A stretch of 64,000 nucleotides of DNA, from assembly GCF_000719135.1 (NCBI RefSeq), contig NZ_JOEK01000010.1:62001-126000 (forward strand), read 5' to 3'. Below, in pieces: positions 1-64,000 of the stretch. The notes under the pieces are model-generated. The model saw nothing but the letters and a program-made list of their open reading frames with translations. It was not told where the DNA came from and did not search any database. The stretch is from Streptomyces avicenniae. Its GTDB lineage: Bacteria > Actinomycetota > Actinomycetes > Streptomycetales > Streptomycetaceae. How positions within the stretch are numbered: position 1 is the first letter of the stretch; every line of letters begins with the position of its first letter. The position numbers and the translations under genes were made by a program.

Positions 1-521
1 GCCTCGGCGCCGGTCTCCTCCCACGCCGCGCGCACGGCCGCGCGGAGATCGTCCTGCTCTCCTGCTACGGGGTCGTGGCCGCCTACGCCTTCGGCCTGGT
101 GATGAACCTCTGGTTCTGGCCCTACGCCACCGGCGACGCCACCGAACTGTCCATCGACCCCGAGGCGGGCATCCTCACCAACCTGCACACCTTCGGCATC
201 TACACCCTGATGACCTCCACCCTTGGTTGGGACACCGGACGGGCCGTCACCACCGCCGCCGCCATCGCCGTCCTCGGCCCTGCCGTACTCACGACACTGC
301 GCCGCGCAGCCCGCCGTGCCGCCTTCGACGCCCCCGTCACCTTCGCGACCCCACCCACCGGGGCCGAGCCGCCTACCGAGCCGTTCCCCGTCGCACCGAC
401 GACCTCCGCCGCCCCGTCCGTGCCCATCACGACGACTGCTGCCTCACCTCCCCGGGCCGCGGCCCGCCCCGCCCACCGTCCTCGCCCGACCCCTCCCGCA
501 CGGTCTCCCGACGCCGGTTGA
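1..521 (+). CDS. ECF transporter S component, C-terminal part (5' end outside window)
   Basis: The reading frame is open from the left edge (first full codon at base 3) to TGA at 519-521, so only the C-terminal part is here. Two hydrophobic stretches are visible, around IVLLSCYGVVAAYAFGLVMN and LHTFGIYTLMTSTLGW, with the motif LVMNLWFWPY between them. I recognise this pattern from actinobacterial substrate-binding (S) subunits of energy-coupling-factor vitamin transporters, which sit in the membrane and pair with an ATPase/T-subunit module. After the last helix there is a basic stretch and then a Pro/Ala/Thr-rich tail of about 60 residues, probably disordered and cytoplasmic. The substrate cannot be read from this fragment. 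The ATPase and T subunits would be expected to the left, outside the window. Confidence 0.75.
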   Translation, partial: LGAGLLPRRAHGRAEIVLLSCYGVVAAYAFGLVMNLWFWPYATGDATELSIDPEAGILTNLHTFGIYTLMTSTLGWDTGRAVTTAAAIAVLGPAVLTTLRRAARRAAFDAPVTFATPPTGAEPPTEPFPVAPTTSAAPSVPITTTAASPPRAAARPAHRPRPTPPARSPDAG

Positions 522-1048
522 CGCCCCGCGACAGCTCGGCGCGCCGAGCCCGGCCGCACGGCAGCACTCCGGGCCGCCCCTTCCTCCCACACCGTTCCGC
601 CCCGCCGGGTGCGGCGCATCCGGTCCGTGTGACCTCGTCCGAAGGGCAGGCCCGCGGGAGGGGCACCGACGGAGCGGGAGCCGGTACGTTCCTGGGGGCT
701 TCGCCCCACTTCTTCACCGATGTCTTCATGCCGTCGAGTCTGCCGGTTACCCAGCGTGTCCGTGTGAAGTTATCCACAGCTGGGCCGGTAAGGAAGACAG
801 TCTGATGAGCGGGGGCGAGGCGGCGGGCCAGCCGCCCTTGCGATCGGCCAAGGAAGGCCCCGGGCCGGGCCCGGCCGCGCCCCCGCCTCCGTGCTGCCGG
901 GCAGCCCGCCGTGCGACCCGACGCCCCAGGTCAGTGCCATGATGCGGTTGGTGGGGGACGGCCCTCGTCGCGACGCCGGACCGCCCGCCGGGGCGTGAAC
1001 GCCTTCCTCCTCGTCGCGACGTCAGTTCCGCCCGGTACCCTGCCCGGC
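522..1048. other. intergenic region of 527 bp, no supported gene
   Basis: No frame here has a recognisable protein or a convincing ribosome binding site. Open frames run through it on both strands, but they are proline/arginine-rich and look like shadows of GC-rich DNA. A single perfect DnaA-box-like 9-mer, TTATCCACA, lies at 770-778. I looked for a cobalamin riboswitch because of the ECF gene to the left and saw none. Confidence 0.5.
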
Positions 1049-1909
1049 ATGACAGGACAACCGAGCACGCCGGCGGGCTGGTACGCAGATCCACAGGGCA
1101 CCCCGAACCAGCTCCGCTGGTGGGACGGGAGCACGTGGACCGACCACACCCACGCCGGAGCGGCGTCAAAGCAGCCAGGCACCCCCCAGGCCCAGCCCCA
1201 GCAGGCCCCCCAGCCGCAACACCCGTCCCAGCCGCCGCACGCCGCCCCCGGCTACGCGCAGCCGCAGGCCCAGTCAGGCATCGGCGCCGCACCCGCCGGT
1301 GTGAGCGGCGGCTCCCTGTTCACCGAGCCCGTACTCGTCGTGAACCAGAAGACCAAGCTGATCGAGGTCACCAACGAGTACAGCGTCTTCGACCAGCACG
1401 GCCGGACGATAGGCACGGTCACCCAGGTCGGCCAGAGCACCCTGCGCAAGGTCGCACGTGTCCTGACCAGCTTCGACCAGTTCATGACGCACCGGCTGGA
1501 GATACGCGACGCCCACGGGCAGCCCCAGCTGATGCTCACCCGCCCGGCCAAGTTCATCAAGTCCCGGGTGGTCGTCGCCCGCCCCGACGGGCAGCCGGTG
1601 GGCGAGATAGTCCAGCAGAACGCGATCGGCAAGATCCACTTCTCGATCGAGGCCGGTGGCCAGAAGATCGGCGCGCTCCAGGCCGAGAACTGGCGCGCGT
1701 GGAACTTCAGCGTCACGGACCACACCGGCGGCGAGGTGGCCCGTATCACCAAGACCTGGGAAGGTCTGGCGAAGACGATGTTCACCACGGCCGACAACTA
1801 CGTCCTCCAGATCCACCGCCAGCTGTCCGACCCGCTGCTGAGCCTCGTCGTCGCCACCGCCCTGACCGTGGACACGGCCCTCAAGCAGGACTCGCGGGGA
1901 CTCGGCTGA
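1049..1909 (+). CDS. DUF2510 and LURP-one/scramblase-like domain protein
   Basis: The protein has 286 residues. Residues 1-35 form a DUF2510 module (pattern GWYADP...LRWWDGSTWTDHTH), a short Trp-rich domain common in actinobacterial membrane-associated proteins. Residues 40-85 are a Gln/Pro/Ala-rich linker. From about residue 90 to the end is a beta-rich domain of the LURP-one / phospholipid-scramblase-like type, with blocks such as TKLIEVTNEYSVFD and HFSIEAGGQKIG. The frame is open further upstream, but I place the start at ATG 1049 because DUF2510 normally sits at the very N-terminus and the upstream residues are low complexity. The cellular role of these two-domain proteins is not known to me. 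The gene stands alone. Confidence 0.8.
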   Translation: MTGQPSTPAGWYADPQGTPNQLRWWDGSTWTDHTHAGAASKQPGTPQAQPQQAPQPQHPSQPPHAAPGYAQPQAQSGIGAAPAGVSGGSLFTEPVLVVNQKTKLIEVTNEYSVFDQHGRTIGTVTQVGQSTLRKVARVLTSFDQFMTHRLEIRDAHGQPQLMLTRPAKFIKSRVVVARPDGQPVGEIVQQNAIGKIHFSIEAGGQKIGALQAENWRAWNFSVTDHTGGEVARITKTWEGLAKTMFTTADNYVLQIHRQLSDPLLSLVVATALTVDTALKQDSRGLG

Positions 1910-2690
1910 CCGGTGCCGCCGACTGGCCCCACCCGGCCGACCGCGCCCGCCCCCCTCCACGAGCGCCGGTCGGCCCCGCCGCGCACCTGGCTCCCGCGAG
2001 GGCCGCGCCCCCTCGGACGCCCCCGTTCCTGCCCTGACGGCGGTGTGACCGGATGACCGGGGCAGGCGCCGGTCCATGCCGCAGGACGGCCCGCCGCGGT
2101 GACTGCCGCCCGCACGGTCGGAGCCCCACGGCAGATCGTGCACGCACTCCACGGTGAGAGGTCGCGCCACGACGCACGGCGGCTGACAGCGCGGCCCGGC
2201 ACGCCCGCTGCGGCACGTGCGTACCCGCGCGCCCGGGCCGCGGTGGCGATCGAGGCGCGCACCATGTCGAGAGCCGTCGGCGGGGGGCAGGCCGTCCACC
2301 GGGGGCAGGGCTCGGCGCAGCCGTTGTACTCCGGCATGCCACCCGTGACGGGGGCGACGCGTGGGGCGCCTCGTGCCGGACTCACCGTCCGGCCCGGAGG
2401 CCGGGCTGCCCGAACCGGCGTGCCGATTTCTCGACATGGCGGCCCCCGGCGGCCAGCCCTTTCCGGTTCGCCAACCGAAGTCGTCGGCCTGAGAACCGTC
2501 AGGAAGGCGACCGCGATGACGAGGGCACCCGCCGCACCGCGTCGAGCTCACGCCCCGATCCGACCTGGAAGGACCGCTCGGGGAGTACGACGGCCCTTGA
2601 GCGCCGCCGTAGAGCAGCCGAGGCCCGTCGTGCCCGTTCCGTGACGCGATCAGCACCGGCCCCCCACCCGCGGGCCCTAGCGTTGAGTCC
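1910..2690. other. intergenic region of 781 bp, no supported gene
   Basis: Several long open frames cross this stretch on both strands, but none has a recognisable domain, normal Streptomyces codon pattern or a clear ribosome binding site. A weak inverted repeat (GGCCGACCG at 1935-1943 with CGGTCGGCC at 1967-1975, 23-nt loop) just after the upstream gene could act as a terminator. The remainder may be decayed coding sequence, but I could not identify a parent family. Confidence 0.5.
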
Positions 2691-3215
2691 ATGATCGTAT
2701 GGCTCAACGGCACCCACGGGGCAGGCAAGACGACGACCGCCGCACTCGTGCAGCAACTGCTCCCGGACTCCCGGGTGTTCGACGCCGAGAAGGTCGGCGA
2801 GACACTCATGGACATCACGCCGGGGCTGCCCGAGACGGACAACTTCCAGCACTGGCCGCCGTGGCGCCCGCTCGTCGTGGAGACCGCCCGCCGCGTCCTC
2901 GACTACACCGGCGGCACCCTGGTGATGCCGATGACCGTCCTGGTCGAGCAGTACTGGCGCGAGATCAGCGCGGGTCTCGCCCGGCACGCCGTTCCGGTGC
3001 GGCACTTCGTCCTCCACGCCGACCAGGAGACGCTGAGAAGCCGGATCGAGCGGGACACCGTTCTCGGCCCCAACTCCCCGTTCCGCCTGAAGTACCTGGA
3101 GCCCTACGCAGAGGCGGCCCGCACGTGGCTGCACGCCGAGGCCGAGGTCGTCAACACCACCCGTCTCACGCCCGCCGAGGTGGCCCAGGCGATCGCCGAG
3201 GCCGTCAAGGCGTGA
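2691..3215 (+). CDS. TmrB-like P-loop NTP-binding protein
   Basis: The protein has 174 residues. It begins with a Walker A loop (GTHGAGKTT, residues 7-15) directly after the first beta-strand. Spaced features follow that resemble Bacillus TmrB, the ATP-binding tunicamycin-resistance protein: VFDAEKVGETL, a DNFQHWPPWRPLV block, a VMPMTVL strand and a basic LRSRIERD segment. Known members are small kinase-like P-loop proteins that bind nucleotide and may modify or sequester a small molecule. The substrate here is unknown and resistance is only a family-level inference. The 3' end overlaps the convergent sigma-factor gene by 11 bp, so there is no room for a terminator between them. Confidence 0.75.
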   Translation: MIVWLNGTHGAGKTTTAALVQQLLPDSRVFDAEKVGETLMDITPGLPETDNFQHWPPWRPLVVETARRVLDYTGGTLVMPMTVLVEQYWREISAGLARHAVPVRHFVLHADQETLRSRIERDTVLGPNSPFRLKYLEPYAEAARTWLHAEAEVVNTTRLTPAEVAQAIAEAVKA

Positions 3216-4137
3216 GGCCCGCGGGCCGCCGCGCCCGCCGTGCCTCGCGGAGAGCTGCCCAGGCGTCCGCGAGGGCGCCGACGTGGCCGAGCTTGTCCGG
3301 GTTGTTCACCGTGTGGATCGTCCAGAGCCGCCCGTCGCCCACGCCGAGCGCCCACGCGCCGAGGACCCCGCCCTCCCGGTCGCGGAGGATCGCGCCCGGC
3401 TGCCCGTTCACCTGCCTCGGCTCCACGACGCCGCCGCCCCCGACGACCAGCGGCACGAACGCCCCGAGCACCCGGCCCACCCGGTCGGCGCCGAGGACGA
3501 CATGCCGGAACCGCGGAGCCTTGCCGCCGCTGTCACCGATCATCGTGACGTCGGCGGCCAGCAGCTCCGTCAGCGCATCGACATCGCCCTCCCGGAACGC
3601 TCCGAAGAACCGTTCGGCGAGCCTTTCGCGCTCCTTCCGATCGGCCTCGAACCGGGGACGCCCGGCCTCCATGTGACGGCGGGCCCGCACCGCGAGCTGG
3701 TGGCACGCCGCCTCCGACCGCCCCACGGCCGACGCGATCTCGGGGAAGCCGAAGGCGAACACGTCCCGCAACACGAAGACCGCCCGCTCCAGCGGGGTCA
3801 GCCGCTCCAGCAGGAGCAGGGCCGCCATCGACAGCGAGTCCGCCAGCTCCGCCGACCGCGCCGGATCCTCGTACGGGTCGGTCAGCAGCGGTTCGGGGAG
3901 CCACGGCCCGACGTACTCCTCGCGGCGTACGCGGGCCGAGCGCAGCACGTCGATCGAGATCCGGGTGACCACGGTGGACAGGAACGCCTTCGCCGACCCG
4001 GGCCGGGTGGAGGTGGCCTGGTAGCGCAGCCAGGTCTCCTGGACCGCGTCCTCCGCCTCGGCCACGCTGCCCAGGATGCGGTAGGCGATCGAGAACAGCA
4101 GTGGCCGCAGCTCCTGGAACTCCTCGGTCTTCGTCAC
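3205..4137 (-). CDS. ECF41-family RNA polymerase sigma factor with C-terminal SnoaL-like domain
   Basis: The protein has 310 residues. A sigma-2 region (LLFSIAYRILGSVAEAEDAV, residues 14-33) is followed by the linker signature WLPEP (79-83), then a sigma-4 helix-turn-helix (LTPLERAVFVLRDVFAFGFPE onward). The C-terminus carries an NTF2/SnoaL-like extension of about 120 residues with DSGGK and, near the end, NPDKL. WLPEP, a DGGGK-like motif and NPDKL together are the hallmarks of ECF41 sigma factors, whose C-terminal domain modulates activity in place of a classical anti-sigma factor. I chose GTG 4137 because GAGGAGG lies just upstream (4141-4149). The SDR gene is 65 bp upstream on the same strand and is probably co-transcribed. 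ECF41 genes typically sit next to an oxidoreductase or carboxymuconolactone decarboxylase, as here. Confidence 0.88.
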   Translation of the reverse strand: MTKTEEFQELRPLLFSIAYRILGSVAEAEDAVQETWLRYQATSTRPGSAKAFLSTVVTRISIDVLRSARVRREEYVGPWLPEPLLTDPYEDPARSAELADSLSMAALLLLERLTPLERAVFVLRDVFAFGFPEIASAVGRSEAACHQLAVRARRHMEAGRPRFEADRKERERLAERFFGAFREGDVDALTELLAADVTMIGDSGGKAPRFRHVVLGADRVGRVLGAFVPLVVGGGGVVEPRQVNGQPGAILRDREGGVLGAWALGVGDGRLWTIHTVNNPDKLGHVGALADAWAALREARRARRPAGLTP

Positions 4138-4202
4138 GTCGGCTCCTCCTCGAAGCTCCCCCACCGCCGCCCCCGCCGCACGACGCTGCCCTGGGACCGC
4201 CG

Positions 4203-4970
4203 TCACCAGGGCACCGGGCCCTCCTCGCCGAAGAAGCCGGCGGTCGGTCCGTCCGCCCCGAGGGTGGCCAGGCGTACCACGACCGCCGCGCCCCGCGCGA
4301 CCGTGAGGAAACCGGTGTGGTTGTTGCTGTCCGTGGCGACGTACCCGGGGGCGGCGGCGTTGACGAGAACACCGTCCTTGCGCAGTTCATCGGCGTACTG
4401 CACGGTCAGCGCGTTGAGGGCGCTCTTGGACGGCGAGTACGCAGCGGACGGCAACAGCGCGGCGAAGGGTCCGTCCGGATCACTGGCGAGGGTGAGCGAC
4501 GCGGCGTGACTGCTGACGTTGACGACGCGCGGCGCCGGTGACCGCCGCAACAGCGGCACCATGGCGTTCGTCACCGCGATCACGCCGAAGACATTGGTCT
4601 CGAAAACCTCCCGGACCATGTCGAGGTTGACGGAGCTGGGTATCTGGTCGTGGGCGTCCTGCGGCGAGATCTGTCCTGAGCCGGTGACACCGGCGTTGTT
4701 GACCAGTACGTCGAGGTGGCCGAAGCGCTCCTCGACCTGCCGCGCGGCCTCACGGACGGTTGCCTGGTCGGTGACGTCCAAGGTGACCGCGTATGCGTCG
4801 CCGCCCGCCACGCGCAGCGCCGCCGCGGCCTCCTCGCCGCGCCGCGGGTCCCTGGCGCCGACCAGGACCGTCATGTCCAGCGCGGCGAGTTGCTCGGCGA
4901 TCCCGCGGCCGATGCCCTTGTTCGCGCCGGTGACCAGCGCGACCCTCCGGTGCGCGGTTCTCCCGCTCAT
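4203..4970 (-). CDS. short-chain dehydrogenase/reductase (SDR)
   Basis: The protein has 255 residues, a classical-SDR length. The nucleotide-binding motif TGANKGIG is at residues 14-21, NNAG follows in the middle, and the catalytic YxxxK appears as YSPSK after a VNVSS strand. The fold and motifs indicate an NAD(P)-dependent oxidoreductase, probably NADPH-preferring because of the basic residues after the first strand (GARDPRRG). The start is ATG 4970, preceded by AAGGAG. The gene is the first of a two-gene unit with the ECF41 sigma factor, and a TGTCAGA-N16-CGTC site upstream resembles the ECF41 target promoter. It may therefore be the sigma factor's regulatory target. The substrate is unknown. 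Confidence 0.85.
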   Translation of the reverse strand: MSGRTAHRRVALVTGANKGIGRGIAEQLAALDMTVLVGARDPRRGEEAAAALRVAGGDAYAVTLDVTDQATVREAARQVEERFGHLDVLVNNAGVTGSGQISPQDAHDQIPSSVNLDMVREVFETNVFGVIAVTNAMVPLLRRSPAPRVVNVSSHAASLTLASDPDGPFAALLPSAAYSPSKSALNALTVQYADELRKDGVLVNAAAPGYVATDSNNHTGFLTVARGAAVVVRLATLGADGPTAGFFGEEGPVPW

Positions 4971-5034
4971 GACAGGCTCCTTGTCGTCGAGGTCGTCGAG
5001 GCGAGTTCTTCTCCGAACCGCCTTCGCGCCTTGG

Positions 5035-5061
5035 GACGAGACGGCCCGGCCGGTTCTGACA
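5035..5061 (-). promoter_or_regulatory. candidate ECF41-type promoter for the SDR-sigma unit
   Basis: On the minus strand TGTCAGA (5055-5061) and CGTC (5035-5038) are separated by exactly 16 bp, and the -10-like element is 64 bp upstream of the SDR start. The published ECF41 target consensus, as I remember it, is TGTCACA with CGTC at about this spacing. This site differs at one base. The assignment is by similarity only. Confidence 0.45.
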
Positions 5062-5123
5062 TGTGGAGTGGGGAACGGGACGGCCCGGCCACGCGTCCAG
5101 GCGAGGGGTCCTCCGTTCGGCTG

Positions 5124-7350
<2,227 letters not shown>

Positions 7351-7354
<4 letters not shown>

Positions 7355-8295
7355 CCGCTGCCGGTTCCACCCGCAAACACACCGCGCTGCCCAAGGCCCG
7401 CATCCTCATCGAGGCACTGCCCTGGCTCACCCGCCACCACGGCCGGACGGTCGTCATCAAATTCGGCGGCAACGCCATGGTGGACGAGGAGCTGAAGGCC
7501 GCCTTCGCACAGGACGTCGTCTTCCTGCGCCACGCCGGACTGCGCCCCGTCGTCGTCCACGGCGGCGGCCCCCAGATCAACGCACAGCTCGACCGGGTCG
7601 GCCTCGTCTCCGAGTTCAAGGCCGGACTGCGCGTCACCTCACCCGAGGCCATGGACGTCGTCCGTATGGTGCTCGCCGGTCAGGTCCAGCGCGAACTGGT
7701 CGGACTGCTCAACCAGCACGGCCCCTTCGCCGTCGGCATGACCGGTGAGGACGCCCACCTGATGACGGCCACCAAGCGCTACGCCGACATCGACGGCGAA
7801 CGCGTGGACCTCGGGCGTGTCGGGGACATCACCGCCATGGACACCGGAGCCGTCGAGGCGCTCCTGGCGGACGGCCGCATCCCGGTGATCTCCTCCATCG
7901 CCCGGAGCCAGGACGACGACCACGTCTACAACATCAACGCCGACACCGCCGCCGCCGCCATCGCCGCGGGGCTCGGCGCAGAGACGCTGATGGTCCTCAC
8001 CGACGTCGAGGGGCTGTACGCCGACTGGCCCGCGAGCGACGAGGTGATCAGCCGCCTGACCGTGAGCGAGCTGGAGACACTGCTGCCCGACCTGTCCAGC
8101 GGCATGGTGCCGAAGATGGAGGGCTGCCTGCACGCCGTACGGCACGGCGTGCGCACCGCCCGCGTCATCGACGGCCGGGTGCCCCACGCCATCCTGCTGG
8201 AGATCTTCACCGACGAGGGGGTCGGGACGATGGTCGTGCCCGACGACACAGGGACCGCCGCGCCGAACGCGACGACCGAAGGGAAGCCGTCATGA
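7351..8295 (+). CDS. argB: acetylglutamate kinase
   Basis: The protein has 314 residues and phosphorylates N-acetylglutamate with ATP, the usual feedback-controlled step of the pathway. The amino-acid-kinase fold is evident from [10 protein letters not shown] near the N-terminus, VHGGGPQIN, and a C-terminal block with [12 protein letters not shown] and MVPKMEG. An N-terminal helix ([19 protein letters not shown]) precedes the kinase core. This feature is typical of arginine-sensitive hexameric enzymes, so feedback inhibition is likely. Starts and stops overlap the neighbours by 4 bp (ATGA on both sides). Confidence 0.97.
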
Positions 8296-9491
8296 GCAAC
8301 GAGTTGCTGACCGCGCGCTGGCGGGGCGCGCTGATGAACAACTACGGCACCCCGCGCGTCCCCCTCGTCCGCGGCGAGGGCGCCAGGCTGTGGGACGCCA
8401 ACGGCACCGAGTACATCGACTTCCTCGCCGGTATCGCGGTCAACTCCCTGGGCACCGCCCACCCCGCCGTCGTCCGCGCCGTGACCGAACAGGTCGGCAC
8501 GCTGGGCCACGTCTCCAACCTCTTCATCGCCGAGCCCCCCGTCGCCCTGGCGGAGCGGCTGCTCGCCCTCGCCGGCCGTCCCGGGCGCGCGTACTTCTGC
8601 AACTCGGGCACCGAGGCGCTCGAAGCGGCCTTCAAGCTCGGCCGCCTCACCGGCCGCACGCACATGGTCGCCGCCGAGGGCGGCTTCCACGGCCGCACCA
8701 TGGGCGCGCTCGCCCTCACCGGCCAGCCCGCGAAGCAGCAGGGCTTCCACCCGCTGCCCGGCCCCGTCACCCACGTCCCGTACGGCGACACCGACGCGCT
8801 GCGTGCCGCCGTCACCGAGGACACGGCCCTGGTCGTCCTCGAACCGGTCCAGGGCGAGAACGGCGCCGTCGTCCCGCCGGAGGGCTACCTGACCGCCGCC
8901 CGCGAGATCACCCGGGCCACCGGCACGCTGCTCGTCCTCGACGAGGTCCAGACCGGCATCGGGCGTACCGGGCACTGGTTCGCCTGCCAGGCCGAAGGCG
9001 TCGAGCCCGACGTCATCACCCTCGCCAAGGGCCTGGCCGCGGGGATGCCGATCGGAGCCGTCCTCGCGTTCGGCGAGGCCGCCGACCTGATCGGCCCCGG
9101 CGGGCACGGCTCGACGTTCGGCGGCAACCCCGTGTCCTGCGCCGCGGCGCTCGCCGTCATCGACACCATCGAGTCGGAAGGGCTGCTGGCACGCGTCAAG
9201 CAGACCGGCGAGCGGCTGCGCGAGGGAATCTGGAATCTCGGCCACCCCCTCGTGGACAGCGTCAGGGGAGAGGGCCTGCTGCTGGGTATCGTGCTCACCG
9301 AGCCCGTCTCGGCCCGCGTGCAGCAGACCGCGCAGGACGCGGGCTTCCTCGTGAACGCGGCGGTGCCCGACGCCGTCCGGCTCGCCCCGCCGCTGATCAT
9401 CGGCGACGCCGAGGTGGACGCGCTCCTCAGGGCCCTGCCCGGCATCCTCGACCGGGCGGACGCCGCGGCCCGCGCGGCGGACGGCAGATGA
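8292..9491 (+). CDS. argD: acetylornithine aminotransferase
   Basis: The protein has 399 residues and is a PLP-dependent class-III aminotransferase converting N-acetylglutamate semialdehyde to N-acetylornithine. [12 protein letters not shown] marks the phosphate-binding region, [13 protein letters not shown] the conserved Asp strand, and [15 protein letters not shown] carries the Schiff-base lysine at K246. The gene is fully coupled to argB (ATGA). Its stop is followed within a few bases by argR. Confidence 0.97.
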
Positions 9492-9505
9492 CCCGAAGGG
9501 GGAGC

Positions 9506-10090
9506 ATGAGCGACGCACGGCAGCCGACGGGGGAGCCCACACGCCCGGCGGTACCGCAGACCCGCGCGGCCCGGCACCGCAGGATCGTGGACATCCTGAA
9601 CCGGCTGCCGGTCCGGTCACAGAGCCAGCTGGCCAAGCTGCTCCTGGACGACGGACTCAGCGTGACCCAGGCGACCCTCAGCCGCGACCTGGACGAACTC
9701 GGTGCCGTCAAGATCCGCAGCTCCGAGGGTGAGCTGATCTACGCCGTGCCGAGCGAGGGCGGGTTCCGCACCCCCCGCGCGCCGCTCGGCGAGTCGGCCA
9801 AGGAGGAACGGATGGCCCGCCTCGCCGGTGAACTCCTCATCTCCGCCGAGGCGTCCGCCAACCTCGTCGTCCTGCGCACCCCGCCGGGCGCCGCCCAGTT
9901 CCTCGCCTCGGCCATCGACCAGGCCGAGGTGCACGAGATCCTGGGCACGATCGCGGGCGACGACACGGTGCTCCTCATCAGCCGCGACCCGGTGGGCGGC
10001 CAGTCCCTGGCCGACCATCTGCTGCGGCTGGCGCAGAAGGACAAGGACCTGACGGACGAGCACGACCCACCCGGCAGGAACGCCCACTGA
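9506..10090 (+). CDS. argR: arginine repressor ArgR
   Basis: The protein has 194 residues. The N-terminal winged helix-turn-helix contains SQSQLAKLL and [14 protein letters not shown]. The C-terminal hexamerisation/arginine-binding domain includes [12 protein letters not shown]. The protein binds ARG boxes as an arginine-dependent hexamer. I start at ATG 9506 because AAGGGGG precedes it. ATG 9488 is also possible, overlaps the argD stop and would add six residues. The gene closes the arg operon, so the repressor is made under its own control. A strong inverted repeat follows at 10115-10146. Confidence 0.95.
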
Positions 10091-10114
10091 CGCCCGTCAC
10101 CCGACCCCGGCGGC

Positions 10115-10146
10115 GCCGGACGGACGGCCTGCCCCGTCCGTCCGGC
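10115..10146. terminator. bidirectional terminator hairpin after argR
   Basis: A perfect 13-bp stem (GCCGGACGGACGG at 10115-10127 with its complement at 10134-10146) and a 6-nt loop lie between the convergent argR and polyprenyl synthase genes. There is no U-tract, as is usual in streptomycetes. Confidence 0.7.
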
Positions 10147-10153
10147 ACCGGCG

Positions 10154-11212
10154 TCAGTGGTCGCGCCTGGCCGCCAGCCGTGCCAGCGCCGCCAGCGTCC
10201 CGGCCGCGGGCTCCACCGGCGCGGCCGACGCCAGACTCTCCAGCGCGAGCCGCAACTCCTCGTCCGCGGACTCCTCGGCCCAGGTCCGCCCGCCCGCCTC
10301 GTCCACCAGGGCGGCGAGCGCCGTCACCTCGACCGGGTCGGGCGCGCTGTTCCGCTCCCGCGGCGGCTTGGCGTACAGCTCCGCGAGGCGCCGCCCTGCC
10401 GCCGTGTCCGAGTCGAGCGCGGCGACGACCGGCAGCGACTTCTTGCGGACCGCGAGGTCGGCACCGGCCGGTTTCCCCGTCACCGCGGGGTCGCCCCAGA
10501 TCCCCAGCAGGTCGTCGGCGAGCTGGAAGGCCATGCCCAGATGGGTGCCGAAGCGCCGCAGCGCCTCCACCTGCCGCTCGCTCCCGCCGCCCCACAGCGC
10601 GCCCAGCGCGCAGGAACAGCCCAGCAGCGACGCCGTCTTCCGCTCCGTCATGGCCAGGCACTCGGCGAGCGACACCCGCTCCCGCTCCTCGAAGCCGATG
10701 TCCGCCTGCTCACCCTCGATCAGCTGGGTCGTCGCCTCCATGAGCCAGCGCAACCCGGTCACCGTCCGCGGCTCCGCCACCTCGTCGCACAGCACGCGTC
10801 CCGCGTGCACCAGCAGGGCGTCACCGGCGAGCAGCGCGGCGGGGGAGCCGAAGACCGTCCAGGCCGTCGCCCGGTGCCGCCGCGTGGTGTCCCCGTCGAG
10901 GATGTCGTCGTGCAGCAGCGAGAAGTTGTGCACCAGCTCGACCGCGACGGCCGGGCCGACGGCGTCCTCCGCCCGGCCTCCGACCGCCTCCGCGCTGGTG
11001 ACGACCAGTGCGGGCCGCAGCGCCTTGCCCGCGGAGCCCTCGGAGGGCAGACCCGCCCCGTCGGTCCAGCCGAAGTGGTACGACGCGACGCGGGCGAGGG
11101 GATCAGGCAGCTGCTCCACCCAGTCCCGCAGTGCCGGGTCCACCAGCGTGCGACTGCGCCGCAGCGCCGACTGGGCTGCCTGCCCTACCCCGGCGTCCGG
11201 TGCTGTGGTCAT
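10154..11212 (-). CDS. polyprenyl (geranylgeranyl-type) diphosphate synthase
   Basis: The protein has 352 residues and is a trans-isoprenyl diphosphate synthase. It has the first Asp-rich motif LLHDDILDGD and the second DDLLGIWGD, with GKALRPALV upstream. Enzymes of this kind condense isopentenyl diphosphate onto allylic primers. The DDLLGIWGD form resembles CrtE-type geranylgeranyl diphosphate synthases of streptomycetes, but product chain length cannot be fixed from this. The start is ATG 11212, with GGAGG 9 nt upstream. No terpene cyclase or carotenoid gene is adjacent, so it may supply precursors for lipid carriers or a distant pathway. Confidence 0.88.
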   Translation of the reverse strand: MTTAPDAGVGQAAQSALRRSRTLVDPALRDWVEQLPDPLARVASYHFGWTDGAGLPSEGSAGKALRPALVVTSAEAVGGRAEDAVGPAVAVELVHNFSLLHDDILDGDTTRRHRATAWTVFGSPAALLAGDALLVHAGRVLCDEVAEPRTVTGLRWLMEATTQLIEGEQADIGFEERERVSLAECLAMTERKTASLLGCSCALGALWGGGSERQVEALRRFGTHLGMAFQLADDLLGIWGDPAVTGKPAGADLAVRKKSLPVVAALDSDTAAGRRLAELYAKPPRERNSAPDPVEVTALAALVDEAGGRTWAEESADEELRLALESLASAAPVEPAAGTLAALARLAARRDH

Positions 11213-11444
11213 GACGTGCGCCCTCCGCTTCTGGACCGGGTGTTCGCGGCCCAGGCGACAGCTTGGCCGCTCCGCCGGTGCGCCGGAACGGCGCATCCCG
11301 CGACCCTTCTCACGCCCCTCGCGCCTCCGTCACACGCCTGCCCGGCCCGGCCGAGCCCCTGACCAGCGCGTCCCTTCCCGCGGCGCGTACGCGAACACGG
11401 CGCATCGTACGGCTGAAAATCACCCGTACGGGTGAGCTTGTCCG

Positions 11445-11801
11445 TCAGATCGGCGGCTGGTGCAGGCCGAAGCGTGACCCCTGGTCGTCCCGGCACAGGA
11501 CGAAGCGGCCGAACCGTGCCTGCGTGCCGGGATCGCCGTCGAGCGCCGTGCTGTCCACGGAGCCGCCGAGCGTCTGCACCTTCGTCAGCGCCGCGTCCAT
11601 GTTCTCGACGAGGAAGAAGACGACCGGCCGCGCGCCCTGGTCCCCGCCGTGGAGCCCGCCGGGCACCCCGAGCCCCGAGATCATCACGCCGTCCTGCGCG
11701 GGGCCGGGCGCGAAGCTCCACCCGAAGAGCCCCGCGTAGAACGTACGGGCCAGCGTGACGTCCGCCACGCCCAGCTCGACGAACGCGACCTCACCAGGCA
11801 T
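11445..11801 (-). CDS. VOC (glyoxalase/bleomycin-resistance fold) protein
   Basis: The protein has 118 residues, with a tandem beta-alpha-beta-beta-beta layout: FVELGVADVTLARTFYAGLF at the start, and the second half beginning near PVVFFLVENMDAALTKV. These metal-binding or ligand-binding domains occur in lyases, dioxygenases and antibiotic-binding proteins. No substrate can be assigned. ATG 11801 has GAGAGGAA upstream, and an alternative ATG lies six codons earlier. The gene stands alone, with 230 bp between it and the polyprenyl synthase start. Confidence 0.75.
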   Translation of the reverse strand: MPGEVAFVELGVADVTLARTFYAGLFGWSFAPGPAQDGVMISGLGVPGGLHGGDQGARPVVFFLVENMDAALTKVQTLGGSVDSTALDGDPGTQARFGRFVLCRDDQGSRFGLHQPPI

Positions 11802-11899
11802 GCGAAGGTTCCTCTCCACCGACGGCTGCGCGGACCTGAGTCACCATAACCAGCGGCACGTCCACCGGTCCGCGGCGCGCGCGGCGGGCCGCGGGCCGA

Positions 11900-12490
11900 T
11901 CAGCCCGGGGGCGTCGGAGGCAGGGGGAGCGGCAGGGCGGGGAGACCGTCGAGGCTGGTGGCGATGTGGTCCTTGCCCTGGAAGTACGCGTCCAGGGTCT
12001 CGTCCGTCTCCCGGGAGAAGCGCGAGGCGTGCAGGGGACGGTCGGTCTCGTACGTCATGAAGGGGACGGCGAAGCCGCAGGAGTCGCGGATCAGTTCGGC
12101 GGTGACCACGATGATGGCGCGCAGGCCGTGGTCGGCCGGGTCGATGCCGGAGAAGTGCTTGAGCAGGTCGGCCCAGCGGGGGTCGTCGCGGAACACCGGT
12201 TCGCCGGTGCCGTGCACGCGGACGATGGTGGGCGGTCCCTCGAAGGCGCACCACATGAGGGTGATCCGCCCGTTCTCGCGGAGATGGGCGATGGTCTCGG
12301 CGTTGCTGCCCGCGAAGTCGAGGTACGCGAGCGTCAGGTCGTCCAGGACGGCGAGCGAGCCCGTCAGGCCCTTGGGCGACAGGTTGACCGTGCCGCCGCC
12401 GTCCAGCGGTGCGGTGGCCGTGAAGAAGATGCGCTGTGCCTCGATGAAGCTGCGGAGCCTGCCGGATATGCCCTCGTAGGTCTTCCCCAT
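11900..12490 (-). CDS. pyridoxamine 5'-phosphate oxidase-like flavin/F420-type protein
   Basis: The protein has 196 residues with the split-barrel fold of the PNPOx family. IFFTATAPLDGGGTVNLSPKG, LAYLDFAGSNAETIAHLREN and ITLMWCAFEGPP are the typical strands around the flavin site. Family members are FMN- or F420-dependent reductases or haem-utilisation proteins. I cannot tell which. The start is ATG 12490. A CATAAT -10-like box lies only a few bases upstream on the minus strand, suggesting a leaderless or very short-leader transcript. The promoter region is shared with the divergent argG remnant. Confidence 0.75.
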   Translation of the reverse strand: MGKTYEGISGRLRSFIEAQRIFFTATAPLDGGGTVNLSPKGLTGSLAVLDDLTLAYLDFAGSNAETIAHLRENGRITLMWCAFEGPPTIVRVHGTGEPVFRDDPRWADLLKHFSGIDPADHGLRAIIVVTAELIRDSCGFAVPFMTYETDRPLHASRFSRETDETLDAYFQGKDHIATSLDGLPALPLPLPPTPPG

Positions 12491-12520
12491 GAGGCGATTA
12501 TGCCCGCACACCGGTCCGGA

Positions 12521-12556
12521 TTGACGAATCATGCGGACTCCTGCATACTTATTCGC
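12521..12556 (+). promoter_or_regulatory. promoter and ARG box upstream of the argG remnant and argH
   Basis: TTGACG (12521-12526) and CATACT (12544-12549) are exactly 17 bp apart. The -10 lies inside TGCATACTTATTCGC (12542-12556), which resembles the ARG box at argC (TGCATAAAACTG). The region is well kept although the gene behind it is destroyed. It probably now drives argH. Confidence 0.65.
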
Positions 12557-12586
12557 GACAGTGCATGGATGCCGAGGAGACAGCCC

Positions 12587-14297
<1,711 letters not shown>

Positions 14298-14317
14298 GCC
14301 GACCCGGGCGGCCTGTG

Positions 14318-15322
14318 TCACTCCACGGGGTAGCGCAGGCCGATCCGGTCGCGGACGGCGTCCAGGGTCCGCATCACGGCCAGCGAGCCGTCGAGCGGCA
14401 CCAGCGGCGACTCCGTCTCGCCCGCCCGCAGGCAGCGTGCCACCTCGGCCGCCTCGTGGACGAACGAGTCGGCCGGGCCCGTCCCGGTGAACTCCTCCGG
14501 GTCGCGGCCCTCCCGGTGCAGCGTGAAATGCCGGGGGTGGAAGAACCCGCGGGAGAAGGTGATGCGCCCCGCGGACCCCGTCACGACGGCCGTCCGCGCA
14601 GTGTCCGCGATCAGCGAGCACGTCAGCGCGGCCATGGGCCCCGACGGGTAGCCGAGCAGCACCCCCGTGTGGGTGTCCACGCCGCCGCGCAGCCGCGCCC
14701 AGGCGGTGATCTCAGAGGGCTCGCCGAGCAGGAGCTGCGCGAACGCGACCGGGTACACGCCGAGGTCGAGCAGCGCCCCGCCGCCGAGCGACGGATCGAG
14801 CAGCCGGTGCGACGGGTCGGGCGGCAGGTCCACACCGAAGTCCGCGTGGACCGCGCGTACCTCGCCGATGGCGCCCTCGCGCACCAGCTCGGTCATCCGC
14901 CGGACGGCCGGGTTGCAGTACATCCACATCGCTTCCATCAGGAAGACGCCGCGGTCCCGCGCCACGGTGACCAGCGACTCGGCCTGCGCCGCGTCGAGGG
15001 TGAACGGCTTCTCGCACAGCACCGGCCTGCCCGCGTCGAGGCACAGCCGCGCCGCGTCGTGGTGGGCGCTGTGCGGCGTGGCCACGTACGCCACGTCCAC
15101 GGCCGGGTCGGCGGCCAGTTCCGCCCAGCTGCCGTACGCCGCCGGAATGTCGTGCTCGGCGGCGAAGGCGGCGGCCTTCTCCCTGGTCCGCGAGGCCACG
15201 GCCACCACCTCGGCGTCCGGTTCGTCCGCCAGATCACGCGCGAACTTCGCCGCGATCCCTCCCGTCGCGATGACGCCCCATCGCACCGGACGCCCCGTCA
15301 GATCCCCGGTTCCGCCGTTCAC
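14318..15322 (-). CDS. Gfo/Idh/MocA-family NAD(P)-dependent oxidoreductase
   Basis: The protein has 334 residues. The N-terminal Rossmann domain carries WGVIATGGIAAKFARDL. The family motif CEKPF is present as VLCEKPFTLDAAQAE. The C-terminal alpha/beta domain follows, with MEAMWMYCNPAVRR and the GGGALLDLGVYPV block. Such enzymes oxidise or reduce sugars, inositols and trans-dihydrodiols. No substrate can be inferred. The start is GTG 15322 with GAAGGAGAG upstream. It converges with argH (20-bp gap) and is divergent from the DUF4132 operon, with a 105-bp shared promoter region. Confidence 0.88.
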   Translation of the reverse strand: MNGGTGDLTGRPVRWGVIATGGIAAKFARDLADEPDAEVVAVASRTREKAAAFAAEHDIPAAYGSWAELAADPAVDVAYVATPHSAHHDAARLCLDAGRPVLCEKPFTLDAAQAESLVTVARDRGVFLMEAMWMYCNPAVRRMTELVREGAIGEVRAVHADFGVDLPPDPSHRLLDPSLGGGALLDLGVYPVAFAQLLLGEPSEITAWARLRGGVDTHTGVLLGYPSGPMAALTCSLIADTARTAVVTGSAGRITFSRGFFHPRHFTLHREGRDPEEFTGTGPADSFVHEAAEVARCLRAGETESPLVPLDGSLAVMRTLDAVRDRIGLRYPVE

Positions 15323-15364
15323 ACGCTCTCCTTCGCACGGCCCCCTGATGGTCCGTGGTGCTGA

Positions 15365-15387
15365 TTGTCAGTGGGTGCTCCTACAGT
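15365..15387 (+). promoter_or_regulatory. RecA-NDp / PafBC-type DNA-damage promoter of the MoxR-VWA operon
   Basis: TTGTCAGTG (15365-15373), eight bases, then TACAGT (15382-15387) match TTGTCRGTG-N8-TANNNT, the RecA-independent DNA-damage promoter of mycobacteria that is activated by PafBC. The -10 element is 40 bp upstream of the start codon. The same arrangement stands before ruvC at 62005-62027. Confidence 0.75.
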
Positions 15388-15427
15388 CTCGATCATCGTA
15401 AGGAAACGCGATCACCAGGAGTCACTG

Positions 15428-16282
15428 ATGGGGTGGATCAGCGCGGGCGACTACGACGTCGCCCTCGATGACGGGGGCAGGGTCATCTGCCGCAACAAGG
15501 CGGGACGCCGCTTGAAGTCCGTGCCGGGCAAGCTCGCCGACGACCCGGCCGTCGTCCAGCTCCGCCAGCTGACCGAGTGGCTCGCGCGCCACGAGCGCGA
15601 GTGCGTCGCGACCGTGGAGCGCTGGATGATCCGCTCCCTGCCGGTCCCCACCGACGTGCTGGTCCGCGTCTGGCCCGACCCGGCCTGGCAGGCGGCGCTG
15701 CGCGACCTGGTCGTCACCGACCCGTCGGGGAGCGTCGCCGGGTTCCTGCGCGGCGCCGACGCGGAGCGCGGCGTCGGCCTCGTGGACCTCGACGGCGACA
15801 CGGTGCGCACCACGGCGTCCGTCCTCCACATCCCGCACCCCGTCCTCCTCGACGACCTGGAGGAGCTGCGGGAGTTCGCCACCGAGCTGGACCTGCGCCA
15901 GGGCATCGGTCAGCTCCACCGTGAGGTGTGGCACCGCGAGGAGACCAGCCCGGACGCCACGGCCGTCACCACCTACGCGGGCGGCCGGTACGCACAGCTG
16001 CGGTTCCTCACCGGCCGCGCCGTCTCGCTCGGCTACCGGGTGCGCGGCGGCCAGGCCGTCTGCGCCGTCCACGAGGACGGCCGCACCCTGGAGGCCCGCG
16101 TCTGGCTGGGCGACTTCGACGGCTGGTCCGAGACCGAGACCGGCGCGCTGACCTGGAACACCACGGACGGCACCCGCGTACGCCCCGCCGAGACCGGGCC
16201 GGTCGCCTGGTCGGAAGGCATGCGGATGGCCGCCGCCCTGTACGCCGGCCGGGACACGGAGACCACGGAGGACGCACGATGA
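15428..16282 (+). CDS. DUF4132 domain protein (first gene of MoxR-VWA operon)
   Basis: The protein has 284 residues. The N-terminus (WISAGDYDVALDDGGRVICR, then GRRLKSVPGKL) and the core (GFLRGADAERGVGLVDLDGD, IPHPVLLDDLEELREFATEL, GIGQLHREVW) are the DUF4132 pattern. In E. coli this domain forms the C-terminal part of MolR/YehI. Here it is a stand-alone protein. No catalytic motif is evident and I know no biochemical function. ATG 15428 has AGGAG 7 nt upstream. Its stop overlaps the next gene (ATGA). It sits behind a predicted DNA-damage promoter. Confidence 0.85.
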   Translation: MGWISAGDYDVALDDGGRVICRNKAGRRLKSVPGKLADDPAVVQLRQLTEWLARHERECVATVERWMIRSLPVPTDVLVRVWPDPAWQAALRDLVVTDPSGSVAGFLRGADAERGVGLVDLDGDTVRTTASVLHIPHPVLLDDLEELREFATELDLRQGIGQLHREVWHREETSPDATAVTTYAGGRYAQLRFLTGRAVSLGYRVRGGQAVCAVHEDGRTLEARVWLGDFDGWSETETGALTWNTTDGTRVRPAETGPVAWSEGMRMAAALYAGRDTETTEDAR

Positions 16283-19200
16283 GCACCACCCCTTCCCTCG
16301 ACGCCGGAGCGATCCTCCCCCCGGACACGCCGGACGCCACGGACGGCGCCGCGGGCGGCACGGGCAACGCGGACGCCCTCACCGCCCGCACCTACCGTCA
16401 CCCCGCGCTGGAGGAGCGCGCCGTGGTCCGCCTCGTCGCGGAGACCCTCGGCGAGGCCGAGGACCTGGCGCTCGGCTACCTCGGGCTCGCCCGCGACCCC
16501 GACACCCCCCTCGTCGGCCGGGTCAGGCGCGAGACGCTCGGCTTCCCCGCCTGGGCCCTCGTCAACGACCCGGCCAACGGCCACCACGCCCTCGCCCTCG
16601 TCCAGGACATCGAGCGTCTGTCCCGCATGGCCGCCGCCCGCGCCGGGGCCGCCAAGGACGCCTTCGAGGCGCTGGGCGACCAACTCGGCAGGTCCGCGCC
16701 GCACTTCCTGCCGACGTTCTACGAACAGGCCGCGCGCGTCTTCCTCGGCCACGACAACACCCGCTACGCCGCGACGTTCTTCGGCAAGGCGCGCGCCGCC
16801 GAGCGCATGCACGGCCTGGAGGTGGACGAGGAGCGGCACCGCGCCGTCTTCCTGGAGTTCGCCTACGCGGGCGCCCTCACCGTCAGCGCGCTCAAGGAGC
16901 ACGTGCGGGACCTCGTGCAGCGCCTCGACCCCACCGAGGCGTGGGAGCAGTTCCGCCGCCTCACCGTCGAGCGCTGCGCCGCCGGGCTGCCGCCCTACTC
17001 CTCGCTGCCGGGGGACGTCCGCAAGCTGCTGCGCGCGACGGGCCTCGACGTCGCGGCGGAGGAACGCGCCCTGCTCGGCGAACTGCTCGCGTCCCCCGCC
17101 ATCGACTGGGCCCCGCGCACCTTCTGGACCGGCTACCACGACCACCTCGCCGCCCTCGCGGCCGAACAGCCGGAGATCCGCGCCCGGTTCCTCACCATCA
17201 CGCCGTCCGGCCTGGCCTCGGGCGAGGAACTGGGCGACGACGTCTGGCTCGCCCTCCTCGCCGCCACCGGCGCCGACGCCCTGCTCACCGGCGACGCCCC
17301 GGCCTCCGGCACCGCCGCGGCCGACGACCCCGCCGACAGCCCGGCGGACTGGCTCGGCCGCTGGGCCAAGCACCTCAGCTCCGGGTGGCGCTCCCCGCGC
17401 CGCTCCGCGCGCACCTACGCCCTCGTCCGCCGCATGGCGCCCCGGCTCCGCGCCGACGGCCGCCGCGTCGTCGTGTGCAACGGCCGCCGATGGGGCGCCG
17501 GTGTGGACCTCGAACTCCTCGACGTCTGCCTCACGGAGGGCATACCGGTCGCCGACCCGCCGCAGGACCTGAACCTGTCGCTCGACGGATGGTTCGACGC
17601 CCCGGCCGACGAACGGCGCGACCTCACCGCCGTCGTCGCCGACAGCCGATTCGTGTCCCTGCTGCGGGAGGCGGTCGGTCAGACGGGCCGCGACCACCGC
17701 AGCGATCGGCAGAAGATCGTGGCCGCGCACCCCGTGCTCCGTGAGCTCCTGCGGGACTGGCTCGGCGCCGCGGCGGAGACCTTCCTCGCGGCCCGCGGGC
17801 TGCCGTCCGCCCGCAAGGCCATCGACACCCTGCTGCCGTTCGCGCCGGTGGCCGCCGACGTCGCGCCCGACGTCACCGCCGCGCTGGCCGCCCACGACCT
17901 CGCCCCCCTCGTCACCGCCACGCTGCGGACCGGCATCGTGGACGAACTGGGCTGGCCCGCCCTGGAAGAGGCCCTGCGCCTCTTCCCCGAGGCCGACTTC
18001 GGCAGGGGAGCCAAGAGCCTGGTCGTCTGCGAGGCGTGGCCCGCCCTCGTGGTCGGCAACGTCCTCAAGGCCGTCGTGGTCGGCCCCGACCGCATCCTGT
18101 TGGAGCACGACGTCCGCATCCCTGACCAGCTGAGCTGGGAACAGCCGTCCTTCCACTGGACCGACGGCGAACTGCTCGTCACCTGGTGGCACGACGGCGC
18201 CCAGCGCGCCTACTGGTCGGCGCGCCCCACCGAGATCTTCGAACTGACCGCCGGGAACGCACGGAACAGCGGCTCGGACGTCTCCCTGCCCCTCCCGGAC
18301 GGCGGGCGCACCACCGGCGGCCGTCCGTTCCGCGCGGGCGACACCGCGATGGGGGCGCAGCGCCGGGTCGCCGGTGACGGCACGGGCTTCTGGCGGCTGG
18401 AGCACCACGACGGCGCACCCGCCACCTGGCACGAGTTCGACCCGGCCACCGGCGAAGGCGGCCGCGCGTCCCTGCCCGCGTTCTTCGCCCAGGGCATCGC
18501 CGAAGGCGGCAGCCTCCACCCCGACCTCTGCTCACTGATGCCGTTGGCGCCGGGGTACGAGCACACGCCGCTCGGCACGGACGGCCGCCTCCTCGGCGCC
18601 TGGGTACGCAGGGACGAGGACGCCCCGACCCTGACCGCAGGGAGCGTTGACGGCCGCACCGCCACCGTCGGCGGCGCGCCCACCGGCCGCTCCCAGCACC
18701 CCCGCGTCCTGCCCGTCGGCCGCCTGGGCCTGCCGGGCGACGCGTCCCCCGTGCTCCTCGCGGGAGCGACCGCCGGTCTGGCGCCCGACGGCGCCGACCT
18801 CTCGCGCGACATCACGGCCACATTCGAACCGGCCAAGAAGGGCGGCCAGTTCGCCGCCGGGACGCCGCTGGTGCCCCCGCTGACCTTCTGGCACGCCCTG
18901 CTGCCCAGGGACGAGGCCGGTTCCGGCGTCCTGCGCGCCATGACGGACGAGACGGCCCGGCGGCTGGTGTCGGCCGTCTCCGCCGCGGGCGACGAGCAGG
19001 ACCGTCTGCTGCGCGAAGCCGCCGAGGCCGGGCGTGAACGCCCCGCCGAGGAGAGCGCCGCCGCACGCGCCGTCGCGCTGGACTCCGCCGTCACCTCCGT
19101 GCTCGCCGGGGTGAGCGACCCCGCGCTGCGCAAGGGCCTCGCGGGGATCGCCGCCTTCGCCGAACGGCTGGACGCCTCGGTGAAGCGGCTCGTCAGCCCG

Positions 19201-21258
19201 GCGCCCGACGGCCCCGGCACCAGGGTCGCGTCGATGTTCGAGGACCACGAGCCGCCGCACGGCACCAACGCGACGCTCCACGCCGCCCTCGCCGGGCTGT
19301 CCACACCGGGCGGGTACTGGACCAGTGGCTCCTGGTCCGTCATCCAGCAGATCCTGGCCACCTCGCACATCCTGGCGGGCAAGCCGACCACCGGGAAGCC
19401 GTTGCCCGCGCGCCTGCTCGCCGAGACGCTGCCCGGCGGCTGGACCACCGACGCCGCCACGGCACCGGCCGGGAGCCACGACTGGCCCGGGACGCTCGCC
19501 CACCTCCCCGCGCTCGCCTACCGCGCCACCACCGCCACGCTCCCGGACGAGGAGCGCGAAGCCCTCCTGCTGCTGTTGACCGCGTTCGCGGACGGCCCGC
19601 TCAGCGGCGACAGCCCGCTCCGCGTCGTCGAGCTGACCACCCCAGGCACCACCCACACACGCGGCGGCCAGGTCCTGCGCCACGGCGAGCGCACCGTCGT
19701 CGTCCTCGGCACGCGCACCGTGAACCGGGCACAGAACAGGACGACCTGGTTCGCGCTCGACCACGACCCCGCCGCCGCCTTCGGCGCCGTGGCCCACTTC
19801 ACGGTCGGCGCGGAGCAGATCCTGCCCGCCAGGCCGTCCGGGGAGTGGCTCGGCGAGATCGTGCGGCTGATCCGGCGCAACGGCCCCGCGCCGTGGGACC
19901 CCGAGGCCGCGACGCGGCTCGCCGGGGCCACCGGCCTCGGCCCGGCCCAGGCGGCGCTGCTCCTCGCCGCCCTGCCCGCCGAGACCCCGGCGCCCCTGCT
20001 CGCGGTCCTCGGCACCAAGGCGGGCGTCACCGGCGTGGCGGCGCAGCTCCTCCAGGCGCTCCCCGCCGAGGCACCCGGGGAGGTCGTGGCCGCCCTGCTG
20101 CCCGAACGGGCCGAGGACCTGTGGCGGACCGGCGCGGACACGGACGCCGCGGCCCGCGTCTGGCGCACCCGCCTCGGCGACCGGCACCTCGTGCCCGAGG
20201 ACGTCGCGCTGGAGATGCGGCTCAACGCCACGGCCGCGGCCGTCCTCAACCCGACCCTCACCCGGTGGCTCAGCCGCACCACCCGTCAGACGCTGAACAC
20301 GCACAGCCGTCCCACGCCCGACGACCCCTCGGCGCTCCCCGCGTACGGCATCGTGCCCGTCGCCGTCGGCTCGCTCGCGGCACTCGCCTACGCCCTGCCC
20401 GACACCCACCCCGTACGGGCCGCCCTGCCCGGCGCCCTCGACGCGCTGCGCAACCGGCTCGCGGACCCCGGGCTCGTCATGGACATCGACATCGAGTGGA
20501 CCGAGAAGGGCGGTCCCACGGCGAAGCAGCTCCGCGAGATCCACGGCCTTCCCGAGGACGGCGGCGCGGGCACCGACGGGATGGTGCGCATCGGCGACGC
20601 CTTCGTCGCCTTCCCCTGGTACGGCTCCACGGAGGCGACCTGGCTGCGCCCGGCCGGAGTGAAGGGCCCCGACGACCCCGCGCTCGGGCTGATCGAGGGC
20701 ATCGTCGGCCCGCGCTGCCGCAGCCATCTCATCGCCCTGCGGGCGCTGCTGGGCGACGACCTGTCGCGCGCCGTGCGCGCGGGCACGGACGCCGCCGGGG
20801 AGGGGTACGCCCAGGACCCCGCCCGCAGCGTGCCCGGCCTCGTCGCCGAGGTCGCCGCCGCGCACGGACTCGGCGACGACGCCGCCGTCCTCTACCTGCA
20901 ACTGCTCGCCCTGCCCGACCCCACGGACCGCAACCGTGCCCGCTGGACGGGCTGGCGCCCCGCGCGCGCCAAGCGCGCCGCCGCCGAACTGGCCGAGACG
21001 CCGCTCGTCGTGACGGCGCAGCGCTCCCGCGCCGGACGCCGCCTCTTCCTCCCCGGCGGCTGGGCCGACCTCAAGGCCCCCGCCCTGCCGGTGGAGACGT
21101 GGAAGGGCGGTCTCTACCCCCTGCCCGCGACGGCGCGCGCCGTCCCGCACATCCCCGTCGCCGAGCTGTTCCACCGCGCCTGGCAGCGCGTGGGCGACGG
21201 CGACGCCCCCGCCTACGAAGAACTCGTCACCCGCGCCACCAGGAAGGCCCGCCGATGA
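16279..21258 (+). CDS. 1659-residue protein of unknown function in the MoxR-VWA operon
   Basis: This is the largest gene of the window. Residues 1 to about 600 are mostly helical and Ala/Leu/Glu-rich, with repeated Trp-containing segments (TFWTGYHDHLAALA, DWLGRWAKHLSSGWRS). Residues from about 600 to 870 look beta-rich and Trp/Gly-rich (WTDGELLVTWWHDGAQRAYW, GFWRLEHHDGAPATWHEF) and could be propeller-like repeats. The C-terminal half returns to helical, with AEQILPARPSGEWLGEIVRL and a WTEKGGPTAKQLREIHGL segment. I recognise no enzymatic motif, membrane segment or nucleotide-binding loop. Both ends overlap neighbours by 4 bp, so it is translated with the DUF4132 protein and the MoxR ATPase. 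It may be a scaffold or the partner recognised by the ATPase, but that is inference. Confidence 0.8.
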   Translation: MSTTPSLDAGAILPPDTPDATDGAAGGTGNADALTARTYRHPALEERAVVRLVAETLGEAEDLALGYLGLARDPDTPLVGRVRRETLGFPAWALVNDPANGHHALALVQDIERLSRMAAARAGAAKDAFEALGDQLGRSAPHFLPTFYEQAARVFLGHDNTRYAATFFGKARAAERMHGLEVDEERHRAVFLEFAYAGALTVSALKEHVRDLVQRLDPTEAWEQFRRLTVERCAAGLPPYSSLPGDVRKLLRATGLDVAAEERALLGELLASPAIDWAPRTFWTGYHDHLAALAAEQPEIRARFLTITPSGLASGEELGDDVWLALLAATGADALLTGDAPASGTAAADDPADSPADWLGRWAKHLSSGWRSPRRSARTYALVRRMAPRLRADGRRVVVCNGRRWGAGVDLELLDVCLTEGIPVADPPQDLNLSLDGWFDAPADERRDLTAVVADSRFVSLLREAVGQTGRDHRSDRQKIVAAHPVLRELLRDWLGAAAETFLAARGLPSARKAIDTLLPFAPVAADVAPDVTAALAAHDLAPLVTATLRTGIVDELGWPALEEALRLFPEADFGRGAKSLVVCEAWPALVVGNVLKAVVVGPDRILLEHDVRIPDQLSWEQPSFHWTDGELLVTWWHDGAQRAYWSARPTEIFELTAGNARNSGSDVSLPLPDGGRTTGGRPFRAGDTAMGAQRRVAGDGTGFWRLEHHDGAPATWHEFDPATGEGGRASLPAFFAQGIAEGGSLHPDLCSLMPLAPGYEHTPLGTDGRLLGAWVRRDEDAPTLTAGSVDGRTATVGGAPTGRSQHPRVLPVGRLGLPGDASPVLLAGATAGLAPDGADLSRDITATFEPAKKGGQFAAGTPLVPPLTFWHALLPRDEAGSGVLRAMTDETARRLVSAVSAAGDEQDRLLREAAEAGRERPAEESAAARAVALDSAVTSVLAGVSDPALRKGLAGIAAFAERLDASVKRLVSPAPDGPGTRVASMFEDHEPPHGTNATLHAALAGLSTPGGYWTSGSWSVIQQILATSHILAGKPTTGKPLPARLLAETLPGGWTTDAATAPAGSHDWPGTLAHLPALAYRATTATLPDEEREALLLLLTAFADGPLSGDSPLRVVELTTPGTTHTRGGQVLRHGERTVVVLGTRTVNRAQNRTTWFALDHDPAAAFGAVAHFTVGAEQILPARPSGEWLGEIVRLIRRNGPAPWDPEAATRLAGATGLGPAQAALLLAALPAETPAPLLAVLGTKAGVTGVAAQLLQALPAEAPGEVVAALLPERAEDLWRTGADTDAAARVWRTRLGDRHLVPEDVALEMRLNATAAAVLNPTLTRWLSRTTRQTLNTHSRPTPDDPSALPAYGIVPVAVGSLAALAYALPDTHPVRAALPGALDALRNRLADPGLVMDIDIEWTEKGGPTAKQLREIHGLPEDGGAGTDGMVRIGDAFVAFPWYGSTEATWLRPAGVKGPDDPALGLIEGIVGPRCRSHLIALRALLGDDLSRAVRAGTDAAGEGYAQDPARSVPGLVAEVAAAHGLGDDAAVLYLQLLALPDPTDRNRARWTGWRPARAKRAAAELAETPLVVTAQRSRAGRRLFLPGGWADLKAPALPVETWKGGLYPLPATARAVPHIPVAELFHRAWQRVGDGDAPAYEELVTRATRKARR

Positions 21259-22433
21259 CCACCGCCCCTCACCCGGCCGCGACCGCCGCGGCCCGTCAGA
21301 TCACCCCGCCAGAGGAGCGCTACGCCGACGAACTCGCCTTCCTCGCCGCGTACGACACGGGCCCCCGCCCGCCCGGCTGGCGGCTCACGCCCCGCGCCGT
21401 CGTCACGTTCGTGATGGGCAGCGACGGCCGTACGCTCTCCCTGCCCGACCCGGCGGACGCCCCCGCGGGCACGGCGGCGCGCGCCGAGATCAGCGCCAAG
21501 TTCGTCGGGGACCGCGCCCTGGTCGAACGCTGCGTCATCACCCTGGCGGGCGAACGGGGCCTGCTGCTCGTCGGCGAGCCCGGCACCGCGAAGTCGATGC
21601 TGTCCGAACTGCTCGCCGCCGCCGTCTGCGGCACCAGCGGGCTCACCGTCCAGGGCACCGCGGGCACCACCGAGGACCAGCTCAAGTACGGCTGGAACTA
21701 CGCCCTGCTGCTCGCCCAGGGCCCCACGCGCGAAGCGCTCGTGCCGTCCCCCGTCCTCACGGCGATGACGACGGGCGCCGTCGCCCGCGTCGAGGAGATC
21801 ACCCGCTGCCTGCCCGAGGTGCAGGACGCCCTGGTGTCGCTGCTGTCCGAACGGCGCGTCGCCGTCCCCGAGCTGGCGGGGAGCGACCACGCCCAGCTCC
21901 ACGCCGCGGGCGGCTTCACCCTGATCGCCACGGCCAACCTCCGCGACAAGGGCGTCTCCGAGATGTCCGCCGCCCTCAAGCGCCGCTTCAACTTCGAGAC
22001 CATCGGCCCGATCGCCGACCCCGACGCCGAGACGCGGCTCGTACGCCGCCAGTCCCGCGCGGCCGTGGCGCGGTCAGGCGCCCCGTACCATGTGGACGAC
22101 GCCGTCCTCGAAGCGCTGGTCACGGCCTTCCGCGACCTGCGCGAGGGCCGCTCCGCCGAGGGCTGGGAGGTCGAGCGGCCCAGCACCGTCATGAGCACGG
22201 CCGAGGCGGTGTCCGTCGCCGGTTCCCTGGCGCTGGCCGCCGCCTACTTCCCCTCGGAACGCGACGTCCTCGGCCTGCTCCCCGGGCACCTGCTCGGCGT
22301 CGTCCGCAAGGACGAGCCCGCCGACGCCGCCCGCCTGCGCGGCTACTGGGACGCCGTCGTGCGGCGCCGCGCCGAACAGGGCGCCGCTACCTGGCGCACC
22401 CTGTGGGACCTGCGCCCCGTGCTGGAGGACTGA
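21255..22433 (+). CDS. MoxR-type AAA+ ATPase (YehL-like)
   Basis: The protein has 392 residues. Walker A is GEPGTAKS (about residues 107-114). Walker B is the variant VARVEEIT with E180-E181 in place of the usual Asp-Glu. Then LPEVQDALVSLLSERR and sensor-1 LIATAN follow, and ALKRRFNFE contains the arginine-finger region. The E-E Walker B with LPEVQDAL is what I know from YehL-type MoxR ATPases. MoxR proteins act as ATP-driven chaperones paired with VWA proteins. The next gene carries the VWA domain. The ATG overlaps the upstream stop (ATGA), and the next start is 6 bp past this stop. Confidence 0.9.
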   Translation: MTTAPHPAATAAARQITPPEERYADELAFLAAYDTGPRPPGWRLTPRAVVTFVMGSDGRTLSLPDPADAPAGTAARAEISAKFVGDRALVERCVITLAGERGLLLVGEPGTAKSMLSELLAAAVCGTSGLTVQGTAGTTEDQLKYGWNYALLLAQGPTREALVPSPVLTAMTTGAVARVEEITRCLPEVQDALVSLLSERRVAVPELAGSDHAQLHAAGGFTLIATANLRDKGVSEMSAALKRRFNFETIGPIADPDAETRLVRRQSRAAVARSGAPYHVDDAVLEALVTAFRDLREGRSAEGWEVERPSTVMSTAEAVSVAGSLALAAAYFPSERDVLGLLPGHLLGVVRKDEPADAARLRGYWDAVVRRRAEQGAATWRTLWDLRPVLED

Positions 22434-22439
22434 CCGGCC

Positions 22440-25400
22440 ATGACCGCCCCACCACAGCAGCTGCCCGACGGCGTGACGGTGCCGGAGGACGCCCTGCGCG
22501 ACCTCACCGATCCGGACGGCCCCTACCTGATCGGCGTCCGGCACCACGCGCCGTCGCTCGCCGCGGCCGTGCCGCACCTGCTGGACGCCGCCGCGCCGGA
22601 CGTCCTGCTCGTCGAACTGCCCGCCGAGCTCCAGGACCGGCTCGGCTGGCTCGCCCACGACGACACGCGCGCGCCCGTCGCCCTGGCGGCGGTGCCGCAG
22701 GGCGAGGCGAGCCCCGACCCGGCGTTCTACCCGTTCGCCGACTTCTCCCCCGAGCTGGCCGCCCTGCGCTGGGCGGCCCGCCGGGGGGTCCCCGCCGTCG
22801 CCGCCGACCTGCCGCTCGCCGACCCGGCCTGGCGGCGCCCACCCGGCGGCCACCCGCCCGAGTCGCCCACGGACGCGACGGCCCGCCCCGGGCTGCGCCA
22901 CGCCCTGCGCGCCCGCCTCACCGGCCGCGCGGGCGACGACCTGTGGGACCGGCTGGTCGAGGTCGGCGCCCCCGGCTCCCCGCCGGAGAGCCTGCGCCGC
23001 GCCGCCCTCCTCACCGGCTGGGCCCTGCGCCACGACGCCGCGCACGGCCACGGCGTCGAGGCGCTCGACCTGCGGCGCGAGCAGTGGATGCGCCAGCGCA
23101 TCGCCGAGGCGACGGCGAAGGGGCAGCGCGCGGCGGCGGTCGTCGGCGCCTTCCACACGCCCGCCCTGACGCCGCGCGCGATGAAGGGGCACGACGCCCC
23201 GGAGCCGGTCCCGGCCGCGCCGTGGACCGTCTCCCTCATCCCGTACACCTACGCCCTCCTCGACGCGCGCTCCGGCTATCCGGCGGGCATCCGCGACCCG
23301 GAGTGGCAGCAGCAGGTCCTGGAGGCGTCGGGCGACCCCGCCGCCCTCCACGACGCGCTGACCCGCACCGCCGTACGGATCTGCGCCCGCCTGCGTGCCC
23401 AGGACCACCCGTCGGGCCCGGCCGACGCCGTGGAGATCACCCGCCTGGCCACCGACCTGGCCGCCCTGCGCGGCCTGCCCGCCCCCGGACGCGGCGAGCT
23501 GATCGAGGCCGTGCAGACCGCCCTCGCGCAGGGCGAGCCGCTGGGACGCGGGCGCGCCGTCTCCCGCGCGCTGGAGGACGTCCTCATCGGCACCCGCACG
23601 GGCAGCCCCGCCCCTGGCGCCCCGCGCGGCGGCCTGGCCCCCGCCGTCGAGGCCGAGCTGACCGAACTCGGCCTGCCCGCCCCGCCCGACACGCCGTCCG
23701 AGGCGCGCGACCTGCGCCTCGACCCCGCCCGCACACCGCTGGACCGCAGGCGCGACGTCCTGCTGCGCCGCCTGGCCGTCTGCGGCGTCCCCTACGCCGA
23801 GGAGCAGTCCGTCACGGGCCCCGGCGGCACCGAGGCCCTGACCACCCGCTGGCAGATCCGCTGGACCCCGGCCACCGCCGCGATGCTCGCCGCGGCGACC
23901 GTCCGTGGCGTCACCGCGGCCCAGGCGGCGGAGGGCGCGCTGCGGGAACGCCATCGCGCCGAACGGGACGCGGGCGGCCCCACGGCGTCCCAGGTCCTCA
24001 CCGGTCTCGGCCAGGCGGCCGGGTGCGACCTCGGCACGCTCACCGCAGAACGGCTCGGCGAGCTGCGCGCCGTCCTCCCCACCTCGGGCACGCTGCCCGA
24101 ACTCCTCGCCGCCCTCGCCCTCCTCGACCGCCTGACCGCGGCGGGCCGCGTGCCCGGCGACGCCACCGGCCCGCACGGCACCGCCGAGCTGCTCACCACG
24201 GCGGCCGTCCGCCAGATCGAGGGCCTGACCGGCTCCACCGATCCTGCCGACGCCCACGCCCTGGTCGAACTCGCCCATCGCGCCGACGTGTTCGGCGGCC
24301 TGCGGCTCACCACCGAGCTGGCCGCCCTCGCCGCCGACGGCTCCCCGCTGATGCGCGGGGCCGCCGGAGCCGTACGCGTCCTCCTCGGTCACGGCACACC
24401 GGAGGCGCTGGGCGACCTGGTCGCCTCCTGGGTGGACGCGGCGACCACCCCGGCCGCGCGCACCGCGCTCACCGGCCGTCTCACCGGCCTGCTCACCGCC
24501 GCGGGGCCGCTCCTGGAAGCCGCGCCCGCCGCGCTCGCGCCGCTGCTCGACCGGATCACCGACCTGCCCGACCGGCAGTTCCTCGACCGGCTCCCCGCCC
24601 TGCGCGGCGGCTTCGACACCCTGAGCCCCGCCGCCCGCGACCGCCTGCTCGCCGTGGTCGAGGACCGGCTGGGCGACCGGATCGCGCCGCTCGCCGCCAC
24701 CGACGCGGCCACGGCGGAGCGGTGGACCCGCGCCGACCTCACGGCACGGGACGCCCTCGCCGCCCTCGGCCTGCTGCCCGCCCCCGCCGACCCCGTCCCG
24801 CGCGACGCCTCCCCGCACGAAGCCTTCCCGAAGGACACGTCCCCGCGCGCCGCCGAGACGCCGCCCGCCGCCGAGTCCGCGCTGCCGCCCGCCGACCGCT
24901 GGCGCCTCGTCCTCGGCCGCCGCTCCGACCAGCTCTCGGCCGGAGCCGCACCCCTGGCCACCGCGCTCGACGAGCTGTACGGCGCCGGTCGCGGCGAGGG
25001 CGCGCGCGGCGACCTCGGTCACGGCCGGGGCGGCGGCCGGGAGGCCCCGTTCCCCGGCATCCGGGCGTGGTCGGACGAGCTGGCCGCCCTGTTCGGCCCC
25101 GGCATCCGCGAGGAGGTCCTCGCCGCCGCGGCCGAGGCGGGACGGCCCGACGCGGCGCTCGCCCTCGACCCCGAGCACGTGCGCCCGTCCGTCGAACTCC
25201 TCCACACGGTGCTCCAGCACGCCGGAGGGCTGCCCGAGGCGCGGCTCGCCGCCCTGCGGCCCCTGGTCCGCCGCCTCGTGGACGAGCTGACCCGCGAACT
25301 GTCCACCCGCCTGCGCCCCGCCCTGACCGGCACCACGCTGCCCCGACCCAGCCGCAGGCCGGGCGGCGCCCTCGACCTCGCCGCCACGCTCCGGGCCAAC

Positions 25401-25982
25401 CTGCCCACCGCACGCCGCGAATCCGACGGCACGGTCCGCATCGTCCCCGAGCACCCCGTGTTCCGCACCCGCGCCAAACGCTCCGCCGACTGGCGGCTGA
25501 TCATCCTCACCGACGTCTCGGGCTCCATGGAGCCCTCCACCATCTGGTCGGCGCTCACCGCCTCCGTCCTCGCCGGGGTCCCCGCGCTCAGCACGCACTT
25601 CCTCGCCTTCTCGACCGAGGTCGTCGATCTCACGGGCCACGTGCACGACCCCCTCTCGCTCCTCCTCGAAGTGCGGGTCGGTGGCGGCACGCACATCGCC
25701 GCCGCGCTCCGCCACGCCCGCACGCTCGTCACCGCCCCCTCCCGCACGCTCACCGTCGTCATCAGCGACTTCGAGGAGGGCTACCCCCTCGGTCCCCTCC
25801 TCGCCGAGGTCCGCGCCCTCGCCGACACCGGCGGGCACCTCCTCGGCGTCGCCGGGCTCGACGACGCGGGCAGACCCCGCTACTCCACGGCCGTCGCCGG
25901 GCAACTGGTCTCCGCCGGTATGCCCGTCGCCGCCCTCAGCCCTCTCGAACTCGCCCGCTGGGTAGGGGAGAAGATCCGATGA
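22440..25982 (+). CDS. DUF5682-VWA fusion protein (YehM-YehP type)
   Basis: The protein has 1180 residues. The N-terminal 700-800 residues are of the DUF5682 type, starting with the family motif YLIGVRHHAPSLAAAV and VLLVELPAELQDRL. The last 170 residues are a von Willebrand A domain with an intact MIDAS: DVSGS from D1025, the threonine region GGGTHIAAALRHA, and VVISDFEEGYPLGPL. In E. coli these two parts are separate genes (yehM, yehP). Here they are one polypeptide. VWA domains bind a metal and a partner protein, and MoxR ATPases act on such partners. A low-complexity linker rich in Pro/Ala/Glu (near SPHEAFPKDTSPRAAE) separates the halves. The stop overlaps the next ATG. Confidence 0.88.
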   Translation: MTAPPQQLPDGVTVPEDALRDLTDPDGPYLIGVRHHAPSLAAAVPHLLDAAAPDVLLVELPAELQDRLGWLAHDDTRAPVALAAVPQGEASPDPAFYPFADFSPELAALRWAARRGVPAVAADLPLADPAWRRPPGGHPPESPTDATARPGLRHALRARLTGRAGDDLWDRLVEVGAPGSPPESLRRAALLTGWALRHDAAHGHGVEALDLRREQWMRQRIAEATAKGQRAAAVVGAFHTPALTPRAMKGHDAPEPVPAAPWTVSLIPYTYALLDARSGYPAGIRDPEWQQQVLEASGDPAALHDALTRTAVRICARLRAQDHPSGPADAVEITRLATDLAALRGLPAPGRGELIEAVQTALAQGEPLGRGRAVSRALEDVLIGTRTGSPAPGAPRGGLAPAVEAELTELGLPAPPDTPSEARDLRLDPARTPLDRRRDVLLRRLAVCGVPYAEEQSVTGPGGTEALTTRWQIRWTPATAAMLAAATVRGVTAAQAAEGALRERHRAERDAGGPTASQVLTGLGQAAGCDLGTLTAERLGELRAVLPTSGTLPELLAALALLDRLTAAGRVPGDATGPHGTAELLTTAAVRQIEGLTGSTDPADAHALVELAHRADVFGGLRLTTELAALAADGSPLMRGAAGAVRVLLGHGTPEALGDLVASWVDAATTPAARTALTGRLTGLLTAAGPLLEAAPAALAPLLDRITDLPDRQFLDRLPALRGGFDTLSPAARDRLLAVVEDRLGDRIAPLAATDAATAERWTRADLTARDALAALGLLPAPADPVPRDASPHEAFPKDTSPRAAETPPAAESALPPADRWRLVLGRRSDQLSAGAAPLATALDELYGAGRGEGARGDLGHGRGGGREAPFPGIRAWSDELAALFGPGIREEVLAAAAEAGRPDAALALDPEHVRPSVELLHTVLQHAGGLPEARLAALRPLVRRLVDELTRELSTRLRPALTGTTLPRPSRRPGGALDLAATLRANLPTARRESDGTVRIVPEHPVFRTRAKRSADWRLIILTDVSGSMEPSTIWSALTASVLAGVPALSTHFLAFSTEVVDLTGHVHDPLSLLLEVRVGGGTHIAAALRHARTLVTAPSRTLTVVISDFEEGYPLGPLLAEVRALADTGGHLLGVAGLDDAGRPRYSTAVAGQLVSAGMPVAALSPLELARWVGEKIR

Positions 25983-27793
25983 CCGGCACTCCGCCGCTGC
26001 CCCCCGTCGCGCCCGCCGTGACCGCCGCCCTCGTCGGCGCGCTCAGCCCGCGCCTGCGCAAACGCCTCGACGCCGCCGCGGCCAAGCTCACCGCCCGCCC
26101 CCTCACGCGCGACGGCGACACGGTCCGCGTCCAGGTGGACGACGAGACCGCGCTCGCCCTCCACGCCCCCACGGGGTCGGTGCTCTCGGCCGACGACATC
26201 CGCTGCGACTGCCTCCTCGCGCCCGCCTGCGTGCACCGGGCCGCCATCGCCACGGCCGCCCCCGTCGCGGACGACGCCCCGCCGCAGGCCCCGGGGGAGT
26301 CCGCCGCCGCACAGCCCGCCACCGGCCCCGGCACCGCCGAGCCTCCCGGCGGGACGGTCACACCCGAGCAACTTGCCGCCGCGCAGGCCCTGTGGAGCGC
26401 CGCCGCCTCCGCGCTCGAAGCCGGGATCGACGGCGCGGGCGCCGTCCTCCAGGCCGAACTCCTCGGCGCCGCCCACACGGCACGCCTCGCCGCGCTTCCC
26501 CGCCCCGCCACAGCGGCCATCACCGTCGTCGGGCGCCTGCGCGCCGCCCGCGCCGCCGACCCCGCCCACCGTCTCACCGACCTGACCACGGCCCTCGGCG
26601 AACTCCTCCACACGACCCACGGCCTCGCACGCCCCGAGGCCCCCGACGCCGCCGCACTCCGCGGCACCGCCCGCAGGACGTACAACCCCGGCGGATCCCT
26701 GCGCCTCTACGGCCTGTTCACCGAGCCGGTACGCGCCGACAGCGGCCACGCGGGGGCCGTCACCTGGACGGCGGACGCGGACGGCCGCCTCTACAACGTC
26801 CCCGACGTCATGCCGGGCGGCGCGGAGCGCGCGGCCACCGCCGTCACCCGCACGATCCGGCTCGGCGACACCGCCCTCACCCACCGGGAGCTGTCCCGCG
26901 CCGGACTCTCCCTCTCCGGCGCGACCGTCACCCCGGACGGACGCCTCGGCGCCGGAGCGGCCGTCCGCGCCGTCCGCGCGACCGGGGCCGCCTGGGACGA
27001 GGAGCCGCTCGCCCAGCTGTGGTCGGCGCCCCCCGCCGCCCAGGCCGCCCGCGCCCTCGACGCGCTGGCGCTCCCCGAGCCGCAGCGCCCGCCGGGCGCC
27101 GACCTGCTCTTCCTCGACGTCACGGTCGTCGGCGCCCTGCGCGAGACCGGCCGGGAGGTACTGCTCGCCGACTGCGGCGGCCTCGGCGTACGGCTCGTCG
27201 CGGCCGACGACCACCCCGCCCTCGCCCACCGCGACAACCTGCGGCTGCTGGCCATGGTCCCCGGCCTCGCCCTGCGCGTCGTCGGACGCCTCGTCCCTGC
27301 GGCGCACCCCCGGCTGCGCCTCCTGGCGGTCGGCCGCCCCCCGGGCCACGAGACCGTCCTGCGCACGCCCCCCGGCTCGGGCCACACGGACCTGGGCCAC
27401 GACCGCCTGCAACGCGGCGACCTGCCGCCGGGGCGCCCCGTACCGGCGGGAACAGTCGTCCACGAGCCCGCCGAGGCGCCCCTCCACCTCCTGCGCCGCA
27501 GAACGGACCAGGCCGCCGCGGCGGGCCGCCGCACCCTCGCCCTCCCCGGCCGCGACGGCGGCGACGGCCGCCGCCTGCGCACGGCGGGCCTGCGCACCGG
27601 CGCCGCCCTCCTCGACGAACTGCACCGCGCCGCCGCCGACCGGGGCCGGGACGTCTTCGGGCGCCTCCTGCCCGCCGACGCCGACCGGTTCGCCCGCGCC
27701 TGGCTGGCCGTGGCGCTCTACACCGACAGCGCCGCCAGGACGCTGTGCGCCGCCGCGTGGCACGGGCCAGGCGGGCAGGAGGGCGCCGACTGA
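25979..27793 (+). CDS. SWIM zinc-finger protein (YehQ-like), last gene of MoxR-VWA operon
   Basis: The protein has 604 residues. A SWIM-type zinc site C-x-C-x5-C-x-H is formed by C76, C78, C84 and H86 (CDCLLAPACVH), after a short strand pair (TVRVQVDDETALALH). A Pro/Ala-rich linker follows, and then a long domain with ARRTYNPGGSLRLYGLFTEP and several beta-rich blocks (ADLLFLDVTVVG, EVLLADCGGLGVRLV). SWIM domains bind DNA or protein. YehQ of E. coli has the same design and neighbourhood. The gene is coupled to the VWA gene (ATGA) and closes the operon. No terminator hairpin is obvious in the 51 bp before the next gene. Confidence 0.85.
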   Translation: MTGTPPLPPVAPAVTAALVGALSPRLRKRLDAAAAKLTARPLTRDGDTVRVQVDDETALALHAPTGSVLSADDIRCDCLLAPACVHRAAIATAAPVADDAPPQAPGESAAAQPATGPGTAEPPGGTVTPEQLAAAQALWSAAASALEAGIDGAGAVLQAELLGAAHTARLAALPRPATAAITVVGRLRAARAADPAHRLTDLTTALGELLHTTHGLARPEAPDAAALRGTARRTYNPGGSLRLYGLFTEPVRADSGHAGAVTWTADADGRLYNVPDVMPGGAERAATAVTRTIRLGDTALTHRELSRAGLSLSGATVTPDGRLGAGAAVRAVRATGAAWDEEPLAQLWSAPPAAQAARALDALALPEPQRPPGADLLFLDVTVVGALRETGREVLLADCGGLGVRLVAADDHPALAHRDNLRLLAMVPGLALRVVGRLVPAAHPRLRLLAVGRPPGHETVLRTPPGSGHTDLGHDRLQRGDLPPGRPVPAGTVVHEPAEAPLHLLRRRTDQAAAAGRRTLALPGRDGGDGRRLRTAGLRTGAALLDELHRAAADRGRDVFGRLLPADADRFARAWLAVALYTDSAARTLCAAAWHGPGGQEGAD

Positions 27794-27844
27794 CGCCCGA
27801 CAACTCCTTGCGAGGCCCCCCGGCGGCCCACCAGCATCACCCCC

Positions 27845-28705
27845 ATGCCCCCACCGCCCACGCCCCCCGCGAACCCCCCGACCGAGCGGTTCACGACCGT
27901 GCGCGGCGTCCGCCTCGCCCACCTCGACCACGGTGGTCCCGGCACGCCGCTCCTCGCCCTGCACGGCCACTTCGGCCGCGCCCGTACGTTCTCCCCACTC
28001 GCCGCCGCCCTCGCCCCGCACCGCCGCGTCATCGCGCTCGAACAGCGCGCCCACGGCCACAGCGGGAGCGACGGCGACGTCACCCCCGACGCGTACGCCG
28101 ACGACGCCGCCGCGTTCCTGCGCGCGCTCGGCCTCGGCCCGGTGGACGTCCTCGGCCACTCCATGGGCGGTGTCACGGCCTTCCGGCTCGCCGCACGCGC
28201 ACCCGACCTCGTGCGCACCCTCGTCGTGGAGGAAGGCGGCGCCGACAACCGGCCGCCCCTGGTCCCGCACCCCGTCCTCGACACCCGCGCCTGGCCGCGG
28301 CGCGCCCCGTCCCTCGACGCGCTGCGCCGCGCCATCGCGGCACAGGGCGTCCCCGACCCCGCCTACTTCCTGGAGAGCGCCGTCGAACACCCCGACGGCT
28401 GGGGCCTGCTCCTCGACCACGACGAGCTGTACGCCTCGCAGACCGCCCTCGTCGGCGACCACTGGCCCGACTGGCTGGCCTCCTCCTGCCCCGCCCTGCT
28501 GCTGCACGGCCGGGCGAGCACCGTCCTGCCGACCGCGCTGGCCCGCGAGATGGCGGCCCGCCGCCCCCGCACCCTTCTGCGCGAGTTCCCCGCAGCGGGA
28601 CACTGGCTGCACGACGACGACCCCGACGGCTTCGCCCACGCGGTCGCCCGGTTCCTCGACACCGCGACGACGGCCGCCCCGCCCCCGGCCCGACGGGTAC
28701 GGTGA
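27845..28705 (+). CDS. alpha/beta hydrolase
   Basis: The protein has 286 residues. LLALHGHFGRARTF provides the oxyanion-hole HG motif. The nucleophile elbow is GHSMGG, with serine preceded by DVLGH. A late acid strand (ALLLHGRAST) and the histidine region AAGHWLHDDDPDGF complete the catalytic triad. The substrate is unknown. The protein begins with a Pro-rich stretch of about 20 residues, so the true start may lie a little later. It is 51 bp downstream of the SWIM gene and could be read through from that operon. Confidence 0.82.
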   Translation: MPPPPTPPANPPTERFTTVRGVRLAHLDHGGPGTPLLALHGHFGRARTFSPLAAALAPHRRVIALEQRAHGHSGSDGDVTPDAYADDAAAFLRALGLGPVDVLGHSMGGVTAFRLAARAPDLVRTLVVEEGGADNRPPLVPHPVLDTRAWPRRAPSLDALRRAIAAQGVPDPAYFLESAVEHPDGWGLLLDHDELYASQTALVGDHWPDWLASSCPALLLHGRASTVLPTALAREMAARRPRTLLREFPAAGHWLHDDDPDGFAHAVARFLDTATTAAPPPARRVR

Positions 28706-28758
28706 GTCCTCCCTCCGCCCCACCCCACCGGCACCCGAGCAGCGCAGAGGTCACCGCC

Positions 28759-29733
28759 ATGGCGTTCTCCCGTTTCCGCCCCGATGCCACCCCCGCCGCC
28801 CGCATCGGCCTCGGCCTCGCCGCCGTCGGCCGCCCCGGGTACATCAACCTGGGGCGTGACGGCGACCTCCCCGCCGACCGCTCACCGCAGGCCCTGCGCG
28901 CCCGCGCCCACGCCCTGCTCGACGCGGCCCACGCCCACGGCGTCCGCTACGTGGACGCCGCCCGCTCCTACGGCCGCGCCGAGGAGTTCCTCGCCGCCTG
29001 GCTGGCGTCCCGCCCCGAGGCCGCGCGCGACATGACGGTCGGCAGCAAGTGGGGCTACACGTACACGGCCGACTGGCGCACGGACGCCGCCGTGCACGAG
29101 ATCAAGGACCACTCGGCCGCCGCGTTCGACCGGCAGTGGTCCGAGAGCGAACACCTCCTCGGCGGGCACCTCGACCTCTACCAGATCCACTCCGTCACCC
29201 CCGCGAGCCAGGTCCTGGCCGACCAGGAGGTCCGCTCACGGCTGGCGCGGCTCGCGGCCGGGGGAGTGACCGTCGGCCTGTCCACGAGCGGCCCCGACCA
29301 GGCGGACGCCATCCGCGCCGCGCTTGAGGTGACGGTGGACGGCCGCCCGCTGTTCGCCACCGTCCAGGCGACCTACAACGTGCTGGAGACGTCGGCGGGC
29401 GACGCGCTCGCCGAGGCGCACGACGCGGGCCTCACCGTCATCGTCAAGGAGGCGCTGGCCAACGGCAGGCTGGCGGGGGACGTCGCCCCGCGCGAGCTGC
29501 ACTTCGTCGCCGAGGAGACCGGCACGACCCCCGACGCGGTCGCCCTCGCCTTCGTGCTGAGTCAGCCGTGGACGGGCCTGGTGCTGTCGGGCGCGGCGAG
29601 CACGGGCCAGCTCGCGGCCAACCTCGCCGCCGCCCGCATCCGTCTCGACGACGGGCAGCAGAACATGCTCACCCGACCGGCGCAGCCGGGGGCCAGCTAC
29701 TGGCACGCGCGCGCCGACCTGCCCTGGCACTGA
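28759..29733 (+). CDS. aldo/keto reductase
   Basis: The protein has 324 residues with a TIM-barrel AKR pattern: YVDAARSYGRAEEFL, GSKWGYTYTADW, LDLYQIHSVTP and the late LSQPWTGLVLSGAAST NADP-site block. The usual catalytic Tyr and Lys positions are represented by SYGRAE and SKWGY. The enzyme is expected to reduce carbonyls with NADPH. The substrate is unknown. The start is ATG 28759, 53 bp after the hydrolase. It converges on the acyltransferase gene. Confidence 0.82.
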   Translation: MAFSRFRPDATPAARIGLGLAAVGRPGYINLGRDGDLPADRSPQALRARAHALLDAAHAHGVRYVDAARSYGRAEEFLAAWLASRPEAARDMTVGSKWGYTYTADWRTDAAVHEIKDHSAAAFDRQWSESEHLLGGHLDLYQIHSVTPASQVLADQEVRSRLARLAAGGVTVGLSTSGPDQADAIRAALEVTVDGRPLFATVQATYNVLETSAGDALAEAHDAGLTVIVKEALANGRLAGDVAPRELHFVAEETGTTPDAVALAFVLSQPWTGLVLSGAASTGQLAANLAAARIRLDDGQQNMLTRPAQPGASYWHARADLPWH

Positions 29734-29761
29734 CGGCGCGGCGGCGCGCCGCCGCCTCGGC

Positions 29762-30439
29762 TCAGGCGGCCTTCGCCTTGGTGGCGTACATGTCCACGTA
29801 CTCCTGGCCGGACAGGCGCATGACCTCGGTCATGACCTCGTCGGTGACGGCGCGCAGCACGTAGCGGTCGCGGTCCATGCCCTCGTAGCGCGAGAAGTCC
29901 AGCGGCTGGCCGAAGCGGACGGTGATGCGGCCCCCGCCGATCCTCGGCAGCCCCTTGCCGCCCGGCTGCACCCGGTCGGTCCCGATCATCGCGAACGGCA
30001 CGACCGGCGCGCCGGTCATCAGCGTGAGGCGGGCGATGCCCGTACGGCCCCGGTACAGCCGCCCGTCGGGCGAGCGCGTGCCCTCGGGGTAGATGCCGAA
30101 CATCCGCCCCTCCTCCAGGATGCGGCGCCCGGTCATCAGCGCGGCGACGCCGCCGTGCCCGCCGTCCCGGTCCACCGGGACCATGCCGACCGCGGTGAAG
30201 AACCACGCCATGGCCCGCCCCTTGAGGCCACGGCCGCGGACGTACTCCTCCTTGCCGATGAAGAAGACCTGGCGCTTGCTGATCAGCGGAAGGATCACGG
30301 AGTCGATGAACGTCAGGTGGTTGCCCGCGAGGATCACCGGTCCCTCACCGGGGACGCGCTCGATGCCCTCGACCCGGGGGCGGAACAGCAGCTTCAGCAG
30401 CGGGCCGACCAGCACCTTGAGCAGGATGAATCGGGACAA
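29762..30439 (-). CDS. 1-acylglycerol-3-phosphate O-acyltransferase (PlsC-type)
   Basis: The protein has 225 residues. The acyltransferase motif NHxxxxD is present as NHLTFIDS, followed by FFIGKEEY, GMVPVDRDGG and YPEGTRSPDG. These are the four PlsC blocks. The enzyme acylates lysophosphatidic acid or a similar acceptor at the inner membrane face. TTG 30439 has GGAGGGG just upstream and gives the length usual for relatives. GTG 30475 would add 12 residues (SRDTRKDPEGK). It is divergent from the glycerophosphodiesterase gene, another phospholipid-related function. Confidence 0.85.
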   Translation of the reverse strand: MSRFILLKVLVGPLLKLLFRPRVEGIERVPGEGPVILAGNHLTFIDSVILPLISKRQVFFIGKEEYVRGRGLKGRAMAWFFTAVGMVPVDRDGGHGGVAALMTGRRILEEGRMFGIYPEGTRSPDGRLYRGRTGIARLTLMTGAPVVPFAMIGTDRVQPGGKGLPRIGGGRITVRFGQPLDFSRYEGMDRDRYVLRAVTDEVMTEVMRLSGQEYVDMYATKAKAA

Positions 30440-30655
30440 CTTCCCCTCCGGGTCTTTCCGTGTGTCGCGGGACACCGTGTGCCACCAGGACGATACTCGC
30501 GCTTCGGGTCGCCTCGCGCACGGGGTTCACACACCGGATACTCAGATTTGATCTGACGTGTCCGGAACGCCCCGGTTCCGCACGGTCCGTCCGCGTGTCC
30601 CGCCCCGGGGTCCCGGCCCGGCGGGGACACCCCCACGGAGGCGCACGGAGACAGC

Positions 30656-31837
30656 ATGACACCAGACCGGACCGCCCGCCGCGGCCCCCGCCGCCGGGCC
30701 GTGCTCGGGGCCGCGCTGGCCGGGACCGCCGTGTCCCTCACCGCCGCCCCCGCCGCCGATCCCGCGGACGCCACCCGGCGACGGCCCCGCGCCCCGCGCG
30801 ACGGCGGCCTGCCCGACCTGCGCGCCCCCGCCGTCGTCGCGCACCGCGGCGCCTGCGGCTACCGCCCCGAGCACACGGCGGGCGCGTACCGCCTCGGCCT
30901 CGACCTCGGCGCCGACATGATCGAACAGGACGTCGTCCCCACCAAGGACGGCCGCCTCGTCTGCCGTCACGAGAACGAGATCGGCGGCACGACGGACGTC
31001 GCCGACCACCCCCGGTTCGCCGACCGCCGCACCACCAAGACCGTGGACGGCGCACGCGTCACCGGCTGGTTCACCGAGGACTTCACGCTCGCCGAGCTGA
31101 AGACCCTCCGTGCCACGGAACGCCTCCCGGACCGCCGCCCGCACAACACGCTCTACGACGGCCGCTGGTCAGTCCCCACCTACGACGAGGTCCTCGACTG
31201 GGCCGCCGAGCAGGGGGAGCGGCGCGGGCGGCCCGTCCGCCTGTGCACCGAGACGAAGCACTCCACCTACTTCCGCTCCCTCGGCCTCGGCGTCGAGGAA
31301 CCGCTCGCCGACCTCCTGCGCCGCCACGGCCTCGACCACGCCGACTCCCGGGTCGTCCTCCAGTCGTTCGAACCGGCCAGCGTCCGGCGCCTCGCGCGCC
31401 TCGTGGACAACCCCCGCATCCTCCTGCTCGCCGAGGCCGACAGCCGCCCCGCCGACCTCGCGGCGGACGACGACCCGCGCACGACCGCCGACCTGATCAC
31501 CCCCGAAGGGCTGCGCCGCATAGCCCGCTACGCGCAGGGCATCGGCCCGACCCTCGACCTCGTCGTCCCGCGCGGCGACGACGACCGCCTCGGGCGCCCG
31601 TCCTCCCTCGTGGACGACGCCCACGACGCCGGGCTCCTCGTCTACGGCTACACCCTGCGCAACGAGAACGCCTTCCTGCCCGCCGACTTCCGCCGCGGCG
31701 ACGACCCGCGCGGCCACGGCGACGTCTTCGGCGCCGCCCGCGCCTACTTCCGCACCGGACTCGACGCCGTCTTCGCCGACCACCCCGACACCGCGCTGCT
31801 CGCCGCGGGGGACTTCAGGCGCCGTGCCGAGTCATGA
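30656..31837 (+). CDS. secreted glycerophosphodiester phosphodiesterase (GlpQ-type)
   Basis: The protein has 393 residues. The N-terminus has arginine pairs (RRGPRRRAVLG) before a hydrophobic stretch and Ala-rich cleavage region, which suggests Tat or Sec export. The catalytic core starts with VVAHRGACGYRPEHT, where the first histidine and arginine are catalytic. It continues with MIEQDVVPTKDGRLVCRHE (metal-binding Glu/Asp and second histidine), ending with DAVFADHPDTAL. The enzyme releases glycerol 3-phosphate from deacylated phospholipids outside the cell. Its large size matches periplasmic GlpQ and not the short cytoplasmic UgpQ. Confidence 0.9.
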   Translation: MTPDRTARRGPRRRAVLGAALAGTAVSLTAAPAADPADATRRRPRAPRDGGLPDLRAPAVVAHRGACGYRPEHTAGAYRLGLDLGADMIEQDVVPTKDGRLVCRHENEIGGTTDVADHPRFADRRTTKTVDGARVTGWFTEDFTLAELKTLRATERLPDRRPHNTLYDGRWSVPTYDEVLDWAAEQGERRGRPVRLCTETKHSTYFRSLGLGVEEPLADLLRRHGLDHADSRVVLQSFEPASVRRLARLVDNPRILLLAEADSRPADLAADDDPRTTADLITPEGLRRIARYAQGIGPTLDLVVPRGDDDRLGRPSSLVDDAHDAGLLVYGYTLRNENAFLPADFRRGDDPRGHGDVFGAARAYFRTGLDAVFADHPDTALLAAGDFRRRAES

Positions 31838-32008
31838 ATCTCACAGGCGAGTTGGCCGCTCACCATTCCCCCCGCCCGCGCACTCCAGCACAATGCTGAC
31901 GGCGCAGGTCCCGGCCCGCGCCGTCAGGGCTGTCGCCGACCGGATGCGCGACCCTCAACTCCACGCCCGGTCGGCCCATACACCTCGCTTGGGAGGCGTG
32001 CACACACC

Positions 32009-32503
32009 ATGGGCATGAGCGTCACGATCGACAGGGCGTCCGACGCCGACGCCGAGCAGATCCTCAAACTCCAGTACCTCTGCTACCAGCCTGAGGCCGA
32101 GTTGCAGGGGGACTACACCATCGCTCCACTGACCCAGACGCTGGCCGAACTCCAGGCCGAGCTGCGCGAGACGTGCATTCTCGTCGCCAGGCTCGGCGCC
32201 GAGGTCGTCGGCTCGGTACGGGGCACCGTCGATGCCGACGGGACCGCCACCGTCAGCCGCATCATCGTCCACCCCCGGATGCAGCGCCACGGCCTGGGCG
32301 GACGGCTCCTCGCCGCCGTCGAGGACCGTCTCACGGCCGAACGCGCCGCCGCCCGCTACCGGTTGCGCACCAGCCGCCGCGGCGCGGAGAACCTGCGGCT
32401 CTACCGCAGGCTGGGGTACGTGCCGGTGACCACCGAGGACGTCGCGCGCCACCTGGGCCGGGTGACCCTGGAGAAGGAGGTCACGCTGGCCGCCACGGCG
32501 TAG
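32009..32503 (+). CDS. GNAT-family N-acetyltransferase
   Basis: The protein has 164 residues. The acetyl-CoA binding motif is RMQRHGLGGRLL, preceded by the strand ATVSRIIVHP, and ENLRLYRRLGYVPV is the typical last motif. The acceptor is unknown. ATG 32009 follows GGGAGG at 31991, and ATG 32015 is an alternative. A strong terminator lies 14 bp after the stop. Confidence 0.82.
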   Translation: MGMSVTIDRASDADAEQILKLQYLCYQPEAELQGDYTIAPLTQTLAELQAELRETCILVARLGAEVVGSVRGTVDADGTATVSRIIVHPRMQRHGLGGRLLAAVEDRLTAERAAARYRLRTSRRGAENLRLYRRLGYVPVTTEDVARHLGRVTLEKEVTLAATA

Positions 32504-32516
32504 CATCCTTTCCGTG

Positions 32517-32552
32517 CCGAGGGCCCGCCGACCGCGAACGGCGGGCCCTCGG
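32517..32552. terminator. bidirectional terminator hairpin
   Basis: A perfect 14-bp stem (CCGAGGGCCCGCCG at 32517-32530 with its complement at 32539-32552) and an 8-nt loop lie between the convergent acetyltransferase and membrane-protein genes. Confidence 0.8.
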
Positions 32553-32590
32553 TCGTACGCCCACGCACGACCCGGCCACGCACCGTTCCG

Positions 32591-33019
32591 CTACGCCGCG
32601 GCCCGCGCCCTGCGCAGCCACAGCAGCCCCGCCACCGGCAGCAGCAGCGGCAGGAACAGGTAGCCGTAGCCGTACCCCGACCAGACGGTGGTGTCGGGGA
32701 ACTCCGACGAGTCGAGCAGCGTCCACGTGCCGACGACCAGCACGCCCGCCAGCTCCGCCGCGCAGCAGCCGAACGCCAGCCGCCGCGCCCGCTCGCCGCC
32801 GCGCACCAGCGACACCGTGATCAGCGCGTACACCACGGCCGCCAGCGCCGAGAGCAGATACGCCACCGGCGCCTCGTCGAACCGCGCCGACAGCTGGTAG
32901 GCGGAACGCGACGCCGCCGCCACCGTGAACACCCCGTAGACCGTCACCAGCAGACGGCCAGGGCCCGTCCGCAGCCCGGCGCGCCCCGCCGCCGTCGCCC
33001 GCTCAGCCACCGCCGACAC
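32591..33019 (-). CDS. small integral membrane protein, four predicted TM segments
   Basis: The protein has 142 residues. Hydrophobic spans are near residues 22-40, 53-72, 78-99 and 115-135, with a basic C-terminal tail (LRRARAAA). I recognise no family. GTG 33019 lies inside the end of the upstream gene (17-bp overlap), so the two membrane proteins are almost certainly translated together and may interact. The region FPDTTVWSGYGYGYLF between TM3 and TM4 is aromatic-rich and probably extracytoplasmic. Confidence 0.65.
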   Translation of the reverse strand: MSAVAERATAAGRAGLRTGPGRLLVTVYGVFTVAAASRSAYQLSARFDEAPVAYLLSALAAVVYALITVSLVRGGERARRLAFGCCAAELAGVLVVGTWTLLDSSEFPDTTVWSGYGYGYLFLPLLLPVAGLLWLRRARAAA

Positions 33020-33380
33020 CTCCGGCCCACACGTCCGCGACCCTGATCTGGAGCGCGGCGAGCACGAGCGCCCCCGCCGCCACCGTCGCCGAGCCCCAGC
33101 GCGTCCGCTCGCCCAGCGAGACGATCGCCACGACCGGCAGGCACAGCGCCACCGCGACGAGGTAGGAGACGAAGACGGCCGTCCCGTCCCCCGCGGGCCG
33201 CTCGCCCCGCGCCAGCTGCACCAGCCCGACGGTCAGCTGCGCCAGCGTCAGCAGCAGCACGATCCCCATGCCCAGGTAGTGCCAGTCCTTGACGGCCTGG
33301 TTCCGGAAGGCCGCGTAACCGCACCACGCGGTCAGCAGCAGCGCGGCCACGGCGACCGCGACCGTCAGCGGGGCAATCAT
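33003..33380 (-). CDS. small integral membrane protein, four predicted TM segments
   Basis: The protein has 125 residues with four hydrophobic spans (about 1-20, 36-58, 68-88, 96-115), the first forming the very N-terminus. I recognise no family. ATG 33380 is the first gene of a two-gene unit whose second member also has four spans. The similar size and topology suggest a heteromeric pair, possibly from duplication. The promoter region is divergent from the metNIQ leader. Confidence 0.65.
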   Translation of the reverse strand: MIAPLTVAVAVAALLLTAWCGYAAFRNQAVKDWHYLGMGIVLLLTLAQLTVGLVQLARGERPAGDGTAVFVSYLVAVALCLPVVAIVSLGERTRWGSATVAAGALVLAALQIRVADVWAGGVGGG

Positions 33381-33515
33381 GCCGCCGACTCTACGACGCG
33401 CCCCCACGCCGCCCGCCCCCGGGTCCCGCGCCACCCCCGCCGCCCGACGTGGCGTTGGCCACAGCGCCCCGACCTGGGACGTAACCGGGCCGGAACGTCT
33501 GTTTTACTTGACGCC

Positions 33516-33602
33516 ATGACCACGACGAGCACGCGTCAGCAGACGACCGAGGCAGCTGTCATGCCCGGTGCTCGTTGTCTGTGTCGAATGTGCGACCGCT
33601 GA
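33516..33602 (+). CDS. Cys-rich leader peptide upstream of metNIQ
   Basis: This is a 28-codon frame ending in MPGARCLCRMCDR and a stop 140 bp before metN. The last nine codons contain three Cys and one Met codon, a concentration unlike normal proteins. An inner ATG at 33561 with GAGG 8 nt upstream gives a 13-residue version. The outer ATG 33516 lies just after TTTACT, so it could be a leaderless start. Cys-rich leader peptides that sense cysteine supply by ribosome pausing are known from mycobacteria in front of sulfur genes. I infer the same role for methionine uptake here. I did not find a SAM riboswitch in this leader. Confidence 0.6.
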   Translation: MTTTSTRQQTTEAAVMPGARCLCRMCDR

Positions 33603-33742
33603 GGGACCGCCGCTTCTCCTGCGTCACCGGCGCGTGACCGCTTCCCGCGCCCGCCCTCGCACCTTGCCCCCGTACGCACGGCCACGCCGTGCCCCGGTGC
33701 GCATCCGCACGCCCGCCGGGGTCCCGACAGTGACGGAATCCA
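33603..33742 (+). promoter_or_regulatory. 5' leader of metN downstream of the leader peptide
   Basis: These 140 bp between the leader-peptide stop and metN are GC-rich, contain no other plausible gene and would be part of the metNIQ transcript. If the leader peptide works by attenuation, the anti-terminator/terminator or RBS-sequestering structure must lie here. I could not define a single convincing hairpin by eye. Confidence 0.4.
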
Positions 33743-34810
33743 GTGATCACCACCACGGACCTCACCAAGGTCTACCGCTCGCGTGACCGCGAGGTCACCG
33801 CGCTCGACGGCGTGAACCTCCACGTACGCCCCGGCCAGGTGTTCGGCGTCATCGGACGCAGCGGCGCCGGGAAGTCCACCCTCATCCGCTGCCTGAACCT
33901 GCTGGAGCGCCCCACCTCCGGCACCGTGACCGTGGACGGACAGGACCTCACCGCGCTCGACCGCCGCAGCTCGCACCGCGCGGGCCGTCCCCTGCGCGAG
34001 GCCCGTACCCACATCGGCATGATCTTCCAGCACTTCAACCTCCTCACCTCCCGCACGGTGCGCGGCAACGTCGAGCTGCCCCTGGAGATCCTGGGCCTCG
34101 GCCGCCGCGAACGCGCCCGCAAGGCACTCGAACTCCTCGACCTCGTCGGCCTCGCCGACAAGGCACGCGCCTACCCGAGCCAGCTCTCCGGCGGCCAGAA
34201 GCAGCGCGTCGGCATAGCCCGTGCCCTGGCGGGCGACCCCAAGGTGCTGCTCTCCGACGAGGCGACCTCCGCGCTCGACCCGGAGACCACCCGCTCCGTC
34301 CTGCGCCTGCTGCGCGACCTCAACAGGCAGCTCGGCCTCACCGTCCTGCTGATCACGCACGAGATGGACGTCGTCAAGGCCGTCTGCGACTCCGCCGCCC
34401 TGATGGAGGGCGGCCGGGTCACCGAGTCGGGCACCGTCGCCGACCTGCTGGCGACCCCGGGCTCCCGCCTCGCGCACGAACTGTTCCCGCTCACCGGTTC
34501 GCCCGCCCCCGGCGGCACGGTCGTGGACCTCACCTTCGACGGCGAGTCCACCGGCAGGCCCGTCATCTCCCAGCTGTCCCGCACGTTCGACCTCGACGTC
34601 TCCATCCTCGGCGCCGCCATGGACACGGTCGGCGGCCACCAGGTCGGCCGGATGCGGATCGCGCTGCCCGGCGACGCCGCGCAGACCGCCGCGGCCGTCG
34701 CGTTCCTGCGCGACCGCGGCCTCACCGTCGAACTGCCCGCCGTCACCGCCGACACCCCCGTGTCCGCCGACGCCCCCGCGACCGCCCCCGGCGAAGGAGC
34801 CGTCCGATGA
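33743..34810 (+). CDS. metN: methionine ABC transporter ATP-binding protein
   Basis: The protein has 355 residues. Walker A is GRSGAGKST, the ABC signature QLSGGQKQR, Walker B VLLSDEATSALD and the H-loop LLITHEMDVVK. After residue 250 comes a NIL domain (QLSRTFDLDVSILGAAMDTV onward), the methionine-sensing regulatory domain specific to MetN. The protein powers D/L-methionine import with MetI and MetQ. The start is GTG 33743. Its stop overlaps metI (ATGA). It is probably regulated through the Cys-rich leader upstream. Confidence 0.94.
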   Translation: MITTTDLTKVYRSRDREVTALDGVNLHVRPGQVFGVIGRSGAGKSTLIRCLNLLERPTSGTVTVDGQDLTALDRRSSHRAGRPLREARTHIGMIFQHFNLLTSRTVRGNVELPLEILGLGRRERARKALELLDLVGLADKARAYPSQLSGGQKQRVGIARALAGDPKVLLSDEATSALDPETTRSVLRLLRDLNRQLGLTVLLITHEMDVVKAVCDSAALMEGGRVTESGTVADLLATPGSRLAHELFPLTGSPAPGGTVVDLTFDGESTGRPVISQLSRTFDLDVSILGAAMDTVGGHQVGRMRIALPGDAAQTAAAVAFLRDRGLTVELPAVTADTPVSADAPATAPGEGAVR

Positions 34811-35478
34811 CCTGGGAAGAGATGCGGCCCCTGCTCGAACAGGGCATCGTCGATACGCTCTACATGACCTTCTGGTCCACGCTCATCGCCCTCGCGGGCG
34901 GCCTGCCGCTCGGCGTCCTGCTGGTCCTCACCGACCGCGGCGGCCCGCTGCGCAACGTCGTGGTCAACAAGGTGATCGGCGTCGTCGTGAACATCGGCCG
35001 CTCCCTGCCGTTCATCATCCTGGTCGTCGCCCTGATCCCCCTGACCCGCTCGCTCGTCGGCACCGCCATCGGCCCCACGGCCGCCATCGTGCCGCTGGCC
35101 ATCGGCGCCATCCCGTTCTACGCGCGGCTCGTCGAGACCGCCGTGCGCGAGGTGGACCACGGGCTGATCGAGGCGGCGCACGCCATGGGCGGCGGCACGT
35201 GGACCGTCGTCCTCAAGGTGATGCTGCCGCAGTCGCTGCCGTCCCTGGTCGCCGGACTGACCACCACCTTCGTCGCCGTCATCGGCTACTCCGCCATGGC
35301 GGGCGCCGTCGGCGGCGGCGGCCTCGGCAACCTCGCCCTCGTCTACGGCTACCAGCGCTTCGAGGAGGGCTTCACCCTGGTCACGGTCGCCGTCCTGGTC
35401 GTCATCGTGACGGTCTTCCAACTCCTCGGCGACGGCGCCGTCCGTCTCCTCACCCGCCGCGAACGCGCCTCCTCATGA
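34807..35478 (+). CDS. metI: methionine ABC transporter permease
   Basis: The protein has 223 residues and five predicted membrane spans. The cytoplasmic EAA loop that docks to the ATPase is visible as LIEAAHAMGGGTWTVVLKVM. GYSAMAGAVGGGGLGNLALV is the usual C-terminal block of MetI permeases. The gene is coupled to metN by ATGA, and metQ follows after 86 bp. Confidence 0.94.
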   Translation: MTWEEMRPLLEQGIVDTLYMTFWSTLIALAGGLPLGVLLVLTDRGGPLRNVVVNKVIGVVVNIGRSLPFIILVVALIPLTRSLVGTAIGPTAAIVPLAIGAIPFYARLVETAVREVDHGLIEAAHAMGGGTWTVVLKVMLPQSLPSLVAGLTTTFVAVIGYSAMAGAVGGGGLGNLALVYGYQRFEEGFTLVTVAVLVVIVTVFQLLGDGAVRLLTRRERASS

Positions 35479-35564
35479 CGCCGCCGCGCCCCGACCCCAC
35501 GGAACACCCCACCCGCACACGACCCGCGAACCCCGCGGTCACGTCCCGTCGAAAGGCACTTTTC

Positions 35565-36431
35565 GTGCGTACCTCCGTCAGAACCACCGCTCTCGTCTCC
35601 GCCGCCACCGCCCTCGCGCTGGCCCTCACCGCCTGCGGCACCGACTCCGACCCGGAGACCGCCGACGCGGACAGCGGCGAGACCCCCGCGGCGTCCGAGC
35701 CCCTGACCGTCGCCGCCAACCCGGTCCCGCACGCCGCGATCCTCGAATTCGTGCGGGACAACCTGGCGGAGGAGGCCGGACTCGACCTGCGCATCCAGGA
35801 GTTCACCGACTACGTCCTGCCCAACACCGCCGTCGAGAGCGGCGAGGTGGACGCCAACTTCTTCCAGCACAAGCCCTACCTGGACGACTTCAACGCCAAC
35901 CAGGGCACCCACATCGTCCCGGTCATCAACGTCCACCTGGAGCCGCTCGGCCTCTACTCCAACACCCTCACCGACGCCGCCGAGCTGGCCGAGGGCGACA
36001 CCGTCGCCGTCCCCAACGACGCCACCAACGAGGGCCGCGCCCTCAAGCTCCTGGCCGACAACGGCGTCATCGAGCTGAACGAGGGCGTCGGCGCCGACGC
36101 CACCCTCGCCGACATCGCCGACGACCGCGGCCTGGAGTTCCAGGAACTGGAGGCAGCCACCCTGCCCCGCGCCCTCGACGACGTCGATGCCGCCGTCATC
36201 AACGGCAACTACGCGCTGGAGGCGGACCTCGCGCCCGCCGAGGACGCGCTCGTCCTGGAGGCGGCCGAGGGCAACCCGTACGCCAACTTCCTCGCCGTCA
36301 AGGAGGGCGCGGAGGACGACCCCCGCGTCCAGCTCCTCGCGGAACTCCTCAACTCCGACGAGGTGCGGCAGTTCATCGAGGACACGTACGACGGCTCCGT
36401 CGTCCCGGCCTTCGGCACCCCCGCCGCCTGA
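35565..36431 (+). CDS. metQ: methionine-binding lipoprotein (NlpA family)
   Basis: The protein has 288 residues. The signal peptide ends in the lipobox LTAC, so the mature protein is anchored by lipid at the outer face of the membrane. The NlpA/MetQ fold is supported by VAANPVPHAAILEFV, NFFQHKPYLDDFN and AAVINGNYALEADL. GTG 35565 has GAAAGG 8 nt upstream. It delivers methionine to MetNI. A strong hairpin terminator follows at 36452-36479. Confidence 0.94.
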   Translation: MRTSVRTTALVSAATALALALTACGTDSDPETADADSGETPAASEPLTVAANPVPHAAILEFVRDNLAEEAGLDLRIQEFTDYVLPNTAVESGEVDANFFQHKPYLDDFNANQGTHIVPVINVHLEPLGLYSNTLTDAAELAEGDTVAVPNDATNEGRALKLLADNGVIELNEGVGADATLADIADDRGLEFQELEAATLPRALDDVDAAVINGNYALEADLAPAEDALVLEAAEGNPYANFLAVKEGAEDDPRVQLLAELLNSDEVRQFIEDTYDGSVVPAFGTPAA

Positions 36432-36451
36432 CCCACGGCAGCACCACCCCA

Positions 36452-36479
36452 CCGGGCCCCGGCACACGCCGGGGCCCGG
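36452..36479 (+). terminator. terminator of the metNIQ operon
   Basis: A perfect 12-bp GC stem (CCGGGCCCCGGC at 36452-36463 with its complement at 36468-36479) and a 4-nt loop ACAC lie 21 bp after the metQ stop. Confidence 0.8.
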
Positions 36480-36545
36480 CGCCGTGTCCGCCCCGGCCAT
36501 GCTGCATGCTGTCCCCTCAGACCCCAGGCCATGGAGAGATGACGC

Positions 36546-37142
36546 ATGACTCGCACCTTCCCCGACATCTCCATCAGCACGGAACGCCTCGTGCTGCGCC
36601 CGTTCGAGGAAGAGGACATGCGTGAACTCGTGGACATGATGAACGACGAGCTGACCGTCGCCTGGACGTCCGTCCCCCACCCGTACACGCTCGACGAGGC
36701 GCGCCTGTGGACCACCCGCGTCGCCCCGGCGGAACGGACCGGTGGCCGCGGCATCGTCCTCGCCGTCATGGAACACCTCACCCACCGCCTCGTCGGCGTC
36801 GTCCACCTCAGCAACACCAACTGGCGCGCCCGCTCCAGCGAGGTCGGCTACGTCGTCGGCCCCTGGGCACGCGGCGAGGGGTACGCGGCCGAGGCCGTCC
36901 TCGCCGTCGTCCAGTGGCTGTTCGGCGACCAGCGCTTCGAACGCCTCGAACTGCGCACCGCCGCGGGCAACACCGCCTCCCAGCAGGTCGCCCAGAAGAT
37001 CGGCTGCATCAGCGAGGGCATCCTGCGCAACGCGGCCATAGTCCGCTCCCGTACCGAGGACGGTGGTTGGACCGACATCCGCACCGACCTCATCGTCTGG
37101 GGCCTCCTGCCGGAAGACCTGGAGGACGCCCCGGTGGCCTGA
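36546..37142 (+). CDS. RimJ/RimL-type GNAT acetyltransferase
   Basis: The protein has 198 residues. It starts with the RimJ/RimL-like ISTERLVLRPFEEEDM and contains the acetyl-CoA site GPWARGEGYAAEAV. The last motif is NTASQQVAQKIGCISEGILR, followed by a strand with the typical IRTDLIVWGLL ending. Relatives acetylate N-terminal amino groups of ribosomal proteins or small molecules. The target here is unknown. The gene has its own start region after the metQ terminator. Confidence 0.85.
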   Translation: MTRTFPDISISTERLVLRPFEEEDMRELVDMMNDELTVAWTSVPHPYTLDEARLWTTRVAPAERTGGRGIVLAVMEHLTHRLVGVVHLSNTNWRARSSEVGYVVGPWARGEGYAAEAVLAVVQWLFGDQRFERLELRTAAGNTASQQVAQKIGCISEGILRNAAIVRSRTEDGGWTDIRTDLIVWGLLPEDLEDAPVA

Positions 37143-37207
37143 TCCCGCGCGGTACGCTCGTCCCGCACCCCCCCACCACCCGCGACGAGTCCGGGAGCTA
37201 TCCGACC

Positions 37208-38500
37208 ATGGCCGACCGCGTCACCGTGATCGGGTGGGACGGCACCCCGCTGGCACCCGGAGCGCGCGCCGCCCTGCGCGCCGCCACCCTCGTCGCCGGC
37301 GCGCCCCGCCACCTCGACCTCCCCGACGTGCCCCCGCGCGCCGCGCGCGTCCCCCTCGGCAGCGTGGCCCTCGCGGCGCAGCACATCGCCGCCCACCGCG
37401 GCAGCGCCGTCGTCCTCGCCGACGGCGACCCCGGCTTCTTCGGCGTCGTCCGCGCCCTGCGCGACCCGGCGCACGGCCTGGAGGTCGAGGTCGTCCCCGC
37501 CGTCTCCGCCGTCGCGACCGCCTTCGCCCGCGCCGGGATGCCCTGGGACGACGCCCGCGTCGTCGTCGCCAGCCGCCGCACGCTGCGCCGCGCCGTCAAC
37601 GTCTGCCGGGCCCACCCGAAGGTCGCCGTCCTCACCGCGCCCGGCGCGGGACCGGCGGAGATCGCCCTGCTGCTCGGCCCCGTGCACCGGACGTTCGTCA
37701 TCTGCGAGGCGCTGGGCACCGACCGCGAACGCGTCTCCGTCCTCACCTCGGACACCGTCTCGCAGCGCCAATGGACGGACCCCAACGTCGTCATCGTCAT
37801 AGGCGGCGGCGGCATCGCCCGGCGCGGCACCGAGAGTTGGCTCGCCGGTGAGGACCCGGGCGTCCGCGCCGAGCCGCGCGGCTGGGGCCTGCCGCCCGCC
37901 GCCTACCTCCCGCCCGCGCAGCCCGGCCCGCGCCCGTCCGGCCCGCCGCGCACCGGCGCCCCCGCGCACGACGACCCGGGGAGCAGCCCGCGCCTGCGCG
38001 CCCTTCACCTCGCCGCGCTCGGCCCGCGCTCCGGCGACCTGCTGTGGGACGTGGGCACGGGCGACGGCCTCCTCGCCGCCGACGCCGCGCGCCTCGGCGC
38101 CGCCGTCGTCGCCATCGACCGCGACGGCCGCGCCTGCGCCCGCACCGAGGCCACGGCGCGCCACCTCGGGGTGAACATCCATGTCGCGCACGGCGCCGCG
38201 CCCCAGATCCTCCGTGACCTGCCGGAGCCGGACCTCATCCGCGTCGGCGGAGGCGGCGACCGCGTGCTGACCGCCTGCGCGGACCGCCGCGCGGCCCGCA
38301 TCGTCACGCACGCCACCACCCGCGACGAGGCGGAGGCGGCGGGCCGCGTGCTGTCCGGCGCCGGTTACACCGTCGAGTGCACGCTGCTCCAGACCGTCGA
38401 GTTGACGACGGACGACTGGGCAGAACGCGAACGGGCCGTCGTCTTCTCCCTGTCGGGCGCCAGGCCCACCGATCCGCGCCGCCCGCACACGCACCCGTGA
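37208..38500 (+). CDS. cobL: precorrin-6Y C5,15-methyltransferase (CbiE-CbiT fusion)
   Basis: The protein has 430 residues. Residues 1 to about 195 are the CbiE-type tetrapyrrole methylase (VTVIGWDG, GDPGFFGVV, EVVPAVSAVATAFARAGMPW). After a Pro-rich linker (about 235-260), residues 265 to 420 are the CbiT-type SAM methyltransferase with DVGTGDGLLAADAARLGA. The enzyme methylates C5 and C15 and decarboxylates the acetate side chain during corrin synthesis. The start is ATG 37208. It precedes bluB-cobT and cysG, forming a corrinoid/siroheme gene group. Confidence 0.93.
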   Translation: MADRVTVIGWDGTPLAPGARAALRAATLVAGAPRHLDLPDVPPRAARVPLGSVALAAQHIAAHRGSAVVLADGDPGFFGVVRALRDPAHGLEVEVVPAVSAVATAFARAGMPWDDARVVVASRRTLRRAVNVCRAHPKVAVLTAPGAGPAEIALLLGPVHRTFVICEALGTDRERVSVLTSDTVSQRQWTDPNVVIVIGGGGIARRGTESWLAGEDPGVRAEPRGWGLPPAAYLPPAQPGPRPSGPPRTGAPAHDDPGSSPRLRALHLAALGPRSGDLLWDVGTGDGLLAADAARLGAAVVAIDRDGRACARTEATARHLGVNIHVAHGAAPQILRDLPEPDLIRVGGGGDRVLTACADRRAARIVTHATTRDEAEAAGRVLSGAGYTVECTLLQTVELTTDDWAERERAVVFSLSGARPTDPRRPHTHP

Positions 38501-38618
38501 CCAGGTGACGGTCCCATCCCGGGTAGGCTGATGGACCGTTGTGCCGTCGGCGGACCTGACGTGTTCGTCCGACATGTCCGGGGTGGGAAGGAGCACGTGC
38601 GATGGGCGAGGTGGACGC

Positions 38619-41450
38619 GTGACGGAGCCCGGCCGACTTCCCGACGGGGGAGTGCAGGAGCAGCCGGGCGGCGTGCCCGGACTAGGGGATCAGCCGGTGA
38701 TGTCCCCGGCGCCGTTCCCCTTCCCCGGCGACCCGGACGAGGCGGCCGAGGCGGAGGACCAGGAGGACGAGGACCTGCTCATGCCGGGGACGACCGGCGC
38801 GTGGGGCGAGGCCGCGGCGGGACCGCGTCCCGTGACCCAGGCGGTCCCGCACCCCGTGGCCGCGCGGCCCTCGGCGACGCCGACCGAGCCCGAGTACCTG
38901 GACGTGGCCGCCGCCGAGGCGGCGCAGGCCGGATGGCAGCAGCCCGTCGAACGGCTGCCTGAGCACGAGGCGGTCCCCGTGGCGGCGCCCGAGCAGGCCG
39001 CCGTGCCCGTGCCCGTGCCGCTCGCGGCCGTGCCCGAAGTCCCCGCGGAGCAGCCCGTCCTGGACGCGCCCGTCACGCCGGAGCCCGTCGAGCCCCCCGT
39101 GCCTGCCGAGACCCCTGTGCCCGTCGCGCCCGTCGTGGCACCGGCCGAGCCCGTGGCGTCCGAGCCCGTCGCGCCGGAAACCCCGGCACCCCTCGCGCTG
39201 GTCCCCGAGACGGCCGCGCCCGAAACGCCCGTCCCCGTCGCAGAGGTGGCGGCCGTCGCTGACGTGGCGGTCCCCGAGGCACCGCTCCCCGCCCCGGCCG
39301 AGACGCCCGTCCCTGCCGAGGCCACCGCCACGCCCGAGCCCGAGCCCGTCGCTCCGCCCCCGGCGGCCGAGGAGGCACCGGCCCCCGAGGCCGTCCCCGA
39401 CGCCGCGCAGCCGGTCGTCGCGCACGAGGAACCGGCCGCGCAGGCCGTGCCCGCCGCGCAGGACGCGCCCCCCACCGACGCCGAACCGCCCGCGCCCGCA
39501 CCGGAGTCGGCGCCGCCCGTCGCCGAACAGCCGGAGCCGCAGCCGGAACCCGCGCCCGACCCCGAGCAGCCGCAGCCCGCGCCCGTCGCCGAACTGCCCG
39601 CTCCCGCGCCCGACGCCGAGCCCGCCCCGGTCCACGACCCGGCCGCGCAGACCGTCCTGCTCCCCTCGCCCCGCGCCCCCGAGCCCGCCCCGCAGGCCGC
39701 GCCCCCGCCGCCCGCCGCCGCGCCGCCCGCCCCCGGCTACTCCGAGCCCGACCGCGACGCCGTCCACCGCGTCATGCGTGAACGCCGCGACGTCCCCGAC
39801 GGCTTCCGCCCCGACCCCATCCCGGACGACGTCCTCCTGCGCGTCCTCGAAGCGGCCCACACCGCCCCCAGCGCGGGCCTGTCCCAGCCCTGGGACTTCG
39901 TCATCATCCGCTCGCCCGAGACCCGCCGCGCCGTCCACACCCTGGCCGGGCAGCAGCGCGACGCCTACGCCAAGTCCCTCCCCAAGGCGCGCGCCAAGCA
40001 GTTCAAGGAGCTGAGCGTCGAGGCCATCCTCGACACCCCCGTCAACATCGTCGTCACCGCCGACCCCACGCGCGGCGGACGCCAGACCCTCGGCCGCAGC
40101 ACCCAGCCGCAGCTCGCGCCGCACTCGTCCGCCCTCGCGGTCGAGAACCTCTGGCTCGCCGCCCGCGCCGAGGGACTCGGCGTCGGCTGGGTCGGCTTCT
40201 TCGACGAGCGCGAACTCGTCCGCGCCCTCGACCTCCCCGGCCACCTGGAGATCGTCGCGTACCTGTGCGTCGGCTACGTGGACGCCTTCCCCGGCGACGA
40301 CCGCGCCCCCGACGCCCCCACCCGGCGGCCCCTCTCCTGGGTCGTGCACGAGGAGTCGTACGGCCGCCGCGCCCTGCCGGGCGCCGAGCCGCACGACCTG
40401 CTGAGCGAGACCCTCGCCGAGATCCGCCCGCTCGACGCCCAGGCCCTCGGCGAGGCGTGGGAGCGCCAGAAGCGCATGACCAAGCCCGCCGGGGCGCTCG
40501 GCGCGCTGGAGATCATCTCGGCCCAGCTGTGCGGCCTGTCCCGCAGCTGCCCCCCGCCCGTGCCCGAGCCCGCCGCCGTCGCCGTCTTCGCGGGCGACCA
40601 CGGCGTCCACGCCCAGGGCGTCACCCCCTGGCCCCAGGAGGTGACCACCCAGATGGTGGCCAACTTCCTCGGCGGCGGCGCGGTCTGCAACGCGTTCGCC
40701 AGCCAGGTCGGCGCCGAGGTCTGCGTGATCGACGTCGGCGTCCGCGGCGAACTGCCGCCGGGCGCCGGGCTCATGCCCCGCCGTGTCAGGGCGGGCACCG
40801 CCGACTTCACGGCGGGTCCCGCGATGACCCGCGAGGAGGCGCTGCGGGCCGTCGAGGTCGGCATCGAGACGGCCCGCGACCTCGTCGCCGCCGGGAACAG
40901 GGCCCTGCTCACCGGCGAGATGGGCATCGCCAACACGACCGTCTCCGCCGCCCTGGTGGCCGCCTTCACCGGCGCCGACCCCTCCGAGGTCACCGGCCGC
41001 GGCACCGGGATCGACGACGAGACGCACGCCCGCAAGGTCGAGGTCGTCCGCCGCGCGCTGCAACTGCACCAGCCCGACCCCGCCGACCCCCTCGGCACCC
41101 TCGCCGCCGTCGGCGGCCTGGAGCACGCGGCGCTGACCGGCTTCATCCTCGGCGGCGCCTCCCTGCGCGTCCCGGTGATCCTGGACGGGGTGACGGCGGG
41201 CGCCGCCGCGCTGGTCGCCCGCGTGATCTCGCCCGAGGCCGTCGCCGTCTGCATCGCGGGTCACCGCAGCGCCGAGCCGGGACACCTCGCCGCGCTGACG
41301 GCGCTCGGCCTGCGCCCGCTCGTCGATCTCGACCTGCGGCTCGGCGAGGGCACCGGCGCCCTGCTCGCCCTGCCCGTCGTGCAGAGCGCCGCCCGCGCCA
41401 TGCGCGAGGTCGCCACCTTCGACTCGGCGGGCGTCACCGACAAGAACTGA
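38619..41450 (+). CDS. cobT: fused 5,6-dimethylbenzimidazole synthase (BluB) and CobT phosphoribosyltransferase with long disordered N-terminus
   Basis: The protein has 943 residues. Residues 1 to about 370 are Pro/Ala/Glu/Val-rich with no fold, acidic, and full of PVxxPE-like repeats. Residues 372-590 are a BluB-type flavin destructase (YSEPDRDAVHRVMRERRDV, SAGLSQPWDFVIIR, RSTQPQLAPHSSALAVENLW, GVGWVGFFDE). Residues 591-943 are CobT (FAGDHGVHAQGVTPWP, GEMGIANTTVSAALVAAF, LGEGTGALLALP with catalytic E910). One chain would make dimethylbenzimidazole from FMN and convert it to alpha-ribazole phosphate, the lower ligand of cobalamin. GTG 38619 has GAGGTGG upstream. Confidence 0.88.
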   Translation: MTEPGRLPDGGVQEQPGGVPGLGDQPVMSPAPFPFPGDPDEAAEAEDQEDEDLLMPGTTGAWGEAAAGPRPVTQAVPHPVAARPSATPTEPEYLDVAAAEAAQAGWQQPVERLPEHEAVPVAAPEQAAVPVPVPLAAVPEVPAEQPVLDAPVTPEPVEPPVPAETPVPVAPVVAPAEPVASEPVAPETPAPLALVPETAAPETPVPVAEVAAVADVAVPEAPLPAPAETPVPAEATATPEPEPVAPPPAAEEAPAPEAVPDAAQPVVAHEEPAAQAVPAAQDAPPTDAEPPAPAPESAPPVAEQPEPQPEPAPDPEQPQPAPVAELPAPAPDAEPAPVHDPAAQTVLLPSPRAPEPAPQAAPPPPAAAPPAPGYSEPDRDAVHRVMRERRDVPDGFRPDPIPDDVLLRVLEAAHTAPSAGLSQPWDFVIIRSPETRRAVHTLAGQQRDAYAKSLPKARAKQFKELSVEAILDTPVNIVVTADPTRGGRQTLGRSTQPQLAPHSSALAVENLWLAARAEGLGVGWVGFFDERELVRALDLPGHLEIVAYLCVGYVDAFPGDDRAPDAPTRRPLSWVVHEESYGRRALPGAEPHDLLSETLAEIRPLDAQALGEAWERQKRMTKPAGALGALEIISAQLCGLSRSCPPPVPEPAAVAVFAGDHGVHAQGVTPWPQEVTTQMVANFLGGGAVCNAFASQVGAEVCVIDVGVRGELPPGAGLMPRRVRAGTADFTAGPAMTREEALRAVEVGIETARDLVAAGNRALLTGEMGIANTTVSAALVAAFTGADPSEVTGRGTGIDDETHARKVEVVRRALQLHQPDPADPLGTLAAVGGLEHAALTGFILGGASLRVPVILDGVTAGAAALVARVISPEAVAVCIAGHRSAEPGHLAALTALGLRPLVDLDLRLGEGTGALLALPVVQSAARAMREVATFDSAGVTDKN

Positions 41451-41545
41451 CCCGCGCCCCCCGCCGTAAGGTGGGGGGAACCGAGCCGCTCCGACGCCGC
41501 AGCGGCGTCCGGCCTGCCCCGAGCCGTCAAGGAGCCGCACCACCG

Positions 41546-42754
41546 ATGTCCGACCACTCCGCCTACCCCGTGGGCCTGCGCCTCGCGGGCCGCCGCGTCG
41601 TCGTCCTCGGCGGCGGCACCGTGGCCCAGCGGCGGCTGCCCGCGCTGCTCGCCGCGGGCGCCGACGTCCTCCTGGTCGCCCCGGCCGTCACCCCCTCCGT
41701 CCAGGCCATGGCCGAGGCGGGGGAGCTGCGCTGGGAGCGGCGCGGCTACCGCCCGGGCGACCTCGCCGACGCGTGGTACGCCCTCGTCGCGACCGACGCC
41801 CCGGAGGTGAACGCCGCCGCGTCCGCCGAGGCCGACGAGCGCCGCGTGTGGTGCGTCCGCAGCGACAGCGCCAAGGACGCCACGGCCTGGACGCCCGCCA
41901 CCGGCCACAGCGACGGCGTGACCGTCGCCGTCCTCACCGGCCGCGACCCCCGCCGCTCCGCCGCCGTCCGCGACGCCGTCGTGGAGGGGCTGCGCGACGG
42001 CTCCCTCGCCGCCCGCCCGCACCGCGACCGGCTCGCGGGCGTCGCCCTCGTCGGCGGCGGCCCCGGCGACCCCGACCTCATCACCGTCCGGGGCCGCAGG
42101 CTGCTCGCCGAGGCGGACGTGGTCGTCGCCGACCGCCTCGGCCCGCGCGACCTCCTCGGCGAACTGCCGCCGCACGTCGAGGTCATCGACGCGGCGAAGA
42201 TCCCCTACGGCCGTGCCATGGCGCAGGACGCCATCAACGACACGCTGATCGAGCACGCCCGCGCGGGCCGCCGCGTCGTCCGTCTCAAGGGCGGCGACCC
42301 GTTCGTCTTCGGCCGCGGCATGGAGGAGGCGTCCGCGCTCGCCGCCGCCGGGGTCCCCGTCACGGTGGTGCCCGGCGTCACCAGCGCCATCGCCGTTCCC
42401 GCCGTCGCGGGCATCCCGGTGACGCACCGGGGCGTGGCGCACGAGTTCACCGTCGTCAGCGGTCACGTGGCGCCCGACGACCCGCGCTCCCTCGTGGACT
42501 GGAAGGCGCTCGCCGCCCTGCGCGGCACCCTCGTCGTCCTCATGGCCGTCGAGCGGATCGGCGCCATCGCCGACACGCTGATGCGCCACGGCCGCCCCGC
42601 CGCGACGCCCGCCGCCGTCGTCCAGGAGGGCACGACGCCCGCCCAGCGCCGCGTGGACGCGCCACTGTCCGAGATCGCCCGCCGGGTCGCTGACGAGGGC
42701 ATACGGCCGCCCGCCATCGTGGTCATCGGCGACGTCGTGGCGGTGACCGCGTGA
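41546..42754 (+). CDS. cysG: siroheme synthase / uroporphyrinogen-III C-methyltransferase
   Basis: The protein has 402 residues. The N-terminal part (GLRLAGRRVVVLGGGTVAQR onward, about 1-125) is the NAD-dependent precorrin-2 dehydrogenase/ferrochelatase domain. From about residue 165 the SUMT domain follows, with VALVGGGPGDPDLITVRG, VVRLKGGDPFVFGRG and VVPGVTSAIAVPAVAGIPVTHR. It makes precorrin-2, feeding cobalamin (neighbouring cobL, cobT) and siroheme for sulfite/nitrite reduction. It is shorter than E. coli CysG, mainly through a reduced middle region. AAGGAG precedes ATG 41546. It is coupled to the next gene by GTGA. Confidence 0.9.
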   Translation: MSDHSAYPVGLRLAGRRVVVLGGGTVAQRRLPALLAAGADVLLVAPAVTPSVQAMAEAGELRWERRGYRPGDLADAWYALVATDAPEVNAAASAEADERRVWCVRSDSAKDATAWTPATGHSDGVTVAVLTGRDPRRSAAVRDAVVEGLRDGSLAARPHRDRLAGVALVGGGPGDPDLITVRGRRLLAEADVVVADRLGPRDLLGELPPHVEVIDAAKIPYGRAMAQDAINDTLIEHARAGRRVVRLKGGDPFVFGRGMEEASALAAAGVPVTVVPGVTSAIAVPAVAGIPVTHRGVAHEFTVVSGHVAPDDPRSLVDWKALAALRGTLVVLMAVERIGAIADTLMRHGRPAATPAAVVQEGTTPAQRRVDAPLSEIARRVADEGIRPPAIVVIGDVVAVTA

Positions 42755-43569
42755 CGACCACACCCGTCCCCGTCCCGGTGTCCGACGCGGCCGACCCCCG
42801 GCTGGCCGACTACACGGCGCTGACCGACGTCGCCCTGCGCCGCCGCAAGGAACCGGCCGAGGGCCTGTTCATGGCCGAGGGCGAGAAGGTCATCCGCCGC
42901 GCCCTGCGCGCCGGTTACCCGATGCGCTCCATGCTGCTGACGCCCCGCTGGGCCGACGCGATGCGGGACGTCGTCGAGACCTCGGGCGCGCCCGTGTACC
43001 TGGTCGAGCCCGAGACGGCGGAACGCGTCACCGGCTACCACGTCCACCGCGGCGCCCTCGCCGCCATGGGCCGCAGGCCGCTGCCGACCGCCGCGGAACT
43101 GCTGGCAGGGGCCCGCCGCCTGGCCGTCCTCGAAGCCGTCAACGACCACACGAACGTCGGCGCCGTCTTCCGGGGCGCCGCCGCCCTCGGCCTCGACGGC
43201 GTCCTGCTCTCCCCGGACTGCGCCGACCCGCTGTACCGCCGCTCGGTCAAGGTCTCCATGGGCGCCGTCTTCTCCCTGCCCTACGCGCGCCTCGACCGCT
43301 GGCCCCACGGCCTCGGCGACGTCACGGCCGCCGGTTTCCGCCTGCTCGCGCTCACCCCCGACGCGCGCGCCCGCGACATCGCCGAGGTCGCCGCCGAGTG
43401 CCGCACGGAACGGGTCGCGCTCCTGCTCGGCGCGGAGGGCGACGGCCTCACCCCCCGGGCGCTCGCGGCGGCCGACACCCTGGTCCGCATCCCCATGTCG
43501 CACGGCGTGGACTCGCTGAACGTCGCCGCGGCGGCGGCCGTCGCGTTCTACGCCGTCACCGCCGCCTGA
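42751..43569 (+). CDS. SpoU/TrmH-family RNA 2'-O-methyltransferase
   Basis: The protein has 272 residues. The three SPOUT motifs are present: NDHTNVGAVFRGAAALG (motif 1), LLLGAEGDGL (motif 2) and IPMSHGVDSLNVAAAAAV (motif 3). The N-terminal RNA-binding substrate domain covers about the first 110 residues. The fold is a knotted SAM-dependent methyltransferase acting on a ribose in tRNA or rRNA. The exact target cannot be read. GTG 42751 overlaps the cysG stop. The coupling appears to be organisational and not functional. Confidence 0.9.
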   Translation: MTTTPVPVPVSDAADPRLADYTALTDVALRRRKEPAEGLFMAEGEKVIRRALRAGYPMRSMLLTPRWADAMRDVVETSGAPVYLVEPETAERVTGYHVHRGALAAMGRRPLPTAAELLAGARRLAVLEAVNDHTNVGAVFRGAAALGLDGVLLSPDCADPLYRRSVKVSMGAVFSLPYARLDRWPHGLGDVTAAGFRLLALTPDARARDIAEVAAECRTERVALLLGAEGDGLTPRALAAADTLVRIPMSHGVDSLNVAAAAAVAFYAVTAA

Positions 43570-43584
43570 CCGGCCCGCGCCCCG

Positions 43585-44640
43585 CTACACCGGCCCCTGG
43601 CAGCCCTGCGCGGCGGCGATGCCGAGCGCCACGAACAGCGTGACGGTCACGAACACCACGAGCCGCTGCCGCAGCAGCCGCCTGTCCACACCGCGCTTCC
43701 GCGCCCCCGGGCGCGGTCTCGGCCTGGGCCGCTCGGGGCGGCGCGGCCCCGGCGCGGGCGCGGGACGGTCGGGCCGCACCCGCGCCGCCGCCGGTACGCG
43801 CTGCCCCACGCCGCGTGCCTCACGGGTCGCGATCTCCTTCAGCCGCAGCGACAGCTGGAGGGTACTCGGCCGTTCCTTCGGCGACTTGGACAGGCAGGAG
43901 CGCAGCAGGGGCGCCAGCGCGGCCGGGACGCCGTCGAGTTGCGGCTCCTCGTGCACCACCCGGTAGAGCATGACCTCGGAACTGCCCTGCCCGAACGGCG
44001 AGTCGCCCAGCGCCGCGTAGGCCAGCGTCGCGCCGAGCGAGAACACGTCGGAGGCCGGGGTGACGCCCTGTCCGCGCACCTGCTCGGGCGCCAGGAAGCC
44101 GGGGGAGCCCACCGCCGTGCCGACGTGCGTGAGCGTGCTCGCCCCGGTGGACCAGGCGATGCCGAAGTCGATGATCCGGGGGCCCTTGGGCGACAGGAGG
44201 ATGTTGGAGGGCTTGAGGTCCCGGTGGACGACGCCCGCCTCGTGCACCGCCACCAGGCCCTCCGCGAGCGCCGCACCGATCGCGGCGGTCTCGGCGGCGG
44301 ACAGCGGCCCGACCTCGGCCACCTTGTCGTGCAGCGAGGGGCCCGGCACGTACTGCGTGGCGAACCACGGCTTCGGCGCATCGAGATCGGCGGCCACCAG
44401 CCGGGCCGTGCAGCCGCCGCGGATGCGCCGCGCGGCCGACACCTCCCGGGCGAACCGGGAGCGGAACTCCTGGTCCTCCGCGAGATCCGGCCGGATCACC
44501 TTGAGTGCCACCCGCTGTCCGCGCCGGTCCGAGCCGAGGTAGACCACCCCCATGCCACCCGCGCCCAGGCGCCGGTGGAGCCGGAACGCGCCGATGACTC
44601 GCGGGTCCTCGCGCCGGAGCCGCATCATCGCCATGTCCAC
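43585..44640 (-). CDS. membrane-anchored Hanks-type Ser/Thr protein kinase
   Basis: The protein has 351 residues. The Gly-rich loop is LGAGGMGVVYLG and the ATP lysine K47 lies in VALKVIRP. The catalytic loop is VVHRDLKPSN, DFG is in IIDFGIAW, and the activation-loop end GSPGFLAPEQV leads to the APE-like motif. After residue 270 comes an Arg/Pro-rich juxtamembrane segment, then one membrane span (VVFVTVTLFVALGIAAAQ) and only a few external residues, so it has no sensor domain. The start is GTG 44640, or ATG 44634. It is convergent with the SpoU gene across 15 bp. Confidence 0.9.
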   Translation of the reverse strand: MDMAMMRLRREDPRVIGAFRLHRRLGAGGMGVVYLGSDRRGQRVALKVIRPDLAEDQEFRSRFAREVSAARRIRGGCTARLVAADLDAPKPWFATQYVPGPSLHDKVAEVGPLSAAETAAIGAALAEGLVAVHEAGVVHRDLKPSNILLSPKGPRIIDFGIAWSTGASTLTHVGTAVGSPGFLAPEQVRGQGVTPASDVFSLGATLAYAALGDSPFGQGSSEVMLYRVVHEEPQLDGVPAALAPLLRSCLSKSPKERPSTLQLSLRLKEIATREARGVGQRVPAAARVRPDRPAPAPGPRRPERPRPRPRPGARKRGVDRRLLRQRLVVFVTVTLFVALGIAAAQGCQGPV

Positions 44641-44992
44641 CTCGCTGCCCCGTCCTTGTGATGAGCCACAGCTTACGGACTGTGCGGGCCGAGCAGTGAG
44701 AAGGCCGCGCGCGGGGATGTCACCGGTCGGCGCGCGTGGCGCCGGGAGCGGCGCCGACGGGGGGCGACGAGCCGTCCCCTGGGGGAAAACCCGGGCTCAC
44801 GTCGCGGCACCTCCACCCTGGGGTGTAGCCCCGTGCCCCGGCATCCTCCTGCGGGAGGCCCCCAGGTCGGTACGCCGGGCTGACGCCGGGTGCGGCCCCC
44901 GCCGCCTACTGTGGTGATCAAGCGGCGGGCGCAGTACTCGTCCCCCGAGGTCACCCGCCCGCCGCCCTCAACATGACGACAGGAGAGACGAG
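44641..44992. other. intergenic region of 352 bp
   Basis: No gene can be supported here. It separates the divergent kinase and small membrane peptide genes and should hold both promoters. TACTGT at 44907-44912 is a possible -10 for the rightward transcript. There are short GC-rich inverted repeats but no recognisable riboswitch. Confidence 0.5.
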
Positions 44993-45160
44993 ATGGCCCA
45001 GACGGCACTCCGGCCCAGCAGCCGCACGAGCGCCCGGCGTCATCCGCTGGTGGCCACCGCCATGGTGCTGCCGCTGGCTCTCGCCCTGGCCGTCATGACT
45101 GGCGGCGTCGAAGCCGTCGTCACACAGGCGTCGTCCGTGGCCGGCTTGCTGGGGCGCTGA
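44993..45160 (+). CDS. 55-residue single-span membrane or exported peptide
   Basis: The start ATG 44993 is well supported by AGGAGAG 6 nt upstream. The product has a basic N-terminus (RPSSRTSARRHP), one hydrophobic stretch (LVATAMVLPLALALAVM) and a short polar tail ending SSVAGLLGR. It could be a small membrane protein or have a signal peptide. No family is recognised. A short terminator hairpin begins 11 bp after the stop, which supports it as a real transcription unit. Confidence 0.55.
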   Translation: MAQTALRPSSRTSARRHPLVATAMVLPLALALAVMTGGVEAVVTQASSVAGLLGR

Positions 45161-45171
45161 GCGGCGCCCCA

Positions 45172-45194
45172 GGCCCGAGAGAGCGGCTCGGGCC
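45172..45194 (+). terminator. terminator after small membrane peptide
   Basis: An 8-bp stem GGCCCGAG / CTCGGGCC with a 7-nt loop begins 11 bp after the stop of the 55-residue peptide gene. Confidence 0.6.
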
Positions 45195-45244
45195 GGGGAC
45201 ACCGGCGAAAACCCCGTGGGGACGGGGGTACGGCGGACGGCATA

Positions 45245-45280
45245 TGTGCCCGGGACAGCTGGGGAGCTGTCCCGGGCACA
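45245..45280. terminator. perfect 16-bp hairpin between small gene and tRNA cluster
   Basis: TGTGCCCGGGACAGCT (45245-45260) pairs perfectly with 45265-45280 across a GGGG loop. It is symmetrical enough to work in either direction and separates convergent transcripts, so a bidirectional terminator is the simplest reading. Confidence 0.6.
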
Positions 45281-45365
45281 GCGTATGCCCGGAAGGCCCA
45301 CCGCGGGGCCATGTTCCGCACATTCGTTCACGAACGGTCCGGCGCGTGCACCGAACCGGCAGAAG

Positions 45366-45417
45366 ACAGACACAGAAGGGCCGGAGAGCGAACGCTCTCC
45401 GGCCCTTCTGTGTCTGT
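45366..45417 (-). terminator. perfect 25-bp hairpin terminating the tRNA cluster
   Basis: Bases 45366-45390 pair perfectly with 45393-45417 around AA (a 4-nt loop in practice). On the minus strand it starts immediately after the encoded CCA of the last tRNA-Val, as expected for the terminator of the four-tRNA transcript. Confidence 0.8.
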
Positions 45418-45491
45418 GGTGCGCGATACTGGGATTGAACCAGTGACCTCTTCCGTGTCAGGGAAGCGCTCTCCCGCTGAGCTAATCGCGC
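45417..45491 (-). tRNA. tRNA-Val (anticodon GAC), CCA encoded
   Basis: The cloverleaf reads GCGCGAT in the 5' acceptor arm and TAGCTCAGCGGGAGAGC in the D arm. The anticodon stem-loop is CTTCC-CTGACAC-GGAAG with anticodon GAC, and the T arm is ACTGGTTCAATCCCAGT. The discriminator A is followed by CCA in the DNA. It is the last of four tRNAs on the minus strand. Confidence 0.93.
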
Positions 45492-45512
45492 GGGCGGATC
45501 CCGAAGGATCCC

Positions 45513-45584
45513 GTGGACGATACTGGGATTGAACCAGTGACCTCTTCCGTGTCAGGGAAGCGCTCTCCCGCTGAGCTAATCGTC
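45513..45584 (-). tRNA. tRNA-Val (anticodon GAC)
   Basis: The acceptor arm is GGACGAT. All bases from the last acceptor positions through the D, anticodon and T arms are identical to the neighbouring tRNA-Val (exact 65-bp repeat). The discriminator is A and no CCA is encoded. Confidence 0.93.
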
Positions 45585-45588
45585 CTCC

Positions 45589-45660
45589 GAGGTGGAGACG
45601 GGATTTGAACCCGTGTAGACGGCTTTGCAGGCCGTTGCCTCGCCTCTCGGCCACTCCACC
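45589..45660 (-). tRNA. tRNA-Cys (anticodon GCA)
   Basis: The acceptor arm is GGTGGAG. The anticodon loop CTGCAAA carries GCA, the T arm is CGGGTTCAAATCCCG, and the discriminator is U as expected for tRNA-Cys. No CCA is encoded. Confidence 0.93.
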
Positions 45661-45683
45661 GCACAGGGGCGGTACCCCCATCG

Positions 45684-45756
<73 letters not shown>

Positions 45757-45801
45757 ACTTGGTACTTCCCTGGTCACTTCCGTGTTCCGGGGACGTCATG
45801 A

Positions 45802-45829
45802 ACTCTAGCGGATTCACCGGCCAGCTCAA
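45802..45829 (-). promoter_or_regulatory. promoter of the Gly-Cys-Val-Val tRNA transcript
   Basis: On the minus strand TTGAGC (45824-45829), a 16-bp spacer and TAGAGT (45802-45807) form a housekeeping promoter about 45 bp before tRNA-Gly. Confidence 0.55.
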
Positions 45830-45863
45830 ACTCGGTACCCGGCAGCCGCCTAGACTCGCACGC

Positions 45864-46970
45864 GTGCCCGACTTCTCCCCGATGGCCCGCCTCGGCGGAT
45901 TCCTCGCCACCGGACTGCGTGACGTGACCCGTGACCCGGCCGCCCTCGACTCCACCGGCTGGTGGGCCGTGGTCGCGGGCGACGACGGCGCGCCCCTGTG
46001 CGCGCGGTTCGCCGACGTACGCCCCGCCCCGCCGCCCGCCGTGGTGCCCGGCCGCTGGCGCGGCCCCCACCGCGACGCCTGGTCCAGCTCCCTCGACCGC
46101 GCCGCGTACATGGCCGGGGTCACCCGCGTCCGCGAGCACATCGCCGCGGGCACCGTCTACCAGGTCAACCTCTGCCGCGTCCTGTCCGCGCCGCTGCCGC
46201 CAGGACCCGAGCCGGACATCGACGCCCTCACCGCCCTCCTCGCGCACGGCCACGACGCCCGCCACGCGGGCACCGTCCGGCTGCCCGCGCACGGCGTCGA
46301 GATAGCCACCGCGTCACCCGAACTCTTCCTCGGCCGCAGGGGCGACCTCGTCGAGTCGGGCCCCATCAAGGGCACCGCCCGCACCGCCGACGCGTTCCTC
46401 CCCAAGGACCGTGCCGAGAACGTGATGATCGCCGACCTGGTCCGCAACGACCTCGGCCGCGTCTGCGCACCCGGCTCCGTCACCGTCCCCGGCCTGTGCG
46501 TCCCCGAGCCGTACCCCGGGCTCGTCCACCTCGTCTCGACCGTCGCGGGCCGCCTCACGCCCGGCGCGGGCTGGCCCGCACTCCTCGACGCCGCCTTCCC
46601 GCCCGGCTCCGTCACCGGCGCGCCCAAGTCGAGCGCGCTGCGCGTCATCGCCGAGCTGGAGACGGCGCCGCGCGGCCCCTACTGCGGCGCCGTCGGCTGG
46701 GTGGACGCGGACCGTGGCACGGCCGGACTGGCCGTCGCCATCCGCACGTTCTGGCTCGACCGCTCCGCCGGTACGCCCGTCCTGCGCTTCGGCGCCGGCG
46801 CGGGCATCACCTGGGACTCCGACCCGGCGGGGGAGTGGGCCGAGACCGAACTGAAGGCCGCGCGCCTGCTCGCGATAGCGTCGGCGCCTGACGGGACGGA
46901 CGGCGGTGCCCGCGTGGACGGACACCGCGACGAGCAGCGGGACGAGAGTAGGGAGCCCTCATGGCGCTGA
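45864..46970 (+). CDS. pabB: aminodeoxychorismate synthase component I / chorismate-binding protein
   Basis: The protein has 368 residues. The chorismate-enzyme core is clear: GTVYQVNLCRVLSAPLP, ATASPELFLGR, the IKGTARTADAFLPKDRAEN block, MIADLVRNDLGRV and GSVTGAPKSSA. With glutamine amidotransferase help it makes 4-amino-4-deoxychorismate for folate. PabC follows directly. I start at GTG 45864. A TAGACT -10 box ends 7 bp before it (45851-45856), which implies a leaderless mRNA. The frame remains open upstream toward the tRNA-Gly gene, but those residues do not look coding. Confidence 0.88.
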   Translation: MPDFSPMARLGGFLATGLRDVTRDPAALDSTGWWAVVAGDDGAPLCARFADVRPAPPPAVVPGRWRGPHRDAWSSSLDRAAYMAGVTRVREHIAAGTVYQVNLCRVLSAPLPPGPEPDIDALTALLAHGHDARHAGTVRLPAHGVEIATASPELFLGRRGDLVESGPIKGTARTADAFLPKDRAENVMIADLVRNDLGRVCAPGSVTVPGLCVPEPYPGLVHLVSTVAGRLTPGAGWPALLDAAFPPGSVTGAPKSSALRVIAELETAPRGPYCGAVGWVDADRGTAGLAVAIRTFWLDRSAGTPVLRFGAGAGITWDSDPAGEWAETELKAARLLAIASAPDGTDGGARVDGHRDEQRDESREPSWR

Positions 46971-47785
46971 TCTGGCTGGACGGCGGGCTGCGTGACGCCG
47001 ACAGCGCGCGCGTCTCCGTCCACGACCACGGACTGACGGTCGGCGACGGCGTGTTCGAGACGCTGAAGACGGTCGCGGGACGGCCGTTCGCCCTGCGCCG
47101 CCACCTCGACCGGCTCGCCGTCTCCGCCGCGGGGCTCGGGCTGCCCGAGCCCGACCGCGACGAGGTGGCCCGTGCCTGCGCCGCCGTGCTCGACGCCGTG
47201 CCGCTGCCGCTCGGCCGCCTGCGCGTCACCTACACCGGCGGCCCTGGCCCCTTCGGCTCCGACCGGGGCGACGGCCGCCCCACCCTCGTCGTCGCCCACG
47301 TCGAGACACCGCGCCGCCCTGACACGACCGCCGTCGTCACCGTCCCGTGGACGCGCAACGAACGCGGCGCCCTCGCCGGGCTCAAGACGACCTCCTACGC
47401 CGAGAACGTCATCGCGCTCGCCCGCGCCCGCCAACAGGCCGCGTCCGAGGCACTGTTCCCCAACACGGCCGGCCACCTGTGCGAGGGCACCGGCACGAAC
47501 GTCTTCGTCGTCCTCGACGGCGAACTCCACACGCCGCCGCTGTCCTCCGGCTGCCTCGCCGGGGTCACGCGCGCCCTCGTCCTCGAATGGACCGGTGCCC
47601 GCGAGACCGAACTCCCCATGGACAGCCTGGAGTCGGCCGACGAGATCTTCCTGACGTCCTCGACGCGCGACGTCCAGGCCGTCCGCCGCGTGGACGGCCG
47701 CGAACTGCCCACGGCCCCTGGACCGGTGACCGCCGAGGCCCTGCGCGTGTTCACCGAGCGGTCCGCCGCCGACATCGACCCGTGA
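46961..47785 (+). CDS. pabC: aminodeoxychorismate lyase (class-IV aminotransferase fold)
   Basis: The protein has 274 residues and is a PLP enzyme of fold type IV. VSVHDHGLTVGDGVFETL is the N-terminal signature, the PLP lysine lies in GLKTTSYAENV, and EGTGTNVFVV and LTSSTRDVQAV complete the site. It converts aminodeoxychorismate to 4-aminobenzoate and pyruvate. A branched-chain or D-amino-acid aminotransferase cannot be excluded from sequence alone, but the 10-bp overlap with pabB makes the folate role likely. Confidence 0.88.
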   Translation: MALIWLDGGLRDADSARVSVHDHGLTVGDGVFETLKTVAGRPFALRRHLDRLAVSAAGLGLPEPDRDEVARACAAVLDAVPLPLGRLRVTYTGGPGPFGSDRGDGRPTLVVAHVETPRRPDTTAVVTVPWTRNERGALAGLKTTSYAENVIALARARQQAASEALFPNTAGHLCEGTGTNVFVVLDGELHTPPLSSGCLAGVTRALVLEWTGARETELPMDSLESADEIFLTSSTRDVQAVRRVDGRELPTAPGPVTAEALRVFTERSAADIDP

Positions 47786-47815
47786 CGGGCGGCGTCCCCG
47801 GGTAGGGATCACGCG

Positions 47816-48547
47816 ATGACGACGACGCTCCGCCCGGACGGGCCCCAGACCCCCACCCCCGGCGGCGGCCGGACCCGCTCCTACCGCATCAGGGTCAACG
47901 GCCGCGACGCCGGAGGGCTCGTCCTCGCCTCCGACGGCCCACGGCCCGCCACCGGCCGGATCGTGCGCCTGACCGTGGACGAGGCGGACCGCCGCCGAGG
48001 CCGGGGCACCGTCGCGGCGCTCGCCGCGGAGGAGATCCTGCGGGACTGGGGATGCGCCGACGCGGGGGCCGTCGTCCCCGCCGACGCCACGACCGCCCTG
48101 CGCCTGGCCGCCTCCCTCGGCTGGACCGAGCGCGCCCGCACCTTCGGCAAGCCGCTCCCCGGCCAGGAGCAGCCCGGCCGGGAGCGGCCCGCGCAGGAGC
48201 CGTCAGGCCCGTTCGTGCGCGTACTGCGCGAGGAGGACACCGGCGAGACCCTCGGCACGGTCCGCATGTCCCCGACCGGTGGACCGCCCGACGGCGCCGG
48301 CGCGCACGTCCACTCACTCACCGTCGCCGAGGCCCACCGCGGCCGGGGCCACGTCCGCGCGCTGCTGCTGCTCGCCGAGGAGACCGCCCGCGCCGCAGGC
48401 CGCCCCGGCATCGGCGTCACGCTCCCGCTGCCCGCGCCGTACGGCGCCCCGGAACCCGGCGTCCCCGACCCCACGCGGGCCGACCGCCTCCTGCGCGCGC
48501 TCGGCTACCGGCCGACCGCGCACCATGTCTACAAATCGCTCCGCTGA
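47816..48547 (+). CDS. tandem GNAT-domain acetyltransferase
   Basis: The protein has 243 residues. Two degenerate GNAT halves are visible: IVRLTVDEADRRRGRGTVAAL (about 49-69) and VHSLTVAEAHRGRGHVRALL (about 160-180), each with the R/Q-x-x-G-x-G/A-like acetyl-CoA loop. The region between is Pro/Gln/Glu-rich. The substrate is unknown. The start is ATG 47816, 30 bp after pabC. The end overlaps the convergent DsbA-like gene by 19 bp. Confidence 0.75.
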   Translation: MTTTLRPDGPQTPTPGGGRTRSYRIRVNGRDAGGLVLASDGPRPATGRIVRLTVDEADRRRGRGTVAALAAEEILRDWGCADAGAVVPADATTALRLAASLGWTERARTFGKPLPGQEQPGRERPAQEPSGPFVRVLREEDTGETLGTVRMSPTGGPPDGAGAHVHSLTVAEAHRGRGHVRALLLLAEETARAAGRPGIGVTLPLPAPYGAPEPGVPDPTRADRLLRALGYRPTAHHVYKSLR

Positions 48548-49047
48548 GACAGCAACGACCCGGCGATCCCCGCGATCCGTTCCCGCAGACCCTCCTGGCT
48601 GCGCCCGCCGTCCAGCCGCTGCCCGCCGATCACGTACGTCGGCGTGCCCGTCACCCCGAGCGCCTGCCCCTCCGCGTGGTCGGCGTCCACCGCCAGCAGG
48701 TGGCGGCCGTCGATCAGCGCCGTGTCCACCTCGGCCGCGTCCATCCCCAGCTCGGCCGCCAGCTCGGTCAGCAGCCGGGGACCGCGCTCGCCCAGCTCGC
48801 CGGTGCGCGCCAGCAGCGCCGTCCAGTACGCCTCGCCGTGCCCCTGCGCGTACGCCTCCTCGGCCGCCTGGGCGGCGGCCAGCGCGTGCGGGTGGCTCGC
48901 CAGCGGAAAATGGCGCCTGCGCAGCTCCAGCGCGTCACCGAACTGTTCCCGCAGCGCCCGCACGTCGGACTCGGCGCGGTGACAGTCGGGGCACTGGAGG
49001 TCGCACCACATGTCCAGCACGACGGGCCGGGGGCTGCTCTCAGTCAT
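48529..49047 (-). CDS. DsbA-family thioredoxin-fold oxidoreductase
   Basis: The protein has 172 residues. The redox motif CPDC is at C19-C22, directly after the first strand (VVLDMWCDLQ). The helical insertion and the cis-Pro strand GVTGTPTYVIGG follow. No signal peptide is present, so it is probably cytoplasmic and related to FrnE-like or HCCA-isomerase-like proteins instead of an exported disulfide oxidase. The substrate is unknown. Confidence 0.85.
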   Translation of the reverse strand: MTESSPRPVVLDMWCDLQCPDCHRAESDVRALREQFGDALELRRRHFPLASHPHALAAAQAAEEAYAQGHGEAYWTALLARTGELGERGPRLLTELAAELGMDAAEVDTALIDGRHLLAVDADHAEGQALGVTGTPTYVIGGQRLDGGRSQEGLRERIAGIAGSLLSQRSDL

Positions 49048-49166
49048 GCCGCACAGTCTCCCAGACCCCGGAAGGACCCTGTCACGTGCCGGGGATCACC
49101 CGGAGATCTCCCCGATACCGCGTACGGACGATGGCTTCCCGGGCGACGGCGCGGCAGGATGGAAAG

Positions 49167-49595
49167 ATGCTGATCGGCACCGCTTGCACCCTTCTGACCG
49201 CCGCGGGCCTCGGGATCTCCTTCCTCGTGGCACGCCGCCGCCGCTACGCCACCGCCCTGCGGCTGGCCGCGCTCTCGCTGCTCCCCGTGGGCCTGGCCAT
49301 GACGGGGGTGGTCCGCTTCGTGGTCAACATGACGTTCAACCCCGTGGCCTGGGCGGGCTTCGGCGTCCTGGCGTTCGCCGTGCTGCTGTTCCTCTCCGGC
49401 CGCCTCGCGGACGGCCGCGGCCGTCCCGCCAAGGCGACGGCCCAGGCCCCGGCCCCCGCCGCCGACCTGCCCGCGGGACGCCGCACGGGCGGGCGGAAGG
49501 CCGTGCGCGGCGGCCCGGCCACGAGCGGCGCGGCCACCGGCGGAGGCGAGGACTTCTCGGACATCGAGGCCATCCTCAAGAAGCACGGCATCTGA
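49167..49595 (+). CDS. 142-residue membrane protein of unknown function
   Basis: The first 80 residues contain three hydrophobic spans (LIGTACTLLTAAGLGISFLV, LRLAALSLLPVGLAMTGVV, PVAWAGFGVLAFAVLLFL). A basic, Ala/Pro/Gly-rich tail follows and ends with EDFSDIEAILKKHGI, a short acidic-amphipathic helix that could be a docking segment. I recognise no family. I chose ATG 49167 because earlier codons in the frame lie inside the opposite-strand DsbA-like gene. Confidence 0.7.
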   Translation: MLIGTACTLLTAAGLGISFLVARRRRYATALRLAALSLLPVGLAMTGVVRFVVNMTFNPVAWAGFGVLAFAVLLFLSGRLADGRGRPAKATAQAPAPAADLPAGRRTGGRKAVRGGPATSGAATGGGEDFSDIEAILKKHGI

Positions 49596-49711
49596 CCCCC
49601 TACCGCCGTAGCACGCCCACACGGGCGGAATCCCGGAATTCGCCGAAAGGCGCCGCAAAGAGGGCCTGTTGATCGCCCGCGGTGACGCGGCTGGGTCATG
49701 ATCGCCGCGTC

Positions 49712-49909
49712 ATGCCGTACATCACCGGGGAGCAGCACGCTCCCGACACGACCGCCCTGCCCCTCACGCCGCCGGACCCGCCCCCCGGCGATCCCGCGCA
49801 GCGGCGCGGCTGCCTGTATGCCCTGTCCCAGCCGCCGCTGATGCTCTTCCTCACCGTCATCGGCGCCCTGCTGCTCATCGCGGGGGTGCACGATCAGTTC
49901 GTCCTGTGA
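49712..49909 (+). CDS. 65-residue single-span membrane protein
   Basis: The N-terminal half is polar and Pro-rich (TTALPLTPPDPPPGDP). The C-terminal half is one membrane span (PPLMLFLTVIGALLLIAG) with a short end VHDQFVL. No family is recognised and no clear RBS is seen. A very strong hairpin terminator follows 28 bp after the stop, which supports it as a transcription unit. Confidence 0.55.
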   Translation: MPYITGEQHAPDTTALPLTPPDPPPGDPAQRRGCLYALSQPPLMLFLTVIGALLLIAGVHDQFVL

Positions 49910-49937
49910 GACCGCCGCACGCCCCCGGCCGCACAAC

Positions 49938-49973
49938 GCGGCGCCGCCGCGGGAGGTCCCGCGGCGGCGCCGC
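49938..49973. terminator. 17-bp GC hairpin terminator
   Basis: GCGGCGCCGCCGCGGGA (49938-49954) pairs perfectly with 49957-49973. It lies between the convergent 65-residue membrane protein gene and ssgB. Confidence 0.75.
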
Positions 49974-50037
49974 GCCGTGTCGTCGCCGGCCCCACACCGT
50001 CGCCCCGAGTCAGACGGCATGGGGGACCGGCGGGTCT

Positions 50038-50451
50038 CTAACTCTCCGCGAGGATGTGCGAGAGTTCCGAGTCGAGGTCGAAGTGACGGTGTTCCGTACC
50101 GGGCGGGACAGCGGCGTCCGTCCGCTTCAGGAACGATTCCAGTGCCCGGGCCGGGGCCTCAAGCAGTGCCTCACCCTCCGGAGAGCTCAGGGCGATGCAG
50201 ACCACGCCCTGACCATGACTCCTGGAGGGCCACACCCGGACGTCTCCGGTGCCGGTGGGCCTGTGCAGCCCTTCGGCGAGGAGATCCCGGGCGAAAACCC
50301 ATTCGACAGTTTCCTCGGCTCCGGTGTGAAACGTCGCATGTACGGCGTAGGGGTCCGCCGTGTCATACCGCAGCCCCGCGGGTACAGGTAGTGAGGACTC
50401 GCTCGATACGACGAGGCGCAGGTGCAGCTCGCAGCTGACCGTGGTGTTCAT
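50038..50451 (-). CDS. ssgB: sporulation and cell-division regulator SsgB
   Basis: The protein has 137 residues and belongs to the SsgA-like (SALP) family. The sequence from MNTTVSCELHLRLVVSSESS through RYDTADPYAVHATFHTGAEE to ELSHILAES agrees closely with SsgB as I know it from S. coelicolor. SsgB helps place FtsZ at sporulation septa by tethering it with SsgA. It is found only in morphologically complex actinomycetes and is the best taxonomic marker of the window. The start is ATG 50451, with GAAAGG about 11 nt upstream. The upstream region is shared with the divergent SRPBCC gene. Confidence 0.97.
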   Translation of the reverse strand: MNTTVSCELHLRLVVSSESSLPVPAGLRYDTADPYAVHATFHTGAEETVEWVFARDLLAEGLHRPTGTGDVRVWPSRSHGQGVVCIALSSPEGEALLEAPARALESFLKRTDAAVPPGTEHRHFDLDSELSHILAES

Positions 50452-50610
50452 AAGCGCCAGGGCCTTTCGCTCAGTGTGCGCTCGGGGATTCGCACGTCGG
50501 CCAAATCGACATGCCACGTACTCGCCGGTTGTAAACGCCTCTGCCCTAATTGCGGGGGTTAATCTCATTCCAATGGGCGAATGAAGATAAGTGATATAGC
50601 AGGAGACGAC

Positions 50611-51090
50611 TTGAACGCACGGGGGTCCGCCGACCGCTTCAGGTTCTCGACGACGTGGTCGGTGCCCGCGCCGCCCGGCGCCGTCTTCGAGGCCGTCGCG
50701 ACACCGGAGGACTACCCGCGGTGGTGGCGCGAGGTCCGGGAGGTGACGCGGACGGGACCCGACGGTGGCCACTGCCGCTTCCGCTCGGCGCTGCCCGTGG
50801 ACCTGCGCGTCACCGTCCGGGCGGTCCGCCGCGATCCGGCGGCCGGGGTCCTGGAGATCGCGCTCACCGGGCAGCTCGACGGCCGGATGACCTGGACCGT
50901 CACGGCGGCCGACGGGCCGGGCGGCGGCTCGCTCGTGCGCGTCGAGCAGGACACCGCCCTGCTCCACCCCCTGCTGCGCCGCCTCCCCCGCGCCGCGCGC
51001 CCCCTCCTGCGCGCCAACCACGCGTGGATGATGCGGTCGGGGGAGCGCGGCCTGCGCGCCTGGCTGCGGAAGCATTTGGACGACGGGTGA
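50611..51090 (+). CDS. SRPBCC (polyketide cyclase/dehydrase-like) protein
   Basis: The protein has 159 residues from TTG 50611. RFRFSTTWSVPAPPGAVFEA starts the helix-grip fold, EDYPRWWREVREV is the typical first-helix motif, and RANHAWMMRSGERGLRAWL is the long C-terminal helix. SRPBCC proteins bind hydrophobic ligands in a cavity, and some act on polyketides. The ligand here is unknown. AGGAG stands 5 nt before TTG 50611. ATG 50581 is in frame without an RBS and overlaps an AT-rich, promoter-like stretch (GATATA). Confidence 0.8.
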   Translation: MNARGSADRFRFSTTWSVPAPPGAVFEAVATPEDYPRWWREVREVTRTGPDGGHCRFRSALPVDLRVTVRAVRRDPAAGVLEIALTGQLDGRMTWTVTAADGPGGGSLVRVEQDTALLHPLLRRLPRAARPLLRANHAWMMRSGERGLRAWLRKHLDDG

Positions 51091-51105
51091 CCCGCCCTGT
51101 ATGGT
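51076..51105 (+). promoter_or_regulatory. promoter of tRNA-Val(CAC)
   Basis: TTGGAC (51076-51081), an 18-bp spacer and TATGGT (51100-51105) lie about 30 bp upstream of the tRNA, overlapping the end of the SRPBCC gene. Confidence 0.5.
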
Positions 51106-51136
51106 TCTTCCCGTGCCGCAAGGCACAAGCCCACAG

Positions 51137-51208
51137 GGGCGATTAGCTCAGCGGGAGAGCGCTTCGTTCACACCGAAGAGGTCACTGGTTCGATCCCAGT
51201 ATCGCCCA
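51137..51208 (+). tRNA. tRNA-Val (anticodon CAC)
   Basis: The acceptor arm is GGGCGAT. The anticodon stem-loop is CTTCG-TTCACAC-CGAAG with anticodon CAC, and the T arm is ACTGGTTCGATCCCAGT. The discriminator is A and no CCA is encoded. The D arm is identical to the two tRNA-Val(GAC) genes 5.6 kb away. Confidence 0.93.
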
Positions 51209-51221
51209 CCCCTGTATGAAG

Positions 51222-51261
51222 GCGGCCCGGTTCCACCGTCACGGTGAGCCGGGCCGCTTTT
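51222..51261 (+). terminator. terminator after tRNA-Val(CAC)
   Basis: GCGGCCCGG (51222-51230) pairs with CCGGGCCGC (51249-51257), with a further inner stem CACC/GGTG, and is followed by TTTT. This makes it one of the few classical terminators with a T-run in this window. Confidence 0.75.
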
Positions 51262-51384
51262 CGTGCGTCCCCCCCGTCCGCGGGGCGGCGTGCGACCGCT
51301 TCGCCCCGGGGGTCGCCCCCTCGGTACGATGCGGAACTGCGCGGCCCCCGCCGCGCCCAGTCAGCCGTGAGTCAGGAGAGACCG

Positions 51385-53364
51385 GTGTCGGACGTCCGTG
51401 TGACCATCCAGCGCGATTCCGAGCGGGAAGAACGCGTGGTGACCACGGGAACGACGGCCGCCGCGCTCTTCGAGGGCGACCGTTCCGTCGTCGCCGTACG
51501 CGCCGGGGACCGGCTGCGTGACCTCGCCTGGGAGCCCGCCGACGGCGACGTGGTCGAGCCCGTGACGCTCGACTCCCCGGACGGTCTCGACATCCTGCGG
51601 CACTCCACCGCGCACGTCATGGCCCAGGCCGTGCAGGAGCTGTTCCCCGAGGCCAAGCTCGGCATCGGGCCGCCCATCAGGGACGGTTTCTACTACGACT
51701 TCGACGTCGCCGAGCCGTTCACGCCCGACGACCTCGGCCGCATCGAGAAGCGGATGCAGCAGATCCAGAAGCAGGGGCAGCGCTTCGAGCGCCGCGTCGT
51801 CAGCGACGACGAGGCGCGCGCCGAACTCGCGGGCGAGCCCTACAAGCTGGAGCTGATCGGCCTCAAGGGCGCCGCCGCCGACGCGGCCGACGGCGCGGGC
51901 GCCGAGGTCGGCGCGGGTGAGCTGACGATCTACGACAACGTGGACGCGAAGAGCGGCGACCTGTGCTGGAAGGACCTGTGCCGGGGCCCGCACCTGCCCA
52001 CCACCCGCCTCATCCCCGCCTTCAAGCTGATGCGCAGCGCCGCCGCCTACTGGCGCGGCAGCGAGCGCAACCCGCAGCTCCAGCGCATCTACGGCACGGC
52101 CTGGCCCTCGCGTGACGAGCTGAAGGCCCATCTCGCCTTTCTCGCCGAGGCGGAGAAGCGTGACCACCGGCGGCTCGGCACCGAACTCGACCTGTTCTCG
52201 ATCCCGGAGGAGCTGGGTTCAGGGCTCGCGGTGTTCCATCCGAAGGGCGGGACCGTCCGCCGGGTGATGGAGGACTACTCGCGGCGCCGTCACGAGGAAT
52301 CCGGCTACGAATTCGTCAACACGCCGCACATCAGCAAGCGGAAGCTCTTCGAGATCTCGGGGCATCTGCCGAACTACGCGGAATCCATGTTCCCGCCCAT
52401 GGAATTCGAAGGCCAGGATTATTATCTCAAGGCCATGAACTGCCCGATGCACAATCTGATTTTCCGGGCACGCGGCCGGTCCTACCGTGAATTGCCGCTG
52501 CGGCTGTTCGAGTTCGGCACCGTCTACCGGTACGAGAAGTCGGGCGTCGTCCACGGCCTCACCCGTGCCCGTGGGTTCACCCAGGACGACTCCCACATCT
52601 ACGCCACCAAGGAGCAGATGCCGGACGAGCTGGACGCCCTGCTCACCTTCGTCCTGAACCTGCTGCGCGACTACGGCCTGTCGGACTTCTACCTGGAGCT
52701 GTCCACCCGGGGCGACTCGGAGAAGTTCATCGGCGAGGCCGAGGAGTGGGCCGAGGCCACCGACGCGCTGCGCGAGGCGGCGGGCAAGCAGGGCCTCGAA
52801 CTCGTCCTCGACCCCGGTGGCGCCGCGTACTACGGCCCCAAGATCTCCGTGCAGGCCAGGGACGCCATCGGCCGCACCTGGCAGATGTCCACCATCCAGG
52901 TGGACTTCCAGCAGCCCAAGCGCTTCGGCCTGGAGTACACCGCGGCCGACGGCTCCCGGCAGACCCCGGTGATGATCCACCGGGCGCTCTTCGGCTCCAT
53001 CGAGCGCTTCTTCGCCGTCCTGCTGGAGCACTACGCGGGCGTCTTCCCGCCGTGGCTGGCCCCCGTGCAGGCGGTCGGCATCCCGATCGGCGACGGGCAC
53101 GTCCCGTACCTGGAGGAGTTCGCCGCCGAGGCGAAGGCGCTGGGGCTGCGCGTCGAGGTGGACGGCTCGTCCGACCGCATGCAGAAGAAGATCAGGAACG
53201 CCCAGAAGGCCAAGATCCCCTTCATGGTCATCGCGGGCGACGACGACATCGCCCAGGGCGCGGTCAGCTTCCGCTACCGCGACGGCTCGCAGAAGAACGG
53301 TGTCCCGCGCGCCGAGGCCCTCCAGGAGATCGCCGAGGCGGTCCGCACCCGCGCCCAGGTCTGA
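51385..53364 (+). CDS. thrS: threonyl-tRNA synthetase
   Basis: The protein has 659 residues. Residues 1-65 are the TGS domain. About 70-240 is the editing domain ([24 protein letters not shown]). About 250-540 is the class-II catalytic core with the zinc cysteine in NCPMHN and the [13 protein letters not shown] motif. The anticodon-binding domain fills the rest ([17 protein letters not shown] onward). It charges tRNA-Thr and hydrolyses mischarged Ser-tRNA-Thr. GTG 51385 has AGGAGAG upstream, and GTG 51367 is an alternative. No T-box leader is present. Codons around 52280-52500 are less G/C-biased than the rest. Confidence 0.97.
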
Positions 53365-53372
53365 GCGGCACG

Positions 53373-53401
53373 TCCCGGGGCGGCGGTCGTCCGCCCCGGG
53401 A
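53373..53401 (+). terminator. terminator after thrS
   Basis: An 11-bp stem TCCCGGGGCGG / CCGCCCCGGGA with a 7-nt loop starts 8 bp after the thrS stop. Confidence 0.7.
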
Positions 53402-53438
53402 CCCCGCACCCGGCAGCCGCGTGCCGTCCGTACGCCAT

Positions 53439-53996
53439 ATGCTGACGGCCATGAGCAGCGAGCCGGAGCAGCAGATCGGAGTCGGGACGCCGGACGCGTT
53501 CCAGCGCCTGTGGACCCCCCACCGGATGGCCTACATCCAGGGCGAGGGGAAGCCGACGGGACCCGGCGCCGGCGACGGCTGTCCGTTCTGCGTGATCCCC
53601 GGCAAGAGCGACGAGGACGGGCTGATCACCGCCCGCGGCGAGAGCGTCTACGCGGTGCTGAACCTGTACCCGTACAACGGCGGGCACCTCCTGGTGGTGC
53701 CCTACCGGCACGTCGCCGACTACACGGACCTGACCGGTCCCGAGACCGCCGAGCTGGCCGAGCTGACGAAGCAGGCCATGACCGCGATCCGTACCGCCTC
53801 CGGGGCCCACGGCTTCAACATCGGCATCAACCAGGGCGTGGCCGCCGGGGCGGGCATCGCGCCGCACCTGCACCAGCACGTCGTGCCGCGCTGGGGCGGT
53901 GACGCCAACTTCATGCCGGTCGTCGGCCACACCAGGGTGCTGCCGCAACTGCTCGCCGACACCCGGCGGATGCTCGCCGCCGCCTGGCCCGCCTGA
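53439..53996 (+). CDS. HIT-family hydrolase/AP4A phosphorylase-like protein
   Basis: The protein has 185 residues. The histidine triad HLHQHVV has catalytic histidines at H143, H145 and H147. A CPFC pair near residue 50 (DGCPFCVIPGKSDEDGL) may bind zinc, and LNLYPYNGGHLLVVPYRHV is the nucleotide-pocket block. Actinobacterial relatives with this length hydrolyse or phosphorolyse diadenosine polyphosphates. In streptomycetes and mycobacteria such a gene lies between thrS and pgsA. Start ATG 53439 or ATG 53451. Confidence 0.88.
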   Translation: MLTAMSSEPEQQIGVGTPDAFQRLWTPHRMAYIQGEGKPTGPGAGDGCPFCVIPGKSDEDGLITARGESVYAVLNLYPYNGGHLLVVPYRHVADYTDLTGPETAELAELTKQAMTAIRTASGAHGFNIGINQGVAAGAGIAPHLHQHVVPRWGGDANFMPVVGHTRVLPQLLADTRRMLAAAWPA

Positions 53997-54007
53997 CCCG
54001 CCCCGTC

Positions 54008-54034
54008 CCGCCGCGCGGCACCACCGCGCGGCGG
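54008..54034. terminator. bidirectional terminator hairpin
   Basis: An 11-bp stem CCGCCGCGCGG / CCGCGCGGCGG with a 5-nt loop sits between the convergent HIT gene and the large membrane-protein gene. Confidence 0.65.
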
Positions 54035-54039
54035 CGGGC

Positions 54040-55710
54040 TCACATGTTGTACTCGTCCGCCTGACGCGGCTCGGCGGCCTCCACCTGGCCGCTCAGCGCC
54101 TGCGAGCGGCTGTCGAACGGCGCGACCTCGACGCCGTTCTCCGCCAGCACCTTTATGGCCGCCGCGTGCGCCACGCGCAGCACGGGCGTCGCCGTCCGCA
54201 GCACGTCGTCCACCATGAAGCGGTGCCGCCACGGCTTCTCCGCCCAGGTGTGCCGCAGGCCGAACGGCTCCGGCAGGCTGATCGTGCCGCCCCACTTGTC
54301 CAGCTGCGCGGGGAACCACGTCAGCGGCGCCCGCGCCGCCAGCCGCACCACCTCGCGCGGTTTCACCAGCGGCAGGTCCTGCTTGCGCTTCTTCCACGGG
54401 CGCAGCGGGTCGCGGAACTCGCGGCTCTCCGTGGAAGGACCCTTGCGGAACCAGCCGTTCAGCGGCCCGAGGGCGTGCCCGGTCACCTCGATGCGCAGCG
54501 TGTGGTGGAGCACCGTCACACTGATCATCATGGTGATGATCAGCTCACCGTCCCACAGCACGAACTGCGCGCCGACGTAGTGCCGGTCGCCCTTGTCGTA
54601 CTGCTGCTCGTTGCAGATGCGCTGCACCTCGATGTTGCTGAAGCTGAACCCGTCGGCCGCCGGGCCGTCGGGCCGCGACACCTCGCCCGCGCCCTCGCCC
54701 ACGTGCCGCACGACCCAGTGCACTATCGACGGCGGCGTGAAACCGCCCGTGTGCAGCGGACCGCGCTCCAGCATCCGCAGCTGGTCACCGATGGCCCGCG
54801 CGACGTCCCAGCTGCGGAATGGGTCGATCTCCCGGCCCGCGGCCTTCGGGCGCAGCTCCTCGGCCAACTGCCAGCTGCCCCAGCGCACGCCCATGCCCAG
54901 TATCCCCTTGGGCCCGGCGTAGTGGACCATGTTGCTGGCCTGCTCCGCCCGCAGCTTCGCGAGGCCGACGCGCAGCCGCTCCGCCTCGGCGTCGTTGGGG
55001 TTGCGCGGCACGGCCTCGGGGATGCGCGCGCCCGCCCCGCCGCCGCCGAGCAGCGCCGACCAGTGCGCCCGCAGGTTCTTCGCCGTGCGCTCGCAGATCT
55101 CGCGCGCCAGCAGCCAGCCGAGGACAGGGGCGGGCAGCACCGCCCACACGTACAGCTGCACCACGCCGTCCACGGGCAGCCGCAGCACCGCCAGCACGGC
55201 GAGCCCGGCGATCATGAACAGCAGCAGCGTGCCCAGCGCGCCCGCGCGGCGGCCCTGGGAGCCCGCGAACGTGCGCCGCAGCTGGAACAGCCCCAGCCAC
55301 ACCAGCACGCCTGGCAGGAAGAGCACGCCGAACGCCACCATGATCGCCGTGAGCTGCCGGTCCCGCTGCTTGCGGATGCGCTTCGCGTTGAGCGCGTGCT
55401 CGACGACCGTCTGCGGGTCCACGCCGAAGGACTGCACGAGCGGCTTGCGGCCGTCCCCCAGCATCCGCTTCTCCACGGCGCGCGTGAACGCCTCGCCGAG
55501 GTTCGGCTCCAGCAGGGAGAAGCGGCCCGTCTTGACCTCGGCCGCCTCGTTGGGCGTCCTGATCTCCTCGGGCGGCGAGTCCCGGTACGCCACGGAGGCG
55601 ATCGCGCTCGCCACCCCCGTCAGCCCGCTGCCCACCCCTGACAGGGGCACCTGGGCGCCGGGCGCGAAGTCGAACTCCACTCCCGTCGCGCCGCCGTCCA
55701 GACCCGCCAT
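54040..55710 (-). CDS. 556-residue membrane protein of unknown function
   Basis: After a cytoplasmic N-terminal part of about 115 residues there are two or three hydrophobic spans (LTAIMVAFGVLFLPGVLVWL, GTLLLFMIAGLAVLAVL, VQLYVWAVLPAPVLGWLL). A long soluble C-terminal region of about 350 residues follows, with WDVARAIGDQLRMLERGPLH, QFVLWDGELIITMMISVTV and an RxGQ-free, Trp-rich end. No enzymatic motif is recognised. ATG 55710 follows a GGGGGTG ribosome-binding-like stretch. The frame is open much further upstream, but that sequence is promoter DNA. The gene is divergent from pgsA. Confidence 0.75.
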   Translation of the reverse strand: MAGLDGGATGVEFDFAPGAQVPLSGVGSGLTGVASAIASVAYRDSPPEEIRTPNEAAEVKTGRFSLLEPNLGEAFTRAVEKRMLGDGRKPLVQSFGVDPQTVVEHALNAKRIRKQRDRQLTAIMVAFGVLFLPGVLVWLGLFQLRRTFAGSQGRRAGALGTLLLFMIAGLAVLAVLRLPVDGVVQLYVWAVLPAPVLGWLLAREICERTAKNLRAHWSALLGGGGAGARIPEAVPRNPNDAEAERLRVGLAKLRAEQASNMVHYAGPKGILGMGVRWGSWQLAEELRPKAAGREIDPFRSWDVARAIGDQLRMLERGPLHTGGFTPPSIVHWVVRHVGEGAGEVSRPDGPAADGFSFSNIEVQRICNEQQYDKGDRHYVGAQFVLWDGELIITMMISVTVLHHTLRIEVTGHALGPLNGWFRKGPSTESREFRDPLRPWKKRKQDLPLVKPREVVRLAARAPLTWFPAQLDKWGGTISLPEPFGLRHTWAEKPWRHRFMVDDVLRTATPVLRVAHAAAIKVLAENGVEVAPFDSRSQALSGQVEAAEPRQADEYNM

Positions 55711-55974
55711 GGGCACCCCCAGCTCTCGACCACCGCCGAACACCGGCCGCTGACAGGGCAGTTCCCCAGCGCCGGGCCGCACACACCTGAACCGCCGCAA
55801 GCCTAGCGGCGCCGAGCCCCCCTCACCCGGCGCGCGGACCATCTCCGGCCAACTTCCCGCACCCCCGCCGTCCCCCCGCCGACGGGCGCCGCACGGGCCA
55901 GGCGGCGGCGTGACTACGATGGGGCACCCCGGTGGCCGCCCGACAGCGCGGTCGCTCCGAACCCTGGGAAGGAC

Positions 55975-56643
55975 ATGCTCAACAAGTACGCGCGGGCCTT
56001 TTTCACGCGTGTCCTCACGCCGTTCGCCGCCCTGCTGATCCGCCTGCGCGTGACCCCCGACATGGTCACCCTCATAGGGACGGCCGGGGTGATGGCGGGC
56101 GCGCTGGTCTTCTTCCCCCGGGGCGAGTTCTTCTGGGGCACGGTCGTGATCACGCTGTTCGTCTTCTCGGACCTCGTGGACGGCAACATGGCCCGCCAGA
56201 TCGGCACGTCGAGCCGCTGGGGCGCCTTCCTCGACTCCACACTCGACCGGGTCGCCGACGCGGCGATCTTCTCCGGCATCGCCCTGTGGTACGCCGGGCA
56301 GGGTGACGACGAGACGCTGTGCGCCGTCGCCCTCTTCTGCCTCGCCAGCGGCCAGGTCGTCTCCTACACCAAGGCACGCGGCGAGAGCATCGGCATGCCG
56401 GTCAAGGTCAACGGTCTCGTGGAGCGCGCCGAACGCCTCGTCATCACCCTCGTCCTCGCCGGCTTCGCCGGATGGGAGCGCACGTTCGACGTCCCGCACA
56501 TCGGCGTCCTGCTGCCGATCGCCCTGTGGGTCGTCGCGGCGGGCAGCCTCGTCACGCTCGTCCAGCGCATGGTCACCGTGCGCCGGGAGGCGGCCGAGGC
56601 CGACGCGGCGGAGGCCGCGGCGAAGGGACACGGCACGGCATGA
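55975..56643 (+). CDS. pgsA: CDP-alcohol phosphatidyltransferase, phosphatidylinositol phosphate synthase
   Basis: The protein has 222 residues and six membrane spans. The family motif D-x2-D-G-x2-A-R-x8-G-x3-D-x3-D is complete (DLVDGNMARQIG, then GAFLDSTLD). In actinobacteria the member at this locus makes phosphatidylinositol phosphate from CDP-diacylglycerol and inositol phosphate. The downstream mannoside genes fit that product better than phosphatidylglycerol phosphate. AAGGAC precedes ATG 55975, with a TACGAT -10-like box at 55915-55920. The stop overlaps the next gene (ATGA). Confidence 0.9.
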   Translation: MLNKYARAFFTRVLTPFAALLIRLRVTPDMVTLIGTAGVMAGALVFFPRGEFFWGTVVITLFVFSDLVDGNMARQIGTSSRWGAFLDSTLDRVADAAIFSGIALWYAGQGDDETLCAVALFCLASGQVVSYTKARGESIGMPVKVNGLVERAERLVITLVLAGFAGWERTFDVPHIGVLLPIALWVVAAGSLVTLVQRMVTVRREAAEADAAEAAAKGHGTA

Positions 56644-57539
56644 GGGAACGCCTCTCCGACGCCCTCTACGGCCTCGGCTGGAGCGCCGTCAAACGCCTCC
56701 CGGAACCGGCGGCCATGGCCCTGGGCCGCCGCATCGCCGACACGGCGTGGCGCCGCCGGGGGAGGGCGGTGCTGCGCCTTGAGTCCAACCTCGCCCGCGT
56801 CGTCCCCGACGCGGACCCCGCGCGGCTGCGCGAGCTGTCCCGGGCCGGGATGCGCAGCTACCTGCGCTACTGGATCGAGTCGTTCCGGCTCCCCGTCTAC
56901 GGACCCGAGCGCCGCAGGACCGCCTTCGCGCCCGCCGACGCCCACCTGCTCACCGACGGGCTCGCCTCGGGACGCGGCGTCGTCCTCGCCCTGCCCCACA
57001 TGGGCAACTGGGACCTCGCCGGGGCCTGGGTCGTCACGGCGCTCGAAACGCCCTTCGCGACCGTCCAGGAACGGCTGAAGCCCGAGTCCCTCTTCGACCG
57101 GTTCGTCGCCTACCGCGAAGGGCTCGGCATGGAGGTGCTGCCGCACACCGGCGGCGCCTCGTTCGGCACCCTCGCGCGGCGGCTGCGCGCGGGCGGCCTC
57201 GTCTGCCTCGTCGCCGACCGCGACCTCACCCGCTCCGGGGTCGAGGTCGAGTTCTTCGGCGAGACGGCCCGCATGCCCGCGGGCCCCGCGCTGCTCGCGC
57301 AGCAGACCGGCGCGCTGCTCCTCCCCGTGAGCCTGTGGTACGACGACTCACCGGTGATGCGGGGACGCGTCCACCCGCCGGTCCCCGTGCCCGACACTGG
57401 TACGCGTGCGGAGAAGACCGCCGTCATGACGCAGGCCCTGGCCGACACGTTCGCCGGGGCCATCGCCGCCCACCCCGAGGACTGGCACATGCTCCAGCGG
57501 ATGTGGCCGGGCGACATCCCCCCACGCGCCGGGCGGTGA
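56640..57539 (+). CDS. phosphatidylinositol mannoside acyltransferase (PatA-type)
   Basis: The protein has 299 residues. The lysophospholipid-acyltransferase HxxxxD motif is HMGNWD, with LVCLVADRDLTRSGVEVEFF and GPALLAQQTGALLLPV downstream. The enzyme acylates the mannose of phosphatidylinositol mannosides at the inner membrane face. The assignment rests on family plus position between pgsA and pimA. The ATG overlaps the pgsA stop. Confidence 0.88.
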   Translation: MRERLSDALYGLGWSAVKRLPEPAAMALGRRIADTAWRRRGRAVLRLESNLARVVPDADPARLRELSRAGMRSYLRYWIESFRLPVYGPERRRTAFAPADAHLLTDGLASGRGVVLALPHMGNWDLAGAWVVTALETPFATVQERLKPESLFDRFVAYREGLGMEVLPHTGGASFGTLARRLRAGGLVCLVADRDLTRSGVEVEFFGETARMPAGPALLAQQTGALLLPVSLWYDDSPVMRGRVHPPVPVPDTGTRAEKTAVMTQALADTFAGAIAAHPEDWHMLQRMWPGDIPPRAGR

Positions 57540-57606
57540 CGTGGCACGGCGGACGGGAGCGGTGGTCGAGGCGGAACCAGCTGAAGCGGGCGAGAAGGAG
57601 CACGGC

Positions 57607-58767
57607 ATGAGGATCGGCATCGTCTGCCCCTACTCCTGGGACGTGCCGGGCGGTGTCCAGTTCCACGTGCGGGACCTCGCCGAGCACCTGATCAGGCTCG
57701 GCCACACCGTCTCCGTACTGGCCCCGGCCGACGACGACACCCCCCTGCCGCCGTACGCCGTGTGCGCCGGGCGCGCCGTGCCCGTGCCCTACAACGGCTC
57801 CGTCGCACGGCTCAACTTCGGCTTCCTGTCCGCCGCGCGCGTCCGCCGCTGGGTGCACGAGGGCGACTTCGACGTCCTGCACGTCCACGAGCCCGCCACC
57901 CCCTCCCTGGCGCTGCTCACCTGCTGGGCGGCGCGCGGACCGATCGTCGCCACCTTCCACACGTCCAACCCGCGCTCCCGCGCGATGATCGCCGCCTACC
58001 CGATGCTCCAGCCCGCGCTGGAGAAGATCAGCGCCCGCATCGCCGTCAGCGAGTACGCCCGCCGTACCCTCGTCGAGCACCTCGGCGGCGACGCCGTCGT
58101 CATCCCGAACGGCGTGGACGTCGGCTTCTTCGCCCGCGCCGAGCCGAAGCCCGAGTGGCAGGGCGACACCATCGGGTTCGTCGGGCGCATCGACGAGCCG
58201 CGCAAGGGCCTTCCCGTCCTGATGCGCGCCCTCCCCGCCATCCTCACCGAGCGGCCCCGCACGCGGCTCCTCGTCGCGGGCCGCGGCGACGCCGAGGAGG
58301 CCGTCGCCGGACTGCCGCGCGAGATGCGCGACCGCGTCGAGTTCCTCGGCATGGTCAGCGACGAGGACAAGGCGCGGCTCCTGCGCAGCGTGGACCTGTA
58401 CGTCGCCCCCAACACGGGTGGCGAGAGCTTCGGCATCATCCTGGTCGAGGCGCTGTCGGCGGGCGCGCCCGTCCTCGCCAGCGACCTCGACGCGTTCGCG
58501 CAGGTCCTGGACGGCGGCGCCGCGGGGGAGCTGTTCCCGAACGAGGACGCCGACGCCCTCGCCGCGGCGGCCGTGCGGCTGCTCGGCGCGCCGGGGCGCC
58601 TGGCCGAACTGCGCGCGCGCGGCAGCGCCCACGTACGCCGCTTCGACTGGTCCACGGTCGGCGCCGACATCCTCGCCGTCTACGAGACGGTGACCGCGGG
58701 CGCGGGCGCCGTCGCCCCCGACGACAGGACCGGGCTGCTGGGGCGGCTCGGCTTCGCCCGCGACTGA
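57607..58767 (+). CDS. pimA: phosphatidylinositol mannosyltransferase (GT4)
   Basis: The protein has 386 residues with a GT-B glycosyltransferase fold. [20 protein letters not shown] is the characteristic start. [10 protein letters not shown] and [12 protein letters not shown] belong to the acceptor domain. [26 protein letters not shown] and the E-x7-E block [20 protein letters not shown] form the GDP-mannose site. The enzyme adds the first mannose to phosphatidylinositol. ATG 57607 has AAGGAG 7 nt upstream and is the conserved start. Confidence 0.93.
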
Positions 58768-58785
58768 CCACTAGGGTGGCCCGGC

Positions 58786-59364
58786 GTGACCACCGTCATC
58801 TGGATCGTCGTCGCGCTCGTCCTCTTCGCGGGCTACCTCAGCTGGACCGCCGGACGGCTCGACCGCCTGCACGCCCGCTTGGACGCCGCCCGCGCGGCCC
58901 TCGACGCCCAACTGCTGCGCCGCGCCTCCATCGCGCAGGAACTCGCCACCGCCGGGGTCTTCGACCCCGCCGCCTCGATGGTCCTCTACCAGGCCGCGCA
59001 CACCGCGCGCCTGGCCCCGGAGGAACAGCGGGAGGTCGCGGAGAACGAGCTGAGCCAGGCCCTGCGCGCCGTCCTGTCCGACAGCACCCAGTTCCGCGTC
59101 GTGCAGGACGCGCCGGGCGGCGACGCGACGGCCGACGAGCTGGCCGCCGCCGTACGCCGCGTGCCGATGGCCCGGCGCTTCCACAACGACGGGGTCCGCG
59201 CCACGCGGGCCCTGCGGCGGCACCGGATGGTCCGGTGGTTCCGGCTGGCGGGCCACGCGCCGTTCCCCATGGCGTTCGAGATGGACGACGAGCCGCCGCC
59301 CGTCGTGGTCGAGTACGCGGCCGGGCGGCTCGGGCCCGGCCAGGGCTCCGCGCCGCGCGGCTGA
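58786..59364 (+). CDS. LemA-like membrane-anchored protein
   Basis: The protein has 192 residues. One N-terminal span ([17 protein letters not shown]) is followed by a helical region ([20 protein letters not shown]) like the coiled helices of LemA proteins. The C-terminal third is basic and then acidic. LemA proteins span the membrane once with the N-terminus inside or outside, and their function is not settled. It starts at GTG 58786, 18 bp after pimA, so it is likely the last gene of the phosphatidylinositol mannoside operon. Confidence 0.65.
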
Positions 59365-59594
59365 GGCGCGGGCCGGCCACCGGTCCACCCGGGGGTGATT
59401 GGCCCTTTCCCCGGGGGCCACCGGCGCGGTTCCCTGGAGAGGTGGCACCGGCCGTCCACGCGCCACCACGGCCCCGTGGACGCCGTACGAACGGGCTTAC
59501 GATGGAGTGGGCGTCCCGTCGCGTTTTCCGGCGGTACGTCCCGAATCGCCGCCCGTCCGTCCCATCCGTCGAACCGCCGAGTGAGGTCGAATCC

Positions 59595-60506
59595 GTGAGC
59601 ACGCCCCCCAGCACCCCGCAGGCCCCCGAGACCGGCACCGCCCGCGTCAAGCGCGGCATGGCCGAGCAGCTCAAGGGCGGGGTGATCATGGACGTCGTCA
59701 CCCCGGAGCAGGCGCGGATCGCCGAGGACGCGGGCGCCGTCGCCGTCATGGCGCTGGAGCGCGTCCCGGCCGACATCCGCAAGGACGGCGGCGTGGCCCG
59801 CATGTCCGACCCGGACATGATCGACGGCATCATCGAGGCGGTCTCCATCCCGGTGATGGCCAAGTCCCGCATCGGCCACCTCGTCGAGGCGCAGGTCCTC
59901 CAGGCGCTCGGCGTGGACTACATCGACGAGTCCGAGGTCCTGACCCCGGCCGACGAGGTCAACCACACCGACAAGTGGGCCTTCACCACTCCGTTCGTCT
60001 GCGGCGCCACCAACCTCGGCGAGGCCCTGCGCCGCATCTCCGAGGGCGCGGCGATGATCCGCTCCAAGGGCGAGGCCGGTACCGGCAACGTGGTCGAGGC
60101 CGTCCGCCACATGCGGCAGATCAAGGGCGACATCGGCCGCCTGCGCGCCCTCGACAACAACGAGCTGTTCGCCGCGGCGAAGGAGCTGCGCGCCCCGTAC
60201 GAGCTGGTCCGCGAGGTCGCCGAGCTGGGCAAGCTGCCCGTCGTCCTCTTCTCCGCGGGCGGCGTGGCCACCCCCGCCGACGCCGCCCTGATGCGCCAGC
60301 TCGGCGCCGAGGGCGTCTTCGTCGGCTCCGGCATCTTCAAGTCGGGCGACCCGGCCAAGCGCGCCGCCGCCATCGTGAAGGCCACCACCTTCTTCGACGA
60401 CCCGAAGGTGATCGCGGACGTCTCCCGCGGCCTCGGCGAGGCGATGGTCGGCATCAACATCGACGTCCTGCCCGAGGGTGAGCGCTACGCCACCCGCGGC
60501 TGGTGA
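59595..60506 (+). CDS. pdxS: pyridoxal 5'-phosphate synthase, lyase subunit
   Basis: The protein has 303 residues. It combines ribose 5-phosphate, glyceraldehyde 3-phosphate and ammonia from PdxT to make [53 protein letters not shown] (active-site lysine), and [16 protein letters not shown] are all conserved. GTG 59595 overlaps nothing upstream. The 230-bp region before it should contain the promoter, with TACGAT at 59498-59503 as a candidate -10. Its stop overlaps the pdxT start. Confidence 0.97.
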
Positions 60507-61138
60507 GCGGGGGGCCCGCGCACGTGACCGGTCCCGTCGTCGGCGTCCTCGCCCTCCAGGGCGACGTCCGTGAGCACCTCACCGCGCTGGCGGCCGTCGG
60601 CGCGGTGCCCCGGCAGGTCCGCAGGCCGGAGGAACTGGCCGCCGTGGACGGCCTGGTGATCCCGGGCGGCGAGTCCACCACGATCTTCAAGCTCGCCGCC
60701 GCCTTCGGGCTGCTGGAGCCGCTGCGCGAGCGGGTGCGTGCCGGGCTGCCCGTCTACGGCTCGTGCGCGGGCATGATCATGCTGGCCGACAAGATCCTCG
60801 ACCCGCGCTCGGGCCAGGAGACGGTCGGCGGCATCGACATGATCGTGCGGCGCAACGCCTTCGGGCGGCAGAACGAGTCGTTCGAGGCGGCCGTGGAGGT
60901 GGCCGGGGTGCCCGGCGGCCCGGTGGAGGGCGTCTTCATCCGGGCCCCGTGGGTCGAGTCCACCGGCGCCGCCGCCGAGATCCTGGCGGAGCACGAGGGC
61001 CACCCCGTCGCCGTCCGGCAGGGGCGTCTGCTCGCCACCGCGTTCCACCCGGAACTGACGGGCGACCACCGTGTGCACCGGCTGTTCGTCGGGATGATCA
61101 CCGAAGCCGGTGGCGCGACGGGCGCGGACGGTGCGTGA
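60503..61138 (+). CDS. pdxT: pyridoxal 5'-phosphate synthase, glutaminase subunit
   Basis: The protein has 211 residues. Class-I-type glutaminase: [16 protein letters not shown] start, [10 protein letters not shown] oxyanion region, nucleophile in [11 protein letters not shown], and the His-Glu pair in [12 protein letters not shown]. It supplies ammonia to PdxS in a 12+12 complex. GTG 60503 forms a GTGA overlap with pdxS, and GTG 60524 is an in-frame alternative closer to the conserved start. Confidence 0.96.
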
Positions 61139-61209
61139 CCCGTGGTAGCGGGCTGCCGGTAGGATCACCACGTCGGTTGAAGTTCTGGTGACATCGAAGG
61201 AGCAGCGCT

Positions 61210-61962
61210 GTGTCCGGCCACTCCAAGTGGGCAACCACCAAGCACAAGAAGGCCGTGATCGATGCCAAGCGCGGCAAGCTGTTCGCGAAGCTGATCAAGA
61301 ACATCGAGGTCGCGGCCCGCACCGGCGGCGGTGACCCGGACGGCAATCCCACGCTCTACGACGCCATCCAGAAGGCCAAGCGGAGTTCCGTCCCGAACAC
61401 CAACATCGACCGCGCGGTCAAGCGCGGCGCCGGGCTTGAGGCCGGTGGCGCCGACTACCAGGCGATCACCTACGAGGGGTACGGCCCGAACGGCGTCGCG
61501 GTGCTCATCGAGTGCCTCACCGACAACCGCAACCGCGCCGCGTCCGACGTACGCGTCGCCATGACCCGCAACGGCGGGTCCATGGCCGACCCCGGCTCGG
61601 TCTCGTACCTCTTCCACCGCAAGGGCGTCGTCCTGGTGCCGAAGAACGACCTGGCCGAGGACGACGTGCTCGGCGCCGTGCTCGACGCGGGCGCCGAGGA
61701 GGTCAACGACCTCGGCGACTCCTTCGAGGTCGTCAGCGAGGCCGGTGACCTCGTCGCCGTCCGCAGCGCGCTCCAGGACGCCGGGATCGACTACGACTCG
61801 GCCGAGGCCAGCTTCGTGCCCGCCATGCAGGTCGAGCTGGACGAGGACGGCGCCCGGAAGATCTTCCGCCTGATCGACGCGCTGGAGGACAGCGACGACG
61901 TCCAGAACGTCTTCGCGAACTTCGACGTCACCGACGAGATCATGGCCAAGGTCGAGGTCTGA
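61210..61962 (+). CDS. YebC/PmpR-family protein
   Basis: The protein has 250 residues. [20 protein letters not shown] is the family's N-terminus, [19 protein letters not shown] the first helix pair, and [19 protein letters not shown] the central beta block. Members have been described both as DNA-binding regulators and as ribosome-associated factors that ease translation of difficult motifs. The sequence does not decide. AAGGAG precedes GTG 61210, and TAGGAT at 61160-61165 is a likely -10. It lies upstream of ruvC, as in many bacteria. Confidence 0.93.
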
Positions 61963-62004
61963 CCCACCTCATGGCGGCGCCGGGACCTGCGCCGCTCCCC
62001 GCCG

Positions 62005-62027
62005 TTGTCGGTGCCGGCCGGTAGCCT
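62005..62027 (+). promoter_or_regulatory. RecA-NDp / PafBC-type DNA-damage promoter of ruvCAB
   Basis: TTGTCGGTG (62005-62013), eight bases, then TAGCCT (62022-62027) match TTGTCRGTG-N8-TANNNT. The -10 is 53 bp before the ruvC start. This class of promoter is established for mycobacterial DNA-repair genes. Confidence 0.75.
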
Positions 62028-62080
62028 GCCGGGCAGGCCGGTCGGCACGGACCGGGACGGGGACACGAGGGAGGCCGTCG

Positions 62081-62635
62081 GTGCGCGTACTGGGAGTTGA
62101 CCCCGGACTGACCCGCTGCGGCGTGGGGGTCGTGGACGGCTCGGCGGGCCGCAGGCTCGCCATGGTCGCCGTGGGCGTCGTCCGCACCCCCGCGGATCTC
62201 GACGCCCCGCGCCGACTCGTCCTCGTCGAGGCGGGCATCGAGGAGTGGCTCGACACGCACCGGCCAGAAGCGGTCGCCGTGGAACGGGTGTTCAGCCAGC
62301 ACAACGTCCGCACCGTCATGGGCACCGCCCAGGCCAGCGCCGTCGCCATGCTGTGCGCGGCCCGGCGCGGCCTGCCCGTCGCGCTCCACACCCCGAGTGA
62401 GGTCAAGGCCGCCGTCACCGGCTCGGGCCGCGCCGACAAGGCCCAGGTCGGCGCGATGGTCACCCGGCTGCTGCGGCTCGACGCACCCCCCAAGCCCGCC
62501 GACGCCGCCGACGCCCTGGCCCTCGCCATCTGCCACCTGTGGCGGGCACCGGCCGTCTCCCGCCTCCAGCAGGCACACGCCGCCGCGCGCCTCGGCGCCG
62601 CGGCCCCCGCTCCGAAGGGCATCCTCCCGTCATGA
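62081..62635 (+). CDS. ruvC: Holliday-junction resolvase RuvC
   Basis: The protein has 184 residues with an RNase-H-like fold. [18 protein letters not shown] provides the first catalytic aspartate (D7), [18 protein letters not shown] the glutamate, and the C-terminal [14 protein letters not shown] the last acidic residues. The enzyme cleaves Holliday junctions moved by RuvAB. It starts at GTG 62081 with GAGGGAGG upstream. Its stop overlaps ruvA (ATGA). Transcription is probably from the damage promoter at 62005-62027. Confidence 0.97.
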
Positions 62636-63252
62636 TCGCCTTCGTCACAGGACCGGTCGCCGCCCTCGCCCCCGACACCGCGGTCGTCGAGGTGGGCGGC
62701 ATCGGCATCGCCGTCCACTGCACGCCCGGCACCCTCGCCGGACTGCGCGCGGGGGAGGAGACCAGGCTCGCCACCTCGCTCGTCGTCCGCGAGGACTCGC
62801 TCACCCTCTACGGCTTCGCCGACGACGACGAGCGCCAGGTCTTCGAACTCCTCCAGACGGCCAGCGGCGTCGGCCCCCGGCTCGCCCAGGCGATGCTCGC
62901 CGTCCACAGCCCCGACACGCTGCGGCGTGCGGTCGCCACGGGGGACGAGAAGGCGCTCACCGCCGTCCCCGGCATCGGCAAGAAGGGCGCCCAGAAGCTC
63001 CTGCTCGACCTCAAGGACCGCCTCGGCGAGCCGGTCGGCACGCACCGGGCCGCCCTGCCCGCGCAGACCCCGGCGGGCTGGCGCGACCAACTGCTCGACG
63101 CGCTCGTCGGCCTCGGCTACGCCCAGCGCGAGGCCGACCGCGCCGTCACCGCCGTGACGCCGGACGCCGAGGCCGTCACCGCCTCGGGCGGCGAGCCCTC
63201 CGTCCCCGCCCTGCTGCGGGCCGCCCTCCAGACCCTGAACCGCGCCCGCTGA
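62632..63252 (+). CDS. ruvA: Holliday-junction branch-migration protein RuvA
   Basis: The protein has 206 residues. The N-terminal OB fold ([25 protein letters not shown]) is followed by two helix-hairpin-helix motifs ([17 protein letters not shown] and [20 protein letters not shown]). A flexible linker then leads to the C-terminal RuvB-binding domain ([20 protein letters not shown]). RuvA binds the junction as a tetramer and loads RuvB. The ATG overlaps the ruvC stop. Confidence 0.97.
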
Positions 63253-63286
63253 CCACCCCGCACACCCCCGCCAGGAGGCGATCCCC

Positions 63287-64000
63287 GTGACCCGGGACGA
63301 GTACGCGACCGAGGACGAGGACCGACTCGTCCGGTCGGCGGCGGACGGCGAGGACCTCGCCGTCGAGGCCGCCCTGCGCCCCCGGGACCTCGGCGAGTTC
63401 ATCGGCCAGCACCGCGTCCGCGAACAGCTCGACCTCGTCCTGCGCGCGGCGCGCGCCCGCGGCGGCACCGCCGACCACGTCCTGCTCTCCGGCGCCCCCG
63501 GCCTGGGCAAGACGACCCTGTCCATGATCATCGCGGCCGAGATGAACGCGCCCATCCGCATCACCTCGGGCCCGGCCATCCAGCACGCGGGCGACCTCGC
63601 CGCGATCCTCTCCTCCCTCACCGAGGGCGAGGTCCTCTTCCTGGACGAGATCCACCGGATGTCCCGTCCCGCCGAGGAAATGCTCTACATGGCGATGGAG
63701 GACTTCCGGGTGGACGTCGTGGTGGGCAAAGGTCCCGGCGCGACGGCCATTCCGCTCGAACTCCCGCCGTTCACCCTTGTCGGCGCCACGACCAGGGCCG
63801 GTCTGCTGCCGCCCCCGCTGCGCGACCGCTTCGGATTCACCGGCCACATGGAGTTCTACGGCACCGGCGAACTCGAACGCGTCGTCCACCGGTCCGCGGC
63901 CCTTCTCGACGTGCGCGTCACCGAGGGCGGCGCGGCCGAGATCGCGGGACGCTCCCGCGGCACACCCCGCATCGCCAACCGCCTCCTGCGCCGCGTCCGC
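63287..64000 (+). CDS. ruvB: Holliday-junction ATP-dependent helicase RuvB, N-terminal part (3' end outside window)
   Basis: 238 codons are present from GTG 63287 (AGGAGG upstream) to the right edge with no stop. Walker A is GAPGLGKTT from residue 69. Walker B is FLDEIHRM with D120. Sensor 1 is in [20 protein letters not shown], which also carries the arginine finger. The fragment ends in the small AAA+ lid domain ([14 protein letters not shown]). The acidic N-terminal extension before the core ([20 protein letters not shown]) is usual for actinobacterial RuvB. Confidence 0.97.

Follow-up and report, generated by a model that had tools for sequence, protein, structure and literature searches.

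The window, a 64,000-nucleotide stretch of a Streptomyces avicenniae contig, contains five tightly spaced forward-strand genes (15428-27793; Table 1) whose products include DUF4132, MoxR and VWA proteins. Neighbouring genes overlap by 4 bp at three junctions, and the remaining junction leaves 6 bp between them, a packing that agrees with the five-gene operon proposed in the first-pass annotation. Gene 2 returned no Pfam, NCBIfam or PADLOC match over its 1659 residues and is present at 34-52% identity in all 40 of the ortholog regions scored. Gene 5 has no Pfam match, its SWIM label coming from a CxCx5CxH motif located by script, and the predicted structure of gene 1 (mean pLDDT 66.5, pTM 0.39) was too poor for a fold search. 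All five genes occur together in 34/40 ortholog regions; two others (L261 and L272) are pieces of ~5 kb, too short to show a whole operon, three (L248, L270 and L271) show genes 1 and 2 only, and L273 lacks gene 3.

Upstream of this operon, positions 15365-15387 read TTGTCAGTG GGTGCTCC TACAGT, two elements separated by an 8-bp spacer, 40 bp upstream of the ATG at 15428 and oriented toward the DUF4132 gene. The sequence matches the RecA-NDp consensus TTGTCRGTG-N8-TANNNT, as had been claimed for it, and exactly two strict matches occur in the window, the only other copy (62005-62027) indeed lying ahead of ruvC. Scanning 100 dinucleotide shuffles of the window gave no match to the strict pattern. 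The predicted transcription start, near 15394, fits a CA dinucleotide (15394-15395) that is kept in ~90% of 59 non-redundant upstream regions. The intergenic gap to the divergent ORF at 14318-15322 is 105 bp, if the GTG at 15322 is the start of that ORF.

Table 1. Features of the window discussed in the text.
Feature	Position	Strand	Evidence
Divergent Gfo/Idh-type oxidoreductase, outside the operon	14318..15322	-	NCBIfam hits below cut-offs
PafBC-type upstream element, TTGTCAGTG	15365..15373	+	Sequence; conserved across 59-sequence upstream alignment
-10 element TACAGT, 8 bp past the upstream element	15382..15387	+	Sequence; upstream alignment
Predicted transcription start, conserved CA	15394..15395	+	Upstream alignment; inference
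Ribosome-binding site AGGAG, 6 bp ahead of ATG	15417..15421	+	Sequence; conserved in upstream alignment
Gene 1, short separate DUF4132 protein, 284 aa	15428..16282	+	PF13569, 97.6 bits
Gene 2, 1659 aa, first 4 bp shared with gene 1	16279..21258	+	tblastn match in 40/40 ortholog regions
Gene 3, MoxR-type AAA+ ATPase (AAA_5)	21255..22433	+	Family match; 47% identity to E. coli YehL
Gene 4, DUF5682 (YehM-like) fused to VWA_CoxE (YehP-like)	22440..25982	+	PF18934, 680 bits; PF05762, 197 bits; BLASTP to YehM/YehP
Gene 5, 604 aa, SWIM-like CxCx5CxH (residues 76-86); corresponds to YehQ by position	25979..27793	+	Motif script
Second motif copy, ahead of ruvC	62005..62027	+	Strict pattern scan
ruvC, internal reference for a damage promoter	62081..62635	+	TIGR00228 above cut-off

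We examined and rejected LexA as the regulator of the window operon, since the promoter contains no actinobacterial LexA box (the best candidate has three mismatches). LexA-like sites with at most two mismatches near DUF4132 genes numbered 17 in 40 regions, with 0.56 expected per region, and are not above background.

Conservation of the motif within the family

The first-pass annotation had expected the motif to be conserved upstream of orthologous operons, and this held within the family (80/80 near orthologs and 56/61 loci of a family sample) and mostly did not hold for DUF4132 genes of other actinobacterial families (6/28). Near orthologs were scored with a matrix of 22 training sites that excluded the DUF4132 sites and still included the site of a WGR gene. 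Every one of the 80 scored at least 10, compared with 0 of 2157 equal-length control windows from the same loci, and the reverse strand of the same upstream regions reached this score in 0/80; the strict motif lay within 200 bp in 47/80. These are the best 80 of 287 confirmed orthologs, nearly all from Streptomyces with Yinghuangia and Actinacidiphila in addition, so the set is biased to close relatives.

The family sample, like the WGR loci and the other families, was scored with a matrix of 21 sites from which the WGR site had been removed. Scores of at least 10 were obtained at 25/30 loci of the first set (own locus included) and 31/31 further loci, and the strict motif was present at 14/30 and 14/31, respectively. 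Upstream stretches of 200 bp were taken for the first 30 loci and of 220 bp for the further 31, which come from 30 genomes and were scored without control windows; nine of the 40 ortholog regions (L274-L282) repeat genomes of the first 30 loci, and the 31 were counted as new. The five loci scoring below 10 are L037, L041, L042, L046 and L049. Partial, weak or broken family matches were left unscored, for example those of G034 (contig edge) and G030 (a stop), as was a third DUF4132 gene of G033 (L212).

An alignment of the 59 non-redundant upstream regions, built without the motif, returned TTGTCAGTG-N8-TAnAGT as the main conserved block 5' of the predicted start. Behind this block come the CA at the predicted start, further conserved bases directly after it and the ribosome site. 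Just 3' of the -10 element, the alignment also contains a conserved CACTTGATCA, from which the window has diverged (15388-15403 compared with orthologs L091-L170).

A PafBC-type regulon in the genome

Across the 6.48-Mb genome, 24 strict sites were found, compared with 0 for a reversed-pattern control and ~0.04 expected from an order-1 estimate based on window composition. Six of these precede recA, uvrB, ung, xseA, recD2 and ruvC, all confirmed by curated models. Further sites lie one each ahead of a WGR-propeller gene, an HNH gene and the window DUF4132 gene, and another precedes a 114-aa ORF with a second DUF4132 gene (DUF4132-DUF7737) behind it, such that strict sites stand before both DUF4132 genes (one of them as second ORF) and before the genome's only WGR gene. 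The remaining 14/24 sites have downstream ORFs of unclear kind or no clear gene (e.g. L002 and L022), one of them showing a HEAT-repeat match below cut-off. The contig that carries the window also encodes pafB and pafC, followed by tatA and tatC as read from the sequence, and the HTH_PafC model matches PafC. The repair-gene targets together with pafBC point to a PafBC-type regulon in this genome.

At L065 (G000:C14:105000-123000), the WGR-propeller gene is divergent from uvrB, and 3.5 kb separates their strict motifs. At L010, the motif (locus positions 1501-1523) lies inside a long inverted repeat (GTCAGTGCCGTCAC / GTGACGGCACTGAC) ahead of an uncharacterised 214-aa ORF; the repeat might serve a second regulator as its operator.

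That the window motif is a chance match, or was kept through shared ancestry alone, is extremely improbable. The orthologs examined do belong to one family and hence are not independent, but 24 sites were seen where 0.04 were expected, the motif columns stand out against unconserved sequence farther upstream, and the motif is also present at the WGR gene and at other DUF4132 genes. Among WGR loci, the strict motif was present in 18/30 and scores of at least 10 in 28/30, compared with 2/600 control windows. DUF4132 genes of the genus outside the gene-1 type carried the motif near the gene start in 11 of 12 scored, and TTGTCAGTG-N8-TANNNT was found within 30 bp of ATG in 61/61 genus genomes, with one control hit in total.

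The RecA-NDp consensus is described as the target of PafBC in mycobacteria (PMC8223512, PMC6789036), where PafBC activated by single-stranded DNA is reported to adapt the housekeeping polymerase (PMC11804915). A different WYL regulator could activate the promoter, and we consider this improbable. There are 14 WYL matches in the genome, among which sequence cannot assign specificity, and, in an initial search described in 2022, the M. smegmatis PafBC motif did not seem to be conserved in S. venezuelae (PMC9380542). Against such a regulator stand the fit of the motif to the consensus bound by the mycobacterial protein and the presence of pafBC beside tatA-tatC. The data above indicate a RecA-NDp regulon that would be general in the genus, a comparison with PMC9380542 that is made at the genus level and not for S. 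venezuelae itself. A broad PafBC-type regulon in Streptomyces is thereby indicated, a point that the 2022 paper left open, and RecA-NDp use in Streptomyces has already been published (PMC5087735, citing work of 2002 on S. rimosus recA).

We therefore favor PafBC over another WYL regulator: PafBC is likely the activator of this putative promoter, and induction of the promoter by DNA damage can be predicted with still greater assurance. As the best explanation of the locus, it is highly likely that 15365-15387 is a RecA-NDp (PafBC-dependent) promoter driving a damage-response operon. The PafBC-type promoter claimed in the first-pass annotation is supported by its sharing with recA, uvrB, ruvC, ung, xseA and recD2 and by its conservation ahead of the family orthologs. 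With the RecA-NDp promoters of Streptomyces and M. tuberculosis recA and of S. coelicolor SCO6735, it has in common the two elements, their spacing, the company of repair genes and a pafBC pair; it differs from known promoters of this class in that its target is an uncharacterised MoxR-VWA operon and in being known here from sequence alone. SCO6735 is reported to rise 5-fold after UV, and its mutant to survive UV and MMS normally (PMC5087735), which implies that genes of a damage regulon can be without a repair phenotype.

Other actinobacterial families and further genomes

Outside the family of the window, 6/28 DUF4132 genes scored at least 10, compared with recA in 17/18 of the same genomes. 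The 28 were scored from 36 DUF4132 places, those left out being second copies in G371:C53 and G194, two places of G200, and G173:C28, G243:C39, G302 and G223. Given the difference between DUF4132 and recA, the association of motif and operon is therefore either a trait of the window's family or one in which the motif has drifted beyond the matrix elsewhere. Proteomics of an M. smegmatis pafBC deletion are reported to place MoxR1, MoxR2 and a von Willebrand protein 1.6- to 1.7-fold lower (PMC5656591), proteins that are possible relatives of the window gene products.

In G281, G263 and G297 (family f19, genus g53), strict sites numbered 119, 63 and 26, respectively, and many of the listed ones are identical (TTGTCGGTGCCCGCCCGTAGGGT). 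From their sequences, these look like copies of an interspersed repeat with a putative damage-type promoter in it.

Relatives in Escherichia coli and Deinococcus

A chromosomal cluster of E. coli K-12 contains, in order, yehF (WGR), yehI (DUF4132), yehL, yehM, yehP and yehQ, with yehH and yehK in between. BLASTP aligned gene 3 with YehL (47% identity, E 4e-101) and gene 4 with both YehP (E 1e-55) and YehM (E 4e-30). No match was found between gene 5 and YehQ, which both have a CxCxnCxH motif, and that between gene 1 and YehI was not significant (E 0.58), gene 1 being assigned to DUF4132 by PF13569. The two clusters are thus alike in having MoxR, DUF5682, VWA, a DUF4132 gene and a gene with a SWIM-like motif. 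In contrast to the yeh cluster, the WGR gene of the window genome lies elsewhere, DUF4132 is short and separate, VWA is fused to DUF5682, a 1659-aa protein is added, and gene 5 has no recognisable YehQ homology.

The predicted mode of control also differs, with a PafBC-type promoter at the window operon and a LexA-type box ahead of E. coli yehF. This box (CTGGATAAAATTACAG) ends 9 bp ahead of yehF; one-mismatch LexA sites in the E. coli stretch numbered 3 with 4.1 expected, so that by count the box is not rarer than chance. We take molR to be the yehF-yehI region of E. coli, with yehF part of molR. Two papers count E. coli molR among the genes regulated by LexA (PMC11039860, PMC4576408). In Proteus mirabilis, 16 bp separate a DUF4132 ORF from an upstream LexA-like site with one mismatch; as a damage box this site is only suggestive, with 5 such sites in the stretch versus 3.6 expected. 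An exact alphaproteobacterial LexA box was absent from the Rhizobium locus, its single occurrence in the Agrobacterium locus is not at the operon, and neither of two one-mismatch LexA-like sites in Iodobacter (4.6 expected) lies at the operon.

Deinococcus offers a second comparison. A plasmid operon of D. taeanensis is arranged as SWIM-DUF5691-MoxR-hypothetical-DUF5682-VWA, and a radiation-response-like palindrome (6026-6042) lies 19 bp before its first gene, the only one in 19 kb (0.04 expected). As in the window, MoxR, DUF5682, VWA and SWIM genes stand behind a damage-type box. For D. deserti, a five-gene MoxR-VWA operon with a radiation motif upstream has been described and a chaperone role proposed (PMC2669436), and in D. 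radiodurans the DRA0166 (DUF4132) and DR2173 (WGR) proteins are reported to rise after mitomycin C in an IrrE-dependent manner (PMC8533742). The window genome thus shares the DUF4132 and WGR families with D. radiodurans (DRA0165-0166, DR2173), the protein rise after damage being that of D. radiodurans as given in the paper. The D. radiodurans genes and those of D. deserti (Deide_18730-18690) are likened by description, not by sequence. The Deinococcus operons differ from that of the window in their control by DdrO/IrrE, in gene order and, in D. taeanensis, in the presence of DUF5691.

These precedents from D. radiodurans, D. deserti and E. coli molR (PMC8533742, PMC2669436, PMC11039860) mean that the first-pass annotation overstated the newness of a damage-response link for this family. 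The literature searched yielded no published record of PafBC control of a window-type operon; damage control of its relatives is already published.

Proposed role of the operon

By extension from the mycobacterial work, single-stranded DNA that accumulates would be bound by PafBC, which would adapt the housekeeping RNA polymerase to the window promoter. Transcription of the five tightly packed genes would then begin near 15394. The MoxR ATPase and its VWA-DUF5682 partner might remodel a protein or protein-DNA substrate, which the DUF4132, gene-2 and SWIM-like subunits may choose. Cells with damaged DNA probably benefit from the operon products; remodelling of protein-DNA complexes as their specific role is a tentative proposal, somewhat short of an even chance.

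An old name invites another assignment. Because the E. coli relative was called MolR and MoxR-VWA pairs often mature metalloenzymes, the operon might serve cofactor or molybdate metabolism, with damage control secondary. This is quite unlikely, as the operon is predicted to be co-regulated with repair genes and as D. radiodurans moeA and moeB are reported unchanged on derepression of the DUF4132 and WGR genes (PMC8533742).

Damage control of the promoter would also fit a conflict module, acting in phage defence or cell fate and using DNA damage as its alarm in the manner of MoxR-vWA ternary systems, a possibility that we regard as rather unlikely. The window operon has the MoxR and VWA pair in common with these systems, and predicted conflict systems are described as having such pairs at their regulatory core (PMC8195603). 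The distribution is patchy, with a match in 63/121 family genomes, partial matches included, and some relatives occur in plasmid records, one of them near restriction-modification genes. In contrast to ternary conflict systems, no effector, VMAP or iSTAND was detected in the window operon, and there was no relevant PADLOC match: for the five proteins, no PADLOC family was found save one marginal, irrelevant hit (E 0.01). A Pfam search turned up neither an effector domain nor parts of the STAND or VMAP kind, gene 2 being without any match, and bpMoxR stays below its cut-off (21.6 versus 27 bits). Neither Pfam nor PADLOC reveals a third component (VMAP, iSTAND or TERNS3), with genes 2 and 5 lacking a family match. 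Moreover, the five genes stay together in 34/40 regions, and E. coli K-12 carries their counterpart on its chromosome.

As to a role in the damage response itself, a single pathway is suggested for the operon, the WGR gene and the second DUF4132 gene by the damage switch that they share. WGR domains are known as binders of DNA breaks, and MoxR-VWA proteins as chaperone pairs. Control of this gene set by three unrelated damage regulators seems likely, because a PafBC-type promoter is found here, a LexA-type box at yehF/molR and a radiation-response-like box in Deinococcus. It is possible, although we put it below even odds, that the WGR/DUF4132 and MoxR-VWA-DUF5682-SWIM genes form one ancient damage-response machine, brought independently under LexA in E. 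coli, DdrO in Deinococcus and PafBC in Streptomyces, which would remodel protein-DNA complexes where DNA is damaged. Should the same gene set indeed be the target of three unrelated damage regulators, bacterial damage responses would share a machine that is so far undescribed. An uncharacterised AAA+ gene cluster, kin to that of E. coli K-12, gains a concrete and testable role from this proposal.

A further arrangement of these genes was seen in Iodobacter fluviatilis (L287), where a mobilizable plasmid carries two DUF4132 genes and a yeh-type cluster near type I restriction-modification genes.
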